64,000 bases of DNA from Actinomycetota bacterium. GTDB lineage: Bacteria > Actinomycetota > Aquicultoria > Aquicultorales > Aquicultoraceae. Positions 1 through 64,000 of this stretch are shown here, piece after piece. The position numbers and the translations under genes were made by a program. Below the pieces are notes generated by a model. It made no database searches. It saw only the letters and a list, made by a program, of their open reading frames with translations, and had not been told where the DNA came from. Numbering within the stretch: position 1 is the first letter of the stretch; each line of letters opens with the position of its first letter. The stretch is from contig JAGXSZ010000022.1 of assembly GCA_018333515.1 (NCBI GenBank), positions 1 through 64,000 on the forward strand. Reading direction: 5' to 3'.

Positions 1-215
1 AGCGGTATCCCGTAAGAGCGATATCGCTAATTTTTAGCAACGCTTAGTGCCCTTATTCACAATACTAGACGCAGCCTTCATTTTGAAAACCTTAAGACCA
101 AACCCGACAAGCGAAAAAGGATAGTATGGGTGTTTTTTACTCCATAGCAAGTCAAATACCGCGCGTTCCCACTTTTTTAAAGTTTGAATACTCTATTTAT
201 TCTATTCCCTGTTGA

Positions 216-274
216 AAGGAGGTGAAATATTTATGAAAGATGTTATTAAATCGATTTCAACGAAAAAGGAGGTG
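216..274 (+). promoter_or_regulatory. Two strong in-frame ribosome binding sites before the cytochrome gene
   Basis: AAAGGAGGTG at about 216-225 precedes ATG 233, and AAAGGAGGTG at about 265-274 precedes ATG 281. Both ATGs are in the cytochrome frame. The second gives a clean signal peptide (MKKALVIMMALALLFAMGG...), so ATG 281 is the preferred start. The first would add 16 polar and basic residues before the hydrophobic core. Two near-perfect sites 48 bases apart may simply raise expression, or may yield two N-terminal forms. Confidence 0.6.
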
Positions 275-280
275 AAAAGT

Positions 281-1831
281 ATGAAAAAAGCATTGGTTAT
301 AATGATGGCTTTGGCGTTGTTGTTCGCGATGGGCGGCATGGCGCTCGCGAAACAGGAGCCCGCAGGCGCTCCGGGCAATATCGTCGCTAGCGACTATGAT
401 ATTTCCGGCAAGAACTGGTTGTACTACGAGGAAGGCAAACCCGCTACCTCAGGTTCCTACACCGGTTCGACGGGTTTTGGCTTAAGCACCCACCCCTACG
501 GCACCTGGAACAGCCCGTATACGGCCGGCGTTGACGGCTACAACTACAACGACGCCCAGGACTACGTTGCGGGCGGCAAGATGGTCGACCGCGACGGCGA
601 CGGCGAATTTACCGATGACGGCGTATTCACGTCCGGCCCGCACGGCGGCTACCTCACATCCACCCACAGGTGCCGTGAGTGCCACGCGGTCCACCGCGCG
701 GCGGGCAAGTTCAAGTTGCTCCGCTCGGACACCAGGTTCGAGGCGTGCGATTGGTGCCACGGCACCGGCGCGGGCTCTGGATACAACATCCAGATGGACA
801 ACAACGACGCCTTTACCACCGAGTACAACGTTGGCCACACCATGGGCTTCGGCATAAGCACCGGCAAGTGGAAAGCGCCGGACGATACCTACCCGGCATT
901 TACGCCTAACTACTGGCAGGGCGGTTTCTCTTGCTTCGACTGCCACAGCCCGCACGCCAACCCGGCGCGCATGCTCGGCTTCAACAACGCCGGCAGGCCG
1001 GTCGGTATCGTCGCTATCGACGGAACCGGCAACGTAAAGGGCCAAGTATACGGTATCGTAAACTCAGGCGGTGACGACTGGGCTACCGCGCTCAAGAAGG
1101 ATGACAACCCGCAGGGCACCAACAAGCCGTTCTGGAAATCCGGCAGTTGGCTCTTGATCAAGAACCCGGACCGCGAGATCGCAAGTACTACGTCGACAAT
1201 CGAGAGCGGTATCTTGAAGCTCGGCGGCAAGAAGATGTCGGAGATAACCTTCGACGCGAAGAACCAGCCCATACTGGACGCGGAGGTTTCCTCGATTACC
1301 ATCAATCCGGGCCAGGAGATTCCGGACAACATAGTTGGTGGTTTGCGTGAGTTCGACAAGAACACGAGCTATCCGGTCAACAAGATAGCCATCGACTGGG
1401 ACGCCCCGATGGGTAACGCCAGGACGCTCTGGAAGCATACAACGGCCGGCGTAACAGCGAAGTTCCCCAAGAGCACCGGTGAGGCAATCGGCTTCCTCGG
1501 CATGAACGTGCGCCGCTCAGAGGCAATCGCTACCTGGATCAACACAGATACCACAAGCGACTATACCTTCACCGAGAAATACACGACCGACGCTACCAAT
1601 TCGAAGGGTGTCGCTTTCAGCGCGACAGCACCGTGTAACGTCTGGAGCGTAAGCGACTTCTGCACCGACTGCCATGACGGTAACGCCGGCAAGCACACGG
1701 TGCAAGCCCCGCTCTTCAGCGAGGACCGCGCGCTCAGGGGTACTACTACCTCGGGAAGCGACGGCAACACGGTTAACGACAGGGCGCACTACGACCTGGC
1801 ATACGGCCACGACTCGCAGCCAAGGCACTGA
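281..1831 (+). CDS. Exported multiheme c-type cytochrome (N-terminal part, ends at in-frame UGA)
   Basis: Secreted or surface c-type cytochrome likely to carry electrons outside the membrane. Residues 1-23 form a signal peptide ending ALA before KQEPAG. Four CxxCH heme sites start near residues 131 (CRECH), 156 (CDWCH), 218 (CFDCH) and 461 (CTDCH), with extra histidines that could be distal ligands. The reading frame stops at TGA 1829-1831, but the same frame continues without another stop to 2458 and holds three more CxxCH sites. The stop therefore appears to lie inside one 725-codon, seven-heme protein. The module GPHGxYxxSxxRCxxCHAxHRA is shared with the C-terminus of the large surface protein at 49145-54181. 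Start chosen at ATG 281 for its Shine-Dalgarno and signal peptide. Confidence 0.85.
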   Translation: MKKALVIMMALALLFAMGGMALAKQEPAGAPGNIVASDYDISGKNWLYYEEGKPATSGSYTGSTGFGLSTHPYGTWNSPYTAGVDGYNYNDAQDYVAGGKMVDRDGDGEFTDDGVFTSGPHGGYLTSTHRCRECHAVHRAAGKFKLLRSDTRFEACDWCHGTGAGSGYNIQMDNNDAFTTEYNVGHTMGFGISTGKWKAPDDTYPAFTPNYWQGGFSCFDCHSPHANPARMLGFNNAGRPVGIVAIDGTGNVKGQVYGIVNSGGDDWATALKKDDNPQGTNKPFWKSGSWLLIKNPDREIASTTSTIESGILKLGGKKMSEITFDAKNQPILDAEVSSITINPGQEIPDNIVGGLREFDKNTSYPVNKIAIDWDAPMGNARTLWKHTTAGVTAKFPKSTGEAIGFLGMNVRRSEAIATWINTDTTSDYTFTEKYTTDATNSKGVAFSATAPCNVWSVSDFCTDCHDGNAGKHTVQAPLFSEDRALRGTTTSGSDGNTVNDRAHYDLAYGHDSQPRH

Positions 1832-1837
1832 GGCCGC

Positions 1838-2458
1838 ATGATGGTGTTCAATCCGGAGGATGAACAAAATTTCGGCCCACACTGCCGCAACTGCCACAAG
1901 GGCTCGAGCAGGTGCGCAACGTGTCATAACACGAGCAGCACCGGCGCTGTCGTAACCAACGCCATCACGGCTTCCGACAACACTACAAACAAGTCGACCT
2001 ACACGATGGGCGCGACCAGCGATGGCCAGCCGAACACGCTCGCTCAAAACATCGGCTCGCTCGAGACAAGCAGCACCTCGTTCGCGTTCTTCAAGAAGTC
2101 CCGCACCGCTAACTGGAATTCAGACTGGAGGCAGAGCGGTACCGCGAAGACCGCTGCCGACATCGATGCGATGTGCGCCGACGACGGCTTCAGCTGGCCG
2201 CACCGCACCCTCGGTTGGAAGATGCTCAAAGACGACCTCTTCGGTCTCGACTTTGACAACAACAGGTGGGTCGGTGTTGGTGAGACAAGAACCGCTCCTA
2301 ATGGCGTCGTCGCTGTCGCGCACGACCTCGACAGCGTCTGCTTGGACTGCCACAACCCGACAGTCTGGAACGCTACGAGCGCAAGCGATCACATCGATTC
2401 GCCGACGCTTACTACAGACAACCACGACGACGAGTTGCTAACCCGCGGCTTGCCGTAA
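1838..2458 (+). CDS. Multiheme cytochrome, C-terminal part in the same frame after UGA
   Basis: This 206-residue frame carries three CxxCH sites (CRNCH, CATCH, CLDCH) and no signal peptide. It is in phase with the preceding cytochrome ORF, separated only by TGA GGC CGC. Alone it would stay in the cytoplasm, where c-type heme is not attached, so an independent function is unlikely. It may be made by readthrough or recoding of the UGA, by reinitiation at ATG 1838 (only a weak GAGG upstream), or be the tail of a gene broken by a point mutation or sequencing error. The hairpin terminator lies after this part, not after the UGA, which fits one transcriptional unit. Confidence 0.6.
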   Translation: MMVFNPEDEQNFGPHCRNCHKGSSRCATCHNTSSTGAVVTNAITASDNTTNKSTYTMGATSDGQPNTLAQNIGSLETSSTSFAFFKKSRTANWNSDWRQSGTAKTAADIDAMCADDGFSWPHRTLGWKMLKDDLFGLDFDNNRWVGVGETRTAPNGVVAVAHDLDSVCLDCHNPTVWNATSASDHIDSPTLTTDNHDDELLTRGLP

Positions 2459-2783
2459 AGTTGAGTTGTTGGTTTAACAAGGATTACTCGCAAAGGCTTG
2501 CAACGGATGACATAACTAAATATCGCAACGGATGACTTGCAACATAGAATAAAATAGAATAAAACACAAAAGAGACCCGCATAATGCGGGTCTCTTTCTT
2601 TTAAGGTGTGAGAATGGTGTTTCGCAAAGAAACATCTTATGGCTTGATGCTGGTCTTGTCGCTATACTAACAACTAGTGCAAGGAACCGGCTTGTTCCCT
2701 GAACCGCAATAAAAAGCAGCCAAGAGTGTAGGTCGCTGACTACAAGAGATATAGCCTCTCTCAAGCTGGATGATTTCTGGAGT
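2459..2783 (+). other. Intergenic region: terminator and leader
   Basis: A 325-base gap. It holds a direct repeat GCAACGGATGAC (2500-2511 and 2525-2536), the strong terminator at 2571-2595, and about 180 bases of leader before the O-antigen-ligase-like gene. I could not match the leader to a known riboswitch class. Confidence 0.5.
2571..2602 (+). terminator. Rho-independent terminator after the cytochrome gene
   Basis: A perfect 10-bp stem AGAGACCCGC / GCGGGTCTCT with loop ATAAT is followed by TTCTTTT. It closes the cytochrome transcript downstream of the second half (2458). Confidence 0.9.
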
Positions 2784-4795
2784 ATGAAAGTGCAAATAAC
2801 CCTCGAGAAGAAGTTGAACGAATGGATGCTCTATGCCCTCCTGTCCATTGCCTTTATTATTCCCCTTGCGATATCGAGACCTCTATTGATGATGCACGAC
2901 CAGTTCGACTTACCAAAACTGTTAATACTTCGAATACTAATATTGGCCGCTCTGTTGATTTTGGCCCGCAAGATACAAGTCTCCAAGAAGCTGGAGTTCA
3001 GATGGAGCAATATCGATTTCGCGCTTATCGGTTTTCTGGCGCTGGCGCTGGCTTCAGCTGCGGCCTCATTCACCTGCCGACCGCGATTCACGGCCGGTAT
3101 GAGCGCTATGAGGGGCTCCTTACTCTGCTAAACTACGGTATTCTCTATATGCTCGCCGTGCAAGTATTCTCAGACTACGGAAAGCTTTCCCGATTGAATA
3201 AGACAATAACGATGTCCGGCCTGTTGGTTGCGCTTTACGGGGTTATGCAATATTTTGGCATAGACCCGCTGCCGTGGACCATTGTGCCGTTTGAGGAGCG
3301 CCGAAGCTTTTCCACATTCGGCAACCCGGACTTGCTCGCGGGTTTTCTGGTGCTGGCAATTCCGATAGCTTTGGTCGAGTTTATGCGAGCTAATAGCACC
3401 AAAGATAATGTTATCTTTGGGGGCAGCCTGTTTCTGCTTTTCGTCTGTTTGCTGACCGCTTTTACCCGCAGCGCGTGGATTGGTGCGGTGATATCGCTCT
3501 TTGCGTTTATAGCGTTTGGTGGCCGTGCGATTCTGGTAAATCCTCGTAAGATAATATTTATAATCATTCTTGCTGCCTCCGTTTTCGCCGCCTTAGCCGT
3601 CTTTTCGATAAGTTCCGGCCATGATGTCACGAATCTCGTTGAGCGCATAATATCCACAGTTCAGATTGCTGAGGGCAGCGCGAAACAACGAATCGAGATT
3701 TGGAAAGCCGGGTCGAAAATGGTTTCTGACAAACCCCTTCTCGGTTTTGGGCCGGATACTTTTAGGCTTAGCGCTAGTCGATATGAAACGTTAGAATTTG
3801 TTAAGACGACCCAAGGCGCAACCGTCGCCGACAACGCTCATAACTACATCGTGCAGCTCGTGACGACCGTGGGCATCCCCGCTGCCGTGTTACTGGTGCT
3901 TTTCTTTGTCTTAGCCCTCTTTCTATCGGTCAAGCGTGCGCTACAGGTAAAAGAAGGCGAAAGGCTGACTTACCTAGGTTTGCTAGCAGCGTTTATTGGC
4001 TACCTTGTCCACTTGCTCTTTGGCATAAGTGTTATTGGCAGCAGCGCAGTGTTTTGGATTATATGCGGGGCGCTTATAGCAGCGACCGCGAGTGTCAAGA
4101 AGACAACTGTAAACCTCGACGATGCGCGTTCCGCTAGTTTCAAAGTCGTATTGTCCATAATGGTGTTATTTTCGGCTGTCGCGGCTTATTTCTCGTTCAC
4201 GATGGTCGCGGCCGACCACCACTATCACCAGGCATTATATTATACAAATATCGGTAATCCCAATAACGCCGTCATGAGCTATGAAAAAGCCATTAGCCTA
4301 TACAGGAATGGGAAATACTATGATGATTACGGCGCTTACCTTGAAAAAGTCGGCTGGGAGTTGAGAGACTACAACTTGACTCGCAGGTCTATTATAGTGT
4401 TAGAAGAGGCCATAAAGTTCGAGCCCGACGAAGCAGACCATTACATTTATCTAGCCAATACTCTCTTGGGCGCGGCGCCCAGTGCCGCTGCGCCGGAGTT
4501 AAATTACGCGGCTCAAGCCCTAGACGTTGCGCTAAGCAAGCGCCCAAGATCTATACCCGCGCGCGTCGTTCTTGCCCAAGTCCGGTTTGCCCAGAACCGG
4601 TATGAAGACACAATCAACGTGTTGCGGTTCGTTATGGACGTGAACCCTTATGATATAACCGCAAATATACTTATGGCGAAATCTTACGCGCGCTTAGGCA
4701 AGCCTGCGGACGCTCGACTCCATTATGAAAAGGTCTTGTCTGTCCAACCCGACAACCAGGAAGCGAGAGACGCCATGGCTCGGATTGGTGGATAA
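2784..4795 (+). CDS. O-antigen ligase-like membrane protein with C-terminal TPRs, broken by a frameshift
   Basis: Polytopic membrane protein of the O-antigen ligase/polymerase (Wzy/WaaL, PF04932-like) type, expected to polymerise or attach surface glycans. The true N-terminus reads in the frame of ATG 2784 (MKVQITLEKKLNEWMLYALL...; TGGAG upstream) through several membrane helices to about base 3090. The rest reads one frame back, from HGRYERYEGLLTLLNYG (from 3089) to 4795. The downstream part contains further helices, the large soluble loop typical of these ligases, and TPR helices over roughly the last 200 residues. The frame change corresponds to one missing base near 3085-3097; no slippery heptamer is visible. 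An ATG at 2822 opens the second frame, but its first ~90 residues look like out-of-frame translation. It is either a recent pseudogene or a sequence error. Confidence 0.75.
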
Positions 4796-5151
4796 TTGAA
4801 CCAGAATACCGGCAGCATGAAACGTATGGCCGGCATAGTATGATGAGTAAATTGACGCAGCGACACTCTTTAAAACCTCAAAACAATCTCATCCCCCGCA
4901 ATTACGTCGTAGTAGAGCCTTGCCGACATCGTCTGCCGGAGCTGTTTAGCCATATTGCCGTCGTTATAGGCTTCGTGTCGGCTCAAACTTCTGACGGTTT
5001 TGTTCGGCTCCGGCTCCGGCTTGCCCATTTTAGAGATACCCCCTATCCAGAAGTTCAGCAATGGCGCGGCCACGATGTATTTAAAGCCATCAGCGTTCAG
5101 CTATCAGCCGGCAGCCGTCAACAGAACATATAGGAAGGCGTTGAGCGCTAA
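4796..5151. other. Intergenic region with possible decayed coding remnant
   Basis: A 356-base gap. On the minus strand an open frame from about 5100 to 4870 reads LNADGFKYIVAAPLL, then ends AGDEIVLRF. It has no ribosome binding site, its best start is an internal GTG (5073), and I do not recognise the family. It looks like the 3' end of a lost gene. A 97-residue plus-strand frame over the same bases looks like shadow. The stretch near 5088-5120 is rich in TCAGC/CAGCC, a low-complexity pattern. Confidence 0.35.
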
Positions 5152-5496
5152 GTGATAGTCAAGATAATCGCTATGTTGTTCGCAGTATATGCTTGGAGTA
5201 AAGTATACAGCCGATACCGGAAGCACGGCGCTTCGATTCAGGAGTTGCTGCTTTGGACATTTCTCTGGCTTGGAATCGTTGCGGTAGTCTTCGCACCGAA
5301 CAAAACAAACTTATTAGCCCATCTAATCGGCATGGGGCGGGGTTTCGACGCGCTAGTCTTTGTCAGTATGTTGGGCGTCTTTTACGCGCTCTATAAGGTC
5401 ACCGCTAAGCTAAAACAAGTTGAAACCGAATTGACGCAGCTCGTCAGCGAACTCGCTCTTGCTGGTGACAAGACGAAAGCCCCGGAGCAGGATTGA
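5152..5496 (+). CDS. DUF2304-type small membrane protein
   Basis: A 114-residue protein with three predicted membrane segments (about residues 2-18, 30-48, 62-82), followed by a charged helical tail KLKQVETELTQLVSEL. Layout and length fit the DUF2304 family, often encoded near glycosyltransferases and polysaccharide genes, which agrees with the O-antigen-ligase-like gene upstream. Its function is unknown. The GTG at 5152 has only a distant GGAAGG; ATG 5173 is an alternative start. Confidence 0.7.
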   Translation: MIVKIIAMLFAVYAWSKVYSRYRKHGASIQELLLWTFLWLGIVAVVFAPNKTNLLAHLIGMGRGFDALVFVSMLGVFYALYKVTAKLKQVETELTQLVSELALAGDKTKAPEQD

Positions 5497-5585
5497 GAAT
5501 CCCCTAGCGCCCTTAATGGATAAGATTTTCTTAAGCTTTGGGTATATTTATTGACAAAGTTGTTTGCCAATCATAGCATAAGAGC

Positions 5586-5942
5586 ATGAGCCAAGGCCAA
5601 GATAAAATTATCCAAAAATTAACTGAGCACGATCAGCAATTTGAAGCCATCAACGAGCGGTTCGACAAGGTCGATCAGCGGTTTGAGGCTGTCGATCAGC
5701 GGTTTGATAAGATCGATCAGCGGCTAGACGGCATTTCCGTGAAATTATTTGAGCACGACCAGCGACTCGATCAAATGGTCACAAAGGATGAGTTTTACGT
5801 TTTTCGCGACCAGGTTCTGACTGGGCAAGACGAAATGATAGCCATTTTGCGCCGTCTTGATCAAGAACATGTTTTCGTAATAGAGCGAATCAAGCGAATC
5901 GAAGAGGACGTGGAGGAACACAGAAGGAAGTTAGCTAAATAG
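5586..5942 (+). CDS. Coiled-coil protein with tandem heptad repeats
   Basis: A 118-residue hydrophilic protein that is nearly all coiled coil. Residues ~14-60 hold a repeated unit of the form (E/D)QRF(D/E)xxDQRFDK, visible in DNA as repeated GATCAGCGGTTTGA. A second helical stretch ends in EEDVEEHRRKLAK. It has no signal peptide or membrane segment and I do not recognise a specific family. Similar short heptad proteins can vary in repeat number by slippage. It is followed after only a few bases by the convergent transposase gene. Confidence 0.6.
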   Translation: MSQGQDKIIQKLTEHDQQFEAINERFDKVDQRFEAVDQRFDKIDQRLDGISVKLFEHDQRLDQMVTKDEFYVFRDQVLTGQDEMIAILRRLDQEHVFVIERIKRIEEDVEEHRRKLAK

Positions 5943-5947
5943 TTCTT

Positions 5948-6364
5948 CTACGGACGGTAATCCTTACCACCGTATACGAAGGAATGGGAATAATCCATGG
6001 CGCTGTCAACCAGGCCTCCTCTTGCCGGGCTTTCGAAGATAAACAGGGCGGTATCTATTATCTCTTCATGTGATAAAGGATGCTCTTTATAATCAGGTTG
6101 CCATATGGGAGTCTGATATCCGCTTTTTGTTGCAAGGTATTCGTATCTAACCCTCAGTAGATTTATGAAGTGACTCGTGAGCAAATCGCCTGGCCGGCAA
6201 AGGATATGCACATGATCGGGCATAATACAAAAGGCGAAGAAGCTGTACTTATGAAGGACGGCTATTTCAAATAATAGGTAGGCTAGGTTGTTGCATTTGC
6301 CGGAAGAAGTAAAATGAGGCGCTTGGTTGTGTGTTGAAAGGATAACGTGGTAGGTAAGAGGCAT
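5948..6364 (-). CDS. REP-associated tyrosine transposase (Y1/IS200-like)
   Basis: Single-strand HUH transposase of the Y1 family. The HUH motif sits in CIMPDHVHILCRP and the candidate nucleophile tyrosine in VRYEYLATKSG downstream. At ~138 residues from ATG 6364 (MPLTYHVILSTHNQ) it has the usual size; the frame opens further to 6424 but that extension is unlike the family. Such proteins act on imperfect palindromes. Nested palindromes lie just upstream (6448-6517), and a smaller one overlaps the gene's end (5949-5974). It is probably a recent arrival beside, or inside, the toxin-antitoxin remnant. Confidence 0.85.
   Translation of the reverse strand: MPLTYHVILSTHNQAPHFTSSGKCNNLAYLLFEIAVLHKYSFFAFCIMPDHVHILCRPGDLLTSHFINLLRVRYEYLATKSGYQTPIWQPDYKEHPLSHEEIIDTALFIFESPARGGLVDSAMDYSHSFVYGGKDYRP
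5949..5974. repeat. Palindrome at the 3' end of the transposase gene
   Basis: TACGG (5949-5953) pairs with CCGTA (5970-5974), and inside it GGTAA pairs with TTACC around loop TCC. It covers the last codons of the transposase and could be one substrate hairpin of the element. Confidence 0.5.
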
Positions 6365-6447
6365 TGGACTTACATTGCCGGCTTGCTCCTTTTCCCCTCT
6401 GCTGTGCAAGCGTCTGCCCTCCATAAGATATTATAATATTGTAATCG

Positions 6448-6517
6448 TATGTTTTGTGCAATAACTAAGGACAAAATTTAGATATGTTTCTAAATTTAAA
6501 CGGTTGCACAAAACATA
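6448..6517. repeat. Nested palindrome upstream of the transposase
   Basis: The outer arms TATGTTTTGTGCAA (6448-6461) and TTGCACAAAACATA (6504-6517) are perfect 14-bp inverted repeats. Between them AAATTTAGA (6474-6482) and TCTAAATTT (6489-6497) form a second perfect 9-bp repeat around TATGTT. This two-level hairpin directly upstream of a Y1 transposase is the kind of structure these enzymes recognise. Its right arm overlaps the start of the remaining antitoxin reading frame. Confidence 0.75.
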
Positions 6518-6668
6518 TCACTGGCTTACCGAACAACAACTTAGGTCGGCTATAGGCTATTACAAAGCTTATCCCGAAGAGATTGATGGCTTAATAGCTG
6601 AAAACGAGGGCTGGACTTTAGAGCGAATTCAAGAAAGGCACCCTTATCTTTCGGTTGGTAGATCGTGA
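6504..6668 (+). pseudogene. Antitoxin remnant lacking its N-terminus
   Basis: The frame reads LHKTYHWLTEQQLRSAIGYY, then KAYPEEIDGLIAENEGWTLE to HPYLSVGRS and stop. It resembles the C-terminal half of the small antitoxins encoded before DUF5615 toxins. Upstream the frame closes at TAA 6462-6464 with no ATG or GTG; TTG 6504 lies within the palindrome. The stop overlaps the toxin start by four bases (GTGA), showing an intact original coupling. The N-terminal half has apparently been lost where the palindrome and transposase now sit. Confidence 0.5.
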
Positions 6669-7021
6669 AATTCTACCTGGACGAGGACTTAAGCCCTAAA
6701 ATCGCTAAGATTCTAAGAAAACAGGGGGTTGATGTGGTGAGCTGCCACGAGGTTGACATGGTCCAGGCCTCTGATTCAGAGCAGCTAGAATATGCCGTAT
6801 CGCAAGGAAGACGTCTGGTGACCAGAAACCGTAATGATTTTATTATGCTAACGGTTCAATTCTTCAATGATTGTAGACCACACTCCGGAGTGCTTATCGT
6901 GCCGCACTCTCTTCCGTCCGATAGATTTGGCCTAATAGCCAAAGCGCTTGAAGTATATGCGTCAAAACACCAAAAAGAAGCAGGGTCCTACTCAATAAAC
7001 TTTTTAACCCGAACCCTTTGA
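6665..7021 (+). CDS. DUF5615-family PIN-like toxin
   Basis: A 118-residue protein opening MKFYLDEDLSPKIAKILRKQ, with the acidic DED motif, then SCHEVDM, a QGRRLVTRNRNDF block and a C-terminal HSGVLIVP segment. This is the pattern of the PIN-like DUF5615 (Mut7-C-related) proteins, thought to be RNases in type II toxin-antitoxin pairs. GTG 6665 overlaps the preceding stop. Because the antitoxin appears truncated, the toxin may be silent or neutralised elsewhere. Confidence 0.8.
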   Translation: MKFYLDEDLSPKIAKILRKQGVDVVSCHEVDMVQASDSEQLEYAVSQGRRLVTRNRNDFIMLTVQFFNDCRPHSGVLIVPHSLPSDRFGLIAKALEVYASKHQKEAGSYSINFLTRTL

Positions 7022-7082
7022 GACGGGGTTCACTCGCGCAGTCTAAAGACTAACTGGTGAGGCAATGTGTGGGATTATTTAC

Positions 7083-7132
7083 AGGGTTCAGGGTTGCTAT
7101 AATCTAAAACTAAAAATTAAAGACCTGACCCT
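7083..7132. repeat. Imperfect inverted repeat, possible element end
   Basis: AGGGTTCAGG near 7083-7092 can pair, with one bulged base, with CCTGACCCT (about 7124-7132). Between them is an AT-rich stretch ending AAATTAAAGACCTGACCC. This resembles short motifs I associate with Y1-transposase neighbourhoods, but that is from memory. It also lies just after the nrdG stop and could act as its transcript end. Confidence 0.35.
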
Positions 7133-7138
7133 ATACTA

Positions 7139-7870
7139 CTATACTATTGCGGTGGCCGGGACAATGCTCGATATCTCCGCTGCGAGTTTCTCAAGCGCGT
7201 CTTTTCTGAGCGGTTTAATGGAGCCCGCCTCCGCCCGCATGACCGTCTTCGGGTTGAACTGTTGCAACATATAGCGTCCAGCTCCCGCGTCTCGCAAATA
7301 TTGCGCGACCTCGATTACGTCTTCACGCTCGACGATAGTCGGCACGACGGTAGTTCTGAATTCGGCGTCGAGCAAGCCTTTAGCTTCGGCCTCGACCAGT
7401 AGGTCGATACTCGCCCTCACCCTGTCCGCCGAATCAGCCGTTTTTGACACCAGAGAGTATTTATCAAACGACGTTTTGATATCCATGGCTACCGCATCGA
7501 TCAACCGCTCTTCCAGGAGCTTCTTCAGCACATTCGGTCGGCTCCCGTTGGTGTCGAGCTTGACTTTAAAGCCGAAACTCTTTACGCGCCGGAGCAGCTC
7601 GAAAAGCCCCTCGCTCAGGGTCGGCTCGCCCCCCGATACGCAAACGCCGTCTATCCAGCCGGCTTTGTCCGCAAGGACGCCCTCGATGATCCCCCAGGCG
7701 ACATCGGGGAGCCGACCCGCGCCGGTCACGAGTTCGGCGTTATGGCAGAACGGGCAGTGGAAATTGCAGCCGCCGAGAAAGACGGTCGTAACGAGCCGGC
7801 CCTCCCAGTCGAGCATGCTAAGCGGAATATAGCCTTTTATGGCGAAATCCTGCTCTGTTCTTACAGCCAT
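7139..7870 (-). CDS. nrdG: Anaerobic ribonucleotide reductase activating protein (radical SAM)
   Basis: Radical SAM activase that installs the glycyl radical on NrdD. The 4Fe-4S cysteines are C35, C39 and C42 (GCNFHCPFCHN), followed by the SAM-binding GGEPTL motif near residue 80. At 243 residues it is of the longer type common in anaerobes. It starts at ATG 7870 with AAAGGA upstream and overlaps the thioredoxin-like gene's stop by 10 bases, so the two are translationally coupled. It is third in the minus-strand unit nrdD - thioredoxin-like - nrdG. Confidence 0.93.
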   Translation of the reverse strand: MAVRTEQDFAIKGYIPLSMLDWEGRLVTTVFLGGCNFHCPFCHNAELVTGAGRLPDVAWGIIEGVLADKAGWIDGVCVSGGEPTLSEGLFELLRRVKSFGFKVKLDTNGSRPNVLKKLLEERLIDAVAMDIKTSFDKYSLVSKTADSADRVRASIDLLVEAEAKGLLDAEFRTTVVPTIVEREDVIEVAQYLRDAGAGRYMLQQFNPKTVMRAEAGSIKPLRKDALEKLAAEISSIVPATAIV

Positions 7871-8106
7871 TCAACGATGTCCTTTTTGCTCGGTACCTCA
7901 CCGCGCCACGCGGCAAGCTCCCGGCCGTCGTTGTCGGTCACTATAATCGAGGGAGTAGACATCACTCCGTAAAAGGCGCCCTCGGCCATCCCGTCGACCT
8001 CGTCGAGATTGAAGAGTTCGGCGTTACCGCTCCCCGATACGAGCGTTTTGGCCGCCGGGCACTTCGGGCACTCGTTTTTCCAAAAGACCTTGACCTTCCG
8101 CGACAT
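7861..8106 (-). CDS. Thioredoxin/glutaredoxin-like protein of the nrdD operon
   Basis: An 81-residue thioredoxin-fold protein with an N-terminal CPKC redox site (VFWKNECPKCPAAKTL) and a cis-proline-like MSTPSIIVTD segment. Its place between nrdD and nrdG suggests it reduces the class III reductase or supplies electrons, as NrdH-type redoxins do for other classes. This role is inferred from context. GGGGG upstream of ATG 8106 is a good ribosome site. Confidence 0.8.
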   Translation of the reverse strand: MSRKVKVFWKNECPKCPAAKTLVSGSGNAELFNLDEVDGMAEGAFYGVMSTPSIIVTDNDGRELAAWRGEVPSKKDIVEWL

Positions 8107-8123
8107 TTATTGCATCCCCCAGT

Positions 8124-10322
8124 CTAACACCCATACCCATTACCGGAGACGCTCGTCTCCGCAACCAGTCCGGTCCTTATTCTATCCACCAGTTCGCCCG
8201 CTTTGCCCTTGTTCCAAGTCGGTATCTTAGAGTAATACCCTACGATTCTGGTTATGCCGTAGACCTCTTCCGAACCGCACTCCGGGCAGGCCTCCATGAG
8301 ACCCCGAGTTGTACGCCGGCAACCTTCGCAGACCGTAAACTCCGGGCTGAACGCGATTTGCTCGGCGTGCGTGCCCTTGAACGTCTTTAAGACGAAGTTC
8401 TCAATCGATTTCGGCGAAGGCTCTTTCTCACCCAGCCAGACATGTATTATCGCTCCCGCCTCTATCAGCGGGTGGAAGAGGCTCTGCTTTCTCACGCGCT
8501 CCACATAGTCTACCGGCGCCTCGACCGAGATGTGGATGCTGTTCGTATAGTAGTACTCGTTGCTCTCGACCTTGCCTTTGATGACGTTTTTGGTCTGTGT
8601 CGGATAGTACTTCATATCGAGCTTGGCGAGGCGGTAGCCGGATGATTCGGCCGGCGATTCCTCGAGAACCATCTTGATATCATATTGCTCGGAGAGCTGC
8701 CTGCACTTCAAATTCATGTGCGAGATGACTTTGAGGCCGAATTTCAGGGCTTCGTCGGAGTCGTGAAGCTCCATGCCGGTGTGCGCCTCGACCAGCTCGT
8801 TTAGCCCGAGAAGGCCGCAGAGGTAGGTCAAACGATCCATCCTGAGATACGGCTCCCCGTCGCGGGATGAGCACAGCATCGCAAGCGGTCCGCGCGGACC
8901 GAGATCCATCAACTCGCCGATGAAAGCCTTCTTCTGGACGTGCGCTTTAGCCACCATCTCCATCGTCCGGTTTAGCTCGGCGAAGAGCAATTCGTCGCTG
9001 CCCATCGCCTTATACGCGATTCTGGGCAGGTTGATAGTGACATTCTGCAGCGCCGAGAACCGCATCTTCTCAGGGGCTTTGGCCTCGACCAGGTCCTGCT
9101 CGCCTAATTTCAGTTTGAGGCGGCAGCACTGGCTCACCGTTACCTCATCGCCTCGGTCGAAGACGAAATATGTGATGCCCTGTTTCGACGCGACGAGGCA
9201 CGCCAGCTCGAGGAACTCTTCCCAACCGGTCGTCTTGAAAAACTCGTCGTTGATGTGGAGAAGCGGTTTCGGGAAGACGAAGGTCTTGCCGTTCGCGTCG
9301 CCCTCGAGATAAATCTCGAACATCGCCCTGACGAACGCCTGCGCTTCTTTTTCATACTCTTTATAGGTCTTGCCGGTGTACTCCCCGCCGGGACCCACGG
9401 CCGGCGTGTCCGCGAAGTGTTTCGGGATGTTCCAATAGAGGTTGAAATCGGTAAAGGTGACCTGCGAGCCTCTCGCACCGGCGAGCTGGTTAAACTCGTA
9501 TATCAGCATCTGCGCGAGCTGCTTGATGTTATCGTATGTCCGGCCGACGAGATACGGCGCGAAGAACATGTTGACGGCTTCCCAGCCGACCGCGCCCGCG
9601 TAGTGGGCCTGTAGGCTCGAGGCCATCTTTACCATGTGGCCGATTAAGACCTCCGGGTGGCGCGCCGGTTTCGAGGTGCTCGTTATATTCGGAAGCGACA
9701 AGCCGAATTTCTTGATGTATTCGAGCGAGTGGCCCCCGCAGTATGGCCTGATTATGAAGCCGAGGTCATGGAGGTGGACATCGCCCATCAGGTGCGCGAG
9801 CGCCACATCTTCGCTGAAGACCTTGCGCAGCGCGAACTCTTTAAGAATCGTCTCGGCGAGCGTAAGGTTTATAGACTCCGGATTGTGGGTCGTGTTGCTG
9901 TTTTCGTTGTTGGCGTTGTTTATTATCTCTTCCACATCGAACATCGGCAGGCCGAGGTGGGAGTGTTTTTTGTGCATGATGGTCAAGTTTCTCTGGAGCA
10001 GCTCCAGGTCGACGAGTTCTCTGATAATACTCGTCGTTATCGAGCTGAAGTTGCTCTCGAAGAGCTTGCGCTCGACCGCGTCGGCTATTTCGCTCGCGAG
10101 GCTTTCGCCCGCCCCGGTCTCTTTGATAAGCGAGTTCGTTATCTTCTCTTTGTCCCAGATGTTTATTTCGGCCTTGGATGAGGTGCTGACGAGGAGCGCG
10201 ATATCGGTGGCGCTGCCCTCTTCGGGATGGGTCTTGACGACGTTTATGATTCTCTCGTGCTTCAGCTTACTGTCAGGCTCTCTCGCTTCCTCGGTCTCTG
10301 CTGCGACGCTCAACTCGGACAT
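8124..10322 (-). CDS. nrdD: Anaerobic (class III) ribonucleoside-triphosphate reductase
   Basis: Oxygen-sensitive glycyl-radical enzyme that reduces NTPs to dNTPs. An ATP-cone allosteric domain lies near residues 50-110, followed by the ten-stranded barrel (GDVHLHDLGF, YCGGHSLEY). The C-terminus has a zinc site CEGC...CPEC and the glycyl-radical loop RIVGYYS. Length (732) is typical. Start ATG 10322 has GGAGGT upstream. It is first in the unit with the thioredoxin-like protein and nrdG; the regulator NrdR is encoded next upstream on the same strand. I found no convincing NrdR box in its own 166-base upstream region. Confidence 0.95.
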   Translation of the reverse strand: MSELSVAAETEEAREPDSKLKHERIINVVKTHPEEGSATDIALLVSTSSKAEINIWDKEKITNSLIKETGAGESLASEIADAVERKLFESNFSSITTSIIRELVDLELLQRNLTIMHKKHSHLGLPMFDVEEIINNANNENSNTTHNPESINLTLAETILKEFALRKVFSEDVALAHLMGDVHLHDLGFIIRPYCGGHSLEYIKKFGLSLPNITSTSKPARHPEVLIGHMVKMASSLQAHYAGAVGWEAVNMFFAPYLVGRTYDNIKQLAQMLIYEFNQLAGARGSQVTFTDFNLYWNIPKHFADTPAVGPGGEYTGKTYKEYEKEAQAFVRAMFEIYLEGDANGKTFVFPKPLLHINDEFFKTTGWEEFLELACLVASKQGITYFVFDRGDEVTVSQCCRLKLKLGEQDLVEAKAPEKMRFSALQNVTINLPRIAYKAMGSDELLFAELNRTMEMVAKAHVQKKAFIGELMDLGPRGPLAMLCSSRDGEPYLRMDRLTYLCGLLGLNELVEAHTGMELHDSDEALKFGLKVISHMNLKCRQLSEQYDIKMVLEESPAESSGYRLAKLDMKYYPTQTKNVIKGKVESNEYYYTNSIHISVEAPVDYVERVRKQSLFHPLIEAGAIIHVWLGEKEPSPKSIENFVLKTFKGTHAEQIAFSPEFTVCEGCRRTTRGLMEACPECGSEEVYGITRIVGYYSKIPTWNKGKAGELVDRIRTGLVAETSVSGNGYGC

Positions 10323-10488
10323 GACTGCTATTACCTCCTATGAAACCGCCCGTACATTAAAAATACGCTTTGCCTCTGTTAGCTTCGAATATCGCTGTTT
10401 TTAGTAATGCGAAAAAATAGTATGACTACGGCTGACTGTTATGACAAGAATTACTCCATTATGATCATAGATTTTGCTTCTAATCGGA

Positions 10489-10935
10489 CTACGTTAGTAT
10501 CTTCAATTCTTGTGTGAACTCTTCTAAATCTTTAAAGTCCCGATAAACAGAGGCAAAGCGAATATAAGCCACTTTGTCTACTACCTTTAGAGCCCTGAGA
10601 ACCCTATCTCCGAGTTCTCGGGATGCGACCTCGTGCCGAAACTCGTTCCTTAGGCTGCTTTCGATATCGTCTACTATCCGCTCGATTATCTCCCTTTCCA
10701 CACGCCTCTTAACAAGCGCTCTTAAGATACCTTCCAGCAGCTTAGTTCTACTGAACGGCTCGCGTTCCCCGTTCTTCTTGATGATGGTAAGCGGTTGCTC
10801 TTCTATTCTTTCAAAGGATGTTACCCGTTTGCCGCATTCCAAGCATTCGCGCCTTCTCCGAGTCACGTCGCCCGCTTCGTTCAGCCTCGAATCGATCACC
10901 TTTGAGTCAGCATAACCGCAGTAAGGACACCTCAC
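10489..10935 (-). CDS. nrdR: Transcriptional repressor NrdR
   Basis: Zinc-ribbon/ATP-cone repressor of ribonucleotide reductase genes. The start is placed at GTG 10935 (VRCPYCGYADSKV), preceded by AAGGTG; this gives 148 residues, the usual size, and leaves 45 upstream bases outside the protein. The zinc ribbon is CPYC (residues 3-6) and CLEC (about 31-34), followed by the ATP-cone with VTSFERIEEQPLTIIKKNGE. Its leader holds two DnaA boxes (10956-10976) and an NrdR box (11002-11018), so autoregulation is likely. Confidence 0.95.
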   Translation of the reverse strand: MRCPYCGYADSKVIDSRLNEAGDVTRRRRECLECGKRVTSFERIEEQPLTIIKKNGEREPFSRTKLLEGILRALVKRRVEREIIERIVDDIESSLRNEFRHEVASRELGDRVLRALKVVDKVAYIRFASVYRDFKDLEEFTQELKILT

Positions 10936-10955
10936 GTTCGCACCTTGATCACTGG

Positions 10956-10976
10956 TTATCCACAGGTTTATCCACA
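10956..10976 (+). promoter_or_regulatory. Two tandem DnaA boxes in the nrdR leader
   Basis: TTATCCACA occurs perfectly at 10956-10964 and again at 10968-10976, in the same orientation and 12 bases apart. Both match the DnaA box consensus TTATNCACA. They lie between the NrdR box and the nrdR start codon. No origin hallmarks (dnaA/dnaN, AT-rich unwinding tract, many more boxes) are present, so a regulatory role is more likely. Confidence 0.65.
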
Positions 10977-11001
10977 ACATATTGCGTTGTTAACTAAGTA
11001 T

Positions 11002-11018
11002 ACCACTATATATGGTGT
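11002..11018. promoter_or_regulatory. NrdR box upstream of nrdR
   Basis: ACCACTATATATGGTGT is a near-perfect palindrome matching the NrdR box pattern acaCwAtATaTwGtgt. A weaker similar element, ATCCATATTTGGA, follows at about 11024-11036. NrdR boxes usually work in pairs. This indicates feedback control of nrdR. Confidence 0.75.
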
Positions 11019-11138
11019 CTACAATCCATATTTGGAAGAAACTTTTGCGTTTCTGAAATAACCGCTGGGTAGAGCGGTTAAAAAATTTCAAGCGCTCCAT
11101 TGCCGATCATATGCATGGATGCGACGCGGTCGTTCAAT

Positions 11139-11169
11139 CGAACCTATGTTTGTGGGGAACATAGTTTTG
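11139..11169. promoter_or_regulatory. LexA (SOS) box upstream of lexA
   Basis: CGAACCTATGTTTG (11139-11152) matches the Gram-positive SOS box CGAAC-N4-GTTCG with one mismatch. A degenerate second copy, GGAACATAGTTTTG, follows at 11156-11169. Both lie 40-75 bases before the lexA start, as expected for autoregulation. Confidence 0.8.
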
Positions 11170-11212
11170 TGTTATAGTTTTTACAACGATTTGCCGTAGC
11201 GGAGGAGGCACT

Positions 11213-11833
11213 ATGGAGCGGACCGATTTGACCCGGCGTCAGCAGCAGGTATTAGATTATATTCTTAAAGAGATAGGCAGAATCGGATATCCGCCGTCGG
11301 TTAGAGAGATAGGGCGGGCGGTCGGGCTGACGTCTAGTTCGACTGTCCACAGCCACCTGGCGGCGCTCGAGAAAAAGGGTTACATCAGGCGCGACCCGAC
11401 GAAACCGCGCGCCCTCGAAGTCTTGGATTTTCGCGCGGGCACGGCGGGCGTGAGCGCGTCCAAGGTCAAAAGCCTTCCGCTGGTCGGACGGGTCGCGGCG
11501 GGCATGCCGTTGCTCGCGCAGGAGAACATCGAGGACATCATCGCGGTTCCGGTAGAGATAGCAGGCGAGGACGGCTTTCTTCTCAAGGTCAGCGGCGAGA
11601 GCATGATAGACGCGGGCATATACGATGGCGATTACCTTGTCATACGGCAGCAAAACAGCGCCGATAACGGGGATATCGTTGTGGCGCTCGTCGAAGACGA
11701 AGCCACCGTCAAGCGTTTCTTTAAGCGAGAGAAGAGCTTCGTGCTCAAAGCCGAGAACCCGCGCATGGAGCCAATCGTCGTCGACGACCTTACCATACTC
11801 GGCAAGGTCGTAGGCTTGATGCGGAAGCTCTAG
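11213..11833 (+). CDS. lexA: SOS repressor LexA
   Basis: Represses DNA-damage genes and cleaves itself when stimulated by RecA filaments. A winged helix-turn-helix occupies residues 1-65 (YPPSVREIGRAVGL). The cleavage bond is Ala96-Gly97 (VAAGMP), and the catalytic pair is Ser130 (SGESM) and Lys167 (ATVKRFF), spaced 37 apart as in known LexA. At 206 residues it is typical. ATG 11213 has GGAGGAGG upstream. It is divergent from nrdR and has its own terminator. Confidence 0.97.
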   Translation: MERTDLTRRQQQVLDYILKEIGRIGYPPSVREIGRAVGLTSSSTVHSHLAALEKKGYIRRDPTKPRALEVLDFRAGTAGVSASKVKSLPLVGRVAAGMPLLAQENIEDIIAVPVEIAGEDGFLLKVSGESMIDAGIYDGDYLVIRQQNSADNGDIVVALVEDEATVKRFFKREKSFVLKAENPRMEPIVVDDLTILGKVVGLMRKL

Positions 11834-11836
11834 CAA

Positions 11837-11863
11837 GAAAGCTAAAGCGGGCTTTCGCTTTTT
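11837..11863 (+). terminator. Terminator after lexA
   Basis: GAAAGC (11837-11842) pairs with GCTTTC (11851-11856), followed by GCTTTTT. It lies just past the lexA stop. Confidence 0.65.
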
Positions 11864-11918
11864 GGCGCCAACGCTCGTAGTCCGGGGTTTTAGCCCTGAC
11901 AATCGGTCCCGACAGTTG

Positions 11919-12323
11919 CTATTTGGCGGCCGACAGTTTCCGTTCCAAGGCCGTCAATTCTTCCGGCGTGAAGGTGTGCTTTTTTATAATATCTATCAGG
12001 ATGTCGGCGCTGACGTCGCCCAAGACTTTGTCGACGACAGAGTTTATCATGCTCTCCGCCATCTCGTCCCGGCTGACTTTCGCCTTATAATAATAGGTCT
12101 TCGCCGCTCGGTCCTGTTCGAGAACGCCCTTTTCGGCGAGCCTTCTCATTACCGTCATTACGGTCGTGTACGCAAGACGTCTCTTTGGATACAATTCGAT
12201 AAAGACGTCCTTAACCGTGTTTACGTTCTTATCCCAGACAATGCGCATTACCGAGGCTTCCAGTTCGCCGAGGCCTATATCGGCCAGGGCCGGGGTTTCC
12301 TTCGTTTTAACTTGTCGCGCCAT
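11919..12323 (-). CDS. BlaI/MecI/CopY-family transcriptional regulator
   Basis: A 134-residue winged-helix repressor with the family layout: LGELEASVMRIVWD, then NTVKDVFIELYPKRRLAYTT with TVMTVMRRLAEKGVL as recognition region, and a C-terminal dimerisation helix. Start is set at the ATG at 12323, because AAGGGAG sits six bases before it and directly abuts the upstream ATG at 12329. No BlaR/MecR sensor protease or beta-lactamase gene is nearby, so its targets are unknown. A palindrome 28 bases upstream may be its own operator. Confidence 0.87.
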   Translation of the reverse strand: MARQVKTKETPALADIGLGELEASVMRIVWDKNVNTVKDVFIELYPKRRLAYTTVMTVMRRLAEKGVLEQDRAAKTYYYKAKVSRDEMAESMINSVVDKVLGDVSADILIDIIKKHTFTPEELTALERKLSAAK

Positions 12324-12350
12324 AGTCATCTCCCTTGAGGTATAGATTAT

Positions 12351-12366
12351 TAGTATTTATATACTA
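12351..12366. promoter_or_regulatory. Palindrome upstream of the BlaI-type regulator
   Basis: TAGTAT (12351-12356) and ATACTA (12361-12366) are perfect inverted repeats around TTAT. Position and symmetry suit an autoregulatory operator, though it differs from the classic TACA-N-TGTA half sites. Confidence 0.45.
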
Positions 12367-12501
12367 GAGTAGAATGCATGTACTATGCAATAGCAAATAC
12401 CAAGGCTGTTCGGCGATACGGTATGAATTCCCTTTAGAGCAGGGAGTACGCTTATTTGGTCGCCTGTTTGGACGCGGGCGGCTCTTGTCGGGGCTTTCGG
12501 G

Positions 12502-13779
12502 CTAACTTCCAGAGAGTTCGAATTGCGCGTATTCGCCGAGGTCGCCCAGGGGCATATCGACGACGAGTTCGGTGCCGTCGGCGGTATGTGTCTCGGATAT
12601 GATGGTACCGGTGCCGTAAAGGCGCTGTAAAAACGACCCTTTTGTATAAGGGATAAGCAGGTGGAGCCGGACGGTGCGCTTTTGCAACTCTCGCTCGACA
12701 GCCCCCCGTATCCCCCCCAGTCCCACCCCATTGACCGCCGAGACGAGAACACTCTCGGGGTAGACCCTTTTCAGCCGCTCACGGTCGGCGTCGTCGAGGA
12801 GGTCTATTTTATTGAAGACTAGTATCTGGGGTTTATCCTCGGCTTCGAGTTTGGCCAAAACATCTTCGACCGCCCTTATCTGCCCCTCCATGCGCGGATG
12901 GCCGGCGTCGACGACGTGCAAGAGCAAGTCGGCCATTCTTACTTCATCCAGGGTCGAGCGGAATGCGGCCACGAGCTGATGCGGCAGCTTTTTTATGAAC
13001 CCGACCGTATCCGAGAGCACGACCTCTCTTCGATGGTCGACAGCGAGCTTGCGGGTCGTCGAGTCGAGCGTGGCGAAGAGCTTATCTTCGACCAGGACAT
13101 CCGCTCCGGTCAGCGCGTTTAACAAGGTCGATTTGCCCGCATTCGTATATCCGACCAGAGAGACGTTGAAGACGCCCTGTTTTTGCCGTCTCTGCCGCTG
13201 AACCGACCGATTCCTCTTTAGCTCCTCTATCTCGTTCGTAAGGCGCTGGATTCGTTTGCGAATCATCCGCTTGTCCGACTCGAGTTGCGTCTCTCCCGGC
13301 CCCCTAGTGGGCCCTCTGGTGCCGATTCCGCCCGATAGGCGTTCGAGGTGTCCCCACATCCCTTTAAGGCGCGGCAGGATGTAGTTCATCTGCGCCAGCT
13401 CGACCTGGAGCTTGCCCTCGGCTGAGCGCGCGCGCTGTGCGAAGATGTCTAAAATCAAGCCGGTGCGGTCGAGAATCTTAATATTCGGCATGATGTCTTC
13501 AAGATTCTTTTGCTGTGACGGTGAGAGGTCGACATCGAATAGGACGATATCCGCGCCGGCCCCCTTTGCCGCCTCGAATATCTCCTCGGCCTTGCCCGGC
13601 CCGATAAAAGTGCGCACGTTCGGCTTGGATAGACGTTGGCTCACCCTGTCGACGACTTCGGCACCGGCCGTAGAGGCGAGATGTTCGAGTTCGTTTAAGG
13701 TCTGCTCGGCCTCCCAATCGGTCTCGGCGCCGACTTGCACGCCGACTATGACGGCCTTTTCGGCCGCTTTTTCGGTCAC
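12502..13779 (-). CDS. hflX: Ribosome-associated GTPase HflX
   Basis: GTPase that splits or rescues stalled ribosomes under stress. The N-terminal HflX domain (about 1-190) includes FIGPGKAEEI and the glycine-rich segment SGGIGTRGPTRGPGETQLE. The G domain follows with GYTNAGKST (G1), DTVGFI (G3) and NKID (G4). Length of 425 is typical. It is the last gene before the BlaI-type regulator; dapL lies 59 bases upstream on the same strand. Confidence 0.95.
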   Translation of the reverse strand: MTEKAAEKAVIVGVQVGAETDWEAEQTLNELEHLASTAGAEVVDRVSQRLSKPNVRTFIGPGKAEEIFEAAKGAGADIVLFDVDLSPSQQKNLEDIMPNIKILDRTGLILDIFAQRARSAEGKLQVELAQMNYILPRLKGMWGHLERLSGGIGTRGPTRGPGETQLESDKRMIRKRIQRLTNEIEELKRNRSVQRQRRQKQGVFNVSLVGYTNAGKSTLLNALTGADVLVEDKLFATLDSTTRKLAVDHRREVVLSDTVGFIKKLPHQLVAAFRSTLDEVRMADLLLHVVDAGHPRMEGQIRAVEDVLAKLEAEDKPQILVFNKIDLLDDADRERLKRVYPESVLVSAVNGVGLGGIRGAVERELQKRTVRLHLLIPYTKGSFLQRLYGTGTIISETHTADGTELVVDMPLGDLGEYAQFELSGS

Positions 13780-13838
13780 GAAACTCGTCTGTTTGATTCG
13801 CTTTCCCCCGTTAGCGCCGGCGTTAGTTAAAATATCTC

Positions 13839-14996
13839 CTAAACCAGCGTCTTTATCCTATCCAGCGCCTCGACTAGGCGGTCGTCTTGGATGCTCAAGC
13901 ATATTCTAACGTATCCCTCGCCGGATGGTCCGTAAGCGTTGCCCGGCGATACGATGACGCCGACGCTGTCGAGCACATGTGTCGCAAAGCTCGCCGAGGT
14001 ATAGCCCTTCGGGACTTTGACCCAGACGTAAATCGTCGCCTTCGGCTCACGACATCCGAGCCCCAGCTTGCCGAGTACATCCATGACCAGGTCGCGGCGC
14101 TTCCGGTAGATGTCGCACATCTCTTCGATGATATCCTGCGGACCCTCGAGCGCTTCGATACCCGCGTATTGTATGGCGTTGAAGATGCCCGAGTCGATGT
14201 TGGTCTTGACCCTGCCGAGCGCTTCGATTACTTTCGCGTTTCCGCAAGCCCAACCGATTCGCCAGCCGGTCATATTGTAAGTCTTCGACAAGGAGTTGAA
14301 TTCTATGCCGACCTCTTTGGCCCCCGGGTATTGGAGAAAACTGGGCGCGACGTACCCGTCGAAGGTGATTTCCGAGTATGGGTTGTCATGGGCGATTATG
14401 ACCTGGTTTTTCTCGCCCCAACCGATGAGGTCCTTGAAGAAGTCGTCGCCGGCGACGGCCGAGGTCGGGTTGTTCGGGTAGTTCAACATCAGCATCTTCG
14501 CCGCCTTGCTGGTGCCCGCGTCGATCGCGTCGAGGTCCGGGAGAAAGTCGTTCTCCTCGACCAGCGGCACATGAACGGGGTTGACGCCGGCGAGAATGGC
14601 GCCGGTATTATAGACCGGATAGCCGGGGTCGGCGATGAGCGTCGTATCGCCGGCATCGAGAACGGCGAAGTTTATATGAGCGATACCCTCTTTCGAGCCG
14701 ATGAGCGGCAGGATTTCGGTCTCCGGGTCGAGGTCGACATCGAAACGCTTTTTGTACCAACCGGCAATCGAGCGCCGGAAGTCGGGCATGCCGAAGTAGG
14801 ACGGGTAGCGGTGGTTCGCGGCGTTTTCGGCCTCTTTCGCAAGCTTGTCTATTATGTTTTTCGGCGTCGGCTCTACTGGGTCGCCTATCCCCAGGCTTAT
14901 GACGTCTACTCCCTGCGCCCGTTTTTCCGCGACCCTTTTATCGATCTCCGCGAACAAATATGGTGGAAGGTTGTCGATTCTCTTTGCAAGTTTCAT
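13839..14996 (-). CDS. dapL: LL-diaminopimelate aminotransferase
   Basis: PLP enzyme that makes LL-diaminopimelate directly from tetrahydrodipicolinate, bypassing the acylated pathway. It is a fold-type I aminotransferase of 385 residues. The N-terminal DPVEPTPKNI region and the lysine motif SLSKTYNMTGWRIGWACG are characteristic, as is FYxAANHRYPSYFGMPDFR-like context near residue 80. It is encoded just before dapF's product in the pathway and near dapF on the same strand, so lysine and peptidoglycan precursor genes are grouped. Other class I aminotransferases are possible, but context favours DapL. Confidence 0.88.
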   Translation of the reverse strand: MKLAKRIDNLPPYLFAEIDKRVAEKRAQGVDVISLGIGDPVEPTPKNIIDKLAKEAENAANHRYPSYFGMPDFRRSIAGWYKKRFDVDLDPETEILPLIGSKEGIAHINFAVLDAGDTTLIADPGYPVYNTGAILAGVNPVHVPLVEENDFLPDLDAIDAGTSKAAKMLMLNYPNNPTSAVAGDDFFKDLIGWGEKNQVIIAHDNPYSEITFDGYVAPSFLQYPGAKEVGIEFNSLSKTYNMTGWRIGWACGNAKVIEALGRVKTNIDSGIFNAIQYAGIEALEGPQDIIEEMCDIYRKRRDLVMDVLGKLGLGCREPKATIYVWVKVPKGYTSASFATHVLDSVGVIVSPGNAYGPSGEGYVRICLSIQDDRLVEALDRIKTLV

Positions 14997-15132
14997 TACC
15001 GCTGCGTCCTCCTCATTTCTATCCTGTAACTATATAGCCCACTCGGTCGGCACAACAATTTGCTTTTAAAGCTAACATATATTGCCCTGGTAATGCTAGG
15101 CATATTCGCGCGCAACCAGAAGCGATTTAAGG

Positions 15133-15171
15133 CTTTAGCTCTCTTTTCTATCGGCTAAAGGGCCGTAGCCC
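15133..15171 (-). terminator. Hairpins after dapF
   Basis: GGGC (15160-15163) pairs with GCCC (15168-15171), overlapping the dapF stop. CTTTAGC (15133-15139) pairs with GCTAAAG (15154-15160). The two are mutually exclusive or stacked. No long U-tract follows, so this may be a weak terminator. Confidence 0.35.
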
Positions 15172-16010
15172 TACTTCACGTCTATGGTCCCCGTGAAGAC
15201 TTTTTTGGCGGGCCCCTCCATCAGTACACGACCGTCTTCATTCCAGGTAACGGAGAGGTCTCCGCCGGGCAGGTGTATTACGGCGAAACGGCCGGTCTTG
15301 TCGTTGAGCGCGGCGGCGACCAGCGTGGCGCAGGCGCCGGTTCCGCAAGCGAGTGTCTCCCCGCTACCCCGCTCCCAGACACGGAGCGCGATCTCGTCTC
15401 TCGATATGACTTGCGCGAATTCGACGTTGGTCTTCCGCGGAAAGTAGTCACTCGTCTCTATAACCGGCCCAAGCGTTTGAACAGGCGCTTCTTTTACATC
15501 ATCGACGAAGATGACGCAATGCGGGTTGCCCATCGAAACACAGGTCGCTCTAATAACGGTATCGCCGAAGCTAAACCGCTCATCTATCGCTCGCTCGGCT
15601 TCGGTGCGAACCGGTATCTTTAGCGCTTCGAGTTCGGGTGCGCCCATGTCTACCTTCGCCCCTATCGCTCGTCCCCTGTCCAGCACCAGCTCGACCTGTT
15701 TGTCTCCGGCCCTGGTCTCGATAATAAGGGTGGACTTGTCGGTCAACCACTCGTCTACCAGGTATTTAGCGTAGCACCGGATACCGTTGCCGCACATCTC
15801 GGCGAGCGAGCCGTCCGAGTTGTAGTAATCCATAAAGAAATCGGCGCTCGCCGAAGGCCTGGCGAATATCAAGCCGTCGGCACCGATTCCGAAGTTGCGG
15901 TCGCAGAGCGCGGCTATTTGCTCGACAGTCAGAGTAACCGAGCCGTCCAAGTTTTTTATTATTATGAAGTCGTTTCCCAAACCCTCATATTTGGCGAAAT
16001 TCAGCAACAT
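15171..16010 (-). CDS. dapF: Diaminopimelate epimerase
   Basis: Converts LL- to meso-diaminopimelate for lysine and cell wall. The paired catalytic cysteines are in MCGNGIRCYAKY and ACGTGACATLVAA. Start is ATG 16010 (MLLNFAKYEGLGNDF) with AAAGGG upstream, giving 279 residues; the longer frame to 16127 overlaps miaA and adds a basic, non-family sequence. It begins two bases after the miaA stop, so the genes are co-translated. Confidence 0.95.
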   Translation of the reverse strand: MLLNFAKYEGLGNDFIIIKNLDGSVTLTVEQIAALCDRNFGIGADGLIFARPSASADFFMDYYNSDGSLAEMCGNGIRCYAKYLVDEWLTDKSTLIIETRAGDKQVELVLDRGRAIGAKVDMGAPELEALKIPVRTEAERAIDERFSFGDTVIRATCVSMGNPHCVIFVDDVKEAPVQTLGPVIETSDYFPRKTNVEFAQVISRDEIALRVWERGSGETLACGTGACATLVAAALNDKTGRFAVIHLPGGDLSVTWNEDGRVLMEGPAKKVFTGTIDVK

Positions 16011-16012
16011 GG

Positions 16013-16957
16013 TTACCCTTTCAAGTAAAATCCGCCTCCGAGACGGGCTAATATCTCTTCGGCAGCCGCGCCGGCGGATTTCTCCGTCATGTCGACCCAC
16101 GTTATGCGCGGGTCGGCTCTGAACCATGTCATCTGGCGTTTAGCGTATTGCCTGGTTCTTGCTTTTACCGTCGAAATCGCGTCCCCTAAAGAGGTCTCGC
16201 CCTTAATATGGCGAATAACTTCTTTATACCCTATGGCCTGCTGTGATGTCAAAAATTGTTCGTAACCGGCGTCGATTAGTGAGCGGGCTTCTTCGAGCAA
16301 ACCATCCGCGACCATGCGGTCCACACGAACGTTAATGCGCTCATGAAGCAGTGCCCGCTCTATTGTTAAACCAAACATCGCCAGGTCATAATGGGAGACC
16401 CGGTCTGACCAAGCCTTATGAAAATCGCTAAACGGCCGCCCGGTTCGCTCGATTACCTCGAGTGCGCGGATGATGCGGCGCTTGTTTTTGGGGTGGATGA
16501 TATTCTCGGCCGCCGGGTCTTTAGTGAGCAGCTCTCGGTAGAGCGTCTCGGGCTCTGTGTCGGCCGCGCGGTCCTCCAGGCGCTCCCTTATCTCGGATGC
16601 GAGGTCTCCCGCCGGGAATTCCAGTTCGTCTATGACGGATCTGATATACAAACCGGTGCCGCCGGCCAGGATAGGCAGTTTGCCGCGCGCAGTGATGTCT
16701 TTTACGGCGGCGTCCGCGAGGAGCCGGTACGCGGCTACGCTAAAAGGCTCACTGGGCTCGATGATGTCGATGAGATGGTGTGGCACCCCGGCCATTTCTT
16801 CGGCGGTCGCCTTTGCCGTTCCGATGTCCAGGCGCCGATAAACCTGCATAGAGTCGGCCGATACGATTTCGCCGTCGAGCGCTTTCGCGAGCGCCGTCGA
16901 GACGGCGGTCTTGCCGCTCGCGGTGGGACCCGCGATTACGACCAGTTTACTATTCAT
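16013..16957 (-). CDS. miaA: tRNA dimethylallyltransferase
   Basis: Transfers an isopentenyl group to A37 of tRNAs reading UNN codons. It has the P-loop GPTASGKTAVS (residues 9-19), the DSMQVYR substrate motif and LAGGTGLYIRS. At 314 residues it is of normal length. It overlaps the MEMO-AMMECR1 gene by 8 bases; miaB, which modifies the same base further, follows that gene upstream. Confidence 0.96.
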   Translation of the reverse strand: MNSKLVVIAGPTASGKTAVSTALAKALDGEIVSADSMQVYRRLDIGTAKATAEEMAGVPHHLIDIIEPSEPFSVAAYRLLADAAVKDITARGKLPILAGGTGLYIRSVIDELEFPAGDLASEIRERLEDRAADTEPETLYRELLTKDPAAENIIHPKNKRRIIRALEVIERTGRPFSDFHKAWSDRVSHYDLAMFGLTIERALLHERINVRVDRMVADGLLEEARSLIDAGYEQFLTSQQAIGYKEVIRHIKGETSLGDAISTVKARTRQYAKRQMTWFRADPRITWVDMTEKSAGAAAEEILARLGGGFYLKG

Positions 16958-18320
16958 ACCTGGTCACCTTGAATCTATACAGGTCGGCTCGGTCATGTAT
17001 GGGGATGCCCGCTTTTTGCTTGGCGATAGCCAGTTGATGCTCGACCGTATCGACGCCCTCTATGTTGGGCAAGAGCAAGCCGGTCTTCGCGCCTTTTCTG
17101 ACGATTACTCCGTAAAGCTTGGGGTCGAGGTGTGAAGTCGAATCTATTTTTTCGGGCGCGCCCAGGATGTCCACCGAGTATTGAAGGAGCGGCAACTCCG
17201 CTTCGCCGACCGGCGTAAAGCGGGGGTCGGCCTGGGCGGCCTGGACGACATTGGCCATTATTTCGCGGGCGATGTTCTCTTCCGTAGGCAGAATCGTTCC
17301 GACGCAGCCCCTCAGCTCGCCGGCGATTTTAATACAGACAAAGGCTCCGGCGCGCCTGTCGAGCAATTCCCGGAGGGTATTATCGGGCGGCTCGACGACT
17401 TGCCCAAGACCGATATATTGCTCGAGGCTGAGTTTAGCCAGCCTGACAGGCTCGCTCAACTCTTCTTCGAAATCGAGTACCATAAATTCGCGCTCCGGGT
17501 CGGGTCGACCGGGGAGAACCGATGCCACCAGGTAGCCTACACCGAACGGTCCCTCATAAGAATGGATACTGGTGTGAACTTGCCGCCCGTTAAAGCATCC
17601 CGCGAGCGCGTATATCGAACGTAGGCCGCATTCGCCGGCATCTTCGACGAGCATCGGGTCGAGTTCGAAGAGTTCGTTGAAGTCTCCGGTCTCGATTATC
17701 TCGATTATCTTCGCGTCGAAGTCGATTCCGCGCGGGTTAAAGCCGGCCGGCGCACCCGGGGTGAGCCGGTGCGAGAGGTCGCCGCTGGCGATGACGGCGA
17801 CTCTTCCGCCGGCGCGGTTAGCGGCTTTCTCGATAGCGGCGCCCAGCGCGTAGTGCTCGTCCGCTCCCGCGTAGCTGACCGCGAGCGATACCACCGGGAC
17901 GTCGATATATCTTTGAAGGAAATAAAGCGGCACCAGGACACCGTGGTCGAGCGCTTCGGACTGGAACAGCTTGATGTGGTCATTCCCGATTTTGGTTAGC
18001 GATACTCCGTACCTCTCGGCCTCTACCAACAATGCGGCGAGCAGTTCTTCGTCGAGATTTGCTATCAGGCGGATATTGGGGGCTCCGAAATCTTTAAACG
18101 ATCCGGCAAGAATCCGGGTCGTTTTGACCGCAATACTGTCGGCAAAGCCGGCGCTGTGCGGCGATATGAAGACGAGCGTTTCAGGATTGGCCCTAGCGAC
18201 TGCCGCGCATATGGTATCCATCGCCCGCATAGTCGACGACACGCGGTCGATATTATCCCTGCCTATCTCGGGGATAATAATAGGCGGGTGAGGCATCAAA
18301 CAACCGATTACAATAGGCAT
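16950..18320 (-). CDS. AmmeMemoRadiSam protein: MEMO/LigB domain fused to AMMECR1 domain
   Basis: Two-domain protein of 456 residues. Residues ~1-265 form a class III extradiol dioxygenase/MEMO-like domain (CLMPHPPIIIPE, FISPHSAG, IASGDLSHRL). Residues ~280-456 form an AMMECR1 domain (FVCIKIAGELRGCVGT, LPLLQYSVDILG). In many prokaryotes these occur as AmmeMemoRadiSam proteins B and A together with a dedicated radical SAM enzyme; that third member is not in this window. The biochemical role is not settled. It sits between miaA and miaB, overlapping miaA, which may hint at a link to RNA modification or only reflect operon packing. Confidence 0.88.
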   Translation of the reverse strand: MPIVIGCLMPHPPIIIPEIGRDNIDRVSSTMRAMDTICAAVARANPETLVFISPHSAGFADSIAVKTTRILAGSFKDFGAPNIRLIANLDEELLAALLVEAERYGVSLTKIGNDHIKLFQSEALDHGVLVPLYFLQRYIDVPVVSLAVSYAGADEHYALGAAIEKAANRAGGRVAVIASGDLSHRLTPGAPAGFNPRGIDFDAKIIEIIETGDFNELFELDPMLVEDAGECGLRSIYALAGCFNGRQVHTSIHSYEGPFGVGYLVASVLPGRPDPEREFMVLDFEEELSEPVRLAKLSLEQYIGLGQVVEPPDNTLRELLDRRAGAFVCIKIAGELRGCVGTILPTEENIAREIMANVVQAAQADPRFTPVGEAELPLLQYSVDILGAPEKIDSTSHLDPKLYGVIVRKGAKTGLLLPNIEGVDTVEHQLAIAKQKAGIPIHDRADLYRFKVTRYE

Positions 18321-18360
18321 TGGCTCCCCCTTTGCCGCTTAGAACGGCATGACTACGACG

Positions 18361-19689
18361 CTAACCCTTAACCGCTACTTCGAGCAGTTCACCGCGTAAA
18401 GACCACGTTTTAGCTTGGGTTATTCGGATAACCGCCTCAGTATGGACTAAGTCGGCGGACCCTTCGAAATTGACTACTTTATTGGTCCGGGTTCTCCCGG
18501 TCAGTATGTTCTCGTCCCTCTTGCCGACGCCTTCGATAAAGACCTCCAGCTCTCGGCCAAGGAGCGCCGAGTTGTTCTCGAGGCTTATCCGGTTGAGCGA
18601 GGCCAGAAGCCGGTCGAATCGCTCCGATTTTATACCGGCGGGGACCTCGTTCTTCATTTTCGCAGCCGGCGTGCCTTCGCGCGGCGAGAAGATAAAGGTA
18701 AACGCGGAGTCGTAACGCGCTCTTTCGACTATATCCAGGGTGTGCGAAAAATCTTCCTCGGTCTCACCTGGAAATCCCACCATAATGTCGGTTGTGATGC
18801 CGACTCCGGGTATCGCTTCATATATCTTCGAAATCGTCGCCAAATATCCTTCTTTTGTGTATTTTCTGTTCATAGCGCTAAGAAGCCTGTCCGAGCCCGC
18901 CTGAACCGGCAGATGAATATGTTCGCAGACCTTATCACTGTTCGCGATGGCGTAGATGATGTCATCGGTCAGGTCCTTCGGGTGCGATGTCATAAAGCGT
19001 ATGCGGAGCAGTCCCGACACGCCGTTGAGCCTCTTCAAGAGCTGCGCGAACCTGCTTTCGCCATAGATGTCGCGCCCATAGGAATTGACGTTCTGGCCCA
19101 GAAGCGTTATCTCGATGACCCCTTCGGAGACGAGTCGCTCGACCTCATCGACTATGTCCTCTTGCGTTCGGCTCGTCTCGCGTCCGCGCGTACGCGGGAC
19201 TATGCAATAGCTGCAGAAGTTATCGCAGCCGATAATGATGGGAACCCACGCATGGTGCGCCTCTTCGCGCGCGCTCGGCACGGCGGTCGACATTATCTCT
19301 ATCTCATCGGCGACCGCGCAGACCGCGCGCCTGCCTTGTTCCGCCTCCTCGACCATAAAACCCAGATTTGGCATATTGTGGGTGCCGAATACGATGTCGA
19401 CATGGGGCGATTTCTCAAGGATACGTTCGCGCTCGGCCTGCGCGACACAGCCGCCCACCGCGATGATAAGGTTCGGGTTGGCTCTTTTATCGGCCTTCAG
19501 GTTGTTTAGGTTTCCAAAAAAACGGTCTTCGGCGTGTTTGCGGACAGCGCAGGTGTTGAAGACGATGACATCGGCTTCCGCGGGGTCGCCGCAGGGCGCG
19601 TAACCGCGCTCTATGAGGAGTCCGGCCATACGCTCCGAATCATGCTTGTTCATCTGGCAACCAAAGGTCGCTATGTGGAATTTCTTCAT
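18361..19689 (-). CDS. miaB: tRNA-2-methylthio-N6-dimethylallyladenosine synthase
   Basis: Radical SAM methylthiotransferase acting on i6A37 after MiaA. The N-terminal domain carries three cluster cysteines (FGCQMNK, FNTCAVRK, GGCVAQ), and the radical SAM motif is CDNFCSYC near residue 155. A C-terminal TRAM domain is present. At 442 residues it is standard. The phrase FGCQMNKHDSERM identifies MiaB rather than RimO. Confidence 0.96.
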   Translation of the reverse strand: MKKFHIATFGCQMNKHDSERMAGLLIERGYAPCGDPAEADVIVFNTCAVRKHAEDRFFGNLNNLKADKRANPNLIIAVGGCVAQAERERILEKSPHVDIVFGTHNMPNLGFMVEEAEQGRRAVCAVADEIEIMSTAVPSAREEAHHAWVPIIIGCDNFCSYCIVPRTRGRETSRTQEDIVDEVERLVSEGVIEITLLGQNVNSYGRDIYGESRFAQLLKRLNGVSGLLRIRFMTSHPKDLTDDIIYAIANSDKVCEHIHLPVQAGSDRLLSAMNRKYTKEGYLATISKIYEAIPGVGITTDIMVGFPGETEEDFSHTLDIVERARYDSAFTFIFSPREGTPAAKMKNEVPAGIKSERFDRLLASLNRISLENNSALLGRELEVFIEGVGKRDENILTGRTRTNKVVNFEGSADLVHTEAVIRITQAKTWSLRGELLEVAVKG

Positions 19690-19762
19690 GGCAAATATTG
19701 TAACAAATGTGCGACGAAACTACAGCAGCCGGTCGCCGCTTCCGGCAAGGCTAAGCGCTATA

Positions 19763-20581
19763 TCAGCGCCTAGCGGCCGCTGAGAGAGAATCGACGACCT
19801 CGTCGGGGACGAGAAACCGGCCAAGTCGCTGACCATGCGTCGAGACCGGGCCATGGCAATCGGACCCTCCGGTCACCAACAAACCTTTTTTCTCGGCGAG
19901 CCTTAAATAGCGTTTGGTGTCTTGCTCGGAGTGCTCAACATGGTACGCCTCGAATCCGTCGAGGCCAAAGGCGATGAATTCATCGATATGCTCGTCAAGT
20001 TTAGCCAGCCCGGGGTGAGCGAAGACGGCAAGGCCCCCGGCGTTGTGAATAATCTCTATCGTCGCCTGCAGCGGATAGACGAATTTCTCCAGGAAACAAG
20101 GCGCCCCTCTCTTTAAAAATTGCGTGAAAGCCGTCCTGAAGTCGCTTACGTAGCCGCTTCCGACCATTGCCCTTGCGATATGAGGTCTGCCGACCGAAGA
20201 GTTCTTCGCTTGCTCAAGGACGTTTGAGAAGTCTATATCGACGCCGATACCTTGGAGACATTCGATGATGCGCACGGCGCGTTCTTCTCTAGCGGCGCGA
20301 AGACGCTCGAGCGACGCTAACAGTTTTTCGTTCTTGTCATCGACATAGTATCCGAGGACGTGGATGTCCTTGCCCTTATAGCGCGAACTCAGTTCGATGG
20401 CGGGTATTATGCCCACACCGAGTTCGGCTCCATAGCGCCGGGCATCCTCTAGCGCCGCTACCGTGTCGTGGTCGGCGACGGCGATCGTCCGCAGGTTCGA
20501 CGCGGCGGCGATTTCGACGACCTCTTTCGGCGTGAAGCTTCCATCTGAAGCCGTTGTATGAATATGTAGGTCAACCGGCAT
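19763..20581 (-). CDS. PHP-domain phosphoesterase (TrpH/RNase AM-like)
   Basis: A 272-residue polymerase-and-histidinol-phosphatase domain protein with the metal-binding motifs DLHIHTTASDGS, VADHDT, GLAVFAHPG and GGSDCHG. Relatives dephosphorylate nucleoside 3',5'-bisphosphates or trim 5' ends of RNA; which applies here cannot be told from sequence. It ends in TGA and is followed closely by miaB. Confidence 0.88.
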   Translation of the reverse strand: MPVDLHIHTTASDGSFTPKEVVEIAAASNLRTIAVADHDTVAALEDARRYGAELGVGIIPAIELSSRYKGKDIHVLGYYVDDKNEKLLASLERLRAAREERAVRIIECLQGIGVDIDFSNVLEQAKNSSVGRPHIARAMVGSGYVSDFRTAFTQFLKRGAPCFLEKFVYPLQATIEIIHNAGGLAVFAHPGLAKLDEHIDEFIAFGLDGFEAYHVEHSEQDTKRYLRLAEKKGLLVTGGSDCHGPVSTHGQRLGRFLVPDEVVDSLSAAARR

Positions 20582-20632
20582 GCGCGCCCCTTAAATCGAG
20601 GGTGGTCAAAGAGCTTGGCTATCGCACAAAAA

Positions 20633-20665
20633 AAGGCTGTGCAAAGTTTATCTTAGCACAGCCTT
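20633..20665 (-). terminator. Rho-independent terminator after spoVS
   Basis: AAGGCTGTGC (20633-20642) and GCACAGCCTT (20656-20665) form a perfect 10-bp stem. Read on the minus strand it is followed by a run of seven T. It separates spoVS from the PHP gene. Confidence 0.9.
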
Positions 20666-20720
20666 ATACGTTTTATTAAACCGTTAACAAACTATTAGAT
20701 ATTTATCCAATAGCCGATTG

Positions 20721-20981
20721 CTACTTAGGCTCTACAAGCAACTTGATAGCGGTTCGCTCTTCGCCATTGATCGTAATGTCCGCGAATGACGGCTTGCATA
20801 CCAGGTCGAGCCCGCCGGGCGCCACGAATCCACGCGCGATGGCTATAGCTTTTACCGCTTGATTGAGTGCGCCGGCGCCTATTACCTGCATTTCAGCGGC
20901 TCCGCGCTCTCTTACCACCCCGGCTAGCGCTCCGGCCACGGAGTTGGGACTCGATTTCGATGAAACCTTTAGTACTTCCAT
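20721..20981 (-). CDS. spoVS: Stage V sporulation protein S
   Basis: An 86-residue Alba-fold protein (MEVLKVSSKSSPNSVAGALA, AIKLLVEPK at the end). In Bacillus it affects sporulation and septation; it is also found in non-sporulating lineages, so it does not prove spore formation. AAGGAGG precedes ATG 20981. The rny-spoVS neighbourhood is shared with Bacillota. It has its own strong terminator. Confidence 0.95.
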   Translation of the reverse strand: MEVLKVSSKSSPNSVAGALAGVVRERGAAEMQVIGAGALNQAVKAIAIARGFVAPGGLDLVCKPSFADITINGEERTAIKLLVEPK

Positions 20982-21142
20982 AAATTCCTCCTTAGCGGTC
21001 TACGTCTAAATATTATGACAAGCTGTAATACTGTTATTCGATGCTGTTCTAAGTTTCAACTCACGCCCCCGCGCGAGGGGCTACGCGAAAGCGGATATTC
21101 GCGCGCCTAACTTAGAACTCCTGCTATATTTTTGCAGAACTG

Positions 21143-22237
21143 TTAATAATTCCCTTTTGATTGTAGCTTAATCGTTACCCTAATACAATCCCTACCCGCA
21201 TAAACCTCTGGATCGGGCAATATTTCCATAAAATACTTGTCGCCAATAATTTTAAGTTCATCGCTAACCTTGTGCGCGATATGCTCAAGGTCCGCCTGTG
21301 ATATCCTTTTTGCCAGAGGCTCCGTCCTCATCAGGTCTATGATCTTGCGGTCGGGCTCTTCCGGTTCTGCTTGCTTGGCTGTGAGTGTCTCGAGTAACGG
21401 CTTGAGCGTGACGATTCGCCCGCTCATGATGCGCTGCGCGTTTCTTATAGAGACCCTTAGGCCGAGCCTGCGTTCCGCGATATCCGATAGAATGCCGGCC
21501 GCTTTAATCGGTTTCAAGCACCGCCAGATCTTGTAGTCCTCGGATTTCGCGCCTGTCCCGCGCGTATTCTCGTCGAGGCACATCAGGTGCGCTGTCGCCA
21601 GCGCTTCTGTCGGTGAGCCGAGATATATTTCAAGGTGCTGGTGGTCGAGGTTGAACTCGAGCACCGTTCGTATGATGTTATGCGGTCCCTTGATGATTAT
21701 CGGCTCGCCATTGCGATACTTTATAGTCGGATAAGTCGACTGGTCTTTTCTCTCGCTTAGAAGACCCGTGCTGGTCTGCACTCTAAATACAGTACCCCTT
21801 CCGGGGGATGAAAAAACCAAGTCGAACTCGTCAGAGGCTTGTTTTATCGAGAAGAGCGCCATGCCGCGCCCGTGGATTCCGTACCGGTCGGTAATGAGGT
21901 TTTCGAGCTTGGATGTTACCCGCGGCTCGAAGACTCTCTCGTGAAGCTCGGCGGGGATGCCGTCCCCGTCGTCGATTATCGTCACTTTGCGGATAAGGTT
22001 GTCCTCTTTGGTCGACGCAATGAAGATTCTGGACGCGCCGGCGTCGCGGGAATTTCTCAGCATCTCGAGTACGATGTCTTCCATCGATTGGATATCGTGT
22101 TTAGCTTGGCGGCGTTCGGCCTCGCTTATGTTGAGGCGAACGAAACCCTGACCGAGGTTTTCCTCTACTTTGAGGTATTGGTTTCCGGTTAGGTTGGCTA
22201 CGAAGTTTATTAGGGGGTCGTTCTCTTTTTCTGCCAT
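21143..22237 (-). CDS. GHKL-type ATP-binding protein of unknown function
   Basis: A 364-residue cytoplasmic protein whose first ~200 residues are a GHKL (Hsp90/MutL/histidine-kinase) ATPase: N-box LEMLRNSRDAGASRI, G1 DDGDGIPAEL, and G2-like YGIHGRGMALFSIK. The motifs resemble MutL and GyrB more than sensor kinases, and there is no phosphoacceptor histidine domain or membrane segment. The C-terminal ~150 residues match no family I know. It sits between spoVS and rny on the same strand. The presence of the asparagine and both glycine boxes suggests an active ATPase that may work as an ATP-gated dimer. Confidence 0.8.
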   Translation of the reverse strand: MAEKENDPLINFVANLTGNQYLKVEENLGQGFVRLNISEAERRQAKHDIQSMEDIVLEMLRNSRDAGASRIFIASTKEDNLIRKVTIIDDGDGIPAELHERVFEPRVTSKLENLITDRYGIHGRGMALFSIKQASDEFDLVFSSPGRGTVFRVQTSTGLLSERKDQSTYPTIKYRNGEPIIIKGPHNIIRTVLEFNLDHQHLEIYLGSPTEALATAHLMCLDENTRGTGAKSEDYKIWRCLKPIKAAGILSDIAERRLGLRVSIRNAQRIMSGRIVTLKPLLETLTAKQAEPEEPDRKIIDLMRTEPLAKRISQADLEHIAHKVSDELKIIGDKYFMEILPDPEVYAGRDCIRVTIKLQSKGNY

Positions 22238-22458
22238 GATTATACCTGTCGCCGGCGCTATGTATTAATCTCTATTGTCCTGGGTAAATAGGGCTTTGTC
22301 AAATATTAGACGGCGGGCGGGCGCGATTTCGGCTTATTCCCGCGTCTCTAATTCGAAGGCATAAAGACGTGTTGTTGGGCCCGATAACCGTATTGGCGTT
22401 GAATGAGCGCATAAAAAATGGAGGACCGTTGCCGGCCCTCCATACATTCGCCTTTATC

Positions 22459-24003
22459 CTACTTCGCGTACTCTACGGCGCGGTGTTCCCTGATGACTAT
22501 GACCTTTATTTGTCCCGGATATTCGAGTTCACCCTCGATTTGTTTGGCGATGTCTCTGGCCATCAAGTCGGCCATCGCGTCATCGATGCCCGCCGGTTTT
22601 ACCATAATTCTCAGCTCACGCCCGGCTTGCATGGCGTAACACTTCTCGACGCCGCTATGTGATTCGGCGATTGCCTCGAGTTTCTCAAGACGCTTGATAT
22701 AGCTCTCGAGAGTCTCCCTGCGTGCGCCGGGTCGCGCGCCGGAAATCGCGTCCGCGGCCTGAACGAGCACCGCTTCCACGGTATTCGGGTCTATCTCACC
22801 GTGATGAGCCCCGATGGCATGGACGATTTGCGCCTGCTCATTGAAGCGCTTCGCGAGTTCGGCGCCGATTACCGCGTGCGGTCCTTCGACTTCATGGTCG
22901 ATGGCTTTGCCAAGGTCATGAAGGAGTCCCGCTCTTCTCGCAAGCTTTACGTCCGCGCCCAGCTCCGCCGCCATGATGCCGGCCAGATGCGCTACCTCAA
23001 TCGAGTGCTGCAGGACGTTCTGACCATAGCTCGTCCTGTACTTGAGCCTGCCCAAGACCCTGATAAGCTCGTGGTGGAGACCGTGAATATCGGTGTCGAA
23101 TGTCGCTTGCTCCCCGACTTCGCGGATATGAGCGTCGACTTCTTCGCGCGCTTTCTCGTACATCTGCTCGATGCGCGCCGGATGAATCCGTCCATCCGCG
23201 ATAAGCCGTTCCAGGGTAAGCCTCGCGATTTCGCGCCTGACCGGGTCGAAGCTCGACAGGATGACCGCCTCGGGAGTATCGTCGATGATCAGGTTGATTC
23301 CGGAGATATTCTCGAACGTGCGGATATTGCGTCCTTCCCGCCCGATGATACGCCCCTTCATCTCGTCGCTCGGCAGGGGCACAACCGAGACGGTCGTCTC
23401 GGCTACGTGATCCGCCGCGCAACGTTGGATGGCGAGCGCGATAATATCACGTGATTTCTTATCCGCCTCGTCTTTGGCTTTAGCCTCGATTTCGCGGACC
23501 ATCATCGCTGTTTCGTGCCTCGTCTCATCCTCCACTCTCTTCAAGAGCAGTTGGCGTGCTTCCTGCGCGGTCAAGCCCGCGATTTGCTCGAGAAGGCGCA
23601 TCTCTTTCTCGTAAATCTCGGACAATTCACCTTCGATTTTCGCCATCTCTTTTTCTTTGTCGGTCAAGCCGCGTTCTCTTCTGTCGAGCCCGTTAGACCT
23701 TGAATCGAGCGACTCCTCTTTTTGAGTGAGGCGCTTCTCTAATCGCTGGATCTCGTTCCGCCGATCGCGCATCTCTCGCTCATTTTCTGAGCGGATTGCA
23801 TGAATCTCATCCTTGGCATTGATCAAAGCTTCCTTTTTTCGCTGCTCAGCTTCCTTTTCTGCTTCAGACAATATTCGCTTTGCGGCTTCTTCGGCGGAGG
23901 CGATTTTAGCTTCGGACGAAATGCGACGGATGGCGTATCCTGTCGCAACGCCGGCTGCCGCGGCTATAATGCCTACTAAAACATAAACTAGCACTTGGTC
24001 CAT
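22459..24003 (-). CDS. rny: Ribonuclease Y
   Basis: Membrane-anchored endoribonuclease that starts mRNA decay. One N-terminal membrane segment ([20 protein letters not shown]) is followed by a long charged coiled coil to about residue 190. A KH domain ([17 protein letters not shown]) and an HD domain ([12 protein letters not shown]) follow. At 514 residues it is typical. It is preceded by a 322-base leader with a terminator-like hairpin. Confidence 0.97.
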
Positions 24004-24325
24004 TGCTGCCTCCTTCCATTTAAATAAAAAATACCGAGCTATTGCTCGGCAAAAATCTCTATCTAAGTTAAAATAGCGTCCCTTAGCCGGCTGCGGCTAT
24101 GCACTCGGCTCGTTGCCGCACCATACAGGCTATTTATCGTTTCTTTAGTTTTTGTAATCTATGTAAAACTAAATGTCTTTACTTAGTAGAGCATTTTTGC
24201 CTTCTACAACTACAATTATATACTAAAGCTCTAGCATTTTAGTGTCAAGGAATTTGCCGGCGCGGCGTTATCGTTGAGGAGAGTCTGAGGATTGGCGGCG
24301 GCAATCAATGTCGCGCGAGGTTCAA
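24004..24325 (-). other. Intergenic region: leader of rny
   Basis: A 322-base gap between recX and rny. It contains a terminator-like hairpin close to the rny ribosome site (24034-24049) and a second small hairpin, TAGCCG/CGGCTA, near 24092-24108. The rest is AT-rich and probably holds the rny promoter. I found no coding frame. Confidence 0.5.
24034..24049 (-). terminator. Terminator-like hairpin in the rny leader
   Basis: CCGAGC and GCTCGG form a perfect 6-bp stem around a 4-base loop. On the minus strand it is followed by TATTTTTTATTT and then the AAGGAGG of rny. It could end readthrough from recX or act as an attenuator of rny. Confidence 0.6.
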
Positions 24326-24973
24326 TCAGCGTTCGGCGAAAATGTCTCTGCAGACCCGATAAGCGATTGCCGAGCTATAGCCTCTTCGCATCAGAAATCG
24401 GCCCAGGCGCTGCCGTGACTTTTGGGCATCCGCGCCCGCATAGGAGCCTACTTTTCCTTGCGCCGACTTAAATGCCCTCGCATATTCACTATCGTCGGAT
24501 GAGTGCGCCGCCAAGCGCTCGTCTATCATGTCGTCGGCAATTCCTTTTAGTTTAAGCTCATGTTTTATGCGGTGTCTGCCGTATAGCTTAGTTTGGATAC
24601 GGTTTTGAAGCCAGGAGTCTGTGAAATCGTGGTCATCGAGATAATCGAGGCTCAGTAGCTTCTCGATGACCTCCGCGACGACGGCAGCCTCAAAGCCCGC
24701 GCGGGCGAGGCGTTCCGAGAGTTCTTTGGTGCTGCGAGCGCGATGCGATAGCAGATTAAACGCCCTCCCCAACGCTTTTTTAGTTTCGAGCGCGTGGCCC
24801 AGCTTGCTCAATTCTTCATCTGAAAGGCGCTGCCCTTCACGGAGCCCGAGTTCGGCGACGATTTCCGTGTCTAGCGCGCGCCAAAAACTACCATCTACGA
24901 ATATCGATGTTCGCCGCGCCCGTCGCTCCTGTTGGGCCAATGAGGTTATCGTGTAAGTCTTTTGCCTCCCCAT
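24326..24973 (-). CDS. recX: RecA regulatory protein RecX
   Basis: A 215-residue, helix-rich, basic modulator of RecA filaments with the three-repeat RecX layout: ALGRAFNLLSHRARSTKELS, SLDYLDDHDFTDSWLQNR, and a final repeat near GRFLMRRGYSSAIAYRV. It begins just 8 bases after the recA stop, so the two are co-transcribed, the usual arrangement. Confidence 0.94.
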   Translation of the reverse strand: MGRQKTYTITSLAQQERRARRTSIFVDGSFWRALDTEIVAELGLREGQRLSDEELSKLGHALETKKALGRAFNLLSHRARSTKELSERLARAGFEAAVVAEVIEKLLSLDYLDDHDFTDSWLQNRIQTKLYGRHRIKHELKLKGIADDMIDERLAAHSSDDSEYARAFKSAQGKVGSYAGADAQKSRQRLGRFLMRRGYSSAIAYRVCRDIFAER

Positions 24974-24981
24974 TTGCCGGT

Positions 24982-26016
<1,035 letters not shown>

Positions 26017-26068
26017 ATCTCCTCCTCAGGGTTAAAGGGCTATGATTTCTACCACCACCATAGCATAT

Positions 26069-26084
26069 GCGAACACGTGTTCGC
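26069..26084. promoter_or_regulatory. Perfect LexA (SOS) box upstream of recA
   Basis: GCGAACACGTGTTCGC is a full 16-bp palindrome matching CGAAC-N4-GTTCG exactly. It sits about 53 bases before the recA start. Confidence 0.93.
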
Positions 26085-26144
26085 TGTCAAGCGGTCAGGC
26101 CCGGCAATGCTAAAAAACGGCGCGGGCCGCATGACGCATAAAAT

Positions 26145-26164
26145 GTCCGGCTCTGTGGCCGGAC
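26145..26164 (-). terminator. Hairpin terminator after thpR
   Basis: GTCCGGC (26145-26151) pairs with GCCGGAC (26158-26164) around TCTGTG. Minus-strand sequence after it is ATTTTATG. It ends the rimO-pgsA-cinA-thpR transcript ahead of the recA promoter. Confidence 0.6.
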
Positions 26165-26290
26165 CCGCGACCTGGTTTCATCGATAAAAACCCGTGATGC
26201 CCACTATTAGCACAACAGCATAAGTATACATATCATAAATTAGAGCGCCCGGCAATAGCAATATGATTATATTTGAACCATGATGCTGGG

Positions 26291-26851
26291 CTATTCTTCG
26301 AGCGGGATGAACGCACGGGAGGCGTATTCGACGCCGGCGGGCTTCAAGTGGCTTTGAAATATGGTGATTCCCTCTACCGGGATGTTTCGCCCTCGATATG
26401 GGGCTTCCGGGACCGTTTTTAAGGCTTGCTCCACAGGCTTGGGCGGGTTGAGGCGCGCCAGAGTTATATGGGGCGTAAACGGCTTATCGTCGCGCGTAAA
26501 ACCGAGGGGCGCAAGGGCATCTTCTACGAGCGTGCTAAGCTCGACAAACTCCCGTCCGCCGCGCTCGACGCCGACCCAGAGGACGCGGGCCCTCTTTTGA
26601 TTCGGAAAAGCGCCGAGCGCCCCGCACTCGAAGGAGAAACGTTCGAAGCCGGCGGCTTTGGCTCGCAGGGCGGTTTCGATCTCGGCCGACTGTTCTTCGG
26701 GTACCGAGCCCAGGAATTTAAGAGTTAGATGGATGTTGTCTCGGGCGACCCATCGAGCACCCTCGATGGTTGCTTTGAGTTGCTCGGAGACTTCGAAAAG
26801 CTCGCTTTTTAGCCGACCCGGCAGGTCGAGGCCGATGAAGATGCGCGGCAT
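26291..26851 (-). CDS. thpR: RNA 2',3'-cyclic phosphodiesterase
   Basis: A 186-residue 2H phosphoesterase with both HxTx motifs, HLTLKFLG (near residue 41) and HITLARLN (near 128). Family members hydrolyse 2',3'-cyclic phosphates at RNA ends. The ATG overlaps the cinA stop (TAATG type), so translation is coupled. A thpR gene between cinA and recA is common in several Gram-positive groups. Confidence 0.93.
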   Translation of the reverse strand: MPRIFIGLDLPGRLKSELFEVSEQLKATIEGARWVARDNIHLTLKFLGSVPEEQSAEIETALRAKAAGFERFSFECGALGAFPNQKRARVLWVGVERGGREFVELSTLVEDALAPLGFTRDDKPFTPHITLARLNPPKPVEQALKTVPEAPYRGRNIPVEGITIFQSHLKPAGVEYASRAFIPLEE

Positions 26852-28119
26852 TAAGACGCGTCGCCTCCAGTCCGCTCGAAGTTGTCCAAAATATAATAGC
26901 GGAGCATGTCGAGAGCCGCGTTCGCGCTCTTTATCCGCACGGTATCACGAGAGCCGAAGAAGATAAAGCGGTTGCTGTAGTTGGTCACCTGATGAGATAG
27001 GGCGACGTAGACCAAGCCGACCGGTTTTTCCTCGGTGCCGCCATCGGGACCCGCGATACCCGTTATCGAAAGACCGACGTCCGCGTTGAATCTGTCGCGG
27101 ACACCGAAGGCCATTGCCAGCGCGGTGGCCGCGCTTACCGCCCCATGCCGCACGAGTGTCTGGCTCGACACGTTTAAGAGCGATTTTTTAGCGTCGTTAT
27201 TGTAAGCGATGATACCCCCGCTGAAGTACCCGGAGCTGCCCGCGATATCGGTCAGTTTTTTGCCGACCAGGCCGCCGGTACAAGATTCGGCGACGGCGAG
27301 CGATAGGCCGTATTTGAGTAAGAGTTTGCCTGTGACCTCTTCGAGCGTCTCATCGTCGTAACCATAGACGATATTGCCGAGGCGTTCTCTCAAAAGCGTC
27401 GCGGCATCGCCGACTATATTTTTCGCCTCGTTCATGTCCGCGCCTTTTGCGAAAAGCTGTAGTTGTATCTCACCTGGGTACGCCAGTATACCGACATCAA
27501 CGCCATGGAGGGACCGCACGAGGTCTTCTATGGACTCTTGGAGGGAGGCCTCGGACTTGGCGGTGGTGCGCAGCACTCTGACCGCGTGGGCGACCCCGCG
27601 ACAAAATCTCGTCTCCAGCCACGGGACGATGTTTTTCTCCAGCATATCGGCCATCTCACGGGGGACGCCCGGCAACGAGAACAGGAACTTCTCGTCTTCG
27701 CTGATGATGATACCAGGGGCGCTGCCAAGAGTCGGGATAATTGCTTCGGCGCCTTTTGGCAGGTAGGCCTGGCGATAGGTTATCTCGGGCAGCGGAATCG
27801 CGCGGTTTCCGTAGCGCTCCTCGATGATTTCGCCGAGCCGTTCACTATACTCGAGTTCGCGTCCGAGTGCCCGGCTGACGGCATCCCTCGTCAAATCGTC
27901 TATGGTCGGCCCAAGCCCGCCCGTTATGATGACGCCGTCGGCCTGCGCGAGCGACTCGCTTATAGCAACGGCGATGAGGTCGATCTTGTCGGGAACACTG
28001 ACATGGCGCACGCAGGTAAACCCGTGTTTTCCGAGTGTCTTTGATATGAAAGCGGCGTTTGTGTCGACCGACAGTCCAAGAGTAAGTTCAGAGCCGACCG
28101 TTATTATCTGGTACCTCAT
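26851..28119 (-). CDS. cinA: CinA: competence/damage-inducible protein with NMN amidase domain
   Basis: A 422-residue two-domain protein. The N-terminal MoaB/MogA-like domain (about 1-170) contains GGLGPTIDDLTRDAVS. The C-terminal nicotinamide-nucleotide amidase domain (about 260-415) contains AVAESCTGGLVGKKLTD and TGIAGPDGG. It likely recycles NMN and hydrolyses ADP-ribose. It is upstream of and coupled to thpR, with recA next. Confidence 0.95.
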   Translation of the reverse strand: MRYQIITVGSELTLGLSVDTNAAFISKTLGKHGFTCVRHVSVPDKIDLIAVAISESLAQADGVIITGGLGPTIDDLTRDAVSRALGRELEYSERLGEIIEERYGNRAIPLPEITYRQAYLPKGAEAIIPTLGSAPGIIISEDEKFLFSLPGVPREMADMLEKNIVPWLETRFCRGVAHAVRVLRTTAKSEASLQESIEDLVRSLHGVDVGILAYPGEIQLQLFAKGADMNEAKNIVGDAATLLRERLGNIVYGYDDETLEEVTGKLLLKYGLSLAVAESCTGGLVGKKLTDIAGSSGYFSGGIIAYNNDAKKSLLNVSSQTLVRHGAVSAATALAMAFGVRDRFNADVGLSITGIAGPDGGTEEKPVGLVYVALSHQVTNYSNRFIFFGSRDTVRIKSANAALDMLRYYILDNFERTGGDAS

Positions 28120-28145
28120 GCCACCTCCTTTTAGCTGTTAAAGCG

Positions 28146-28697
28146 CTACTTCAGCCGCGCGCCGCCGTTCAGTACCCGCCAGGACTTCAAGAAGTAGTCG
28201 GCGCCCGATATCATCGTCAGAACGACGGCTATCGCCATAAGCCACAGACCGAGTGTCATTCCGCCGAAACCGATAGGCATATTAATCATAATAGCGATAA
28301 TCGCCACGATCTGGGAGATGGTCTTTATTCTGCCCCACAAGCTTGCCGCGATTACTTTGTTCTCGGTCAGCGCGAGAAGCCTTAAACCCGAGACGGCGAA
28401 CTCCCGCGCGATTATCAGAACCGCGACCCATGCCGACAACAGGCCCAATTGCACCAGCGATATAAGAGCCGCCGACACCAGAAGTTTATCGGCTAAGGGA
28501 TCCATGAGCTGCCCGAAGACGGTTATCTGGGATTGGCTGCGCGCTACATATCCATCGATGGAGTCGGTTATCGCCGCTATCGTGAAAATGGCGGCGGCGA
28601 TATACGCGCCCACCGGCTGCGGGGCCGACAGCAGAAAGACCATGAATAACGGTACCAAGAGGACACGGGCTATCGTTATCTTATTTGCCAGGCCCAC
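28146..28697 (-). CDS. pgsA: CDP-diacylglycerol-glycerol-3-phosphate 3-phosphatidyltransferase
   Basis: Membrane enzyme for phosphatidylglycerol phosphate synthesis. The CDP-alcohol phosphotransferase motif is DSIDGYVARSQSQITVFGQL followed by MDPLADK. It has 183 residues with several membrane helices. It overlaps the rimO end by 17 bases, showing coupling. Confidence 0.95.
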   Translation of the reverse strand: MGLANKITIARVLLVPLFMVFLLSAPQPVGAYIAAAIFTIAAITDSIDGYVARSQSQITVFGQLMDPLADKLLVSAALISLVQLGLLSAWVAVLIIAREFAVSGLRLLALTENKVIAASLWGRIKTISQIVAIIAIMINMPIGFGGMTLGLWLMAIAVVLTMISGADYFLKSWRVLNGGARLK

Positions 28698-30039
28698 TAA
28701 TCAACCTCCCGGTATAGTCACAGCCATCAAACTCTTCGAGCGTTACCGTCACTATATCACCAATCGCCGGCGTCGTTGTCTGCGCGCCGGCTTTCGCCCC
28801 GGCAATCGTTCTGAAACGGATGAGGCCATCGATCTCTGGTGCCTGCCAGCAGCCTCTACCCTCGAGCAAACCGGGCTCGATTTCGGCTTCGACCAGCACA
28901 TCGACTGCCTGGCCGATTCTCTCTTTATTTCGCTCTTCACCGATGGAATCCTGCAAGGCTGTCAGTTGGTGATAGCGCTCTGCAATGGTTTCTCGAGGTA
29001 GGTGGCCCGCGATGCTCGCAGCTGCTGTCCCCTCTTCCCGGGAGTACTCGAAAATACCGAGATGGTCGAGTTGCGCCTGCTCAACGAAATCGGCCAGCTG
29101 CCCGAAATCATGCTCGGTCTCGCCGGGGAATCCGACGATAACGGAGCTTCGTAGAATGACACCGGGTATCGCGCGTCGCAGCCAGGCTATCTGGGTCAGA
29201 AAATCATAGCCCGCACCGTTGCGGTTCATAGCTTTAAGAATCTTAGGGCTTGCGTGCTGGAACGGGATATCGAGGTATGGCACGATAAGCTTGTTTGCCC
29301 TGATCGCCTCGACTAACTCGTCGTTGATATGTTGCGGCTGCAGGTATAATAGCCGTATCCAGCGAATATTCGAGAACCCGGTGAGTGCGCTTATCAGGTC
29401 ATGCAGTCTGAGTCTACCGTAGAGGTCGTAGCCATAGCGCCCGGTGTCCTGTGCTATCAGGTCGACTTCAACGACCCCGCTCTCGTCGAGTATACGGGCT
29501 TCTTTCAGCACCTTCTCCAGGGGTTTGCTCCTGAAGCGGCCGCGAATAAGCGGGATGGCGCAGTAGGCGCACCAGTTGTCGCAACCGTCCGCGATCTGCA
29601 AATAGGCGAAAGGATGGCCTGTGAGCTTGCGCGCCGGATATGAGGCGAAATCACGACTAGCGGTGTTGGGCGCGATGCTTGCGAGTTCGTCGCTCGCGAC
29701 CATCGCCGCGATGTCCCATTCGTCGTCGATGCCGACGAGCATATCTATCTCCGGCATCTCGCGCGCGAGTTCGTCGTAGTACCGCTGCGCCAGGCAGCCG
29801 GTCACGATAATCTTCTGCGGGCCGGTTTCGTCTTTCAGTGCAACCGCCTCGAGGATAGTGTCGATGGATTCCCGCCTGGCCGCCTCGATGAAGCCGCAGG
29901 TGTTGATGATTATATAATCCGCGTCGCGCGGGTCTTCGCAGACCTCGATAGCTTTTTCGAGTAGTGAGCCCTGGATGTGCTCACTGTCGACCGAGTTCTT
30001 CGCGCACCCCAGCGTTATGACGGCGACTCGCTTAGACAA
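28681..30039 (-). CDS. rimO: Ribosomal protein S12 methylthiotransferase
   Basis: Radical SAM enzyme that methylthiolates Asp of ribosomal protein S12. N-terminal cysteines are in LGCAKNSVDSEH, NTCGFIEAA and TGCLAQRY; the radical SAM motif is DGCDNWCAYCAIPLIRGR; a C-terminal TRAM domain is present. The start is placed at TTG 30039 (MSKRVAVITLGCAKN), preceded by GGAGGAG; the frame stays open to 30153, but that stretch is unlike the family. This gives 452 residues. Confidence 0.93.
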   Translation of the reverse strand: MSKRVAVITLGCAKNSVDSEHIQGSLLEKAIEVCEDPRDADYIIINTCGFIEAARRESIDTILEAVALKDETGPQKIIVTGCLAQRYYDELAREMPEIDMLVGIDDEWDIAAMVASDELASIAPNTASRDFASYPARKLTGHPFAYLQIADGCDNWCAYCAIPLIRGRFRSKPLEKVLKEARILDESGVVEVDLIAQDTGRYGYDLYGRLRLHDLISALTGFSNIRWIRLLYLQPQHINDELVEAIRANKLIVPYLDIPFQHASPKILKAMNRNGAGYDFLTQIAWLRRAIPGVILRSSVIVGFPGETEHDFGQLADFVEQAQLDHLGIFEYSREEGTAAASIAGHLPRETIAERYHQLTALQDSIGEERNKERIGQAVDVLVEAEIEPGLLEGRGCWQAPEIDGLIRFRTIAGAKAGAQTTTPAIGDIVTVTLEEFDGCDYTGRLISGPGK

Positions 30040-30201
30040 AATGAATTGCTCCTCCCAACGTATTGCTTGAATACGATTATACGGGTGCGGTGACAGGCGG
30101 TCTAGTTGCCGACCTGTGGGCAAGAGAGAATGACACCCGGAGGAGCGAGACAAGCCGGGCGAATGAAGCGTATTGGATTTTGCTACCGGGCGCGGCCTAT
30201 C

Positions 30202-30882
30202 TCAGGCAGCGCCGTGCGTCGCGGATGCCCCGAGGTATTTGACAAACCAGTCGCGGGCCAGGCGTGCGACCTCCTCAAGTGTTCCCGGTTCCTCGAAGAG
30301 ATGGCTTGCCCTGGGGACGATGGTCAGCTCATTATCTATTGATGGCGGCATGTTCTTGAGTGCTTGCTCATTGAGCTGGATGACCCGCTCATCGTAGCCT
30401 CCGACTATGAGCAGTGTTGGCGCTGTGACCTGTGATAGGGCGCGCTCAGCTAGGTCGGGGCGCCCCCCGCGTGAGACGACGGCGTAAACGCTCTGCGGTC
30501 TAGCCGCCGCGGCTATGAGTGCCGCCGCCGCGCCGGTACTCGCGCCGAAACAGCCTATCTTCAGGTGGCGCGTCTCTTCATAGGTCGCAAGCCAGTCGAT
30601 GACCTCGATGAGCCGGTCGGCAAGGAGTCCGATGTCGAACCTTAGCTCGGCGGTTATCATATCGACGGCTTCTTCCTCCTCGGTGAGAAGGTCGAAAAGG
30701 AGCGTCGCGAGGCCGGCATCGTTGAGGGTGCCCGCCACAAAACGGTTCCTAGGGCTGAAACGGCTGCTGCCGCTTCCGTGCGCGAATACGACTATCCCGC
30801 GAGCCCCGTCAGTCAGTTGCAAGCTTCCCAGGAGTTGTATTTCGTCGAGCGGAATCGCTATTTCCCTTGGCATCGAACCCAT
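30202..30882 (-). CDS. Alpha/beta hydrolase (dienelactone-hydrolase-like)
   Basis: A serine hydrolase of ~226 residues. It has the oxyanion-region motif VVFAHGSGSSRFSPRN, a nucleophile elbow GCFGASTGAA, an acid in GGYDERV and a histidine in PRASHLFEEPG. Relatives are annotated as dienelactone hydrolase family and are sometimes fused to phosphoribosyltransferases; the substrate is unknown. The frame is open to 31017, but residues before MGSMPREIAIPLDE look non-homologous. I chose ATG 30882; ATG 30873 is also possible. Confidence 0.8.
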   Translation of the reverse strand: MGSMPREIAIPLDEIQLLGSLQLTDGARGIVVFAHGSGSSRFSPRNRFVAGTLNDAGLATLLFDLLTEEEEAVDMITAELRFDIGLLADRLIEVIDWLATYEETRHLKIGCFGASTGAAAALIAAAARPQSVYAVVSRGGRPDLAERALSQVTAPTLLIVGGYDERVIQLNEQALKNMPPSIDNELTIVPRASHLFEEPGTLEEVARLARDWFVKYLGASATHGAA

Positions 30883-31062
30883 TATCGCACCCCACTTCGC
30901 TCGGGCCCGCACAGAAGCTTTTGCTTGCCACAGCCATTTTTGAAGCGTCACCATTGACAGCAGTTTCGCAAAGCCTGCATCGGCAGACCGATGTCCTTTC
31001 ATCATTAAAGTACCCAAAGGAAGCGGTTTTTACTTATAAGGCGAGCACTAAGAGTAAAGAAA

Positions 31063-31089
31063 AAGGCCTCGGGGAAAACCCAAAGCCTT
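31063..31089 (-). terminator. Terminator after the orphan gene
   Basis: AAGGC (31063-31067) and GCCTT (31085-31089) enclose an inner GGG/CCC stem. On the minus strand TTTTTCTTT follows. It lies just after the stop at 31106. Confidence 0.6.
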
Positions 31090-31105
31090 CGTGAAACTCT
31101 TAAAA

Positions 31106-32194
31106 CTAATTGATAAAGAAATCAAGAGCGTATTTCGTCAATACGTTTTTGCAATTAAGATCGGTTATTTTACCATCGGTACGACTCTTCTCGTGAATAT
31201 GAGGAATTATCTCATCGCGAATATTCTCTATCGCCTCGTCGATTTCGCGAAAGCGCGCGGTTTCCTCCGCTGAGAAATCGTAGACATCTTCATCCTCTTT
31301 GTCCGCAAGCGCAACCCTAGACAGCTCATCCATTCCAGTTTTCATCTTGTGGCGCTCGTAGACTACTTTATAGATGGCCTGCTCCACTTCGACCAGCCCA
31401 TTGGCTTTGGACTCTAAGGCATCTATCGTCTCCGTAGCCGCTTTGTTTATCGCCATGTTCTCGCGCAATTCTTTGTCTATGAGCGCGAGCAGTTTTAACC
31501 CTTGCTCTTCGATGAGTAACCGCATGCCTTTCCAACCGGCCAGTTGTTTGAGTAAAATACGGCATTCTTCTTTCGCAAGCTCGAGTTCTTCCCCTGTGGC
31601 GTCTTTATGCCTCATGCGGAACCCCTGCGTATACGCCATGGCGAACCGAATACCCACATAAGGCTCCTCCGGCCTTTTCCAAAGCTTGGCCGCGAAGCCG
31701 GTCCAGAAACCACTGGTTTCGCTGTCTTTTGACAGAAGCTCTCCCATGTCGGGGCCCGTGTCGGGGTTTTCAACCAAGCGTGCCTCAAAGAGATTCTTTG
31801 GGCAATGGTAGTCGAACTTTATGCCATAGAGGACAGTGACGACATCGATGGCCGCGGGAACGTTTTCGATGATGTCTTGCCAGTATTCGGAATCGGCGAA
31901 TATTTTCGCCACATATCCCTCTTTATATGTGAACCAGGGAGAATATGCGATTATTCTATTTAAGCCGAAGTTGTTTCCGAAACAGCCTCCGTCGGTAGCC
32001 AAGAGGTGTCCCGTCGGCTCGCCTTGACCAAAAAAACCGTCTACGGCATCTCTGATTATTAATTTCTCTCCCGGTTTGACCTTGCCGTTATCGATCAGGC
32101 CCTGTCTGATGTGGTCCATAAACGCCCAATGCGCTACCCGTTCGTTCTTATGGACAATGCTGGTTTTTGATTTCTTCCCCGTGTTTGTAGCCAT
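31106..32194 (-). CDS. Hypothetical protein (362 aa), family not recognised
   Basis: A soluble protein without signal peptide or membrane segments. Residues ~1-180 look globular, with DAVDGFFGQGEPTGHLLATD and FGLNRIIAYSPWFTYKEGY and a high aromatic content. Residues ~190-340 are mostly charged helices. The end CKNVLTKYALDFFIN is hydrophobic. GGAGCGG lies before ATG 32194, and the gene has its own terminator, so it is likely real and transcribed alone. Neither neighbour (hydrolase, M16 peptidase) suggests a role. Confidence 0.7.
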   Translation of the reverse strand: MATNTGKKSKTSIVHKNERVAHWAFMDHIRQGLIDNGKVKPGEKLIIRDAVDGFFGQGEPTGHLLATDGGCFGNNFGLNRIIAYSPWFTYKEGYVAKIFADSEYWQDIIENVPAAIDVVTVLYGIKFDYHCPKNLFEARLVENPDTGPDMGELLSKDSETSGFWTGFAAKLWKRPEEPYVGIRFAMAYTQGFRMRHKDATGEELELAKEECRILLKQLAGWKGMRLLIEEQGLKLLALIDKELRENMAINKAATETIDALESKANGLVEVEQAIYKVVYERHKMKTGMDELSRVALADKEDEDVYDFSAEETARFREIDEAIENIRDEIIPHIHEKSRTDGKITDLNCKNVLTKYALDFFIN

Positions 32195-32384
32195 AGCAAC
32201 CGCTCCTTAATCGATCCCCCAACCAAGCTCCCACTTGTCGATTCATAAGCATAACAGTATAAGGATTAATGTTCAATCAACGCTCGGCCGGTCATTGACC
32301 ATGCGGGTTGCACGGGTTGTGGGCGCTGGGTCGACAAATAGACGCGCGGTCGCGCATCTATTGATATTCGCTGATGATATAGGC

Positions 32385-33647
32385 CTAGCCCAGATGCGCC
32401 AGCTTCTCAAGCTCGAACGGGCCGATGACGGTGAGAACCATCTTCTCCGGTTTGAAGAGTTCCCGCGCCAACTCGGTTACCCCGGCTCGCGTTACCGCGT
32501 CGATTTTTTCGACCAGTTCGTCGAGCGAGAGGATATCGTTATCGGTTATCTCGAGCTTACCGAGCCTGGTCATGCGCCTTCCGGTACTCTCTAGCCCGAG
32601 GACGAGATGACCCTTGATGCTCTCCTTGGCTCGATATATCTCCTCGTCGGTCGCGCTTCCGCTTGCGAGGCCTTCGATTTGCTCCTGAACGAGTTCAATA
32701 ACCTGTTCCGTATTGTCCGGAGCGGTGCCCGCGTACGCCGCAACCATCCCGGTTTCGGCGTAGAGCGAATGATAAGAGTAGGTACTGTAAGCAAGCCCTC
32801 GCTTCTCCCTCACCTCTTGGAAGAGGCGCGAACTCATCCCGCCCCCCAGGATGTTATCGAGAATCGACAGGGTATAGCGACGGTCGTCGTTCGCCGGGAT
32901 TGCCTCGGTGCCGAGGCATATGTGCGCCTGTTCGGTCTTCTTGGTGTAAACCTCGAGCTTCTTATCGACATGCGGCGCTATATGCTTGCGCCCGGCCCTG
33001 TCCCCGCCCGAACTCGTAAAATGCTTTTGCGCGAATTCGACTATCATATCGTGGTCGACGTTTCCGGCAACCGCTAGAATCATGTTTTTCGGGATGTATT
33101 TCTCCCGGTAATAGCCGAGGACGTCCTCGGCGGTGAAATTGCCGACGGTCTCGGCGTGGCCGAGTATCGGCTTGCCCAGCGCGTGCGTCGGCCAGAGCGC
33201 TTCCATAAAGAGGTCGTGAATTCGCTCGTCGGGGCTATCCTCGTGGAGATTTATCTCCTCGAGGACAACCTTACGCTCGGAGTGTATGTCGTCCACAGCA
33301 AAGAGCGGGTTTTGTATCATATCCGACAATATCTCTATGCCCGTCTCGACATGCTCGTCGATTAAGCGCGTATAGTAGCAGGTATACTCTTTGGCCGTAA
33401 ACGCGTTGAATTCGGCTCCTAAAGTATCGAATGCTTCCGAAATTTCGCGAGACGAGCGATTCTTCGTACCCTTGAAGAGCAAGTGCTCGATAAAGTGCGA
33501 CATTCCGCCTACCTCGTCGACCTCGTCACGAGAGCCGACGCCGAGCCAGTAGCCGAGCGCCGCCGAGCGCACCTGAGGCATATACTCGGTCATCACCCGC
33601 AGGCCCGACGGCAACGTAGTTTTTTTGAAGAACCTCTCGCCCGGCAC
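32385..33647 (-). CDS. M16-family zinc metallopeptidase
   Basis: Insulinase/processing-peptidase-like protein of 420 residues. The inverted zinc motif is HFIEH (GGMSHFIEHLLFKGT), with the downstream glutamate in VVLEEINLHEDSPDERIHDL. The C-terminal domain keeps the family layout (SSRLFQEVREKRGLAYSTYS). A GTG start lies one base after the pnp stop, so the pair are coupled. This pnp-M16 order is common in Gram-positives. Confidence 0.93.
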   Translation of the reverse strand: MPGERFFKKTTLPSGLRVMTEYMPQVRSAALGYWLGVGSRDEVDEVGGMSHFIEHLLFKGTKNRSSREISEAFDTLGAEFNAFTAKEYTCYYTRLIDEHVETGIEILSDMIQNPLFAVDDIHSERKVVLEEINLHEDSPDERIHDLFMEALWPTHALGKPILGHAETVGNFTAEDVLGYYREKYIPKNMILAVAGNVDHDMIVEFAQKHFTSSGGDRAGRKHIAPHVDKKLEVYTKKTEQAHICLGTEAIPANDDRRYTLSILDNILGGGMSSRLFQEVREKRGLAYSTYSYHSLYAETGMVAAYAGTAPDNTEQVIELVQEQIEGLASGSATDEEIYRAKESIKGHLVLGLESTGRRMTRLGKLEITDNDILSLDELVEKIDAVTRAGVTELARELFKPEKMVLTVIGPFELEKLAHLG

Positions 33648-33648
33648 T

Positions 33649-35811
33649 CTATTGGCCCGCTTTCGGCTCTTTATATTCGAGATTTAACGCCCGCAAACCG
33701 ATCTTTCCCTGGTCGGTTATTTCGACGACTTCCACAAGGACCTTGTCGCCGACATTGACAACCGACTCGACCGTTGGAACGCGCTGTTTTGTCAATCGCG
33801 AGATATGCACAAGCCCCTCTTTGCCGGGGAGAATCTCGACGAAGGCTCCAAAGCCGGTCGTTTTGGTGACCGTTCCCATAAATTGCTCGCCGATTTTAGC
33901 CTCTCGCGTGATAAGCTCGACCAGTTCGCGCGCACGGTCGCCGGCCGCGCCGTCGGTCGCCGCAATGAAGACCGTGCCGTCCTCTTCGATGTCGATGGTG
34001 ACGAGGTTCGAGCCGACCTCCTCGATGATAGCCCGGATATTCTTGCCCTTCGGTCCGATGAGGTCGCCGATTTTATCCTGCGGTATTTTAACGGTCATGA
34101 TGCGCGGCGCGTACTTCGATAGGTCGGCGCGCGGCTCGGGGATGACCTCCAAGATGCGGTCGATGATATAGAGGCGGGCCTGGCGGGCCTGTTCGAGCGC
34201 TTTAGCCAAGATCGCTCCACCGACACCCGTGACCTTCATATCCATCTGCAGCGCGGTGATGCCCGCGGCCGTGCCGGCTACTTTGAAATCCATGTCGCCG
34301 AGAGCGTCTTCGAGGCCGAGAATATCGGTTATTACCGCGACTTCATCGCCCTCTTTAATAAGACCCATCGCGATACCGGCGACCGGGGCCTTTATCTTGA
34401 CTCCGGCGTCCATTAAAGCGATGGTGCTCCCGCAGACGCTCGCCATCGACGAAGAGCCGTTCGATTCCAATACCTCGGATACGATACGAATCGTATAGGG
34501 AAACTCGTCCTCTTTCGGGATTACCGGGAATATCGAGCGTTCCGCAAGCGCGCCGTGGCCTATGTCGCGCCTTTTGGGGCCGCGCATGAAGCCGATTTCG
34601 CCGGTGCAAAACGGCGGGAAGTTATAGTGGTGCATAAAGCGCTTGGAGTCTTCGACGCCGAGCCCGTCTATCATCTGCTCTTCACGGACGGTTCCGAGGG
34701 TCACGATGGAGAGTACCTGCGTTTGGCCGCGTGTAAAAAGACCGGAGCCGTGCGGGCGCGGAAGCGCGCCGGCCCGAATCAGAATCGGGCGGATATCGGT
34801 CGTCCCGCGGCCGTCCGCGCGCACTCCCTCATCGAGAATCATGCGGCGCATCTCTTCTTTTTTGATTTGCTTGAGCGCTTTTGAGACATAGGATTCCTTG
34901 TCTTCGACCAATTCCGCAAGCTCAGCGAGGACTTCTTCGGCGATAGCGTCTTGTTCGCGGTCGCGCTCTAGCTTGTCGGGGTTTCTCAGGGATTCCTTTA
35001 TTTTGCCGGTAGCGAACGCGCGGACGCGCTCCTCTATCTGTGCGTACGCGGGATCGGGTTGTGCCACCTCGATTACTTTGCTTGAAGGCGGCTTGATGTC
35101 GGCGTATGCGGCTTTGAAGCGCTCTTGAAAATCACAGAGTGCGACGATGGCGTCGTGCGCCAAGTCCAGCGCCTTAACCACGTCGGCTTCGATGACCTCG
35201 CCGGCGCCTGCTTCGACCATGAGAATAGCGTCGCGGTTGCCCGCGACTATCATCTCGAGGTCGCTCGCGTCGAGGTCGTCAAAGGTAGGATTGATGATAA
35301 ACTTACCGTCCACCCTGCCGATTCTTACACCGGCGACCGGGCCGCTAAAAGGGGCGTCCGCCAGAAGCAGCGCCATCGAGGCGCCGTTGAGGGCCAGGAT
35401 ATCCGGCTGGTTGGCGAAGTCGACCGAGAGTATGGTCGCCAGCACCTGAATCTCGTTATAGAAACCTTTGGGGAACGACGGCCGAAGCGGCCTGTCGATA
35501 AGGCGCGCGGTGAGCGTCGCTTTCTCGCTCGGCCTGGTCTCCCGCTTGATAAAACCGCCCGGAATCTTGCCGGCGGCGTACATCTTCTCTTCTACGTCTA
35601 CGGTCAAGGGCAGAAAGTCTTTGCCCTCGGTCGCCTTGCTTGCGACAACGGCTGTCACCAGCGTTATCGTCTCACCCATTTGAACCGTTAGCGCGCCGTC
35701 GGCCTGTTGGGCCAAGAGGCCGGTCTCGAAGGCGATTGTCTTTCCATCGAGGTCGAACTCTTGCCTTAAGACTTCTCTTACTTGCGTACCGTTTTGTTGA
35801 TTAGGCTCCAT
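33649..35811 (-). CDS. pnp: Polyribonucleotide nucleotidyltransferase
   Basis: Phosphorolytic 3'-5' exoribonuclease of 720 residues. Two RNase PH-like domains ([37 protein letters not shown]) flank an all-helical linker, followed by KH ([16 protein letters not shown]) and S1 domains ([19 protein letters not shown]). GGAGG lies upstream of ATG 35811, after a strong hairpin that follows rpsO. Confidence 0.98.
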
Positions 35812-35852
35812 AAATTTTGAGAACCTCCTAAAATATTCTTCAATATAGATTT

Positions 35853-35876
35853 AGGGCAACCTATGGAGGTTGCCCT
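35853..35876 (-). promoter_or_regulatory. Hairpin between rpsO and pnp
   Basis: AGGGCAACC (35853-35861) and GGTTGCCCT (35868-35876) form a perfect 9-bp stem. There is no U-tract on the minus strand, so it is more likely a processing or stabilising hairpin than a full terminator. In E. coli the rpsO-pnp junction is an RNase III site used by PNPase for autocontrol. Confidence 0.6.
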
Positions 35877-35886
35877 TCGAGGACTC

Positions 35887-36156
35887 TTAAGCTCTTAGCC
35901 CCAGCTTGACTATGAGTTCCCTGTATCTCTCGATATTCTTGTTCTTGAGATAGTTGAGCAGTCTTCTGCGATGGCCGACCATCTTCAGAAGACCACGGCG
36001 CGAGTGATGATCCTTCTTGTGTTCTTTCAGGTGTTGCGTAAGGTCATTGATTCGCCTGGTGAGCATCGCTACCTGCACCTCCGGTGAGCCGGTGTCTCCG
36101 TCGTGGACTTTGTGCTCGTCGATGATGCTGGTTTTGAGTTCTTTACCGAGTGCCAT
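35887..36156 (-). CDS. rpsO: 30S ribosomal protein S15
   Basis: An 89-residue primary 16S-binding protein ([58 protein letters not shown]). Start is ATG 36156, preceded by AAGGAGGTGACACC; the longer frame to 36243 is leader. Followed by pnp. Confidence 0.97.
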
Positions 36157-36221
36157 GGTGTCACCTCCTTGTTTTGCCCGAACAAATCGACGCTCGACGC
36201 CGATGCTTTTGCCCGGCGCGC

Positions 36222-36270
36222 CCCGATATCGGGTTTGATTCACCGCAAACCAAGTAACCGTAGGTGAATC
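36222..36270 (-). promoter_or_regulatory. Structured leader of rpsO
   Basis: GATTCACC (36237-36244) pairs with GGTGAATC (36263-36270), and CCCGATATCGGG (36222-36233) is self-complementary. Both lie in the leader 65-115 bases before the S15 start. S15 commonly represses its own mRNA through such structures, but the fold here is only inferred. Confidence 0.4.
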
Positions 36271-36346
36271 GGTAACCTAGTGAGCGGTAATTCCTCATTC
36301 TTTACCTATCAAATATTAACATAAAGTCGAACCTGCGTAAACGCAA

Positions 36347-37285
36347 TTAAGGTCGATTTGCGAGCAGGCCTTTCGCTCGCTCGATATCCTTGCGGATGTT
36401 GGCCTTCAATTCTTCAACGCCGGAGAAGGTCATCTCGTCGCGGAGGCGGGCTTCTATCTCGACCTCTAGAGTATTACCGTAAATGTCTTTATTGAAACCT
36501 AAAATATGGACATGCATCTCCGCTTTGCGCAGGTCTCCAAAGGTCGGCGACGACCCGATATCTATGACACAGGGGTAGCGCTCGCCGTCGGTGAGCGCAT
36601 ATCCCGCATATACCCCCGGTCTTGGGGTCAACTCGTTATGGAAGGTCTCGATGTTGGCGGTGGGGAATCCGATTATCGAGCCGCCGCGCCCGAAGCCTCG
36701 GGCAACCCGGCCCCGGAATTTGGGGTATCGCCCCGTAAGCGCTCGCACGCCCTCGATGTCGCCTTCTTTAAGGCGTTTTCTCACCTCGGTGCTGCTGATG
36801 ATAGTATCGCTCTCTCGCACATGCTCGACAGCGATTATGTCGAGCCCCTTCGGAGCACCGTAGGAACGCAGAAAATCGACGGTGCCTTGACGGTGCCTGC
36901 CGAACGAGAAATCCTCCCCTATTACCACATATAGCGCGTGCAGCTTACCGAGAAGGACGTCATCGACAAAATCCTTGGCTTCCATGTCGGCGATTTCGCC
37001 TGAGAAAGGTATTACCAGAAGAAAGTCGGCGCCGAGTTCCGAGATATACTCCGCCTTAAGCTCGGTAGAGGTCAACAGGGCCGGCTCGCTTCCCGGCTTG
37101 ACGATGGCGAGCGGATGCGGGTCGAAGGTGACGACGACGCTCTTTCCGCCTATCGAGGCGGCGAGTTCGACGGCTTTTCGAATAATCGTCTGGTGTCCTA
37201 GGTGGACGCCGTCGAAGACGCCGATGGTGACGACGGTCGGGCCGCCGATATGTTCGATGCCGTCGATTCCTTTTATTATTTCCAT
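36347..37285 (-). CDS. ribF: Bifunctional riboflavin kinase / FAD synthetase
   Basis: Makes FMN and FAD. An N-terminal adenylyltransferase domain (IGVFDGVHLGHQTIIRKA; TFDPHPLAI) and C-terminal flavokinase domain (ARGFGRGGSIIGFPTANIE) give 312 residues. It closes the rimP-to-ribF operon, where truB-ribF adjacency is typical. Confidence 0.96.
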   Translation of the reverse strand: MEIIKGIDGIEHIGGPTVVTIGVFDGVHLGHQTIIRKAVELAASIGGKSVVVTFDPHPLAIVKPGSEPALLTSTELKAEYISELGADFLLVIPFSGEIADMEAKDFVDDVLLGKLHALYVVIGEDFSFGRHRQGTVDFLRSYGAPKGLDIIAVEHVRESDTIISSTEVRKRLKEGDIEGVRALTGRYPKFRGRVARGFGRGGSIIGFPTANIETFHNELTPRPGVYAGYALTDGERYPCVIDIGSSPTFGDLRKAEMHVHILGFNKDIYGNTLEVEIEARLRDEMTFSGVEELKANIRKDIERAKGLLANRP

Positions 37286-37421
37286 CGTTCTTGCTCCCGG
37301 ACTAAATCGTTACATGATATAACACCGCAATATTGCGGAGCCGATACATAAGAGTTATTGTACCCCGCGACAGAATAACCGATATTTATAAAAACCGCGG
37401 CTTCTTGCCGGCGGTGGGCGC

Positions 37422-38330
37422 TTATTGGGCCAAGACCACCTCGGGGGCGACTGAGAAGCCTTCACCCACGCGCACTCGGCCAAGCCCCAAAAACTCCCCA
37501 TCGGTCGTCTTTATCCGAAGGTACGATTGCGGGGCGGCGTCTTCGGGATACGCTATCAGGACGTCTTTATCGAGCAGGCGGCCGTTCTTGACGAAGGAGA
37601 CGGCATCCGCCTTGATTGTCGCCTCTGCCAGGTGATTTAGCGCGTCGTCGATGCTTAGCAGGTGCTCCGAGATAGCGTTCGAGTCGTCGTGCAAAGCGTC
37701 TACCGTCAGGGCATGCTCAAGACCGAACCGGCCGACCCGTGTTCTCCTTAGAGCGCTTAACGCGGCCCCGCCTCCCGCCCGCTCGCCCAGGTCGTGGATG
37801 AGCGTTCGCACATACGTACCCCCCGAGCACTCCACCTCGAAGACGGCCTTGAGACGTCCTTCCGCTTCTAATGACTCGAGAAGCTCGAAGCGGAAGATGT
37901 GAACGTTTCTCGCGGGACGCTCGACTTCGCGACCCGCCCGGGCCAATTTATACAGCTTCTTCCCCCCGATTTTTACCGCCGAGACCATGGGGGGAACCTG
38001 AAGTATGTCACCGGTAAACTCCGGCAACAGCCGTTTTATAGTCGCTCCGTCCGGCATCCCGGCGGATTCGCTTAAAGTTTCTCCGGTGATGTCCTGCGTA
38101 TCGGTGGTGATTCCAAACGCGGCCTCCGCGATATACGTCTTCGGCTCCAGCTCCAGGAAACGGCTGACCCGGGTGGCCCTGCCGATGAGGACGACCATGA
38201 CTCCGGTCGCCATTGGGTCGAGCGTGCCGGTGTGTCCAATCCTTTTTATGCCGGACTTGCGCCGCAGGATGTCGATTATATCGTGGGAGGTCGGGCCGGA
38301 TGGTTTGTCGATTACTACAACGCCTTCCAT
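37422..38330 (-). CDS. truB: tRNA pseudouridine(55) synthase
   Basis: Makes pseudouridine 55 in the T loop of tRNAs. It has the catalytic aspartate in GHTGTLDPMATGVMVV and the GVVVIDKPSGPTSHD start, with a C-terminal PUA-like domain, in 302 residues. It starts 6 bases after the nrnA stop. Confidence 0.96.
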   Translation of the reverse strand: MEGVVVIDKPSGPTSHDIIDILRRKSGIKRIGHTGTLDPMATGVMVVLIGRATRVSRFLELEPKTYIAEAAFGITTDTQDITGETLSESAGMPDGATIKRLLPEFTGDILQVPPMVSAVKIGGKKLYKLARAGREVERPARNVHIFRFELLESLEAEGRLKAVFEVECSGGTYVRTLIHDLGERAGGGAALSALRRTRVGRFGLEHALTVDALHDDSNAISEHLLSIDDALNHLAEATIKADAVSFVKNGRLLDKDVLIAYPEDAAPQSYLRIKTTDGEFLGLGRVRVGEGFSVAPEVVLAQ

Positions 38331-38335
38331 CCCTT

Positions 38336-39310
38336 CTACGACCGGGCCTGTGCCGAAATGCGCGCGGATATCCAGGCGACGGCCTCGTCGAGAGGCTTGT
38401 CCGTGGTCAGACCCGCGGCGTTGCGGTGGCCGCCACCGCCTCCTTCTCTCGCGATCGAGCCTACATCCACCACGCCCTTTGAGCGCAGGCTAACCTTGAG
38501 CTTGCCCTCGGGAACCTCTTTCAGAATGGCCGCGACCTCCGCCTCTCTTGCCGTCCTCAGGTAATCGATAAAGCTCTCGGTGTCGCCGAGGGAGGCTCCG
38601 GTCGCCTTCAGGTCTTCATCGCAAACATATGAAAAGACTAGGCCGGAGTCGTCGATAAATACGGCGCGCTCGAGAATAGCCCCGAGCCATTTGAGTGAAG
38701 CGAACGGCATATTCTCATAGATGTATTGGAATATCTCATTAGGTCTGACCCCCAAGCGGATGAGTTCCGAAACGGTGTCGTGGGTTTTTGCGGTCGTGTT
38801 GGAGTACTGAAAGCGGCCGGTGTCGGTGACTATGCCGGTATATAGGAGTGTCGCGACTACCTCGTCGATAGCGGCTCCCTTCGCCATGAGGAGGTCGTAG
38901 ACTATCTCACAACTCGCGGACGCCTCGAAATCTAGGACATTGAGTGTTCCGAACGCCGAATTATCGATGTGGTGGTCGATGTTGACCACGGTTTTGAAGA
39001 GCGGCAGTTTCTCCGCAATAAAACCGAGCCGTTGTTCGTTTGCGCAGTCGAGCGTGAGAAGCAGGTCGGCTTCGATGCACGCGCCGTACTCGACTATCTC
39101 CTCGACACCCGGCATCCACCGGTAGTGCGCGGGTATGCGTATCTCCTCGCCCCACGTTACACAGACCCTCTTACCGGCTTGCCGCAGGTGGCGGCCGATC
39201 GCCAAGATGCTTCCAAGAGCATCGCCGTCGGGCTGAATATGCGTTGTGATTATAATCGAGGAAGCGTTTTCGAGCGCTTCGGCGGCGTCCGCCAATACTT
39301 TTTTATCCAT
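38336..39310 (-). CDS. nrnA: Bifunctional oligoribonuclease / PAP phosphatase
   Basis: DHH/DHHA1 phosphoesterase of 324 residues that degrades nanoRNAs and pAp. The motifs are THIQPDGDALGS, DCANEQRLG, NIDHHIDN and a C-terminal EGGGGGHRNAAGL. It overlaps rbfA by 8 bases; rbfA-nrnA-truB is a standard order. Confidence 0.95.
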   Translation of the reverse strand: MDKKVLADAAEALENASSIIITTHIQPDGDALGSILAIGRHLRQAGKRVCVTWGEEIRIPAHYRWMPGVEEIVEYGACIEADLLLTLDCANEQRLGFIAEKLPLFKTVVNIDHHIDNSAFGTLNVLDFEASASCEIVYDLLMAKGAAIDEVVATLLYTGIVTDTGRFQYSNTTAKTHDTVSELIRLGVRPNEIFQYIYENMPFASLKWLGAILERAVFIDDSGLVFSYVCDEDLKATGASLGDTESFIDYLRTAREAEVAAILKEVPEGKLKVSLRSKGVVDVGSIAREGGGGGHRNAAGLTTDKPLDEAVAWISARISAQARS

Positions 39311-39662
39311 TAGTATCCTCGTCTTTATGGAGATTTCTTATCAGCTTCTCTATCCTTAAACCCTTTTCAATCGACGGGTCGAAGTGAAACTCGAGTTCCG
39401 GCAGATACTTAATCTTGATGCGCTTAGCGAGGAGCGTTCGCAAGAACCCGCTTGAGCTGGTCAGACCCTGCAGGGTGCTCCGCTGTTCTTTCTCGCTCCC
39501 AAGAACCGTGATGTAGACGTCGGCATGTTTGAGGTCGCCCGTGACATCGACACCGGTAATCGTTACGAACCCGATTCGCGGGTCTTTCATCTCTTTCTGA
39601 ATGATGTCGCTTATTTCTTCCTTTATCAGCTCGCCCACGCGACGAATGCGGCCTGATGCCAT
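39303..39662 (-). CDS. rbfA: Ribosome-binding factor A
   Basis: Late 30S maturation factor, 119 residues (MASGRIRRVGELIKEEISDI, EMKDPRIGFVTITGVDVTGD). Start at ATG 39662 is supported by GGGAG and by homology; the frame to 39776 is leader. Coupled to nrnA downstream. Confidence 0.95.
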   Translation of the reverse strand: MASGRIRRVGELIKEEISDIIQKEMKDPRIGFVTITGVDVTGDLKHADVYITVLGSEKEQRSTLQGLTSSSGFLRTLLAKRIKIKYLPELEFHFDPSIEKGLRIEKLIRNLHKDEDTNG

Positions 39663-39772
39663 GACGGACTCCCGTTCTCTCTTATGCGATGTTGCGTTGT
39701 CAATCACAAAATCCAGGGCGGCGACTTTATATCCCGGCCCCGGACTTGCCGTGAAATCGTATCCTCTATGTC

Positions 39773-40066
39773 TCATGTCTCGGGAGAGAACAGCAGAATC
39801 TCCCGCTCGGTAATGACTGCTTTATCCAGGCCTTCGACGTAGCGGTCGACGCTGTCCAGAACCTTCTTTGTCTGTTCGCCTTTCCGGGCTACGTGCGCTA
39901 CGGCGATGGTGACCCTTTGCCATAGTTCGTGATGGTCGACCTCGGAGATCGACACGTTGTACCGGCTCTCGACTTTGCCGATGACGCTCTTGACGATTTG
40001 GCGCTTTTCCTTAAGCGAGTTCGTCCCGGGCAGATAAAGCTCTAATCTGAGCAGACCGACGACCAT
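39773..40066 (-). CDS. DUF503 protein
   Basis: A 97-residue protein (MVVGLLRLELYLPGTNSLKE, KRQIVKSVIGKVESRYNVSI) of the DUF503/YlxP type. It is regularly encoded between infB and rbfA in Gram-positives and thought to act in ribosome maturation. It begins 2 bases after the infB stop. Confidence 0.93.
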   Translation of the reverse strand: MVVGLLRLELYLPGTNSLKEKRQIVKSVIGKVESRYNVSISEVDHHELWQRVTIAVAHVARKGEQTKKVLDSVDRYVEGLDKAVITEREILLFSPET

Positions 40067-40068
40067 TG

Positions 40069-42372
40069 CTATTCACCCAACCGGCGTTGCCTTTCAACAA
40101 GCTTATAGCTCTCCAAGATGTCGCCTTCTTTGATGTCCTGGAAGTTTGCGAGCCCGATACCGCACTCGAAACCCTCCTTAACGACTTTGACATCGTCTTT
40201 AAAGCGACGGAGCGAGACGATGCTTCCGTCATATATTATTTGACCCTCGCGGACCAGGCGAATCCGTTGGTTTCTATCGACTTCGCCCTGTTGGACGTAG
40301 CAGCCCGCGATAACGCCTAGTTTTGGTACCTTAAAGGTGGCTCGGACTTCGACGCGGCCGGTATCCACCTCTTTTATCTCGGGCGCCAGAAGGCCGCTGA
40401 GCGCTTGCGTAATATCTTCGACGACCTTGTAGATAATCCGGTATACGCGGATATCCACAGTCTCTTTCGCCGCCATGGCCTGCGCGTTTACGTCGGGTCG
40501 AACATTGAAGCCGATGACTATCGCATTCGACGCGGCCGCGAGCATGATATCGGTCTCGGAGATTCCGCCGACGCCGGTATGGATGATTTTTATCTGAACC
40601 TCTTCGGTATTGAGCTTGTAGAGCGCGTCTTTTATGGCCTCGACCGAGCCTTGCGTGTCCGCTTTGATAACCAGGTTCAGGTCTTTTATCTCGCCCTCTT
40701 GGATTCTCGCGAAGAGGTCTTCGAGCGTCACCCTGCTCCGTTCTTCCTGCGCGATCAAGCGGCGTTTAAGGGCCCGCTCTTCCGCTATATGGCGCGCTTC
40801 TTTCTCGTCGCCGACTACTTTAAGTTCCTCGCCGGCTTGGGGCAACGCCGATAACCCGACTACCTCCACCGGTTGCGCGGGCGTAGCCTTCAAAACCGTT
40901 TTGCCTTTATCGTCGCTCATCGCGCGCACTTTACCGTAAACGGCGCCGGCGACCACCGCATCTCCCACCCGGAGCGTGCCCCGGTAAATCAAGACCGTCG
41001 CTACCGGGCCGCGGCCGCGCTCGAGTTTCGCCTCGATACACGTCCCCCGCGCCCTGGTGTTCGGGTTGGCTTTTAGTTCTTTTATATCAGCGACGAGCAG
41101 AACCATCTCCAGCAGGTCCTGGATGTTGAGTTTTTGTTTTGCCGATACGTCGACGAATATAGTGTCCCCGCCCCACTCTTCGGGGATGAGGGCATATTCG
41201 GTAAGCTCTTGGCGTACTCGTGTGGGGTCCGCGTTCTCCTTGTCGATTTTATTGACCGCGACGACTATGGGAACATTCGCCGCTTTCGCGTGGTTGATAG
41301 CCTCGACGGTCTGAGGCATAACGCCGTCGTCGGCTGCGACCACGAGCACGGCGATATCGGTTACCTGCGCGCCGCGCGCGCGCATAGCCGTAAACGCCTC
41401 ATGGCCGGGCGTGTCTATGAAGGTGATCTTTCTCCCGTCCAGGACTACCTGGTACGCTCCTATATGCTGCGTGATGCCCCCCGCTTCGCCCGACATGACA
41501 TCGGTTTTGCGGATTGCGTCCAGCAGCGACGTCTTCCCGTGGTCGACATGGCCCATAACCGTCACGACCGGCGGCCTTGGAACGAGATTCTCCAAATCCT
41601 CTTCGAATTCTTCCTCTTCTTCCAGCTCTTCGGGGCTGATTATTTTGGGTTCGTAGCCGAGGTCGTCCGCGAGTATTTCGATAACGTCAGCGCTTAGAGA
41701 CTGGTTTATCGTGACCAGCTCTCCCAGCTTCAGTAAGGTCTTTATAATAGCGGTCGGCTCTTTGCCGACGAGCGCCGCGAATTCCTTGACGGTCGCGGCT
41801 TGCGGTATCTCCAAAATTTTAGCTTTTTCGGCCTGAGGAGCCGCTGCCTGCGCCTCTTTTGCGGGAGCCTCGACTTTTACTTCAGCCCGCGGCTGCGGCT
41901 TTTGCGTTGGCGCGGGCTTCGCGACCACCGGAGCGGGTTTTGCTTCCGGCTGCCGCGCCTGCGGACGCGATACCGGCTTAGGACCCGTTTTCGGGCCGGC
42001 CTTAGGAGCCGGTTTCGCGGGTGTTCTCTCAGCGGGCCCTGGCGCGGGTTTTGCCGGAGCCTTGGCGGCGCCGCCGGCGGGTTTGACCGCCTTATCGCTC
42101 GCCGCTACCGGCTTCGACGCCGGTTGTGCTTTGGCGGGTTTAGCCGCGGCCGCCTGCTTAGTCGCAGCGGGCTTTTTGTCTCCCGCCGGTTTATTTTTCT
42201 TGACTTCAATTTGTGGTGACGAACCGGCACTCCGGGCAGCCTGAAGCTCCTTTACCACCGAGGGTTCGATGGCGGCAAAGTGATTCTTTACCTCGACACC
42301 TAGTTTTTGAAGTCTGTTCATGAGTTCAGTGCTCGATACGCCCATTTGTTTAGCCAGCTCATAAACTCTCAT
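40069..42372 (-). CDS. infB: Translation initiation factor IF-2
   Basis: GTPase that places initiator tRNA, 767 residues. An N-terminal IF2_N motif ([20 protein letters not shown]) is followed by a low-complexity Ala/Pro/Lys linker (about 55-180) and a second IF2_N ([20 protein letters not shown]). The G domain has [20 protein letters not shown] and NKID, with four C-terminal domains. The linker reads as high-GC repeats. Confidence 0.98.
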
Positions 42373-42388
42373 CCGATCACCACCTAAT

Positions 42389-42679
42389 CTATTTCGTGCC
42401 CTTGTCCCCTAGAAGGGCTTGAACATCATTAATTATGCGCTCCAACGTCTCTTTCGCGATATCCGTATCGAGCGCCTTGGCAAGCCTGCCGCTCTTTGTC
42501 GCCGCCGTAAGGCATTCCCGGCTCGGGCAAAGATATGCGCCCCGCCCGTTAGCTTTTCCCGACGGGTCGACTATTATATCGCGCTCGGGTGTTCTCACTA
42601 TGCGTATCAAATCTTTTTTAGGTTTAACCTGTCGACATCCGATACACATTCTCCGGGCGGGAACCTTCGTTTTCGCCAA
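42389..42679 (-). CDS. ylxR: YlxR/RnpM family RNA-binding protein
   Basis: A 96-residue DUF448 protein with RMCIGCRQVKPKKDLIRIVR, GRGAYLCPSRECL and a basic C-terminus. Homologues modulate RNase P RNA. A TTG start lies a few bases after the nusA stop with GAGGGG upstream. The nusA-ylxR-infB order is conserved. Confidence 0.93.
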   Translation of the reverse strand: MAKTKVPARRMCIGCRQVKPKKDLIRIVRTPERDIIVDPSGKANGRGAYLCPSRECLTAATKSGRLAKALDTDIAKETLERIINDVQALLGDKGTK

Positions 42680-42682
42680 CGA

Positions 42683-43858
42683 TTACCCCTCGGCTTCCTC
42701 GAGCTTTTTATGGACACCGCAATAGGCGCTGCCTGGGCGTGCCTTGTTTGTACAGCCCTCACCAGAGGACTTTATGGCCCGGCAGAGCGCATCCGCATCC
42801 GCCGCCGTTTCGGCTCCGGACGGTGACTCCGCAACCTCTTCACCGGCACCGTACGCCAGTATCCCTTCAGCCTCGCCAGAGTCCTTTGCTTGAGATTCGC
42901 TCTTAATATCGATGCGCCATCCCGTCAATTTCGCGGCAAGACGCGCGTTTTGACCTTCTTTACCGATAGCCAGCGACAACTGGTTGTCCGGGACTATGAC
43001 CTCGGCGGTATGGTCCGCTTCATTTACCTTGACGGTCTTTACCCTCGCCGGGCTGAGTGCGTTCGCCACAAATTGCGCGGGGTCTTCGTTCCACTCTACG
43101 ACATCTATTTTCTCACCGCGCAGCTCGCTTACGACCATGCGAACTCGCGAGCCCTTAGGCCCGACGCACGCCCCCACCGGGTCGATGCTCGCGTCCCTCG
43201 ACGCGACGGCAATCTTAGAACGATAGCCGGGCTCGCGAGCGACCGACTTTATGTCGACATAGCCCTCGTAAATCTCCGGTACCTCGAGTTCGAAAAGACG
43301 TCTCAAGAGGCTCGGATGGGTGCGCGATACTATTATCTGCGGCTCTTTTGTCGTCCGCCTTACTTCGACGATATAGGTCTTTATGCGCGTGCCGTGGTCA
43401 TAGCGCTCGGTCGGAACCTGTTCTGTCGGAGGCAATAACGCTTCGACTCTTCCCAGGTTGACCAAGGTATAGCGCTGGTCGCTCTGCTCGACGATACCGG
43501 TAACGATGTCGCCTTCGCGGTCGATGTACTCCCGGTACATGTTTTCACGTTCCGCCTCGCGAATTCTTTGCAGAATAACCTGCTTAGCGGTTTGCGCGGC
43601 GATTCTGCCAAAATTATCCGGCGTTATCTCCTCTTCGATAAGCTCGGGCTCGGCGCCCTCCTTCTCGACCCACTCCTGCGAAAAAACGCTAATCCGCCCG
43701 GTTTCGGGGTGGATGTCGACCCTTATCTCTTGTTCCGCGCCGAAGTTGCGATTGTATGCGGACGCAAGAGACGTCTTAAGCGCTTCCAGAACCGTATCCG
43801 GAGCTATCTGTTTTTCGCGTTCAAGTTGTTTGAGGGCTTCAATCAACTCACCGTTCAC
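42683..43858 (-). CDS. nusA: Transcription factor NusA with an added zinc-finger-like tail
   Basis: Elongation/termination factor of 391 residues: N-terminal RNAP-binding domain, S1 (GDIVTGIVEQSDQRYTLVN), KH1 (VGACVGPKGSRVRMVVSEL) and KH2 (LAIGKEGQNARLAAKLTG). After about residue 330 an acidic linker leads to an extra motif C-x9-C-x10-C-x2-H (from CRAIKSSGEGC to CGVHKK), typical of a small zinc-binding finger and not part of ordinary NusA. The GTG start at 43858 has AAAGGAG upstream. Confidence 0.96.
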   Translation of the reverse strand: MNGELIEALKQLEREKQIAPDTVLEALKTSLASAYNRNFGAEQEIRVDIHPETGRISVFSQEWVEKEGAEPELIEEEITPDNFGRIAAQTAKQVILQRIREAERENMYREYIDREGDIVTGIVEQSDQRYTLVNLGRVEALLPPTEQVPTERYDHGTRIKTYIVEVRRTTKEPQIIVSRTHPSLLRRLFELEVPEIYEGYVDIKSVAREPGYRSKIAVASRDASIDPVGACVGPKGSRVRMVVSELRGEKIDVVEWNEDPAQFVANALSPARVKTVKVNEADHTAEVIVPDNQLSLAIGKEGQNARLAAKLTGWRIDIKSESQAKDSGEAEGILAYGAGEEVAESPSGAETAADADALCRAIKSSGEGCTNKARPGSAYCGVHKKLEEAEG

Positions 43859-43881
43859 GTTATATGGCTCCTTTCACAAGC

Positions 43882-44352
43882 TTAAAACTCTATATCTACC
43901 CGGAGGCGCGCTGTGGCCACGTTGTCATAGGCGATCTCGAATTTCGCCCCGTCTGTCTCGACTACAAAATCCGAATCACCGGCTTCGATGAGGCGACCCG
44001 TAAAGTTTTTCCTCTTATCTATCGCCTGTTCAGTCTTGACCGACACCTTCGATCCTACAAACCGTATAAAGTGCTCGGGCTTGGTAAGCGGCCGCTCGAT
44101 ACCGGGAGAAGAGACTTCCAGCGTAAATTTCCGCTCTATCAAACCCGTCTCGTCGAGTAGCCTGCCGATATCCTTGCTCGCCGTCGCGAGGTCGTCGATA
44201 CCTACCGCGCCCGCTGTGCCGTCGAGTAAGATTCTAAGTACCATGCCGACGGCTTCGCGCCTTAACTCGATATCGACCAGCTCTAGGTCGCCGCCGCGCA
44301 AAACGGGCATAATCAACTCTTCGACCTGGTCGATTTTCGCGTCTCGCCTCAT
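43882..44352 (-). CDS. rimP: Ribosome maturation factor RimP
   Basis: 30S maturation factor, 156 residues (LELVDIELRREAVGMVLRIL, LEVSSPGIERPLTKPEHF). First gene of the operon running through nusA to ribF. A hairpin with U-tract sits just before it, probably the end of the upstream hpt transcript. Confidence 0.95.
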   Translation of the reverse strand: MRRDAKIDQVEELIMPVLRGGDLELVDIELRREAVGMVLRILLDGTAGAVGIDDLATASKDIGRLLDETGLIERKFTLEVSSPGIERPLTKPEHFIRFVGSKVSVKTEQAIDKRKNFTGRLIEAGDSDFVVETDGAKFEIAYDNVATARLRVDIEF

Positions 44353-44372
44353 TAGCGGCCACCCTCATAATT

Positions 44373-44396
44373 AAAAGAGTGGGTATTTACCCACTC
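44373..44396 (-). terminator. Terminator before rimP
   Basis: GAGTGGGT (44377-44384) and ACCCACTC (44389-44396) form an 8-bp stem followed on the minus strand by TTTTAATTA. It is about 140 bases past the hpt stop and only ~20 bases before the rimP start, so it may end the hpt transcript or attenuate rimP. Confidence 0.65.
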
Positions 44397-44466
44397 GCAA
44401 AATTACCCACACTCAGTTCTGCCATATCATATCATAAGGTAATATATTGCGCAATTCGCACAAACC

Positions 44467-44527
44467 AGCCTCTTAATATATTCATTAAGAGGCTAAACAC
44501 ACCTGTTTTATACCCCAAAACGGGTCG
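44467..44527. repeat. Two further hairpins between hpt and rimP
   Basis: AGCCTCTTAAT (44467-44477) and ATTAAGAGGCT (44484-44494) form a perfect 11-bp stem. CCTGTTTT (about 44504) and AAAACGGG (to about 44527) form another with one G-U pair. Neither has a clear U-tract on the minus strand. Confidence 0.6.
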
Positions 44528-44533
44528 AAATTA

Positions 44534-45112
44534 TTAAAGTCCGGCTTGCGGGAGCCGCTCTTTGAGGTCGAAATCGTAGATAGCTTTCTTGAGAATGCCG
44601 ATGTATGGCAGATTGCGGTATTTCTGCCGGTAATCCAGGCCATAGCCGACTACGAATGCGTCCGGGACATCGAAACCTTTATACTTGATGGGCAGGTTGT
44701 CGAGTATGCGGCGCGCCGATTTGTCGAGCAGAACGCATACGCTAAGGCTCGCGGGCTCGCGGGACGAAAGGTTCTTCAAAAGGTAGCCGAGGGTCAGCCC
44801 GGTGTCGATGATATCCTCGACGACCAGGACGTGCCGGTCATGAATATTCTCCTCAAGGTCCTTGACGACCCGGACCACGCCGGAAGATTCGGTCGACGGA
44901 CCGTAGCTCGAGATAGCCATGAAGTCGACGGTGACCGGTATCGACATCTTTCTGATGAGGTCGGAGACGAAAATTACGCCGCCTCGAAGCACGTTGACGA
45001 TGACGAGGTCTTTGTCGGCGTAGTCGCCCGAGATCTCTTCGCCGAGCGCGATAACCTTAGCCGCGATCTCATCTTCGCTTATGAGGACCTTTTCTATGTG
45101 GTCGTCGAGCAT
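44534..45112 (-). CDS. hpt: Hypoxanthine phosphoribosyltransferase
   Basis: Purine salvage enzyme of 192 residues. The PRPP motif is HVLVVEDIIDTGLTLGYL, with DKDLVIVNVLRGGVIF and SYGPSTESSG flexible loop. Last gene of the trmD-to-hpt run. Confidence 0.95.
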   Translation of the reverse strand: MLDDHIEKVLISEDEIAAKVIALGEEISGDYADKDLVIVNVLRGGVIFVSDLIRKMSIPVTVDFMAISSYGPSTESSGVVRVVKDLEENIHDRHVLVVEDIIDTGLTLGYLLKNLSSREPASLSVCVLLDKSARRILDNLPIKYKGFDVPDAFVVGYGLDYRQKYRNLPYIGILKKAIYDFDLKERLPQAGL

Positions 45113-45179
45113 TTCGCCTCCCGCGTCGGATATCGTTTATTCGGTATTATATCGGAAACTTCGGCGCGCAATAAAGACC

Positions 45180-45593
45180 TTACGGCGTCTCTTCGCGGGG
45201 CATTCCGTATTTTAGAAGAAGGTTTTTGAAGTCCTTCTGGTAGAAGATCTTGATGTTGATTTCGGGGTGCAGCTCGCGCAATCGTCTGACCTTGCGGTTT
45301 TTCTTAGTAACGAGCTTCTGGCTCATTGTCGTAAGCTCTATGTAGAGGTCGAGGTCGGATAGGTAGAAGTCGGGGGAAAAGCTTTGCGTCACATTTCCGT
45401 CCTTATCCCATTCGATTGGAAAGGTACGCGGCTCGTATTCCCACTTGACCCCGTAGAAATCGAGGATCCTCGCGCAGTGCTCCTCGCTGGGGTGAGCGAA
45501 TTCGATTCCGTTGTATACGATTTTCTCGGGAGGGGCGGCTAGATCATCCCCGGCCTCGTTGTTTTCTACTTCTTCTTTGATATCGTCGCTCAT
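45180..45593 (-). CDS. Small PD-(D/E)XK-like protein
   Basis: A 137-residue soluble protein. The core HPSEEHCARILDFYGVKWEY, then SPDFYLSDLDLYIELT and a KKNRKVRRLRELHP helix look like the E...PD...(D/E)xK layout of restriction-endonuclease-fold proteins, with Thr in place of the usual Lys in IELT. It occupies the place where yraN (another nuclease-fold protein) follows rnhB in many genomes. The function is not known; nuclease activity is uncertain given the substitution. Confidence 0.65.
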   Translation of the reverse strand: MSDDIKEEVENNEAGDDLAAPPEKIVYNGIEFAHPSEEHCARILDFYGVKWEYEPRTFPIEWDKDGNVTQSFSPDFYLSDLDLYIELTTMSQKLVTKKNRKVRRLRELHPEINIKIFYQKDFKNLLLKYGMPREETP

Positions 45594-45666
45594 GCGGTTC
45601 GCACACCAATAGCTTTTTCATTATGCCGGCGGCGCATCCGCGGAATGCGCCAATCGATTGATTATA

Positions 45667-46458
45667 TCAAAAATTCAACTGTCTTGCCTTTGCGACCGGC
45701 TCGAAGCATAGCCTGTGAATAGGCGACGGCCCATGCTCTTCGAGCGCTCCGCAATGATCGTCGGTACCATATCCTTTATGTCTGTCAAAACCGTACCGGG
45801 GATATAGACGGTGTTGCTCGACCATTATCCGGTCTCGCGCCACCTTGGCCAGCACCGACGCCGCCGCTATGGTCAGCGATAAGTTGTCGCCCCCGGTTAT
45901 AGCGAGATGCGGAGCCTTAAGCGACGGGAGGGCGAAGGCGTCTGAAAGAACGTAGTCCGCCCGCGGAACCAACCCGCGAACCGCTTGTTCGAGCGCGTGC
46001 AGGTTCGCCCATTGAATTCCGTTTGCATCGATGAGACCGGCGTCGACTTCTACGATATGCCATGCGCGGGCGGTCTCCTTTATCGGCTCGAATAGTTTAT
46101 CGCGCTGGTCGGGTGTTAGACGCTTGCTGTCGCGCAAGCCATGGAGTCGGGAGTTTATGGGGAGGATGACGGCGGCCGCAACGAGTGGGCCGGCCAGGGC
46201 CCCGCGCCCGGCTTCATCGACACCGGCGACAAACCCGAAGCCTTGCGCCCCGAGCATTCGCTCGTACCTGGTCAGCTCGCGCAACCTAGTGTTTTCTCGG
46301 GCCAAGCGCTCTTTCTTGCGCCTCCATAATGAGGCAAGCGACCGAAGACCGGCCCTGCCGTCGCGCTCGATAAGCTCCAAAAGCATATCGGCTTGGCGGT
46401 CGTCGACCGATGCGAGCCGCGCCTTGATCTCCGCGATAGTCATCTTCGAAAGACTCAT
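45667..46458 (-). CDS. rnhB: Ribonuclease HII
   Basis: Removes ribonucleotides and RNA primers from DNA. Catalytic motif GVDEAGRGALAGP and ITGGDNLSLTIAAASVLAKV, with a C-terminal HKGYGTDDH. The 263-residue protein has a helical N-terminal extension (~70 residues) common in Gram-positive RNase HII. Confidence 0.95.
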   Translation of the reverse strand: MSLSKMTIAEIKARLASVDDRQADMLLELIERDGRAGLRSLASLWRRKKERLARENTRLRELTRYERMLGAQGFGFVAGVDEAGRGALAGPLVAAAVILPINSRLHGLRDSKRLTPDQRDKLFEPIKETARAWHIVEVDAGLIDANGIQWANLHALEQAVRGLVPRADYVLSDAFALPSLKAPHLAITGGDNLSLTIAAASVLAKVARDRIMVEQHRLYPRYGFDRHKGYGTDDHCGALEEHGPSPIHRLCFEPVAKARQLNF

Positions 46459-46479
46459 AAATTTTTGGGCTTGGTCGAC

Positions 46480-47142
46480 TTATTCGAAAAGGCTTATCCG
46501 GCCTAACGGCCAATATATCATGAACGCTTTGCCTAGTATGGCGTCTTCGCGCAACTGGCCGAATACGCGCCCGTCCGCGGAGTTGGGCCTGTTGTCGCCC
46601 ATCACCATGACATGGTCTGTTCTGATTACTTCCGGGCCCCAGTTACTATAGTCGCCCGGCATCGTCTCGTAATCTTGGGCGACGGGTTTATCGTTGACAA
46701 GCAACTCGCCTTCCCGCACCTCGACCTTGTCACCCTCGACCGCGACAATTCGCTTGATGTAATCGCGCTTATCTCCCGCTGGGGCCACGAAGACGATTAT
46801 GTCATCCGCTTTAGGGTCGACAAACCGGTAAATGAATTTGGCGACCAGAACCCGGTCGTTCGGTATTAGCGTCGGCTCCATGGATGGCGACGGAATATAA
46901 AAAGGCTGCAATATAAGCCATTTAACGACATAGGCTATTACTACAGCCGTGATTATAAGAACCGGCAATTCTTTGAGGAAAGAAATGAAAGATTCAACCT
47001 CGTTATTGCGCGCCGGTGACTCGCTTTTACGAGCGACAGAAATCGTATCGCCGGTATTTTTTCGGTCACCAACAGTATTATCCGAGCGTTCTTCTCCGTT
47101 ATTCGCTGTGTTTTCGCTCTCGTCCGGCATATGATCAGACAT
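46480..47142 (-). CDS. lepB: Signal peptidase I
   Basis: Membrane serine peptidase with a Ser/Lys dyad: PSPSMEPTL (Ser) and RDYIKRIVAVEGDKVEV (Lys), plus GDNRPNSADGR. One membrane segment (LPVLIITAVVIAYVVKWL) follows an acidic cytoplasmic tail. It lies between rplS and rnhB, a conserved order. Confidence 0.95.
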   Translation of the reverse strand: MSDHMPDESENTANNGEERSDNTVGDRKNTGDTISVARKSESPARNNEVESFISFLKELPVLIITAVVIAYVVKWLILQPFYIPSPSMEPTLIPNDRVLVAKFIYRFVDPKADDIIVFVAPAGDKRDYIKRIVAVEGDKVEVREGELLVNDKPVAQDYETMPGDYSNWGPEVIRTDHVMVMGDNRPNSADGRVFGQLREDAILGKAFMIYWPLGRISLFE

Positions 47143-47159
47143 CCGTATCAGATTCTTCT

Positions 47160-47504
47160 CTAAAATCTCTTTTCTTTTATGCGGGCCTTCTTGCCGATCT
47201 TCTCTCTAATGTAGTAGAGTTTCGCGCGCCTTACTTTTCCTCTCGATAGAACCTCTATCTTAGCGACTTTCGGCGAGTGTATGGGAAACGTGCGCTCGAC
47301 CCCGACCCCGAAAGAGATCTTGCGGACCGTAAAGGTCTCGCGGATGCCGCCATTTTGCTTCTTGATCACCGCTCCCTGAAAGACCTGGATTCTCTCGCGG
47401 CCCGCTTCAACAACCTTATAGTGAACTTTGACCGTGTCACCGGCTCTAAAGCTGGGGATGTCGTCTCGAAGCTGCGCCCTTTCAATGCTTTCAATAATAT
47501 CCAT
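47160..47504 (-). CDS. rplS: 50S ribosomal protein L19
   Basis: A 114-residue ribosomal protein ([40 protein letters not shown]). It follows trmD as in most bacteria. Confidence 0.97.
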
Positions 47505-47573
47505 ATTACCCTCCTTTTCGGCACAACATTCAAATTATAGCTAAAGAATATAGATATATCAATAGACTTATGC

Positions 47574-48326
47574 TTAATCGCCCGCGTCTTCCATGGCCGC
47601 GAGCAGCTTCTTGTCGGCATCGCTCAAATCGGCGTGCGCCAACAAGTCCGATCGCTTAGACAGCGTGGCGCTCAACCGTTTTTGCCGTCGCCACTTCGCG
47701 ATTTCCCCGTGATGTCCCGAGAGCAAGACCTCGGGAACCCGCCAGCCCATAAACTCTGCCGGGCGCGTATAGTGCGGATATTCGAGAAGCCCCCCGGTGA
47801 AACTCTCTTCGGTCAGCGATTCTTCGCCCCCGAGGACACCCGGCAAGAGGCGCACGACCGCTTCGGTCAGAGCCATCGCCGGTATCTCGCCGCCCGATAG
47901 CACGAAATCTCCGAGCGATATCTCATCGGTGGCGATATGTTCATGAACCCGCTCGTCGATTCCCTCGTAGCGGCCGCAAAGCATCACCAGCCGTTCCGTC
48001 TGAGCCAGCTCCTCGATGAGCCGCTGATCTAATACTTTGCCCCGAGGGGTAAATAGGACGATGCGGGCCCTATCGCGAGCCTCTTCTAAACTCTCGCTCG
48101 CCGTTATCTCCAGCAACGCCTTATAGAACGGCTCGGGCTTCATGACCATACCGGAGCCGCCCCCGTACGGCACATCATCGACCTGGCGATGCTTGTTCTC
48201 GGTCCAATTGCGCAAATCATACACGGCCACCTCGGCGTAACCCTTTTCCCGCGCTATACGAACTATGCTCTCGCTTAGCACTGCCTCGAGCATGGCCGGA
48301 AAGATAGATACAATATCGATTCTCAT
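47574..48326 (-). CDS. trmD: tRNA (guanine(37)-N1)-methyltransferase
   Basis: SPOUT-class enzyme that makes m1G37, 250 residues (MRIDIVSIFPAMLEAVL, PYGGGSGMVMKPEP, LCGRYEGIDERVHEH, DFVLSGGEIPAM). Start at ATG 48326 by homology; the frame is open to 48383. rimM and the KH-domain gene that often precede trmD are absent here. Confidence 0.95.
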   Translation of the reverse strand: MRIDIVSIFPAMLEAVLSESIVRIAREKGYAEVAVYDLRNWTENKHRQVDDVPYGGGSGMVMKPEPFYKALLEITASESLEEARDRARIVLFTPRGKVLDQRLIEELAQTERLVMLCGRYEGIDERVHEHIATDEISLGDFVLSGGEIPAMALTEAVVRLLPGVLGGEESLTEESFTGGLLEYPHYTRPAEFMGWRVPEVLLSGHHGEIAKWRRQKRLSATLSKRSDLLAHADLSDADKKLLAAMEDAGD

Positions 48327-48385
48327 ATAATATCGCCTTCGTTGTTGGTATGCGTTCAGACACACGGGCGTAACGTGATGCATGC

Positions 48386-48520
48386 CTATATGGATTCGTC
48401 CGGATGCGTCGCCGCCCCGCCCGGCATGAACCCTTTCCGGGGGTCGATGACGGACATATCGCCGTGGGCAATGAAGTATTGGTAGACGCCAAACACCGGG
48501 ATTCTTTGGAAGGCGGGCAC
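48386..48520 (-). CDS. Possible small ORF (44 aa) upstream of trmD
   Basis: GTG 48520 opens a frame reading VPAFQRIPVFGVYQYFIAHG, then DMSVIDPRKGFMPGG and ending THPDESI at TAG 48386-48388. Composition looks protein-like, but there is no clear ribosome site and I recognise no family. It may be a real small protein or the tail of a decayed gene. Confidence 0.25.
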   Translation of the reverse strand: MPAFQRIPVFGVYQYFIAHGDMSVIDPRKGFMPGGAATHPDESI

Positions 48521-48544
48521 AGTCGGGCGCCCGCGAGGAGTCCT

Positions 48545-48982
48545 TTACGAGCCGGTTATGGGCTTTCCGGGATGTCCGACTTTATTGAACACCCCGAGGA
48601 TCTTCTCCTCGTTCAAGACCGCGGAGTCGTATTCTACCTCGAATTGTTTTGTCGTCAGGTCGCAACGTATCTTGCCGATGCTCCCCAAGGCCGCTAAGGC
48701 GTTAGCGACATCATTCGCGCAGTTCTCGCTATCGAGTTCCTGGAGCTGCACCTTGAGCGACTTCGCGGTCGTTGGATTGATCTGCGAGATCTGGCCCTCT
48801 AATACCGTTTCGGACCCACCGGCCTCTTCGGCTCCCTCGTCCCCATGGACTTTCCCACAGTCTGGGCAGACCTCCCCGCTCGCCTGCTTCTTGACGGGCT
48901 CAGCCGAATACGAATACGCCACGAGGCCGACAACGGCTACGAAAAGAATTAGAAAAAAAGCGGTTTTCTTGTTCTTGTCCAT
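48545..48982 (-). CDS. Exported HMA-like protein
   Basis: A 145-residue protein with an N-terminal membrane anchor or signal (KKTAFFLILFVAVVGLVAYS), then a short zinc-knuckle-like CPDCGKVHGDE, and a C-terminal ~65-residue domain resembling heavy-metal-associated (HMA) folds (CANDVANALAALGSIGKIRC, VFNKVGHPGKP). The usual MxCxxC metal site is reduced to one cysteine (ENCANDV). It may bind metal or act as a heme/copper-handling accessory to the cytochromes nearby; this is inference. Confidence 0.6.
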   Translation of the reverse strand: MDKNKKTAFFLILFVAVVGLVAYSYSAEPVKKQASGEVCPDCGKVHGDEGAEEAGGSETVLEGQISQINPTTAKSLKVQLQELDSENCANDVANALAALGSIGKIRCDLTTKQFEVEYDSAVLNEEKILGVFNKVGHPGKPITGS

Positions 48983-49144
48983 AAAAAACTCCTAAATCGG
49001 CGGACCTGGATTTGTCGCATCCGGCGGTCAATACCGACTTAGCCACCCCATGCTTACCTGTAATTCTACTATAAAACACTCGTCCTTCCTAGTGGGAGTG
49101 GGCGGGCTTTCGATATAGACATCTGTTTATCCCGCGGTTCGTCG

Positions 49145-52100
49145 TTAATTGAGCGAGGCGGTCTGGTGGCAACCGACGCAGATATTGTCGACTTGTATCG
49201 GGCTGCTTCCGGCCTTTAGCATGGCGGGCGCCGAACCCGAAGTGTGCGGAAATTTAGCCGCTACCGCCGGGTTCCCGCCGTCGGAAGGGTGGCATTGCTT
49301 GCAGGTAGGGCCGTTGTTGATTTGGTCATATGAGTTCACAATCACCTTGCCGGAAGTATCGGTCGCGATACCGGCGCCCGATGACGCGTGGCTGGCCGCG
49401 CGGCCGGTAAGCGCGCCCAGCGGGACGATTTTGTGTTCGATATCGCCGCTTGCGCCGAAATTCGCGTTGTGGCATGTCGAGCACCACTGGCTGAGCGTCT
49501 GGGTGCTCTCTCCAACGACCGGCGTGTAGTATAGATAGCTCTTGCCCGGATTCGGATTCGACTTAAGGAGCTTGTTAGAGCTATATCCGGCCGGCTTGAT
49601 GCTTTGGTTGTCGTGGACCGAGTGGCATTCGAGACAGCCCCACATGGTCGATGGAACCGTGTATGCCGGGTCGGTATCGCCGGGCGCGATGACCGGTTTG
49701 CCGATTTTATCGGCGCTTATACCATGACCGTTGGCGTCCAAGATAACCGTTTTAGTCGCGGCCCCGCTGACACCGTGGCAAAAATTGCACGAGTCTCCCC
49801 TGATATCGGCCCTGGTGAGTCGATACATGCCAAGCGCTCTATGCCCGGCATGGCAGTCCTTGCATCGATTGGACGCGCTGGTATATCGTCCATGGGGGCC
49901 GGCCGGCGTTTCGGTGTTGACGAGGGGGTAGTTATATCCGCCGATAGGGGTCATGTCGGTGGCGACATACCCCGAAAATTCGATGATACCATCATAGCTT
50001 ATTACGTTGCCGGTGCGGGTGTAATTGCCGCCCGCTACCTCGACCCACGTGCCGGCGCTGGTGTAATGATAAATCCTTGTGCCCTCAGTTGCTTTATCGG
50101 CGCAGCGTAAAGCTATGGTTAGTGGCGGATTGAAAGGCGGCGTCGCGTCGAGCGTAAAGGTATAGTAATAAGCGCTCACGATACTTAGGCCCGCCGGTTT
50201 GGCCTCTGTTTTTACCGAAAACTGCTTGCCGGCGTATTCGGCCGGGATGTCGATTTCGATAGACCCGTCCGCGCTCTCGATTGTCGTGGTATCGCCGGTT
50301 GTCGGCAGCGTCAGCTGAATGTCGACGCTCTCGGCCTGCGCGGGCGCGCTTTTCACACTTTCGCCGGTTGTGTTGACGGCGCCGACTTTATAGGAATAGG
50401 TCCCTTTCGCCGGAACGGTATCGATAAAAGAGCTGGTGGAGGTATCACCGATGTATGCGTAATCCCCTCCGCTCGCCGCTCGAAAAACCCTGTACTTGGC
50501 TATATGCTCGGAGGCGTTGTTGACGTTCCAATCGAGACGGAATTGGAGGTTGTTCACGGCTGAAACTTTCAGGCCGGTCGGGGCCGAGGGCGAAAGCGGT
50601 GTCAGCGTACTCAGCAAGCCGGAGAGCGGTGTCGACGACAATGTAACGATGTCGGGGTCGGCCACCGCGACGCTGCCGGTATTCTCTATCGAGGCGCCTA
50701 TGGTGCGGCCGATGACGGCGTCGAGCGCTACCGACGCCGTTACCAAAAATCGCTTAGGTCCGGCGCTCGTCACCTTCATTCCCGCAATATTATCGAACCG
50801 GACGCCCCCGCCCGTAAATGTGGCGTTGGCGGAAAGCCGCACATCGGCTAGCGATTTAATCCCGTTCTTGTCCGCGTCGTGCCAAAGCTTAATCCCGCCG
50901 GGTTGCGTATCGCTGTCGAGGGCCGTGCCGATTCTTTTTATATCGAGGCGGGTGATGTCGACGTAGTCTTCGTTTACCGACAGGTCGAGTATTTGTATGA
51001 CATTATCCGTAGTCCCGAGGGTGATATTGCCGCCGCCGACCTCGATTTGAACGATGCTTAAGGTATCCGGCTTGTCGAGGACGGTCAGCGTCGCGCCGCT
51101 CAATGCCGTGAAGGGTTCGAGGGTATCGGGCGCGCTAACGGTCACGCTGCTCTGGTTTGCTAAATTAAGTTTTATTGTCGAACCGACAGTCGCCGAGTCC
51201 GCTACCCGCGCCACAACAAATACCGTTTCCGTGGTATTTTCCGCAACATCCAGCGAGAAGGCGAAATTCACGCCGCCGTTAGCAAGCGTTGCCGACGAAA
51301 GCTCTTGGTCGCCGACGGGATCGAAGCTCGAGTTTCCATTCGTATCCCTAAAGAGGCTTATCGATGTTATGTCGGAGGCCGTCGCGGAGCCGACTTGGTC
51401 GAGGCGAAGGCCGGTAATACGGCCGCCATCGCCGGACCTCGCCGCGAACCTAAGCAGGTCTACCACGTTATTTTGGGTGCCCTGTTCGGCGCTGAAGTTG
51501 CGCGGGGCTTCATGCGAAACGTAGAGTACATCCGGCAAGGAGGTGAGCGTTAAGGTGTTAGAGCTGTAATTAGAAAAGTTATAGACTTGACTCGCGCCGG
51601 TTATCCCCAGGGAATTCTTGTCGGCGATATTAGCCCCCAAGGTAACCGAGGTGTTAGATGTACCCGAAATATTGTAGACCACCAAAAAGCTCGACGCCGT
51701 GGTTCCGATGGCCCGCGGCGCGAAAGTTATGACGGCGGACCCACTTGAAAAAGTATTGCTCCCTATTTGTGTATCCTCCGCGTCTATTACCCCATTGTGA
51801 TTCAAATCGGTGTATATGCCCACGCTTGCGATGTCGGAATCGGCCCCGGTACCGGTTCTGTCAACCTCAATCGAATCCAGGGCGACCTCCGAAAAGGTGG
51901 TGCTCAAGCCGAGCCTTTGAGTAACGATATTTGTTTGCCCCTGGTATATGTCACCGGTCGCCACAGCGGTGTTTGTGACGGTAACCGACGCGCCGGGTAT
52001 CGCGGTATCGGCGTTAATGCCCGGGGTCACGGTTGTATTCCAATTTCCCGCCGTGTCACGGGTGAAGCACGCGTAATGGTAGGTGGTTCCGTTTGTCAGC

Positions 52101-54181
52101 GGCCCCAGGTCGGTGTAGGTCGTCGCGATAGGCGGCGCGAGGTCTTCCCAGACGACGGTCGCTAGGGGGTCGGTCGGCCCGGTCGGATACAGGCCGTCGC
52201 CGCGGCGCAGGATTCTTAAGCCGGCAAAATCGGCGTCTATGGGGTTGACCCAACTAAGGGTGGACTGCCGGTCTCCTCCGTCGGCCGCGACAAAACCGCT
52301 GACCGAACCGGGAGGCGAGACATCGATAGCGACGCCGGCGCTGCCCGCGTCGCTCAGCCGCAACGTGTTGGTAGCGACGGCCGCCGTCACGGTCCCCGTC
52401 AACACCGAGTCGGTCGCGGTCGGGGCGAGGTCGAAGACGATTAGGTACTGCCGAGCGGTCTTGTCGACCGCGATATTCAGGCCTGTGAAATGTACTTGGT
52501 TGCCGGAGAGCGCCCCGGTGGAGACCAAGCTGTCCCCGGCGTCCCACTCGTTCGCCGTCCCACCGTTATCTCTGTATATGCGAACGTTGCTCACTTTACT
52601 CGAATCGAAGGCGCTATTACCGGTGAAGGTGATATTCGTTACGGTATCGATACCGGTATTCGCGGCCAGCGTGAAAGCGTCGATGCCGATGTTTGTCGCG
52701 CTCGCCGTGACCGTTTTGTTCGACGGGTTGGCGCCATCGCCCACCATCGTCAACGCGTATCTATCGTAAACGAAATCGAACGGCGTGAAAGCGCTGCTTA
52801 GGTTGAGTTCCAGGGCCGTAGTTCCGCTGGTGTTGGCCCAGTTCGCGCCATCGTAAGTCTTAGCCCATAGGTCGTTGTTGGTATCCCCGACGGTCACCAT
52901 TAGCTTGTTCTCGCCGGGCTGCCTATCGATATCGATAGAGCGGAGGTACCCGAGTAAGTGGCCCGGGTTCCAGTCGGCCGGCGACGTCCAGCCCGCGCTC
53001 GTCCAGCGCCGCCAGTGAATAGCACTGGTCGCATTATCCGCGTAAACGACAATGGCGACCGCGGAAGCGCCCGCAACAGCCCACCCGGCGGCTACCGGCA
53101 TCGTTCCGGCCCAGTTTGGCAAGGCGTACATAGTCGTATCGGCGTTTGCTACCCGGTTGACCCAAGCTCCCCCGTCCCAGACGGCGTATTGCATATCTTG
53201 CACTTTGCTGTCCGCCGTGACCGCGACGATACGGTCGCCTCCGGGCTCGGCCGCAAGGTTGACTACCGTCGCTTCATCGGCCCAGGTCCTAAAGTTGGCG
53301 GCGGCACCCCATGCGCCGCCCGGCGCTTTTCTCACAAATCTTGCCGCAAGGGCGTTATTGGTAAGATTGTTCCAGCCAAAAACTACGATAAGCTCGCCCG
53401 AGTTTTCGTAAGCGGCATCGAACGACTTAGTATCGCCTCCCGTGACGGCAAAGGCAAGGTTCGTCTCGAGCGCCGCCGATTGCGTGCCCCAGGAAGCACC
53501 GTTCCAGATAATCCCCTTTAATGTGTGGCCGCCCACACCGTCGTTTATCGCGTAAAGGAGCGCGATTTCGTTGCTGTTCGGCCTAGCCGTCAGCTCTATC
53601 CATTCGATATTGCCGGCTTCGGCTGCCCCCAAGACGTTCGCGGCGTTCGTCCACGTCGAGCCGTTCCATGCGCGAAATTGCGGATTCGTTCCGGTAGAGT
53701 AGACGACCAGCGCGTTTCCCGAAGACTCTTCGTAGGCTATATCGAAACTTCGCCTGGCGGCAAAGTTTCCGTTCGCGCTTGCGATATTCCACCCGGTTGC
53801 CCAGCTTGAGCCGTTCCATCTCCGTATGCGCAGGTCGCTCCCGCTCCCGCCGTTGGTCGTCAAGATACCGGAGATATTTTCCTTCCGGTTTTTGGCGGTC
53901 TGGTTGATAACCCAGTTTATGGTGGCGCCGGCGACAGCGGAGTCCGTTTGGTTGCCCCAAGAAGACAAACCATGGTCCCATAGGCGATGTTTGGGGGCAC
54001 TGTCAGCGCCCGCTCCATAGACGAGAAGCCCGTCGGTCTTATAGGCGTAAGAATCTTTTGCGTAGCCTATGAAAAACGCGGTTATCACAAGCGCGATCGC
54101 AGCGGCGGCGATGTACTTGGCGCGAGAATACCGCCGCGGCGACAAGCTGGGCTTGGGTTTAGGCTTGCGCTTGCCCAACAT
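49145..54181 (-). CDS. Giant cell-surface protein: repeats, Ca-loop domains, Fn3 and six-heme cytochrome module
   Basis: A 1678-residue membrane-anchored or secreted protein. A basic cytoplasmic tail and one membrane segment (KYIAAAAIALVITAFFIGYA) occupy residues ~23-43. Residues ~48-490 hold repeats with WNGxxW and WDGGxW, probably a beta-propeller. Four similar ~120-150-residue domains follow, each with an Asp-rich calcium-type loop near residues 534, 787, 941 and 1099 (for example DLNHNGVIDAED). Fibronectin type III-like domains lie near 650-740 and 1190-1290, then a ZU5-like segment. The last ~250 residues contain six CxxCH sites (CKDCH, CNFCH, CLECH, CSTCH, CKQCH, CVGCH). The heme module matches the cytochrome at 281-2458. 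Context (TPR anchor protein, S-layer protein) suggests electron transfer at the cell surface combined with adhesion. Confidence 0.85.
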   Translation of the reverse strand: MLGKRKPKPKPSLSPRRYSRAKYIAAAAIALVITAFFIGYAKDSYAYKTDGLLVYGAGADSAPKHRLWDHGLSSWGNQTDSAVAGATINWVINQTAKNRKENISGILTTNGGSGSDLRIRRWNGSSWATGWNIASANGNFAARRSFDIAYEESSGNALVVYSTGTNPQFRAWNGSTWTNAANVLGAAEAGNIEWIELTARPNSNEIALLYAINDGVGGHTLKGIIWNGASWGTQSAALETNLAFAVTGGDTKSFDAAYENSGELIVVFGWNNLTNNALAARFVRKAPGGAWGAAANFRTWADEATVVNLAAEPGGDRIVAVTADSKVQDMQYAVWDGGAWVNRVANADTTMYALPNWAGTMPVAAGWAVAGASAVAIVVYADNATSAIHWRRWTSAGWTSPADWNPGHLLGYLRSIDIDRQPGENKLMVTVGDTNNDLWAKTYDGANWANTSGTTALELNLSSAFTPFDFVYDRYALTMVGDGANPSNKTVTASATNIGIDAFTLAANTGIDTVTNITFTGNSAFDSSKVSNVRIYRDNGGTANEWDAGDSLVSTGALSGNQVHFTGLNIAVDKTARQYLIVFDLAPTATDSVLTGTVTAAVATNTLRLSDAGSAGVAIDVSPPGSVSGFVAADGGDRQSTLSWVNPIDADFAGLRILRRGDGLYPTGPTDPLATVVWEDLAPPIATTYTDLGPLTNGTTYHYACFTRDTAGNWNTTVTPGINADTAIPGASVTVTNTAVATGDIYQGQTNIVTQRLGLSTTFSEVALDSIEVDRTGTGADSDIASVGIYTDLNHNGVIDAEDTQIGSNTFSSGSAVITFAPRAIGTTASSFLVVYNISGTSNTSVTLGANIADKNSLGITGASQVYNFSNYSSNTLTLTSLPDVLYVSHEAPRNFSAEQGTQNNVVDLLRFAARSGDGGRITGLRLDQVGSATASDITSISLFRDTNGNSSFDPVGDQELSSATLANGGVNFAFSLDVAENTTETVFVVARVADSATVGSTIKLNLANQSSVTVSAPDTLEPFTALSGATLTVLDKPDTLSIVQIEVGGGNITLGTTDNVIQILDLSVNEDYVDITRLDIKRIGTALDSDTQPGGIKLWHDADKNGIKSLADVRLSANATFTGGGVRFDNIAGMKVTSAGPKRFLVTASVALDAVIGRTIGASIENTGSVAVADPDIVTLSSTPLSGLLSTLTPLSPSAPTGLKVSAVNNLQFRLDWNVNNASEHIAKYRVFRAASGGDYAYIGDTSTSSFIDTVPAKGTYSYKVGAVNTTGESVKSAPAQAESVDIQLTLPTTGDTTTIESADGSIEIDIPAEYAGKQFSVKTEAKPAGLSIVSAYYYTFTLDATPPFNPPLTIALRCADKATEGTRIYHYTSAGTWVEVAGGNYTRTGNVISYDGIIEFSGYVATDMTPIGGYNYPLVNTETPAGPHGRYTSASNRCKDCHAGHRALGMYRLTRADIRGDSCNFCHGVSGAATKTVILDANGHGISADKIGKPVIAPGDTDPAYTVPSTMWGCLECHSVHDNQSIKPAGYSSNKLLKSNPNPGKSYLYYTPVVGESTQTLSQWCSTCHNANFGASGDIEHKIVPLGALTGRAASHASSGAGIATDTSGKVIVNSYDQINNGPTCKQCHPSDGGNPAVAAKFPHTSGSAPAMLKAGSSPIQVDNICVGCHQTASLN

Positions 54182-54184
54182 CGA

Positions 54185-54871
54185 TTACCTCACCGCCTTC
54201 GACAAACGCTCTTTCGCGTAGGCGTCGTCCGGGTTTACGGCGAGCGCTTTTCGGTAGGAGACCGCGGCTTTTCTCGTCACACCGATACCCATATAAATAT
54301 CGCCGATTTTCTTGTGGATCTCGGCGGCATGGGGCTCGCCCCTCGGCAAGAGGTCGAGCACGTTCTTCCATTCGGCTTGCGCTCGTCGGAAATTTTTTGT
54401 CTCGGTGTAAACATCGGCCAAGCGGTAATGATACTGGACGGTGTTGGGTTTTGCGGCTATCGCTTTTTCCAGGTAGGCAATGGCGTCCTCTGGGCGCTCG
54501 GCGTCGAAAGCCAGGCAGCCCGCCCGGTATAATGCGTCGGGGTCGAGGGGTCTTAGTTCAAGGGCGGCTTCGGTTTCGCGGAATGCTTTCTCCGTTTCTC
54601 CGAGCTGAACATAGCATGTCGCGAGAGTACTCCGCGCTTCGAAATCGTTGTCGTGGTCCTTTAAGTAATCCTCGAGCCCGGTCTTTGCCGTGTCGAAATC
54701 GCCGGCCTTATATGCTTCGTATGACCGCTCTTTTACGCCATCGCTCACCGTCCGCGTTGCGTTGTAGGCGATGACATAATAAGCGACCATTGCCGCTACC
54801 GCAAGCAAGACCGGGATTGCACCGTACACTATAAACGATTTTTTCGGCGTTTTCGGCGACAGGTAATCCAT
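54185..54871 (-). CDS. Membrane-anchored TPR protein
   Basis: A 228-residue protein with one N-terminal membrane helix (AIPVLLAVAAMVAYYVIAY) and about four TPRs outside it (FEARSTLATCYVQLGETEKA; PDALYRAGCLAFDAERPEDA; VQYHYRLADVYTETKNFRRA; AEIHKKIGDIYMGIGVTRKA). It directly precedes the giant surface cytochrome (3 bases between stop and start), so it may help assemble or export it. Confidence 0.82.
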   Translation of the reverse strand: MDYLSPKTPKKSFIVYGAIPVLLAVAAMVAYYVIAYNATRTVSDGVKERSYEAYKAGDFDTAKTGLEDYLKDHDNDFEARSTLATCYVQLGETEKAFRETEAALELRPLDPDALYRAGCLAFDAERPEDAIAYLEKAIAAKPNTVQYHYRLADVYTETKNFRRAQAEWKNVLDLLPRGEPHAAEIHKKIGDIYMGIGVTRKAAVSYRKALAVNPDDAYAKERLSKAVR

Positions 54872-55067
54872 ATCTCTAACGTGATTAATACTTGGTTGCC
54901 GGTATGTTCGATTAGTTATCCTTTGATTGTTTATTTAGACATTATACTTTAATAGAGCGCTATTGGCAGATTAATATCGCTTCAGCCGAGGGGCGTGAGT
55001 CCGCGTTATCGAGAAGACCAGCGGGGGTTGAAACGCCCGGCGGCAGGGTCGTGCGACAACCGTTGTC

Positions 55068-55646
55068 TCAACCGAGTCGCCGGTTACGTAGCGATTTCAA
55101 CAAGCCCGCGACTAAGTTGAAAGAAGGAATAGCCTCCGCATACTCGTCGTATTCGAAGCCGAGGTTTAAAAGATTGTGCTTATCTTCTTCGGCGGCGGAG
55201 ACATAGAAGGCGGCGGCGGCCGGTAACGCAAGGAGTACAATGGCCGAATTCGCCATCATGCAAGCGACGCCGAGCGCGGCTAGGATGCCGGCGAGTTGGA
55301 TCGGGTGCCGAATAACGCCGTAGACACCTTGGGCGAGAAATAGCTTTGTGCTTCCCCACTCCGAAACGATTCCGCTTATTTTTCTCTTGGAGAGGAATGT
55401 CGCGGTCAAGAGCGCGGCGGAAGTCACAATCAAGAAAAGGCCGAACCCTTGGAGAGCGATGTTAACGCTCATGTTAGTGCTCTCCCGGAAGAATTCGCCG
55501 GAGTAATTGGCGACGACAAATATTTGCGTTGTGAGAATACCGACGCCTGCCGCTAAAAATGATTCGAAATAGCGGCCCTTTAGGGCGGTATATGCTACGC
55601 GGTAAGCGATAAAGGTGACGAATGCGCCAAAAATGACGAGTTCCAT
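55068..55646 (-). CDS. Isoprenylcysteine/phospholipid methyltransferase-like membrane protein
   Basis: A 193-residue protein with about five membrane helices. The C-terminal GVYGVIRHPIQLAGIL and a late EEDKHNLLNLGFEYDEYAE are the RHP and E motifs of ICMT/PEMT-like methyltransferases. The substrate is unknown, probably lipid or prenyl. ATG 55646 has GGAGG upstream. It lies 27 bases after the phosphatase gene and probably shares its transcript. Confidence 0.8.
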   Translation of the reverse strand: MELVIFGAFVTFIAYRVAYTALKGRYFESFLAAGVGILTTQIFVVANYSGEFFRESTNMSVNIALQGFGLFLIVTSAALLTATFLSKRKISGIVSEWGSTKLFLAQGVYGVIRHPIQLAGILAALGVACMMANSAIVLLALPAAAAFYVSAAEEDKHNLLNLGFEYDEYAEAIPSFNLVAGLLKSLRNRRLG

Positions 55647-55676
55647 CAAAAAAAGCCTCCGACATTACCTCGATTT

Positions 55677-56945
55677 TTATGTCGTTCCCGCAACTCGTTT
55701 TATAACCAGCACCACGATATCGTCGGTAAACTTGCCGGCGGCAAACTCTCTTGTAGCGTCTATAATCGAGTTGGCGATTTCTTGTGCGCCTTTCCGCGCG
55801 TTTTTTAGAACGACGTCGGCGAGGCGGCCGGCGCCGTAGAGGTCTTTGTCGCGGCGGAGTTCGATGATGCCGTCGGTATAAAAAACCATGACGTCATCCG
55901 GCTCCAGCATTATCCCACGGCTTTCGTACACATTGTCGCGGACAAGGCCGAACGCGGGGTCTTCGCCCTCGACGAACTCCACGCTTTGCAGCCGAGAACT
56001 GTAATGGATGGGATACGGGTGACCCGCGATACCGAGGTCGAGTTTGCCGGAGCGGGCATCATAAACCCCGTAAACCAGTGTCACAAAATGGCCGTTTTTA
56101 AGCTGGGCGTAAGCTACCGCGTTGCTCTTGGTCAGCGTTTTCGCGGGGTCGGGGTCGCCGAACAATGCGGAGTGTAGCGAGTACTTGACCATGGCCGCAT
56201 CGGCGGTCGCCTCAACGCCCTTGCCGGATGAATCGCCTAACGCCAGAGCCATCGTCTCTTTGCTCAACGGTATGAAGTCGTAAAAATCACCGCCCACCAC
56301 AGCCGCTTCAGTAGCCGACGCGTAGAAAATACCGAAATCCGTCTGTGACATCACCGGTGTTTTGTCCGGCAAGAAACCTCGTTGCAAAACGTCTGAGATA
56401 TGTTGCTGTTCGACAAAGAGATTGATATTGTCGATCGATACCGAGGCTTGAGCGCCGAGAGACTCGAGGAGGACCATATCGTAATCGGTAAAAGTTTTAT
56501 CCGTTTTCCGGCTTGCCGCCCACAAGACTCCGAGAGTTTGTCCCCGTAGTCCCCGCGCTATCAAGGGGACGAGCGCGAGTGAGCGTATGCCTTCGTCGTG
56601 TAAAACATTCAACGGGTACGGCGCTTCCTTGCCCGGCGAGACGATGCTCGACCTTTCTGTGCTAATTGTCTCGCTGAAGATATCGGAATTATGTCTGATG
56701 CTCTTATGGGTGATACTTTCCGGCAAGTTGTGGACAAACGGAAACCTTATGACATGCTCGGAGTCGTCGAATATGGCGATACCGCCGGCATCGCACGAGA
56801 GAAGCCTGACCGCGCTCTTTACTATCGTGGCATAGAGTGAGGTCATGTCCCTGCCGGATGATATGTCGAGCGCCGCTACTTTGAAAACCTCCAGGTCTTC
56901 GATGCGCTTGCGGATCTCGCTCTCGGCTCTTATCTGCTCGCGCAA
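55677..56945 (-). CDS. GAF-SpoIIE (PP2C) serine phosphatase, C-terminal part after in-frame UGA
   Basis: Residues ~20-180 form a GAF domain (LYATIVKSAVRLLSCDAGGI) and ~200-420 a SpoIIE/RsbU-type PP2C phosphatase (VGGDFYDFIPLSKETMALAL, GDSSGKGVEA, FYTDGIIELR, FTDDIVVLVI). Such proteins dephosphorylate anti-anti-sigma factors. It reads in the same frame as the upstream PAS ORF, separated by TGA 56958-56960. Its own best start is a TTG at 56945 with no ribosome site, so it is probably one protein with the PAS part: PAS-GAF-PP2C, 557 codons. Confidence 0.85.
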   Translation of the reverse strand: MREQIRAESEIRKRIEDLEVFKVAALDISSGRDMTSLYATIVKSAVRLLSCDAGGIAIFDDSEHVIRFPFVHNLPESITHKSIRHNSDIFSETISTERSSIVSPGKEAPYPLNVLHDEGIRSLALVPLIARGLRGQTLGVLWAASRKTDKTFTDYDMVLLESLGAQASVSIDNINLFVEQQHISDVLQRGFLPDKTPVMSQTDFGIFYASATEAAVVGGDFYDFIPLSKETMALALGDSSGKGVEATADAAMVKYSLHSALFGDPDPAKTLTKSNAVAYAQLKNGHFVTLVYGVYDARSGKLDLGIAGHPYPIHYSSRLQSVEFVEGEDPAFGLVRDNVYESRGIMLEPDDVMVFYTDGIIELRRDKDLYGAGRLADVVLKNARKGAQEIANSIIDATREFAAGKFTDDIVVLVIKRVAGTT

Positions 56946-56957
56946 GTCATGACAGAT

Positions 56958-57347
56958 TCAGTGGCCGATTTGTTTACCGTTGACCTCGGTAAGCCTGCCC
57001 GTCTTTTCGACCGGTATCAGGGTCCCGTCTTTTCTGCGCAGGTGGAGGTCGCGCACGGCAAATATCCCCCCGTCTCTAAGATATTGAGCGACGATTTCCT
57101 CGGCGCGCTCGCGTTCTTCTATCGCATGCAAATCGTAGAAATTTTTTTGGCGCACCTCTTCGATAGTAAAACCGAGTTGCTCAAGGCCCCAAGGGTTCAT
57201 ATCGAGGATTTTCAGATCGTCGATGTTGAAGATATATATTGTGTCGACAGCCGTGTCGAAGACCGCTTGCCTTGCTTGAATAAGCTCGGCGTGCGTAAAT
57301 TTACCTAAAACATCGATTTTTTCGCCGGTCGTATCCTGATCGCTCAT
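56958..57347 (-). CDS. PAS domain, N-terminal part of the PAS-GAF-PP2C gene
   Basis: A 129-residue PAS sensor domain (VDTIYIFNIDDLKILDMNPW; GFTIEEVRQKNFYDL; LRRKDGTLIPVEKTGRL). ATG 57347 has GAGGT upstream. It ends VNGKQIGH at TGA. In normal PAS proteins this point reads GHGIVRDITERKRAE; here the frame continues past the UGA as ICHDLREQIRAE, an excellent continuation. The UGA therefore interrupts the linker of one signalling protein. Confidence 0.82.
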   Translation of the reverse strand: MSDQDTTGEKIDVLGKFTHAELIQARQAVFDTAVDTIYIFNIDDLKILDMNPWGLEQLGFTIEEVRQKNFYDLHAIEERERAEEIVAQYLRDGGIFAVRDLHLRRKDGTLIPVEKTGRLTEVNGKQIGH

Positions 57348-57431
57348 ATGTTATACCTCGAGATTTTGCTCTTATTCATACCCATGCCAAGTGAAACAGA
57401 AACAGCGTCGGCTCGGATAACATCCGCTTGT

Positions 57432-58067
57432 TTATTTTGGTCTTCGGCGAGGCCTGAGTGCGTGCCCGTAAGCGCCGACTACCGTCAATATTATAGCACC
57501 CGCCAACAGATAGCTACCGACAACGTCGGTGAGCCAGTGCGCCCCCGCATAGACGCGGCCCATGCCGATGACGAGAGGCAAGGCAAAGATGAGCCCCGCC
57601 GACAAATATCTCACGACCCTGGCCTTGACGACCGCGAGCACAAAGACGCCGAGAAAGCCGAAGAGCAGCGTATACTCGAGCGTATGCCCTGAGACATAAC
57701 TATGGCCCGGCGAGTGGTCGAGAAGAGCGGCCACGTCGGGCGTCGGCCGAGCCCTGCCGATAAGCGCTTTTATTGCGAAGGTAAGAAGCTCCGACGCAAG
57801 AGACCCCGCGACCAGCACGCTCATTATATAGCGTTTGGCCAATATAAAAGCGAGTGCCGAGACGACATAGATAAGCCTGAAAGCCGGCATCTTCGCCAAG
57901 GCGTTGGTCGCTTCCAGTGGTCTTAGCCAAACCTGTGCTTGGACCTCTTTTGTAAAAGCGATGTCAAAACCGTTTAAAGGATTTAGCCAGACAAAGACGG
58001 TGAGGCCGACGAAGAGCGTTATCAATACTAACGCTCCCATCCGCAACATCGATTTAGAAAGCGACAT
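57432..58067 (-). CDS. PAP2-family membrane phosphatase
   Basis: A 211-residue, multi-helix lipid phosphatase with the three PAP2 motifs: KALIGRARP, PGHSYVSGHT and RVYAGAHWLTDVVGS. It likely acts on undecaprenyl pyrophosphate or phosphatidate; which one cannot be told from sequence. ATG start precedes a conventional first membrane helix. Confidence 0.9.
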   Translation of the reverse strand: MSLSKSMLRMGALVLITLFVGLTVFVWLNPLNGFDIAFTKEVQAQVWLRPLEATNALAKMPAFRLIYVVSALAFILAKRYIMSVLVAGSLASELLTFAIKALIGRARPTPDVAALLDHSPGHSYVSGHTLEYTLLFGFLGVFVLAVVKARVVRYLSAGLIFALPLVIGMGRVYAGAHWLTDVVGSYLLAGAIILTVVGAYGHALRPRRRPK

Positions 58068-58394
58068 CTCCTTGGCCCCGGTCAGTCCTACTCATCCGCA
58101 TCGGTCTTTTTCTTGGAATCCATCATCTATCACCCACTTAGAAAGTCAGCCTCATATCTATTATACAAAAAAACGCGCCGTGAATAGTGCGTTTTCGATG
58201 TCTCTGGGTTGTCCGCATATCATGGCGGCTTCATGGTGCGCGGTTTATCAATGGGGCGTCAGAGCGTTTGCGTTGGGCGTGAGGAATTCCGATGATTGGC
58301 GCGTGTTTGACGATAGCGTTGCAGGTTTATGCGCCCAATTGTAGAATACGTATCTAAACGACTGCCCGTATCGGGACGAAGGAACATTCACACC

Positions 58395-58976
58395 ATGCTT
58401 GGACGCACACATGAACTAGCCGCCGTAGGCGCTGTAATATCGACCGCCGTTATCTTTCCCGTCGCCGACATGACGCTTGAGACGGCGACGGTCTCGCTGC
58501 TCATCGCGCTTGTGGGCGGGTTAACGCCGGACATCGATAAACCCGGCAGCAAATTTTGGTCGCATGTTCCGGCGGGGGGCTGCCTGTCTCGCCTGATAAA
58601 CCCGTTCTTCGCCGGCGGTCACCGGCATTTGACCCATTCACTGTTGGGGCTGGTGATTTTCGGGGGGCTGATGCGCCTGTTGCTCGGGGTGTTGCCCCTG
58701 GGCGAGGCGATAGATACGACAATCGTCTTTATCAGCTTCATGGTCGCTTTTGCCTCGCACATCGCTACGGACATGCTGACCAAAGACGGCGTCCCGCTCC
58801 TCTTCCCTTTCCCGCTTCATTTTGGTTTTCCGCCCGTCGAGTTTTTGCGAATGAAGACCAACGGCACCGCCGAAAAGGTAATCGTGGTCCCGGCCATAGT
58901 GTTGACAGTCGGCGCGGTCGCCTATTATCACCGCGAAAACGCATTGGCGCTGCTCCGATTGTTCGGCGCAAGCTAG
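58395..58976 (+). CDS. DUF457/YdjM-like membrane-bound metal-dependent hydrolase
   Basis: A 193-residue integral membrane protein. Start taken at ATG 58395 (MLGRTHELAAVGAV), which fits the family; an ATG at 58329 adds 22 non-homologous residues. Conserved residues are in GGLTPDIDKPGS, GGHRHLTHSLLG and SHIATDMLTKDGVPLLFPFP. Function is poorly known. It ends one base from the end of the convergent SLH gene, with no terminator between them. Confidence 0.85.
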   Translation: MLGRTHELAAVGAVISTAVIFPVADMTLETATVSLLIALVGGLTPDIDKPGSKFWSHVPAGGCLSRLINPFFAGGHRHLTHSLLGLVIFGGLMRLLLGVLPLGEAIDTTIVFISFMVAFASHIATDMLTKDGVPLLFPFPLHFGFPPVEFLRMKTNGTAEKVIVVPAIVLTVGAVAYYHRENALALLRLFGAS

Positions 58977-58977
58977 A

Positions 58978-60318
58978 CTAAGGCGCCCCCAGGTATTCGT
59001 AGGCATTATATATCATCTTGGCGGCTTCGGCGCGATTCGCCGGCGCGCCGGGCATGAAGAGGTTCCCCGGATAACCACGGACGAAGTCGTATTTGCGTGC
59101 GGTCGTGATATATGCTTGCGCCCAATGGCCGCTCTCGACGTCGGTGAAACTCACCGCCGAAGAGTCAAGGCCGATACCGCCCGCGGCCACGAGCATCTTG
59201 CATATCTCGGCGCGAGTAATGTTGGCCCCCGGCTTGAAGATACCGCCCGGATAGCCGCCGATTACGCCGCGTGCTTTGGCTGTCTCGATATAACCGTAAG
59301 CCCAATGGCCGCTCTCGACGTCGGTGAACGAGCCGGAAGCGGGCCGCGTCTGAGACCACCCGGAAGCTTGGCAGACCATCTTCGCGAACTCCGCCCTGGT
59401 GATGTTGTTTTTCGGTTTGAAGGTCCCGTCGCGGTAACCGCCGAGGACCTCGTATTCGACGAGGAAGAGCAGCTCCGGCGCGAACCAATCACCGGGATAG
59501 ACGTCTTTGAATCCGGCTACCGGCGCTTTCGCACCGGTCCCTAGCACCAGGTCTTTTCCCGTCATCGTCGGGGCGGAACCGGGGATCCACAGGTATTCGT
59601 TTCCCTGTTGGTCGAAGACCGAGATCAAACTCAGGGTATAGGTGCCGGTGCTCTGGTCGATTGGGATATAAAGATTTCCCTCAAGCCGGCCGGTCTTCGA
59701 GTTGTAGGGCAAGAACGCTAATATGGAATTCCAACCGTTACTCCATAGGACTTGCGCCGAAGCTAATCCCGATTCGGAATCCGCCGCCCTTATCGATAGG
59801 CTGACCTTGCCGCCGGGGTTGGTCTGCTTATTTGGGATATCTAAAGAGGTAAATGTGGGGGCGGTGGTGTCGGGGGTCGGGTTGCTGATAGTAATATTGC
59901 CGCCGCTGAGGTCGACTTCGCCCCCGGTCGCCGCGAATATGTTTGAAGAGGTGTCGAAGATTTCGATATAGACCGGTTTCCAGACGCCGGGCGCGTCATA
60001 GCGGTCGACCGCGAAGCTCCCAACGAGTTTTTCTCCTGTGTGGTCGAGAAAGACATATCGGACGATACCGGTGGCGGGCGACTCGAAGCCGACCACGCCG
60101 CCGCTAAGGGCCACATTATCGGTCGCTGTGACAGTGACCGAAATAGCGACGCCCGGGGAGCCGGCGGACGGTGAGACATTTATGGTTTTAAATTTCGGTG
60201 CTTCAAGGTCGAGCGCCGCCGCCGGACCTATTATTAACGTGAGCAATATGTTGATTATAAGCGTGAAAACGATACTCCCGCGGACTGTTGCCCCTATTTT
60301 AGTCCGTCGCGTGCTCAC
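58978..60318 (-). CDS. S-layer homology (SLH) domain surface protein
   Basis: Start is GTG 60318 with GGGGGGAT upstream, giving a signal peptide (VFTLIINILLTLIIGPAAA). The mature protein has two Ig-like/bacterial sugar-binding-like domains (about 45-260) and three SLH repeats over the last ~180 residues (NITRAEFAKMVCQASGW, NITRAEICKMLVAAGG, PANRAEAAKMIYNAYE). SLH domains bind secondary cell-wall polymer, anchoring the protein to the wall. It supports a Gram-positive-like or S-layered envelope. The frame is open to 60396. Confidence 0.9.
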   Translation of the reverse strand: MSTRRTKIGATVRGSIVFTLIINILLTLIIGPAAALDLEAPKFKTINVSPSAGSPGVAISVTVTATDNVALSGGVVGFESPATGIVRYVFLDHTGEKLVGSFAVDRYDAPGVWKPVYIEIFDTSSNIFAATGGEVDLSGGNITISNPTPDTTAPTFTSLDIPNKQTNPGGKVSLSIRAADSESGLASAQVLWSNGWNSILAFLPYNSKTGRLEGNLYIPIDQSTGTYTLSLISVFDQQGNEYLWIPGSAPTMTGKDLVLGTGAKAPVAGFKDVYPGDWFAPELLFLVEYEVLGGYRDGTFKPKNNITRAEFAKMVCQASGWSQTRPASGSFTDVESGHWAYGYIETAKARGVIGGYPGGIFKPGANITRAEICKMLVAAGGIGLDSSAVSFTDVESGHWAQAYITTARKYDFVRGYPGNLFMPGAPANRAEAAKMIYNAYEYLGAP

Positions 60319-60463
60319 ATATCCCCCCAACTCTGCTACGGGCGCTCGATTACGGCTTAAGAGCGCGCGGTCGTCTTTCCGATTATCGTAACGCATGCGC
60401 GCGGTTTTAGCGAGAGTTCGAGTTGGGCTGGTTGAGCTTGCGAGTAAACGGACGCGCCGGCTG

Positions 60464-60492
60464 TTGTGAAATCCGGTTTATGATAGTATTAT
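60464..60492 (+). promoter_or_regulatory. Promoter of tRNA-Ala
   Basis: TTGTGA (60464-60469) and TATTAT (60487-60492) are separated by 17 bases and end 23 bases before the tRNA. They fit a vegetative sigma promoter. Confidence 0.55.
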
Positions 60493-60515
60493 GTTTGGTG
60501 TCGATAATTGGATAT

Positions 60516-60588
60516 GGGGATATAGCTCAGTTGGGAGAGCGCTGCGTTCGCAATGCAGAGGTCAGGGGTTCGAGTCCCCTTATCTCCA
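60516..60588 (+). tRNA. tRNA-Ala (anticodon CGC)
   Basis: A complete cloverleaf. The acceptor arm is GGGGATA/TATCTCC with A73, the D arm AGCTCAGTTGGGAGAGC, the anticodon loop TTCGCAA (anticodon CGC, codon GCG), and the T arm GGGGTTCGAGTCCCC. CCA is not encoded. It is followed by a terminator and then by AT-rich accessory DNA. Confidence 0.97.
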
Positions 60589-60599
60589 CGCCTAAAGGG

Positions 60600-60629
60600 A
60601 AAGCCCTGGTAGCCATGCCGGGGCTTTTT
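60600..60629 (+). terminator. Terminator after tRNA-Ala
   Basis: AAAGCCC (60600-60606) pairs with GGGCTTT (60621-60627), ending in TTTTTG. Confidence 0.75.
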
Positions 60630-60669
60630 GTTTCGGAAACTAGAACAACTTATTTATTAATGTGCTAGC

Positions 60670-60694
60670 ATTTGAATTAGTAGCTAATTCAAAT
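60670..60694. repeat. Perfect 11-bp palindrome
   Basis: ATTTGAATTAG (60670-60680) and CTAATTCAAAT (60684-60694) are exact inverted repeats around TAG. There is no U-tract. It could be an operator or a recombination site at the island border. Confidence 0.6.
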
Positions 60695-60812
60695 AGCCCA
60701 GAAACCAGGGCAATGCGCGAACGGCAAGTTTCGTCTAGAATTTTTTCGATGAAGGTTTCTTATATGAAAAGTGATAATCGAGTTCTTGGATTAAAATCGT
60801 CAGGTTGCAAAA

Positions 60813-60986
60813 GTGCGGGAGGGCGTCGTCTTCCAAGACGGAATCGAACTTACGAAGTTAATAGGGTCGTGGCTTAGGATGCGATCCACAACATTTGACA
60901 ATAGCTCCATGTTCGTCGTCCTGACAGGACACTATTCAAACTTAGCTGAGCTGGAGAAACTCTATAAGTATGTCGCTGACCTGCAG
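60813..60986 (+). CDS. Possible short protein or gene remnant
   Basis: GTG 60813 opens a 57-codon frame with protein-like composition: VREGVVFQDGIELTKLIG, then FVVLTGHYSNLAELEKLYKY and stop at 60984-60986. A stop closes it upstream at 60792. There is no clear ribosome site, and I do not recognise it. It may be the end of a gene broken when the island formed. Confidence 0.3.
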
Positions 60987-61023
60987 TGATACTATACAAG
61001 ATTATTAGGATTAGTCGAGTGTT

Positions 61024-64000
61024 TTATTGATTAAACTCCTGATAGAGATCAGTTAGCAAATCTATTCTGTTCTGTGCATATGCATTACAAATTTCATCCG
61101 CTAGCGCCTTTACCTCTTCGTTATCTCTTTCGTAAAGGTACCTAACTATAGATCGTATATGCTCACGGTCATAATCTGGGCAGAACGGTATTCTAATTAT
61201 CTGAGCAAAGATTTGCCCAATATATTTGGCCGATCTAGTTGCATCTCCCCTATCCTTAAGCTGATCTAGAGCTTCTATGAAAAACGCTGAATCATGGTCG
61301 GTGTGGATATACTTTGCAGATAGCAAAAGTAGTGCTAAATTCTCGTCCGTTATCTCTTCTAGGTAGACCGCGAGCAATCCTGACTTGGCTATAAGTTTTT
61401 TTTCTACATCTGTTAGATCAGTCCTCGAAGCGTATCTACTATAAACCATTTGCCAAAACTTCAAGATTCTATCAATATATTCATCTCGTTTGCCATCTTT
61501 ATTTTCTTCCAGGCTATTCTGTATACGCCAGAAAAAACTTACTAAATCGTCAATGTCTGTAAGATTCCAATCATCTATTAGCTTTTTATAAGGGCCATCG
61601 TCAGACAAGTTATCAATATTCCACAAATATCCTAATCCTATATGGTCTGTTAAGAGATCTTCTGCATGTCTACCTGTTAATTGGTGTGTTAGTGCTTTTT
61701 TATAGTTATCCTTCATAAGTTCATAGAACCTTGGATTAAGCGCCACGCCAAAGAGATATCCCTCCATGAATGCATTCCATAGCTCATCATCTTCAAGGGT
61801 TTCCATAACTTGAATTCTTTGTTCTGTCCAGGTCTTATCTAGATAAAGAAGATTTGGCATATACTGACCGAGTAAAGTATAAGCATCGTTTACACCATTA
61901 CTTAAAGCAGACTCAAATCTATTCTTTAAATCATCAGACCATCTTACCTTTTCAATGGCTGGATTTTCTTTAGCTAGCCTAGCAATTCTTAAAGCTATTA
62001 AGATTAAGGCGGTTAGAGCTTTGCCTTCTGCAGAATTGAGCGCATGAAATACAGCGTCTTTATTTTCATCTTTGCTGGGACTTATCCTTTCTAATACAAT
62101 AAACAGGATTTCCTTAGCTAAAGGAATATGTTTTCCGTCAAAAGCCCAGCTATCTTTCCGAGTGCCTTCCTGGATAAGCTCAGAAACCGATCCTGCGACC
62201 CACTCATGTGTTGCATGCCAATCATCATCTGCAGCTTTCAATGCATCGCTCCAGAACTCTTCTCGATCAATGTAGGATTTTACAAACGCTAATAAAGCGC
62301 CCCAATCAATTGGAGCTTCGTTTTTCCATGCTTCTCTTAAGCCTGCAAGAATGTCATAGACATAGAGATAGCTGGTATTAATGTATGGGCTTAAATCTTC
62401 TGTGAACTTGTCTGGATTCTCCTGTACAGTAGACCTTAAAGTATCAGATAAACCGCCAATAGTCGGTCCTTCCCAGAAATTTTCTGTCTTGAATACCGCT
62501 AGATAGTCTGCAATTTCTTTATTAGACATTCTAAGTAGTTGTTCATTTGCAAGTGGAGATGGTCCTGACCCCCACTGAGTCATCACTTCCCCAATCGAAG
62601 CACTTAATTTAACATTAGCACCTGTATCTTTCTGCAAATTATCATAGCGCTCTTTGAATATTGGAACCGCTGAAAGAGCATCATAACGTTTCTGTTTCCA
62701 CAATTTTAGATATTCGTTGGGATCGTCTGTAACTAATGGGTATCTGGGTCCGTTCTCAATCAATGCCTGCAACAAGGTTTGCTGCTCAGGGGTCAACTCT
62801 TTTAGTTGTTCAAGAATGTGCCTTAATTCATCTCCGAAGAATTCGCCTTCAATTACAAAACTGCCCAACTCACTTGTAAGAAGTGCCCAGAATAGAGCAG
62901 AATAAGTTTCGAAATTCCTGCCGATTATGTACATGGCGAGCTTTGGGAAAAAAAAGTAATCTTGACTCATTAGGTTATTTAGTATACTAATTGTCGTGGT
63001 GGTATCGGCGTGTGCTTTTGCGTTTAAGACATTCTTTAGCGTATATACAAGAAGGTCTAACGCCGATGAAAAATGCTCTATATGCTTATCTTGGGAATAA
63101 AGCGAATGATAAGTCTCACCATTAAATAGATTCCTGTGAGCATTCGAGATTCTTCTTTTAAGCTCAGCCGAATCGACTTTCTTAAATAAAGGGTCTTTTT
63201 CTAATTCGCTATATGTATGCTTAATAAATTCATCCCTAGTGCATTTCTTTGTTCTTAATTCTTTAATTAGCGTGCCCTCAATTTTATTCCCTTGTATAAA
63301 ATCGCCAATTAACTCTTCAGGCTTCTTTGTACTAATATCTAATATTTGAAGTAGACAACTGGTGTCATCCTCTTTTAGAGATAAAAGGATTTGTTGAGAG
63401 TCAATCTCTAGATCGATATCGGCATGGCTAACTTTTAAAAGAGCTTCAACCTTGTTAATAAGATTCTCTATCAACTCTCGTGAGCAATGTCTACCGATTG
63501 CTTCTTTGCACTGATTGATTGCCTTGAGATACCAATAGCGATCAACGGCTAATTCTTGTTCTTTTGCTCGATCATATTTCGAGCTACCTTTTGCTTCTGA
63601 AGCTGGCTTGATAGTTGTAATTAAATCGAATATCATTTCCGCTTTTTTGATATCATCTGGGGTTGGTGACCCCGGCAGAAACTTTGGTAATAATTTTGTG
63701 GCAATGTCATGGCTTATAAAATCTGAACCAAATTTTGAGGAAACCCATGCCCTTAAATGATCAAGCGTATCCAAAGGTATTAGCTCGTTGGGTACTTTTA
63801 GCAGTATCTTTATAAAGAACCAGAAAGTGCGATAATTGTCTTTTCCTGAGGCCGTAACTTCATTGATGATACCGAGAATCTCTCTAATATATAACTCATA
63901 GTCGGGAATTGCTATGTTTTCTGCGACCTTCTCAAGATATGGTAAGACATTCCATTGTGGAACAGAAAAGTAACCTTCCTCTTCAGCAGGAATTACGCCC
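61024..64000 (-). CDS. Very large helical protein, partial at window edge
   Basis: The frame runs from the stop at 61024 to the window edge without interruption, at least 991 residues. The TTG at 63774 is only an internal codon; upstream it reads AEEEGYFSVPQWNVLPYLEK and continues out of view. The visible part is almost all alpha-helical with many Glu/Lys, leucine-rich helices and a C-terminal HEAT-like character. I see no Walker motif, nuclease or membrane segment in it. DNA here is visibly more AT-rich than the rest of the window. Size, helical build and island location recall large defence-system proteins, but an N-terminal effector domain, if any, lies outside. Confidence 0.75.
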   Translation of the reverse strand, partial: GVIPAEEEGYFSVPQWNVLPYLEKVAENIAIPDYELYIREILGIINEVTASGKDNYRTFWFFIKILLKVPNELIPLDTLDHLRAWVSSKFGSDFISHDIATKLLPKFLPGSPTPDDIKKAEMIFDLITTIKPASEAKGSSKYDRAKEQELAVDRYWYLKAINQCKEAIGRHCSRELIENLINKVEALLKVSHADIDLEIDSQQILLSLKEDDTSCLLQILDISTKKPEELIGDFIQGNKIEGTLIKELRTKKCTRDEFIKHTYSELEKDPLFKKVDSAELKRRISNAHRNLFNGETYHSLYSQDKHIEHFSSALDLLVYTLKNVLNAKAHADTTTTISILNNLMSQDYFFFPKLAMYIIGRNFETYSALFWALLTSELGSFVIEGEFFGDELRHILEQLKELTPEQQTLLQALIENGPRYPLVTDDPNEYLKLWKQKRYDALSAVPIFKERYDNLQKDTGANVKLSASIGEVMTQWGSGPSPLANEQLLRMSNKEIADYLAVFKTENFWEGPTIGGLSDTLRSTVQENPDKFTEDLSPYINTSYLYVYDILAGLREAWKNEAPIDWGALLAFVKSYIDREEFWSDALKAADDDWHATHEWVAGSVSELIQEGTRKDSWAFDGKHIPLAKEILFIVLERISPSKDENKDAVFHALNSAEGKALTALILIALRIARLAKENPAIEKVRWSDDLKNRFESALSNGVNDAYTLLGQYMPNLLYLDKTWTEQRIQVMETLEDDELWNAFMEGYLFGVALNPRFYELMKDNYKKALTHQLTGRHAEDLLTDHIGLGYLWNIDNLSDDGPYKKLIDDWNLTDIDDLVSFFWRIQNSLEENKDGKRDEYIDRILKFWQMVYSRYASRTDLTDVEKKLIAKSGLLAVYLEEITDENLALLLLSAKYIHTDHDSAFFIEALDQLKDRGDATRSAKYIGQIFAQIIRIPFCPDYDREHIRSIVRYLYERDNEEVKALADEICNAYAQNRIDLLTDLYQEFNQ

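Follow-up and report, generated by a model that had tools for sequence, protein, structure and literature searches.

A predicted selenocysteine-containing heptaheme c-type cytochrome family in Actinomycetota

A heptaheme cytochrome gene with an in-frame UGA

The window, a stretch of 64,000 nucleotides, is contig C22 of the host genome (2.33 Mb in 40 contigs). On its forward strand, a ribosome site (GGAGG, 268-272) precedes a frame from 281 to 2458 that yields 725 residues on translation and is interrupted by a single internal stop, the TGA at 1829-1831 (codon 517), which follows a CAC codon, as had been reported from the sequence alone. The frame begins with a probable signal peptide, judged by eye (MKKALVIMMALALLFAMGGMALA, 281-349), and contains seven CxxCH heme sites: CRECH at residue 131 (671-685), CDWCH at 156 (746-760), CFDCH at 218 (932-946) and CTDCH at 461 (1661-1675) before the UGA, and CRNCH at 535 (1883-1897), CATCH at 545 (1913-1927) and CLDCH at 687 (2339-2353) after it. 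The earlier note had placed four sites before the UGA and three after it, had seen no signal peptide in the second part and had put the terminator after that part. These statements proved right: the ATG at 1838 opens the second part, in which no signal peptide was seen by eye, and a terminator-like inverted repeat followed by a run of T lies at 2571-2602, on the 3′ side of the full frame.

All seven CxxCH sites are kept in 45-46 of the 46 aligned sequences of the family; with these conserved sites and the signal peptide recognized by eye, the predicted protein has the features of a multiheme c-type cytochrome. Nearly all members also have (R/K)GLP directly before the stop codon (2444-2455 in the window), possibly a C-terminal sorting or assembly signal.

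UGA or cysteine at codon 517

Homologous loci were re-read with UGA translated as U. UGA was found at codon 517 of 28 homologues in 15 genomes of two bacterial classes: 21 come from eight genomes in the same GTDB family as the window (Actinomycetota; Candidatus Aquicultor and its relatives), and the other seven are proteins of about 30% identity from Coriobacteriia-like genomes. The own-family members all have the context GHDxxxRH-U-(G/S/A)-R, followed in nearly all 21 by FNPED and GP(H/R)CRNCH; the Coriobacteriia-like context is HDAQPRH-U-ARQM. One of the Sec cytochrome copies (L101, G008:C133) carries a further UGA and shifts frame close to its end, and is likely a decaying copy or an assembly error.

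In the search for relatives, homologues in one piece and those split by UGA coincided at the same codon. Nine members with the same motif have TGC or TGT at codon 517, and cysteine occupies this position in 15 close homologues, some of them within a UGA-bearing genome; the window's genome encodes three UGA copies and at least two Cys copies of the cytochrome. The earlier note had suggested that cysteine or selenocysteine in homologues at residue 517 would speak for selenocysteine, and UGA or Cys is what was found there. Three shorter paralogues have histidine or threonine at this position, indicating that residue 517 is dispensable in some branches.

The part of the frame on the 3′ side of the UGA aligns along its entire length with homologues, at up to 71% identity. 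Against three UGA homologues, dN/dS is 0.18-0.25 for the 200 codons after the UGA and 0.23-0.36 before it. Therefore, the downstream half is not a chance open frame.

In a tree of 41 rows computed with IQ-TREE, 15 of them Cys rows, the state at position 517 changes between U and C nine times, at least seven of these on well-supported branches. The seven distant rows all carry U, which makes a selenocysteine-containing ancestor with repeated change to cysteine plausible, a direction drawn from distant rows whose long branches meet near the root. The Sec and Cys forms appear to coexist in a single genome and to have been interchanged several times.

Selenocysteine machinery

The genome was searched for selA, selB, selC and selD, as the earlier note had proposed, and all four are present: SelB, SelA, SelD and tRNA-Sec are encoded together at C23:55785-60527. 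The tRNA-Sec scores 76.4 bits (gathering score 47), and SelD has an in-frame UGA of its own, giving SG-U-A. Among genomes that carry UGA cytochromes, SelB exceeded the cut-off in seven of eight from the window's family and in six of seven that are Coriobacteriia-like. It was not found above the cut-off in G001 (77% complete) or G396, which counts against the selenocysteine reading.

A SECIS-type hairpin downstream of the UGA

A pairing of GGCCG with CGGCC had been described in the earlier note as the only SECIS-like element, and a weak one. The pairing is real (1832-1836 with 1873-1877), but it forms the lowest part of a longer stem-loop (1829-1880, -19.5 kcal/mol), the upper part of which, GUUCA-AUCC-GGA-GGAUGAAC, had been missed. 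This upper part forms an apical hairpin at 1845-1866 with the loop GGA at 1855-1857, 23 nt after the UGA. The published bacterial SECIS (bSECIS) consensus follows E. coli fdhF (PMC13188914); the criteria applied were a distance of 16-37 nt downstream of the UGA, G in the first two loop positions, an upper stem of 4-16 bp and an MFE of -7.5 or lower. The window's hairpin fits this model with its spacing of 23 nt, its GGA loop, 9 bp interrupted by one bulged A, and an MFE of -7.6 (z -2.1); in some relatives the apical hairpin alone is weaker (-4.0 to -6.9). Like bacterial SECIS elements, it is in frame just after the UGA, within the usual 16-37 nt, and has a small loop starting with G, but its sequence is its own and its loop is only three nucleotides long.

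Every UGA in the window's GTDB family is followed by AAUCCGGAGGAU, in which the arms AUCC and GGAU pair around GGA, 23 nt from the UGA. The four codons of the hairpin encode NPED; Cys members mostly have the same residues, spelled with mixed codons. The hairpin core AATCCGGAGGAT is identical in 19 of 19 own-family UGA rows of the tree versus one of 15 Cys rows (Fisher p 1e-8, relatedness ignored), and in six of six phylogenetically independent pairs the core agrees with the presence of UGA (p about 0.03, the lowest value that six pairs can give). Hairpin energy separates UGA from Cys rows poorly, being -6 kcal/mol or lower in 25 of 26 UGA rows and nine of 15 Cys rows; the discrimination was therefore made by motif identity. 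Pairing in the lower stem is kept through sequence changes, with 94% of cells paired versus 29-58% for slid versions; three hairpin pairs have changed on both sides, and none of 500 shuffles was equally well paired. Coriobacteriia-like UGA members have other stem sequences that fold into a strong hairpin in the same position, where the loops include GUAC, GGAC, GGUCA and CGGGU, and their stems differ from one another as well (GCUAUCG-GUAC-CGAUAGC versus CCCAUCG-GGAC-CGAUGGG). Sequence comparison thus shows an RNA-level constraint linked to the UGA.

Decoding of the UGA

Comparison establishes that the position of UGA or Cys is conserved, that the frame beyond it is conserved and that selenocysteine machinery is present; the gene in the window combines a UGA aligned with Cys, a bSECIS hairpin and a genome containing selA, selB, selC and selD. 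Among the explanations offered in the earlier note, selenocysteine is the one that the homologues, the sel genes and the SECIS-type hairpin all support, and the UGA at 1829-1831 is almost certainly read as such. SelB and tRNA-Sec of the host would decode it, guided by the stem-loop just downstream with its apical GGA, and the product would be one exported c-type cytochrome with seven hemes and about 725 residues. Taken jointly with the interchange of Sec and Cys forms, we hold this account to be very probable, the insertion of selenocysteine being the part that we infer.

Decoding of UGA as selenocysteine is rarely complete, and the four-heme part retains the signal peptide. The gene might make two products, with a regulated stop at the UGA that leaves a four-heme protein under selenium shortage, and the full protein at other times. 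Such regulation would be compatible with selenocysteine insertion and additional to it, but it seems unlikely: the Cys paralogues give the full form only.

Programmed readthrough by a near-cognate tRNA inserting tryptophan or another residue would also conserve both the UGA and the frame. In one-piece homologues, however, the aligned residue is cysteine and never tryptophan or arginine, and the SECIS-type hairpin and the full selenocysteine machinery are present; readthrough of this kind, another suggestion of the earlier note, is disfavoured to the point of being very improbable. A lone stop in an otherwise open frame is what a point mutation, a pseudogene or a sequencing error would leave, but the same UGA recurs in 28 homologues from 15 separately assembled genomes, on which ground mutation and error are rejected, and purifying selection continues after it; the chance that the stop arose in this way is negligible. 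Equally hard to credit are two separate genes, the second beginning at the ATG six nucleotides after the UGA (1838), given that the codons at and beside this ATG vary among UGA members, the second part would have three heme sites and no signal peptide, and homologues exist in one piece.

Function of residue 517

The predicted selenocysteine is in the stretch from heme 4 to heme 5, adjoining His516 and seven residues beyond the invariant His510. Seven histidines outside the heme motifs are conserved (71, 121, 138, 186, 225, 510 and 641), and by count alone they could complete bis-His ligation of the seven hemes without selenocysteine. A requirement for selenocysteine as a heme ligand was considered, and no positive sign of it was seen. 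A selenylsulfide with the non-heme Cys632 (2174-2176) was also considered; this cysteine is invariant in 46 of 46 aligned sequences, including those without Sec or Cys at 517, and because it stays in the paralogues with His or Thr at 517 the selenylsulfide is not supported. Our preferred reading, at roughly even odds, is that the selenolate (thiolate in the Cys paralogues) is not a structural residue but a group between hemes 4 and 5 that is redox-active or reacts with a substrate. A bolder and doubtful proposal is that selenocysteine in the heme chain of the exported cytochrome acts as a catalytic or heme-coordinating selenolate, and that the protein serves these Actinomycetota as a terminal reductase dependent on selenium or as an electron conduit at the surface.

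In the PDB, no solved relative of the protein was found at E<=0.01, and the neighbouring genes (Wzy_C/TPR, spermine-synthase-like and NHL) indicate no clear function. In two genera, a gene for a spermine-synthase-like membrane protein lies between two Sec cytochrome copies (L041 5205-6920; L106 3620-5329). Relatives in the Anaerosomatales, an order of Coriobacteriia, can use Fe(III), sulfur or thiosulfate as the electron acceptor for growth and have 17-18 multiheme cytochromes (PMC9686372), which does not imply that the window's family belongs among them.

Relation to known selenocysteine-containing cytochromes

Selenocysteine has been proposed for the five-heme cytochrome ExtKL of Geobacter (GSU2937-2936; NF040886; PMC1914089, PMC5877670, PMC13188914). 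ExtKL resembles the protein described here: both are multiheme c-type cytochromes whose genes have an in-frame UGA for which selenocysteine is proposed, and both come from an anaerobe with sel genes. ExtKL, however, belongs to another phylum, its five hemes are in the N-terminal part and its C-terminal part has no similarity to known proteins; at E<=1, the NF040886 profile did not match the protein from the window. The octaheme tetrathionate-reductase-family cytochrome (OTR, TIGR04315) is likewise a multiheme cytochrome for which a Sec form has been reported and is annotated in GenBank (PMC13188914), but it has eight hemes versus the seven CxxCH sites here, and the TIGR04315 model gave no NCBIfam match at E<=1. 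Pfam matched only the doubled CXXCH around hemes 1-2: paired CXXCH and NrfB-like cytochromes (PF09699, PF22678) are locally similar in this stretch, but no family spans the whole protein, and NCBIfam as a whole yielded no hit above threshold. A search of the open literature, with most subscription journals outside it, found no papers on the window's family or on heptaheme cytochromes that contain selenocysteine. The cytochrome would represent a new Sec-containing multiheme family, set apart from ExtKL and OTR by the lack of a model match.

If so, it would add a multiheme family with selenocysteine in little-studied subsurface Actinomycetota, and the Sec and Cys paralogues in one genome would be a natural test of the contribution of selenium to an electron-transfer protein. 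Because there is no family model, such genes are likely annotated as two broken fragments, and counts of multiheme cytochromes in such genomes may consequently be wrong.

A second in-frame UGA in a PAS-GAF-SpoIIE phosphatase gene

The earlier note had recorded a second in-frame UGA, also following a CAC codon, at 56958-56960. It is indeed there, on the reverse strand, within the region of the PAS domain, in a gene for a PAS-GAF-SpoIIE phosphatase (55677-57347). The UGA is found at the same codon of ten genes in nine genomes, in the context (G/A)H-U-IC(R/H), and conserved hairpins lie about 30-33 nt downstream. The protein is a candidate for a second new selenoprotein family, which if true would place selenocysteine in a signalling protein with a PAS domain. 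Another selenoprotein, distinct from this one, is reported as a fusion to a phosphatase of the PP2C type (PMC2398784). One genome (G009, 97% complete) keeps the PAS UGA and its hairpin (G009:C11, locus L150), but neither SelA nor SelB nor a convincing tRNA-Sec was found in it. The sel genes form a cluster, and a single gap in the assembly could account for their absence; a recent loss of selenocysteine decoding could do so too. Some paralogues have cysteine at the position of the UGA (G007:C33, G004:C100 and G004:C131; QCTCRDI, QCICRDV), and other PAS paralogues are without both cysteines (LSIFRDI, LSIARDI), a pattern that points to a redox pair in a sensor, UxC in place of CxC.

Follow-up and report, generated by a model that had tools for sequence, protein, structure and literature searches.

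The stretch of DNA analysed here, referred to as the window, is 64,000 nucleotides long. One ORF on its reverse strand, the target, encodes a single polypeptide of 1678 residues, with boundaries as given correctly in a first-pass annotation of the window. Behind a probable signal peptide, an HMM census with profiles built from the target protein and its relatives parses the polypeptide sequentially into propeller repeats, a first Ig-like repeat (REP1), an Fn3 domain (F1), three further repeats (REP2, REP3, and REP4), a second Fn3 domain (F2), a ZU5-like segment, and a hexaheme module (HEX) (Table 1). The host genome comprises 2.33 Mb in 40 contigs, and its nearest relative is Candidatus Aquicultor (Actinomycetota, Ca. 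Aquicultoria). It contains about 386 CXXCH-type DNA motifs versus 82 in a reversed control. It also yields 59 SLH-domain matches and four sortases, and together these numbers are as expected for a monoderm that has an S-layer and many multiheme proteins.

The target gene is flanked on one side by an HMA-domain gene together with trmD-rplS and on the other by a gene for an SLH-domain protein, and no other cytochrome is found there. An SLH-domain protein at 58978–60396 of the window (reverse strand) contains three SLH repeats, and a similar neighbor lies near the target in G001 and G003. A stable hairpin at 48983–49060 (reverse strand), where it overlaps the ribosome-binding site for the HMA protein encoded downstream of the target, was considered as an RNA switch and rejected. 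It has no Rfam match and a z of −1.6 and is not kept in relatives.

Table 1. Features of the target locus, with window coordinates and the basis of each assignment.
Feature	Residues	Coordinates	Strand	Basis
Membrane-anchored TPR protein, 228 aa, upstream of target, 3-bp gap		54185..54871	−	Conserved partner
Whole ORF, probably secreted modular hexaheme cytochrome	1678 aa	49145..54181	−	Orthologs in G001, G002, G003; Ka/Ks 0.10–0.28
Probable cleavable Sec signal peptide (DSYA/YK)	1–46	54044..54181	−	Hydrophobic core and signal-peptidase-like site conserved in relatives
Probable eight-repeat β-propeller, WNG..W, ~54 aa each	45–471	52769..54049	−	Blade profiles cross-detect
REP1, Ig-like, degenerate Asp loop DNGGTANEWDAGD	474–620	52322..52762	−	Profile cross-matches
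Fn3 domain F1	628–728	51998..52300	−	Pfam fn3 matched by relatives
REP2, loop DLNHNGVIDAED	730–881	51539..51994	−	Profile cross-matches
REP3, loop DTNGNSSFDPVGD	883–1035	51077..51535	−	Profile cross-matches
REP4, loop DADKNGIKSLAD	1037–1194	50600..51073	−	Profile cross-matches
Fn3 domain F2	1191–1290	50312..50611	−	Pfam PF00041, AF2, Foldseek
Conserved ZU5-like segment	1292–1406	49964..50308	−	Own family in profile census
Hexaheme module HEX	1414–1678	49148..49942	−	Six CXXCH, six conserved distal His; Pfam Cytochrome_C7

The target is an intact, conserved gene under purifying selection. Its domain order was sought in related genomes and recurs in independent assemblies. The ortholog L013/L046 from a Ca. 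Aquicultor sp. is a single ORF of 1826 residues with identical order and one additional REP. Ca. A. primus and Yes70-03 share the domain order but are split by assembly gaps or contig ends. Ka/Ks against G002, with REP3 and REP4 left out, ranges from 0.10 in HEX, the most constrained of the parts measured, to 0.28 in F1. At the DNA level, the target gene contains no direct repeat of at least 40 bp, so repeat collapse is unlikely. The contigs of several relatives do end within the repeat region, but the chance that an artefact of assembly or gene calling has fused an adhesin to a cytochrome is negligible: the identical order in independent assemblies, including the unbroken 1826-residue ORF, excludes a misassembled neighboring gene as the source of the heme part, and the lack of DNA-level direct repeats and the purifying selection across the parts measured argue in the same direction. 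No relatives were found among viral contigs.

The N terminus, previously taken for a membrane anchor, is probably a cleaved signal peptide. The N-termini of all relatives have a basic start and a hydrophobic core, followed by a conserved small-x-Ala site. The aligned cleavage-like sites read AKDSYA/YK in the target and TSFA/YK, ASFA/SK, and SSALA/TD in relatives, as scored by the simple −3/−1 rule rather than by a dedicated predictor. The target N terminus contains no lipobox cysteine.

The WNGxxW repeats that follow were proposed to form a propeller, and their organization agrees with this. β-propellers are built of tandem blades of about 40–60 residues, and the target contains eight repeats whose single-blade profiles match other blades in register (blade 2 to 3, 8e-6; blade 3 to 6, 8e-6; blade 8 to 6, 1e-5). 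The propeller region has no family match in Pfam, and a phmmer search of the PDB with residues 49–1197, covering the propeller and the REPs, returned no significant match. With the low-confidence propeller model described below, most Foldseek matches are propellers. The fucose lectins AAL and RSL come out on top, at TM values of about 0.1–0.3, and further matches to the same model include sialidases and GH93/arabinanases. This low-confidence fold match provides a lead toward a lectin-like role of the propeller.

The stalk contains four domains with an Asp-rich loop that was thought to be of calcium type. The four REPs are truly homologous, as a profile built on one recovers the others. Their loops follow the consensus D.N.NG..D..D, of dockerin or EF-hand type. 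In an alignment of 52 repeats (48 non-redundant REPs and the four of the target), the loop columns hold D or N in 65–92%. The REP loops thus appear to be of Ca2+ type, and Ca2+ binding is predicted. REP matches no Pfam family, and its profile retrieves only dockerin-like loop matches from the PDB (best E = 0.015).

Both Fn3 assignments hold. F2 scores 27.3 bits with PF00041 at residues 1199–1283, above the cut-off of 25, reaches an AF2 pLDDT of up to 83, and gives Fn3 matches in Foldseek. F1 is assigned via relatives, 5 of 10 of which match Pfam fn3 (best 2.9e-10). The identity of the ZU5-like segment is unconfirmed: ZU5 (PF00791) does not match residues 1292–1406 of the target and is found in one relative only, at E = 0.22. 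Pfam matches no SLH domain in the target protein, which also has no C-terminal LPXTG signal, the sole LPTTG being internal at residue 1292. As the target carries no recognizable wall anchor, its retention at the surface can only be presumed.

Structure prediction of segments, which had been suggested as a check, contributed weak Foldseek leads to Fn3 domains and propellers, but the AlphaFold models of the propeller–REP half and of F2–ZU5–HEX, each built on 4–5 alignment rows, are poor (mean pLDDT of 38.5 and 39.1, respectively). The fold assignments are therefore based on the repeats, on profile searches, and on fold matches that are weak.

The number of REPs varies among relatives. The target orthologs contain four REPs in G000 and five in G002, where the flanking units are orthologous and one unit is inserted between them. 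A paralogue ranges from two REPs (G000) to at least 11 within a single ORF (G003), and the two G000 units correspond to the first and last REP of G003. Three REP pairs of the G003 paralogue (L056:1-5680, C32) are 99–100% identical in protein, and some near-identical pairs include DNA stretches that are 98–100% identical. A simple explanation of this array is recent tandem duplication, with the reservation that identical units may be misassembled from short reads.

REPs are closely associated with hemes. All seven REP matches in the host genome, counted by open reading frame, lie within multiheme ORFs, and REP bearers elsewhere in the phylum contain 4 to 52 CXXCH motifs. The exceptions are ORFs truncated at the end of a contig and a single non-heme protein from a distant lineage (L081). 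REPs are N-terminal to the hemes in every protein having both. The L081 protein (L081:3-7772) is a 2590-residue open frame with seven REP-like domains, zero CXXCH, and a C-terminal GGGCFVATASFG stretch.

The six CXXCH motifs of the target, at residues 1440, 1465, 1516, 1567, 1627, and 1668, all fall within the last 240 residues. Six distal histidines (1430, 1447, 1486, 1523, 1598, and 1646) are conserved in fused and stand-alone HEX; H1583 is not conserved. The number of six hemes proposed earlier is borne out, and together with the signal-peptide-like N terminus these residues identify a multiheme c-type cytochrome.

Across the class, HEX is also encoded by itself, as a secreted protein some 300 residues long (stand-alone HEX). 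In a maximum-likelihood tree, rooted at the midpoint only, the ten fused HEX copies form one clade (99/97). The fused and stand-alone labels require a single change on this tree, and 0 of 500 label shuffles were as low. As the fused copies form one clade and the stand-alone forms are spread across the class, a single origin of the fusion is simplest, with fused HEX probably derived from the class-wide stand-alone cytochrome.

The Pfam families closest to HEX are Cytochrome_C7 and doubled-CXXCH, with the MtrC/MtrF domain as a marginal match. PF22113 scores 30.9 bits with HEX alone against a cut-off of 30, but 26.4 bits with the full-length protein, and is matched at E ≤ 0.01 by 22 of 25 relatives. 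MtrC and MtrF are absent from the PDB matches of the HEX profile. MtrC, MtrF, and OmcA (PF22113) resemble the target in linking β-domains to multiheme domains, but have five hemes per domain and are outer-membrane lipoproteins. Membership of the target among such lipoproteins, which have two five-heme domains, was rejected on its six hemes in one module and the missing lipobox cysteine. Elsewhere in the window, an ORF at 212–1831 (forward strand) encodes 539 residues with four CXXCH motifs, and its N-terminal part matches HEX hemes 1–3. Several similar genes are found on C7, C20, C8, and C5.

A TPR gene lies upstream of the fusion at 11 of 11 loci having an intact 5′ flank (target-type loci of G000, G001, G002, G003, G005, G008, and G011; paralogue loci of G000, G002, and G003; and G006). 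The gene directly adjoins the fusion at six loci and lies 420 bp off in G005. The protein encoded upstream of the target has an N-terminal membrane helix and scores 44.1 versus 42 bits with the CcmH/CycH TPR model, a match to be read in the light of cross-matching among TPR models. The protein is probably a dedicated partner in assembly, heme loading, or docking.

The paralogue locus on contig C31 of the host genome starts with genes for a TPR protein, an NHL propeller, a stand-alone HEX, a second TPR protein, and a REP2-HEX fusion. The fusion is followed by a 12-heme NapC-type cytochrome (PF03264), a second multiheme protein split by the locus edge, an NHL protein, and a REP-4-heme protein. 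The pair of 12 + 12 hemes is intact in G001, G002, and G005, and adjoins a stand-alone HEX in G006 and G007. As in the target family, clusters that combine multiheme cytochrome, NHL, and TPR genes are described in Dethiobacter, an iron-reducing Gram-positive bacterium, where a role in assembly or orientation has been suggested (PMC10376724). Within the host genome, C31:84001-114000 (L009:13384-14292 and 15466-18009, and L010) is a large cluster of extracellular-electron-transfer (EET) type that also holds several other multihemes. By eye, ResB/CcsA-like System II cytochrome c biogenesis genes lie just 3′ of 14–15-heme ORFs at L051:2219-4541, L055:10665-12654, and L059:14250-16498.

We propose, with a probability of about 0.55, that the target is a secreted surface cytochrome of an EET system, in which the propeller tethers, the stalk spaces, and HEX relays electrons in the wall or matrix. 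The protein would be exported through its cleaved signal peptide, as the conserved site suggests, and its six hemes, bis-His by ligand count, would be loaded outside the membrane. The haem-free Ig/Fn3 array, stiffened by the Ca2+-type loops, would serve as a spacer, and the observed gain and loss of REPs would alter its length. The N-terminal propeller may bind a glycan of the wall, S-layer, or matrix, or a partner or mineral surface, in keeping with the weak lectin-type fold matches. Homology and the paralogue neighborhood suggest that HEX relays electrons among stand-alone HEX and NapC-type twelve-heme membrane cytochromes. HEX would most likely reside in a cytochrome network of the wall or matrix, with the propeller tethering the assembly, and the upstream TPR protein would act in one of the partner roles given above. 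We infer the EET role through the paralogue, to which the EET gene context belongs, the target locus being free of other cytochromes. The first-pass annotation had pictured an adhesive stalk with an electron-transfer module. The variation in repeat number, the lectin-type fold matches, and the EET-type neighborhood of the paralogue speak for that picture, and its domain list largely agrees with the evidence; its membrane anchor is probably wrong, its ZU5 part is unconfirmed, and a wall-spanning stalk with HEX as its tip is a proposal.

Typical domain lengths suggest that four REPs, two Fn3 domains, and one β-domain would extend over roughly 30 nm, about the thickness of a Gram-positive wall. 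Electron tunnelling requires hemes within about 1.4 nm of each other. A stalk that lacks heme over roughly 30 nm would therefore position HEX and not conduct.

The opposite polarity, favored in the first-pass annotation, is conceivable, though unlikely. The N-terminal half would then hold the protein in the wall, with HEX as a distal electron-transfer tip pointing outward. Heme modules are C-terminal in every architecture seen, and the estimated stalk length matches a Gram-positive wall, both of which suit this arrangement. However, its premise of a transmembrane anchor looks wrong, and electrons cannot reach a distal tip along a haem-free stalk; other cytochromes must bridge the distance.

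We consider it distinctly unlikely that the target works in adhesion or in the matrix and uses its hemes in another role, as a terminal reductase or a heme or electron reservoir, with no part in long-range EET. Cytochrome c7/c3-type modules are known also from storage and shuttle proteins, and no other cytochrome gene neighbors that of the target. The close kinship with stand-alone HEX, encoded beside NapC-type cytochromes and NHL/TPR genes, argues against such a role, as does the apparent six-coordinate bis-His ligation of all hemes, which leaves no evident open catalytic site.

A further alternative relates HEX to the Geobacter nanowire cytochromes OmcE and OmcS. Stand-alone HEX would polymerize in a similar manner, and the fusion would cap or root the filament as its terminal subunit, attaching it via the stalk and propeller. 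OmcE (7tfs) is the top PDB match of the HEX profile (E = 1.2e-4), and a profile of HEX hemes 3–6 ranks OmcE first (1.5e-4) and OmcS third (0.008). HEX has as many hemes as OmcS, and by eye its motifs run collinear with those of OmcS, with CxxCHxxH at heme 1, GH and then CxxCH.PH at heme 3, S.WCxxCH at heme 4, and heme 6 at the extreme C terminus. Stand-alone and fused HEX genes are also adjacent on C31. However, the likeness remains suggestive, since some motif-preserving shuffles reach the real scores. In this control, the residues of OmcE and OmcS between the heme motifs were shuffled, the motifs being kept in place, and scores were computed again without any filter. The OmcE score was reached by 3/1000 shuffles with CxxCH kept and by 21/1000 with the extended motif kept, and the OmcS score by 27/1000 and 52/1000, respectively. 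A single-sequence phmmer search of the PDB with stand-alone HEX found neither OmcE nor OmcS and nothing significant. The AF2 model of the heme part of the target has no useful confidence (pLDDT of about 25). With six distal histidines for six hemes, a ligand from a neighboring subunit is not required. The target also differs from OmcE and OmcS by its 1400 residues of non-heme modules. We regard the filament-terminal reading as improbable. A marginally slimmer chance is given to the fusion as an attachment subunit at the tip or root, whose HEX copolymerizes with or caps the wire and whose variable stalk ties the wire to a glycan. We know of no tip or anchor subunit for cytochrome nanowires. The paper on OmcZ goes no further than to note that it leaves ‘possible tip proteins’ out of consideration (PMC9473688).

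The propeller–stalk–hexaheme architecture was not found described in the literature searched; modular surface multiheme cytochromes as such are already known. ANME archaea possess giant multiheme cytochromes, MHC-A, -B, and -C, with S-layer or pectin-lyase domains (PMC9012536). Like the target, these proteins combine surface-layer or adhesion-type domains with a multiheme c-type cytochrome and belong to cells that lack an outer membrane, and they are proposed to put hemes across or on the envelope. Unlike them, the target contains an N-terminal propeller, has neither an S-layer domain nor a C-terminal membrane helix, and keeps all of its hemes in one small module at the C terminus, carried by an Ig/Fn3 stalk that is itself haem-free. 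The EET cytochromes of Gram-positive bacteria, including OmhA and SmhA-C of Carboxydothermus and OcwA and the wall-linked TherJR_1122 of Thermincola (PMC7829351), are likewise secreted or wall-associated multihemes of monoderms. A propeller/Ig/Fn3 stalk is not described for them, and by their descriptions they are set apart from the target. Ca2+-dependent Ig-repeat adhesins (SiiE-type and SdrD B-type) share with the target tandem Ig-like repeats with acidic loops and a spacer of variable length. The target differs in its cytochrome end module and has no sequence family in common with them.

How electron-transfer proteins are placed in or beyond the thick wall of monoderms is an unsettled question on which the target family bears. 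The family suggests an evolvable solution, in which a conserved stand-alone cytochrome is also found joined, in copies that form a single clade, to a spacer whose length can be tuned. Cells may in this way keep electron-transfer parts at a fixed distance from their own surface. If the spacer and tether roles are true, they offer a direct handle on the EET of uncultured subsurface Actinomycetota, and REP, an Ig-like repeat that in the target lineage occurs almost exclusively in multiheme cytochromes (4 to 52 hemes per head), becomes a sequence marker to find such cytochromes.

Two giant cytochrome ORFs share REP or Fn3 modules with the target. One, L082:2-12214, encodes at least 4071 residues with 52 CXXCH motifs, and the other, L057:2-8746, encodes 2915 residues with 30 CXXCH motifs.
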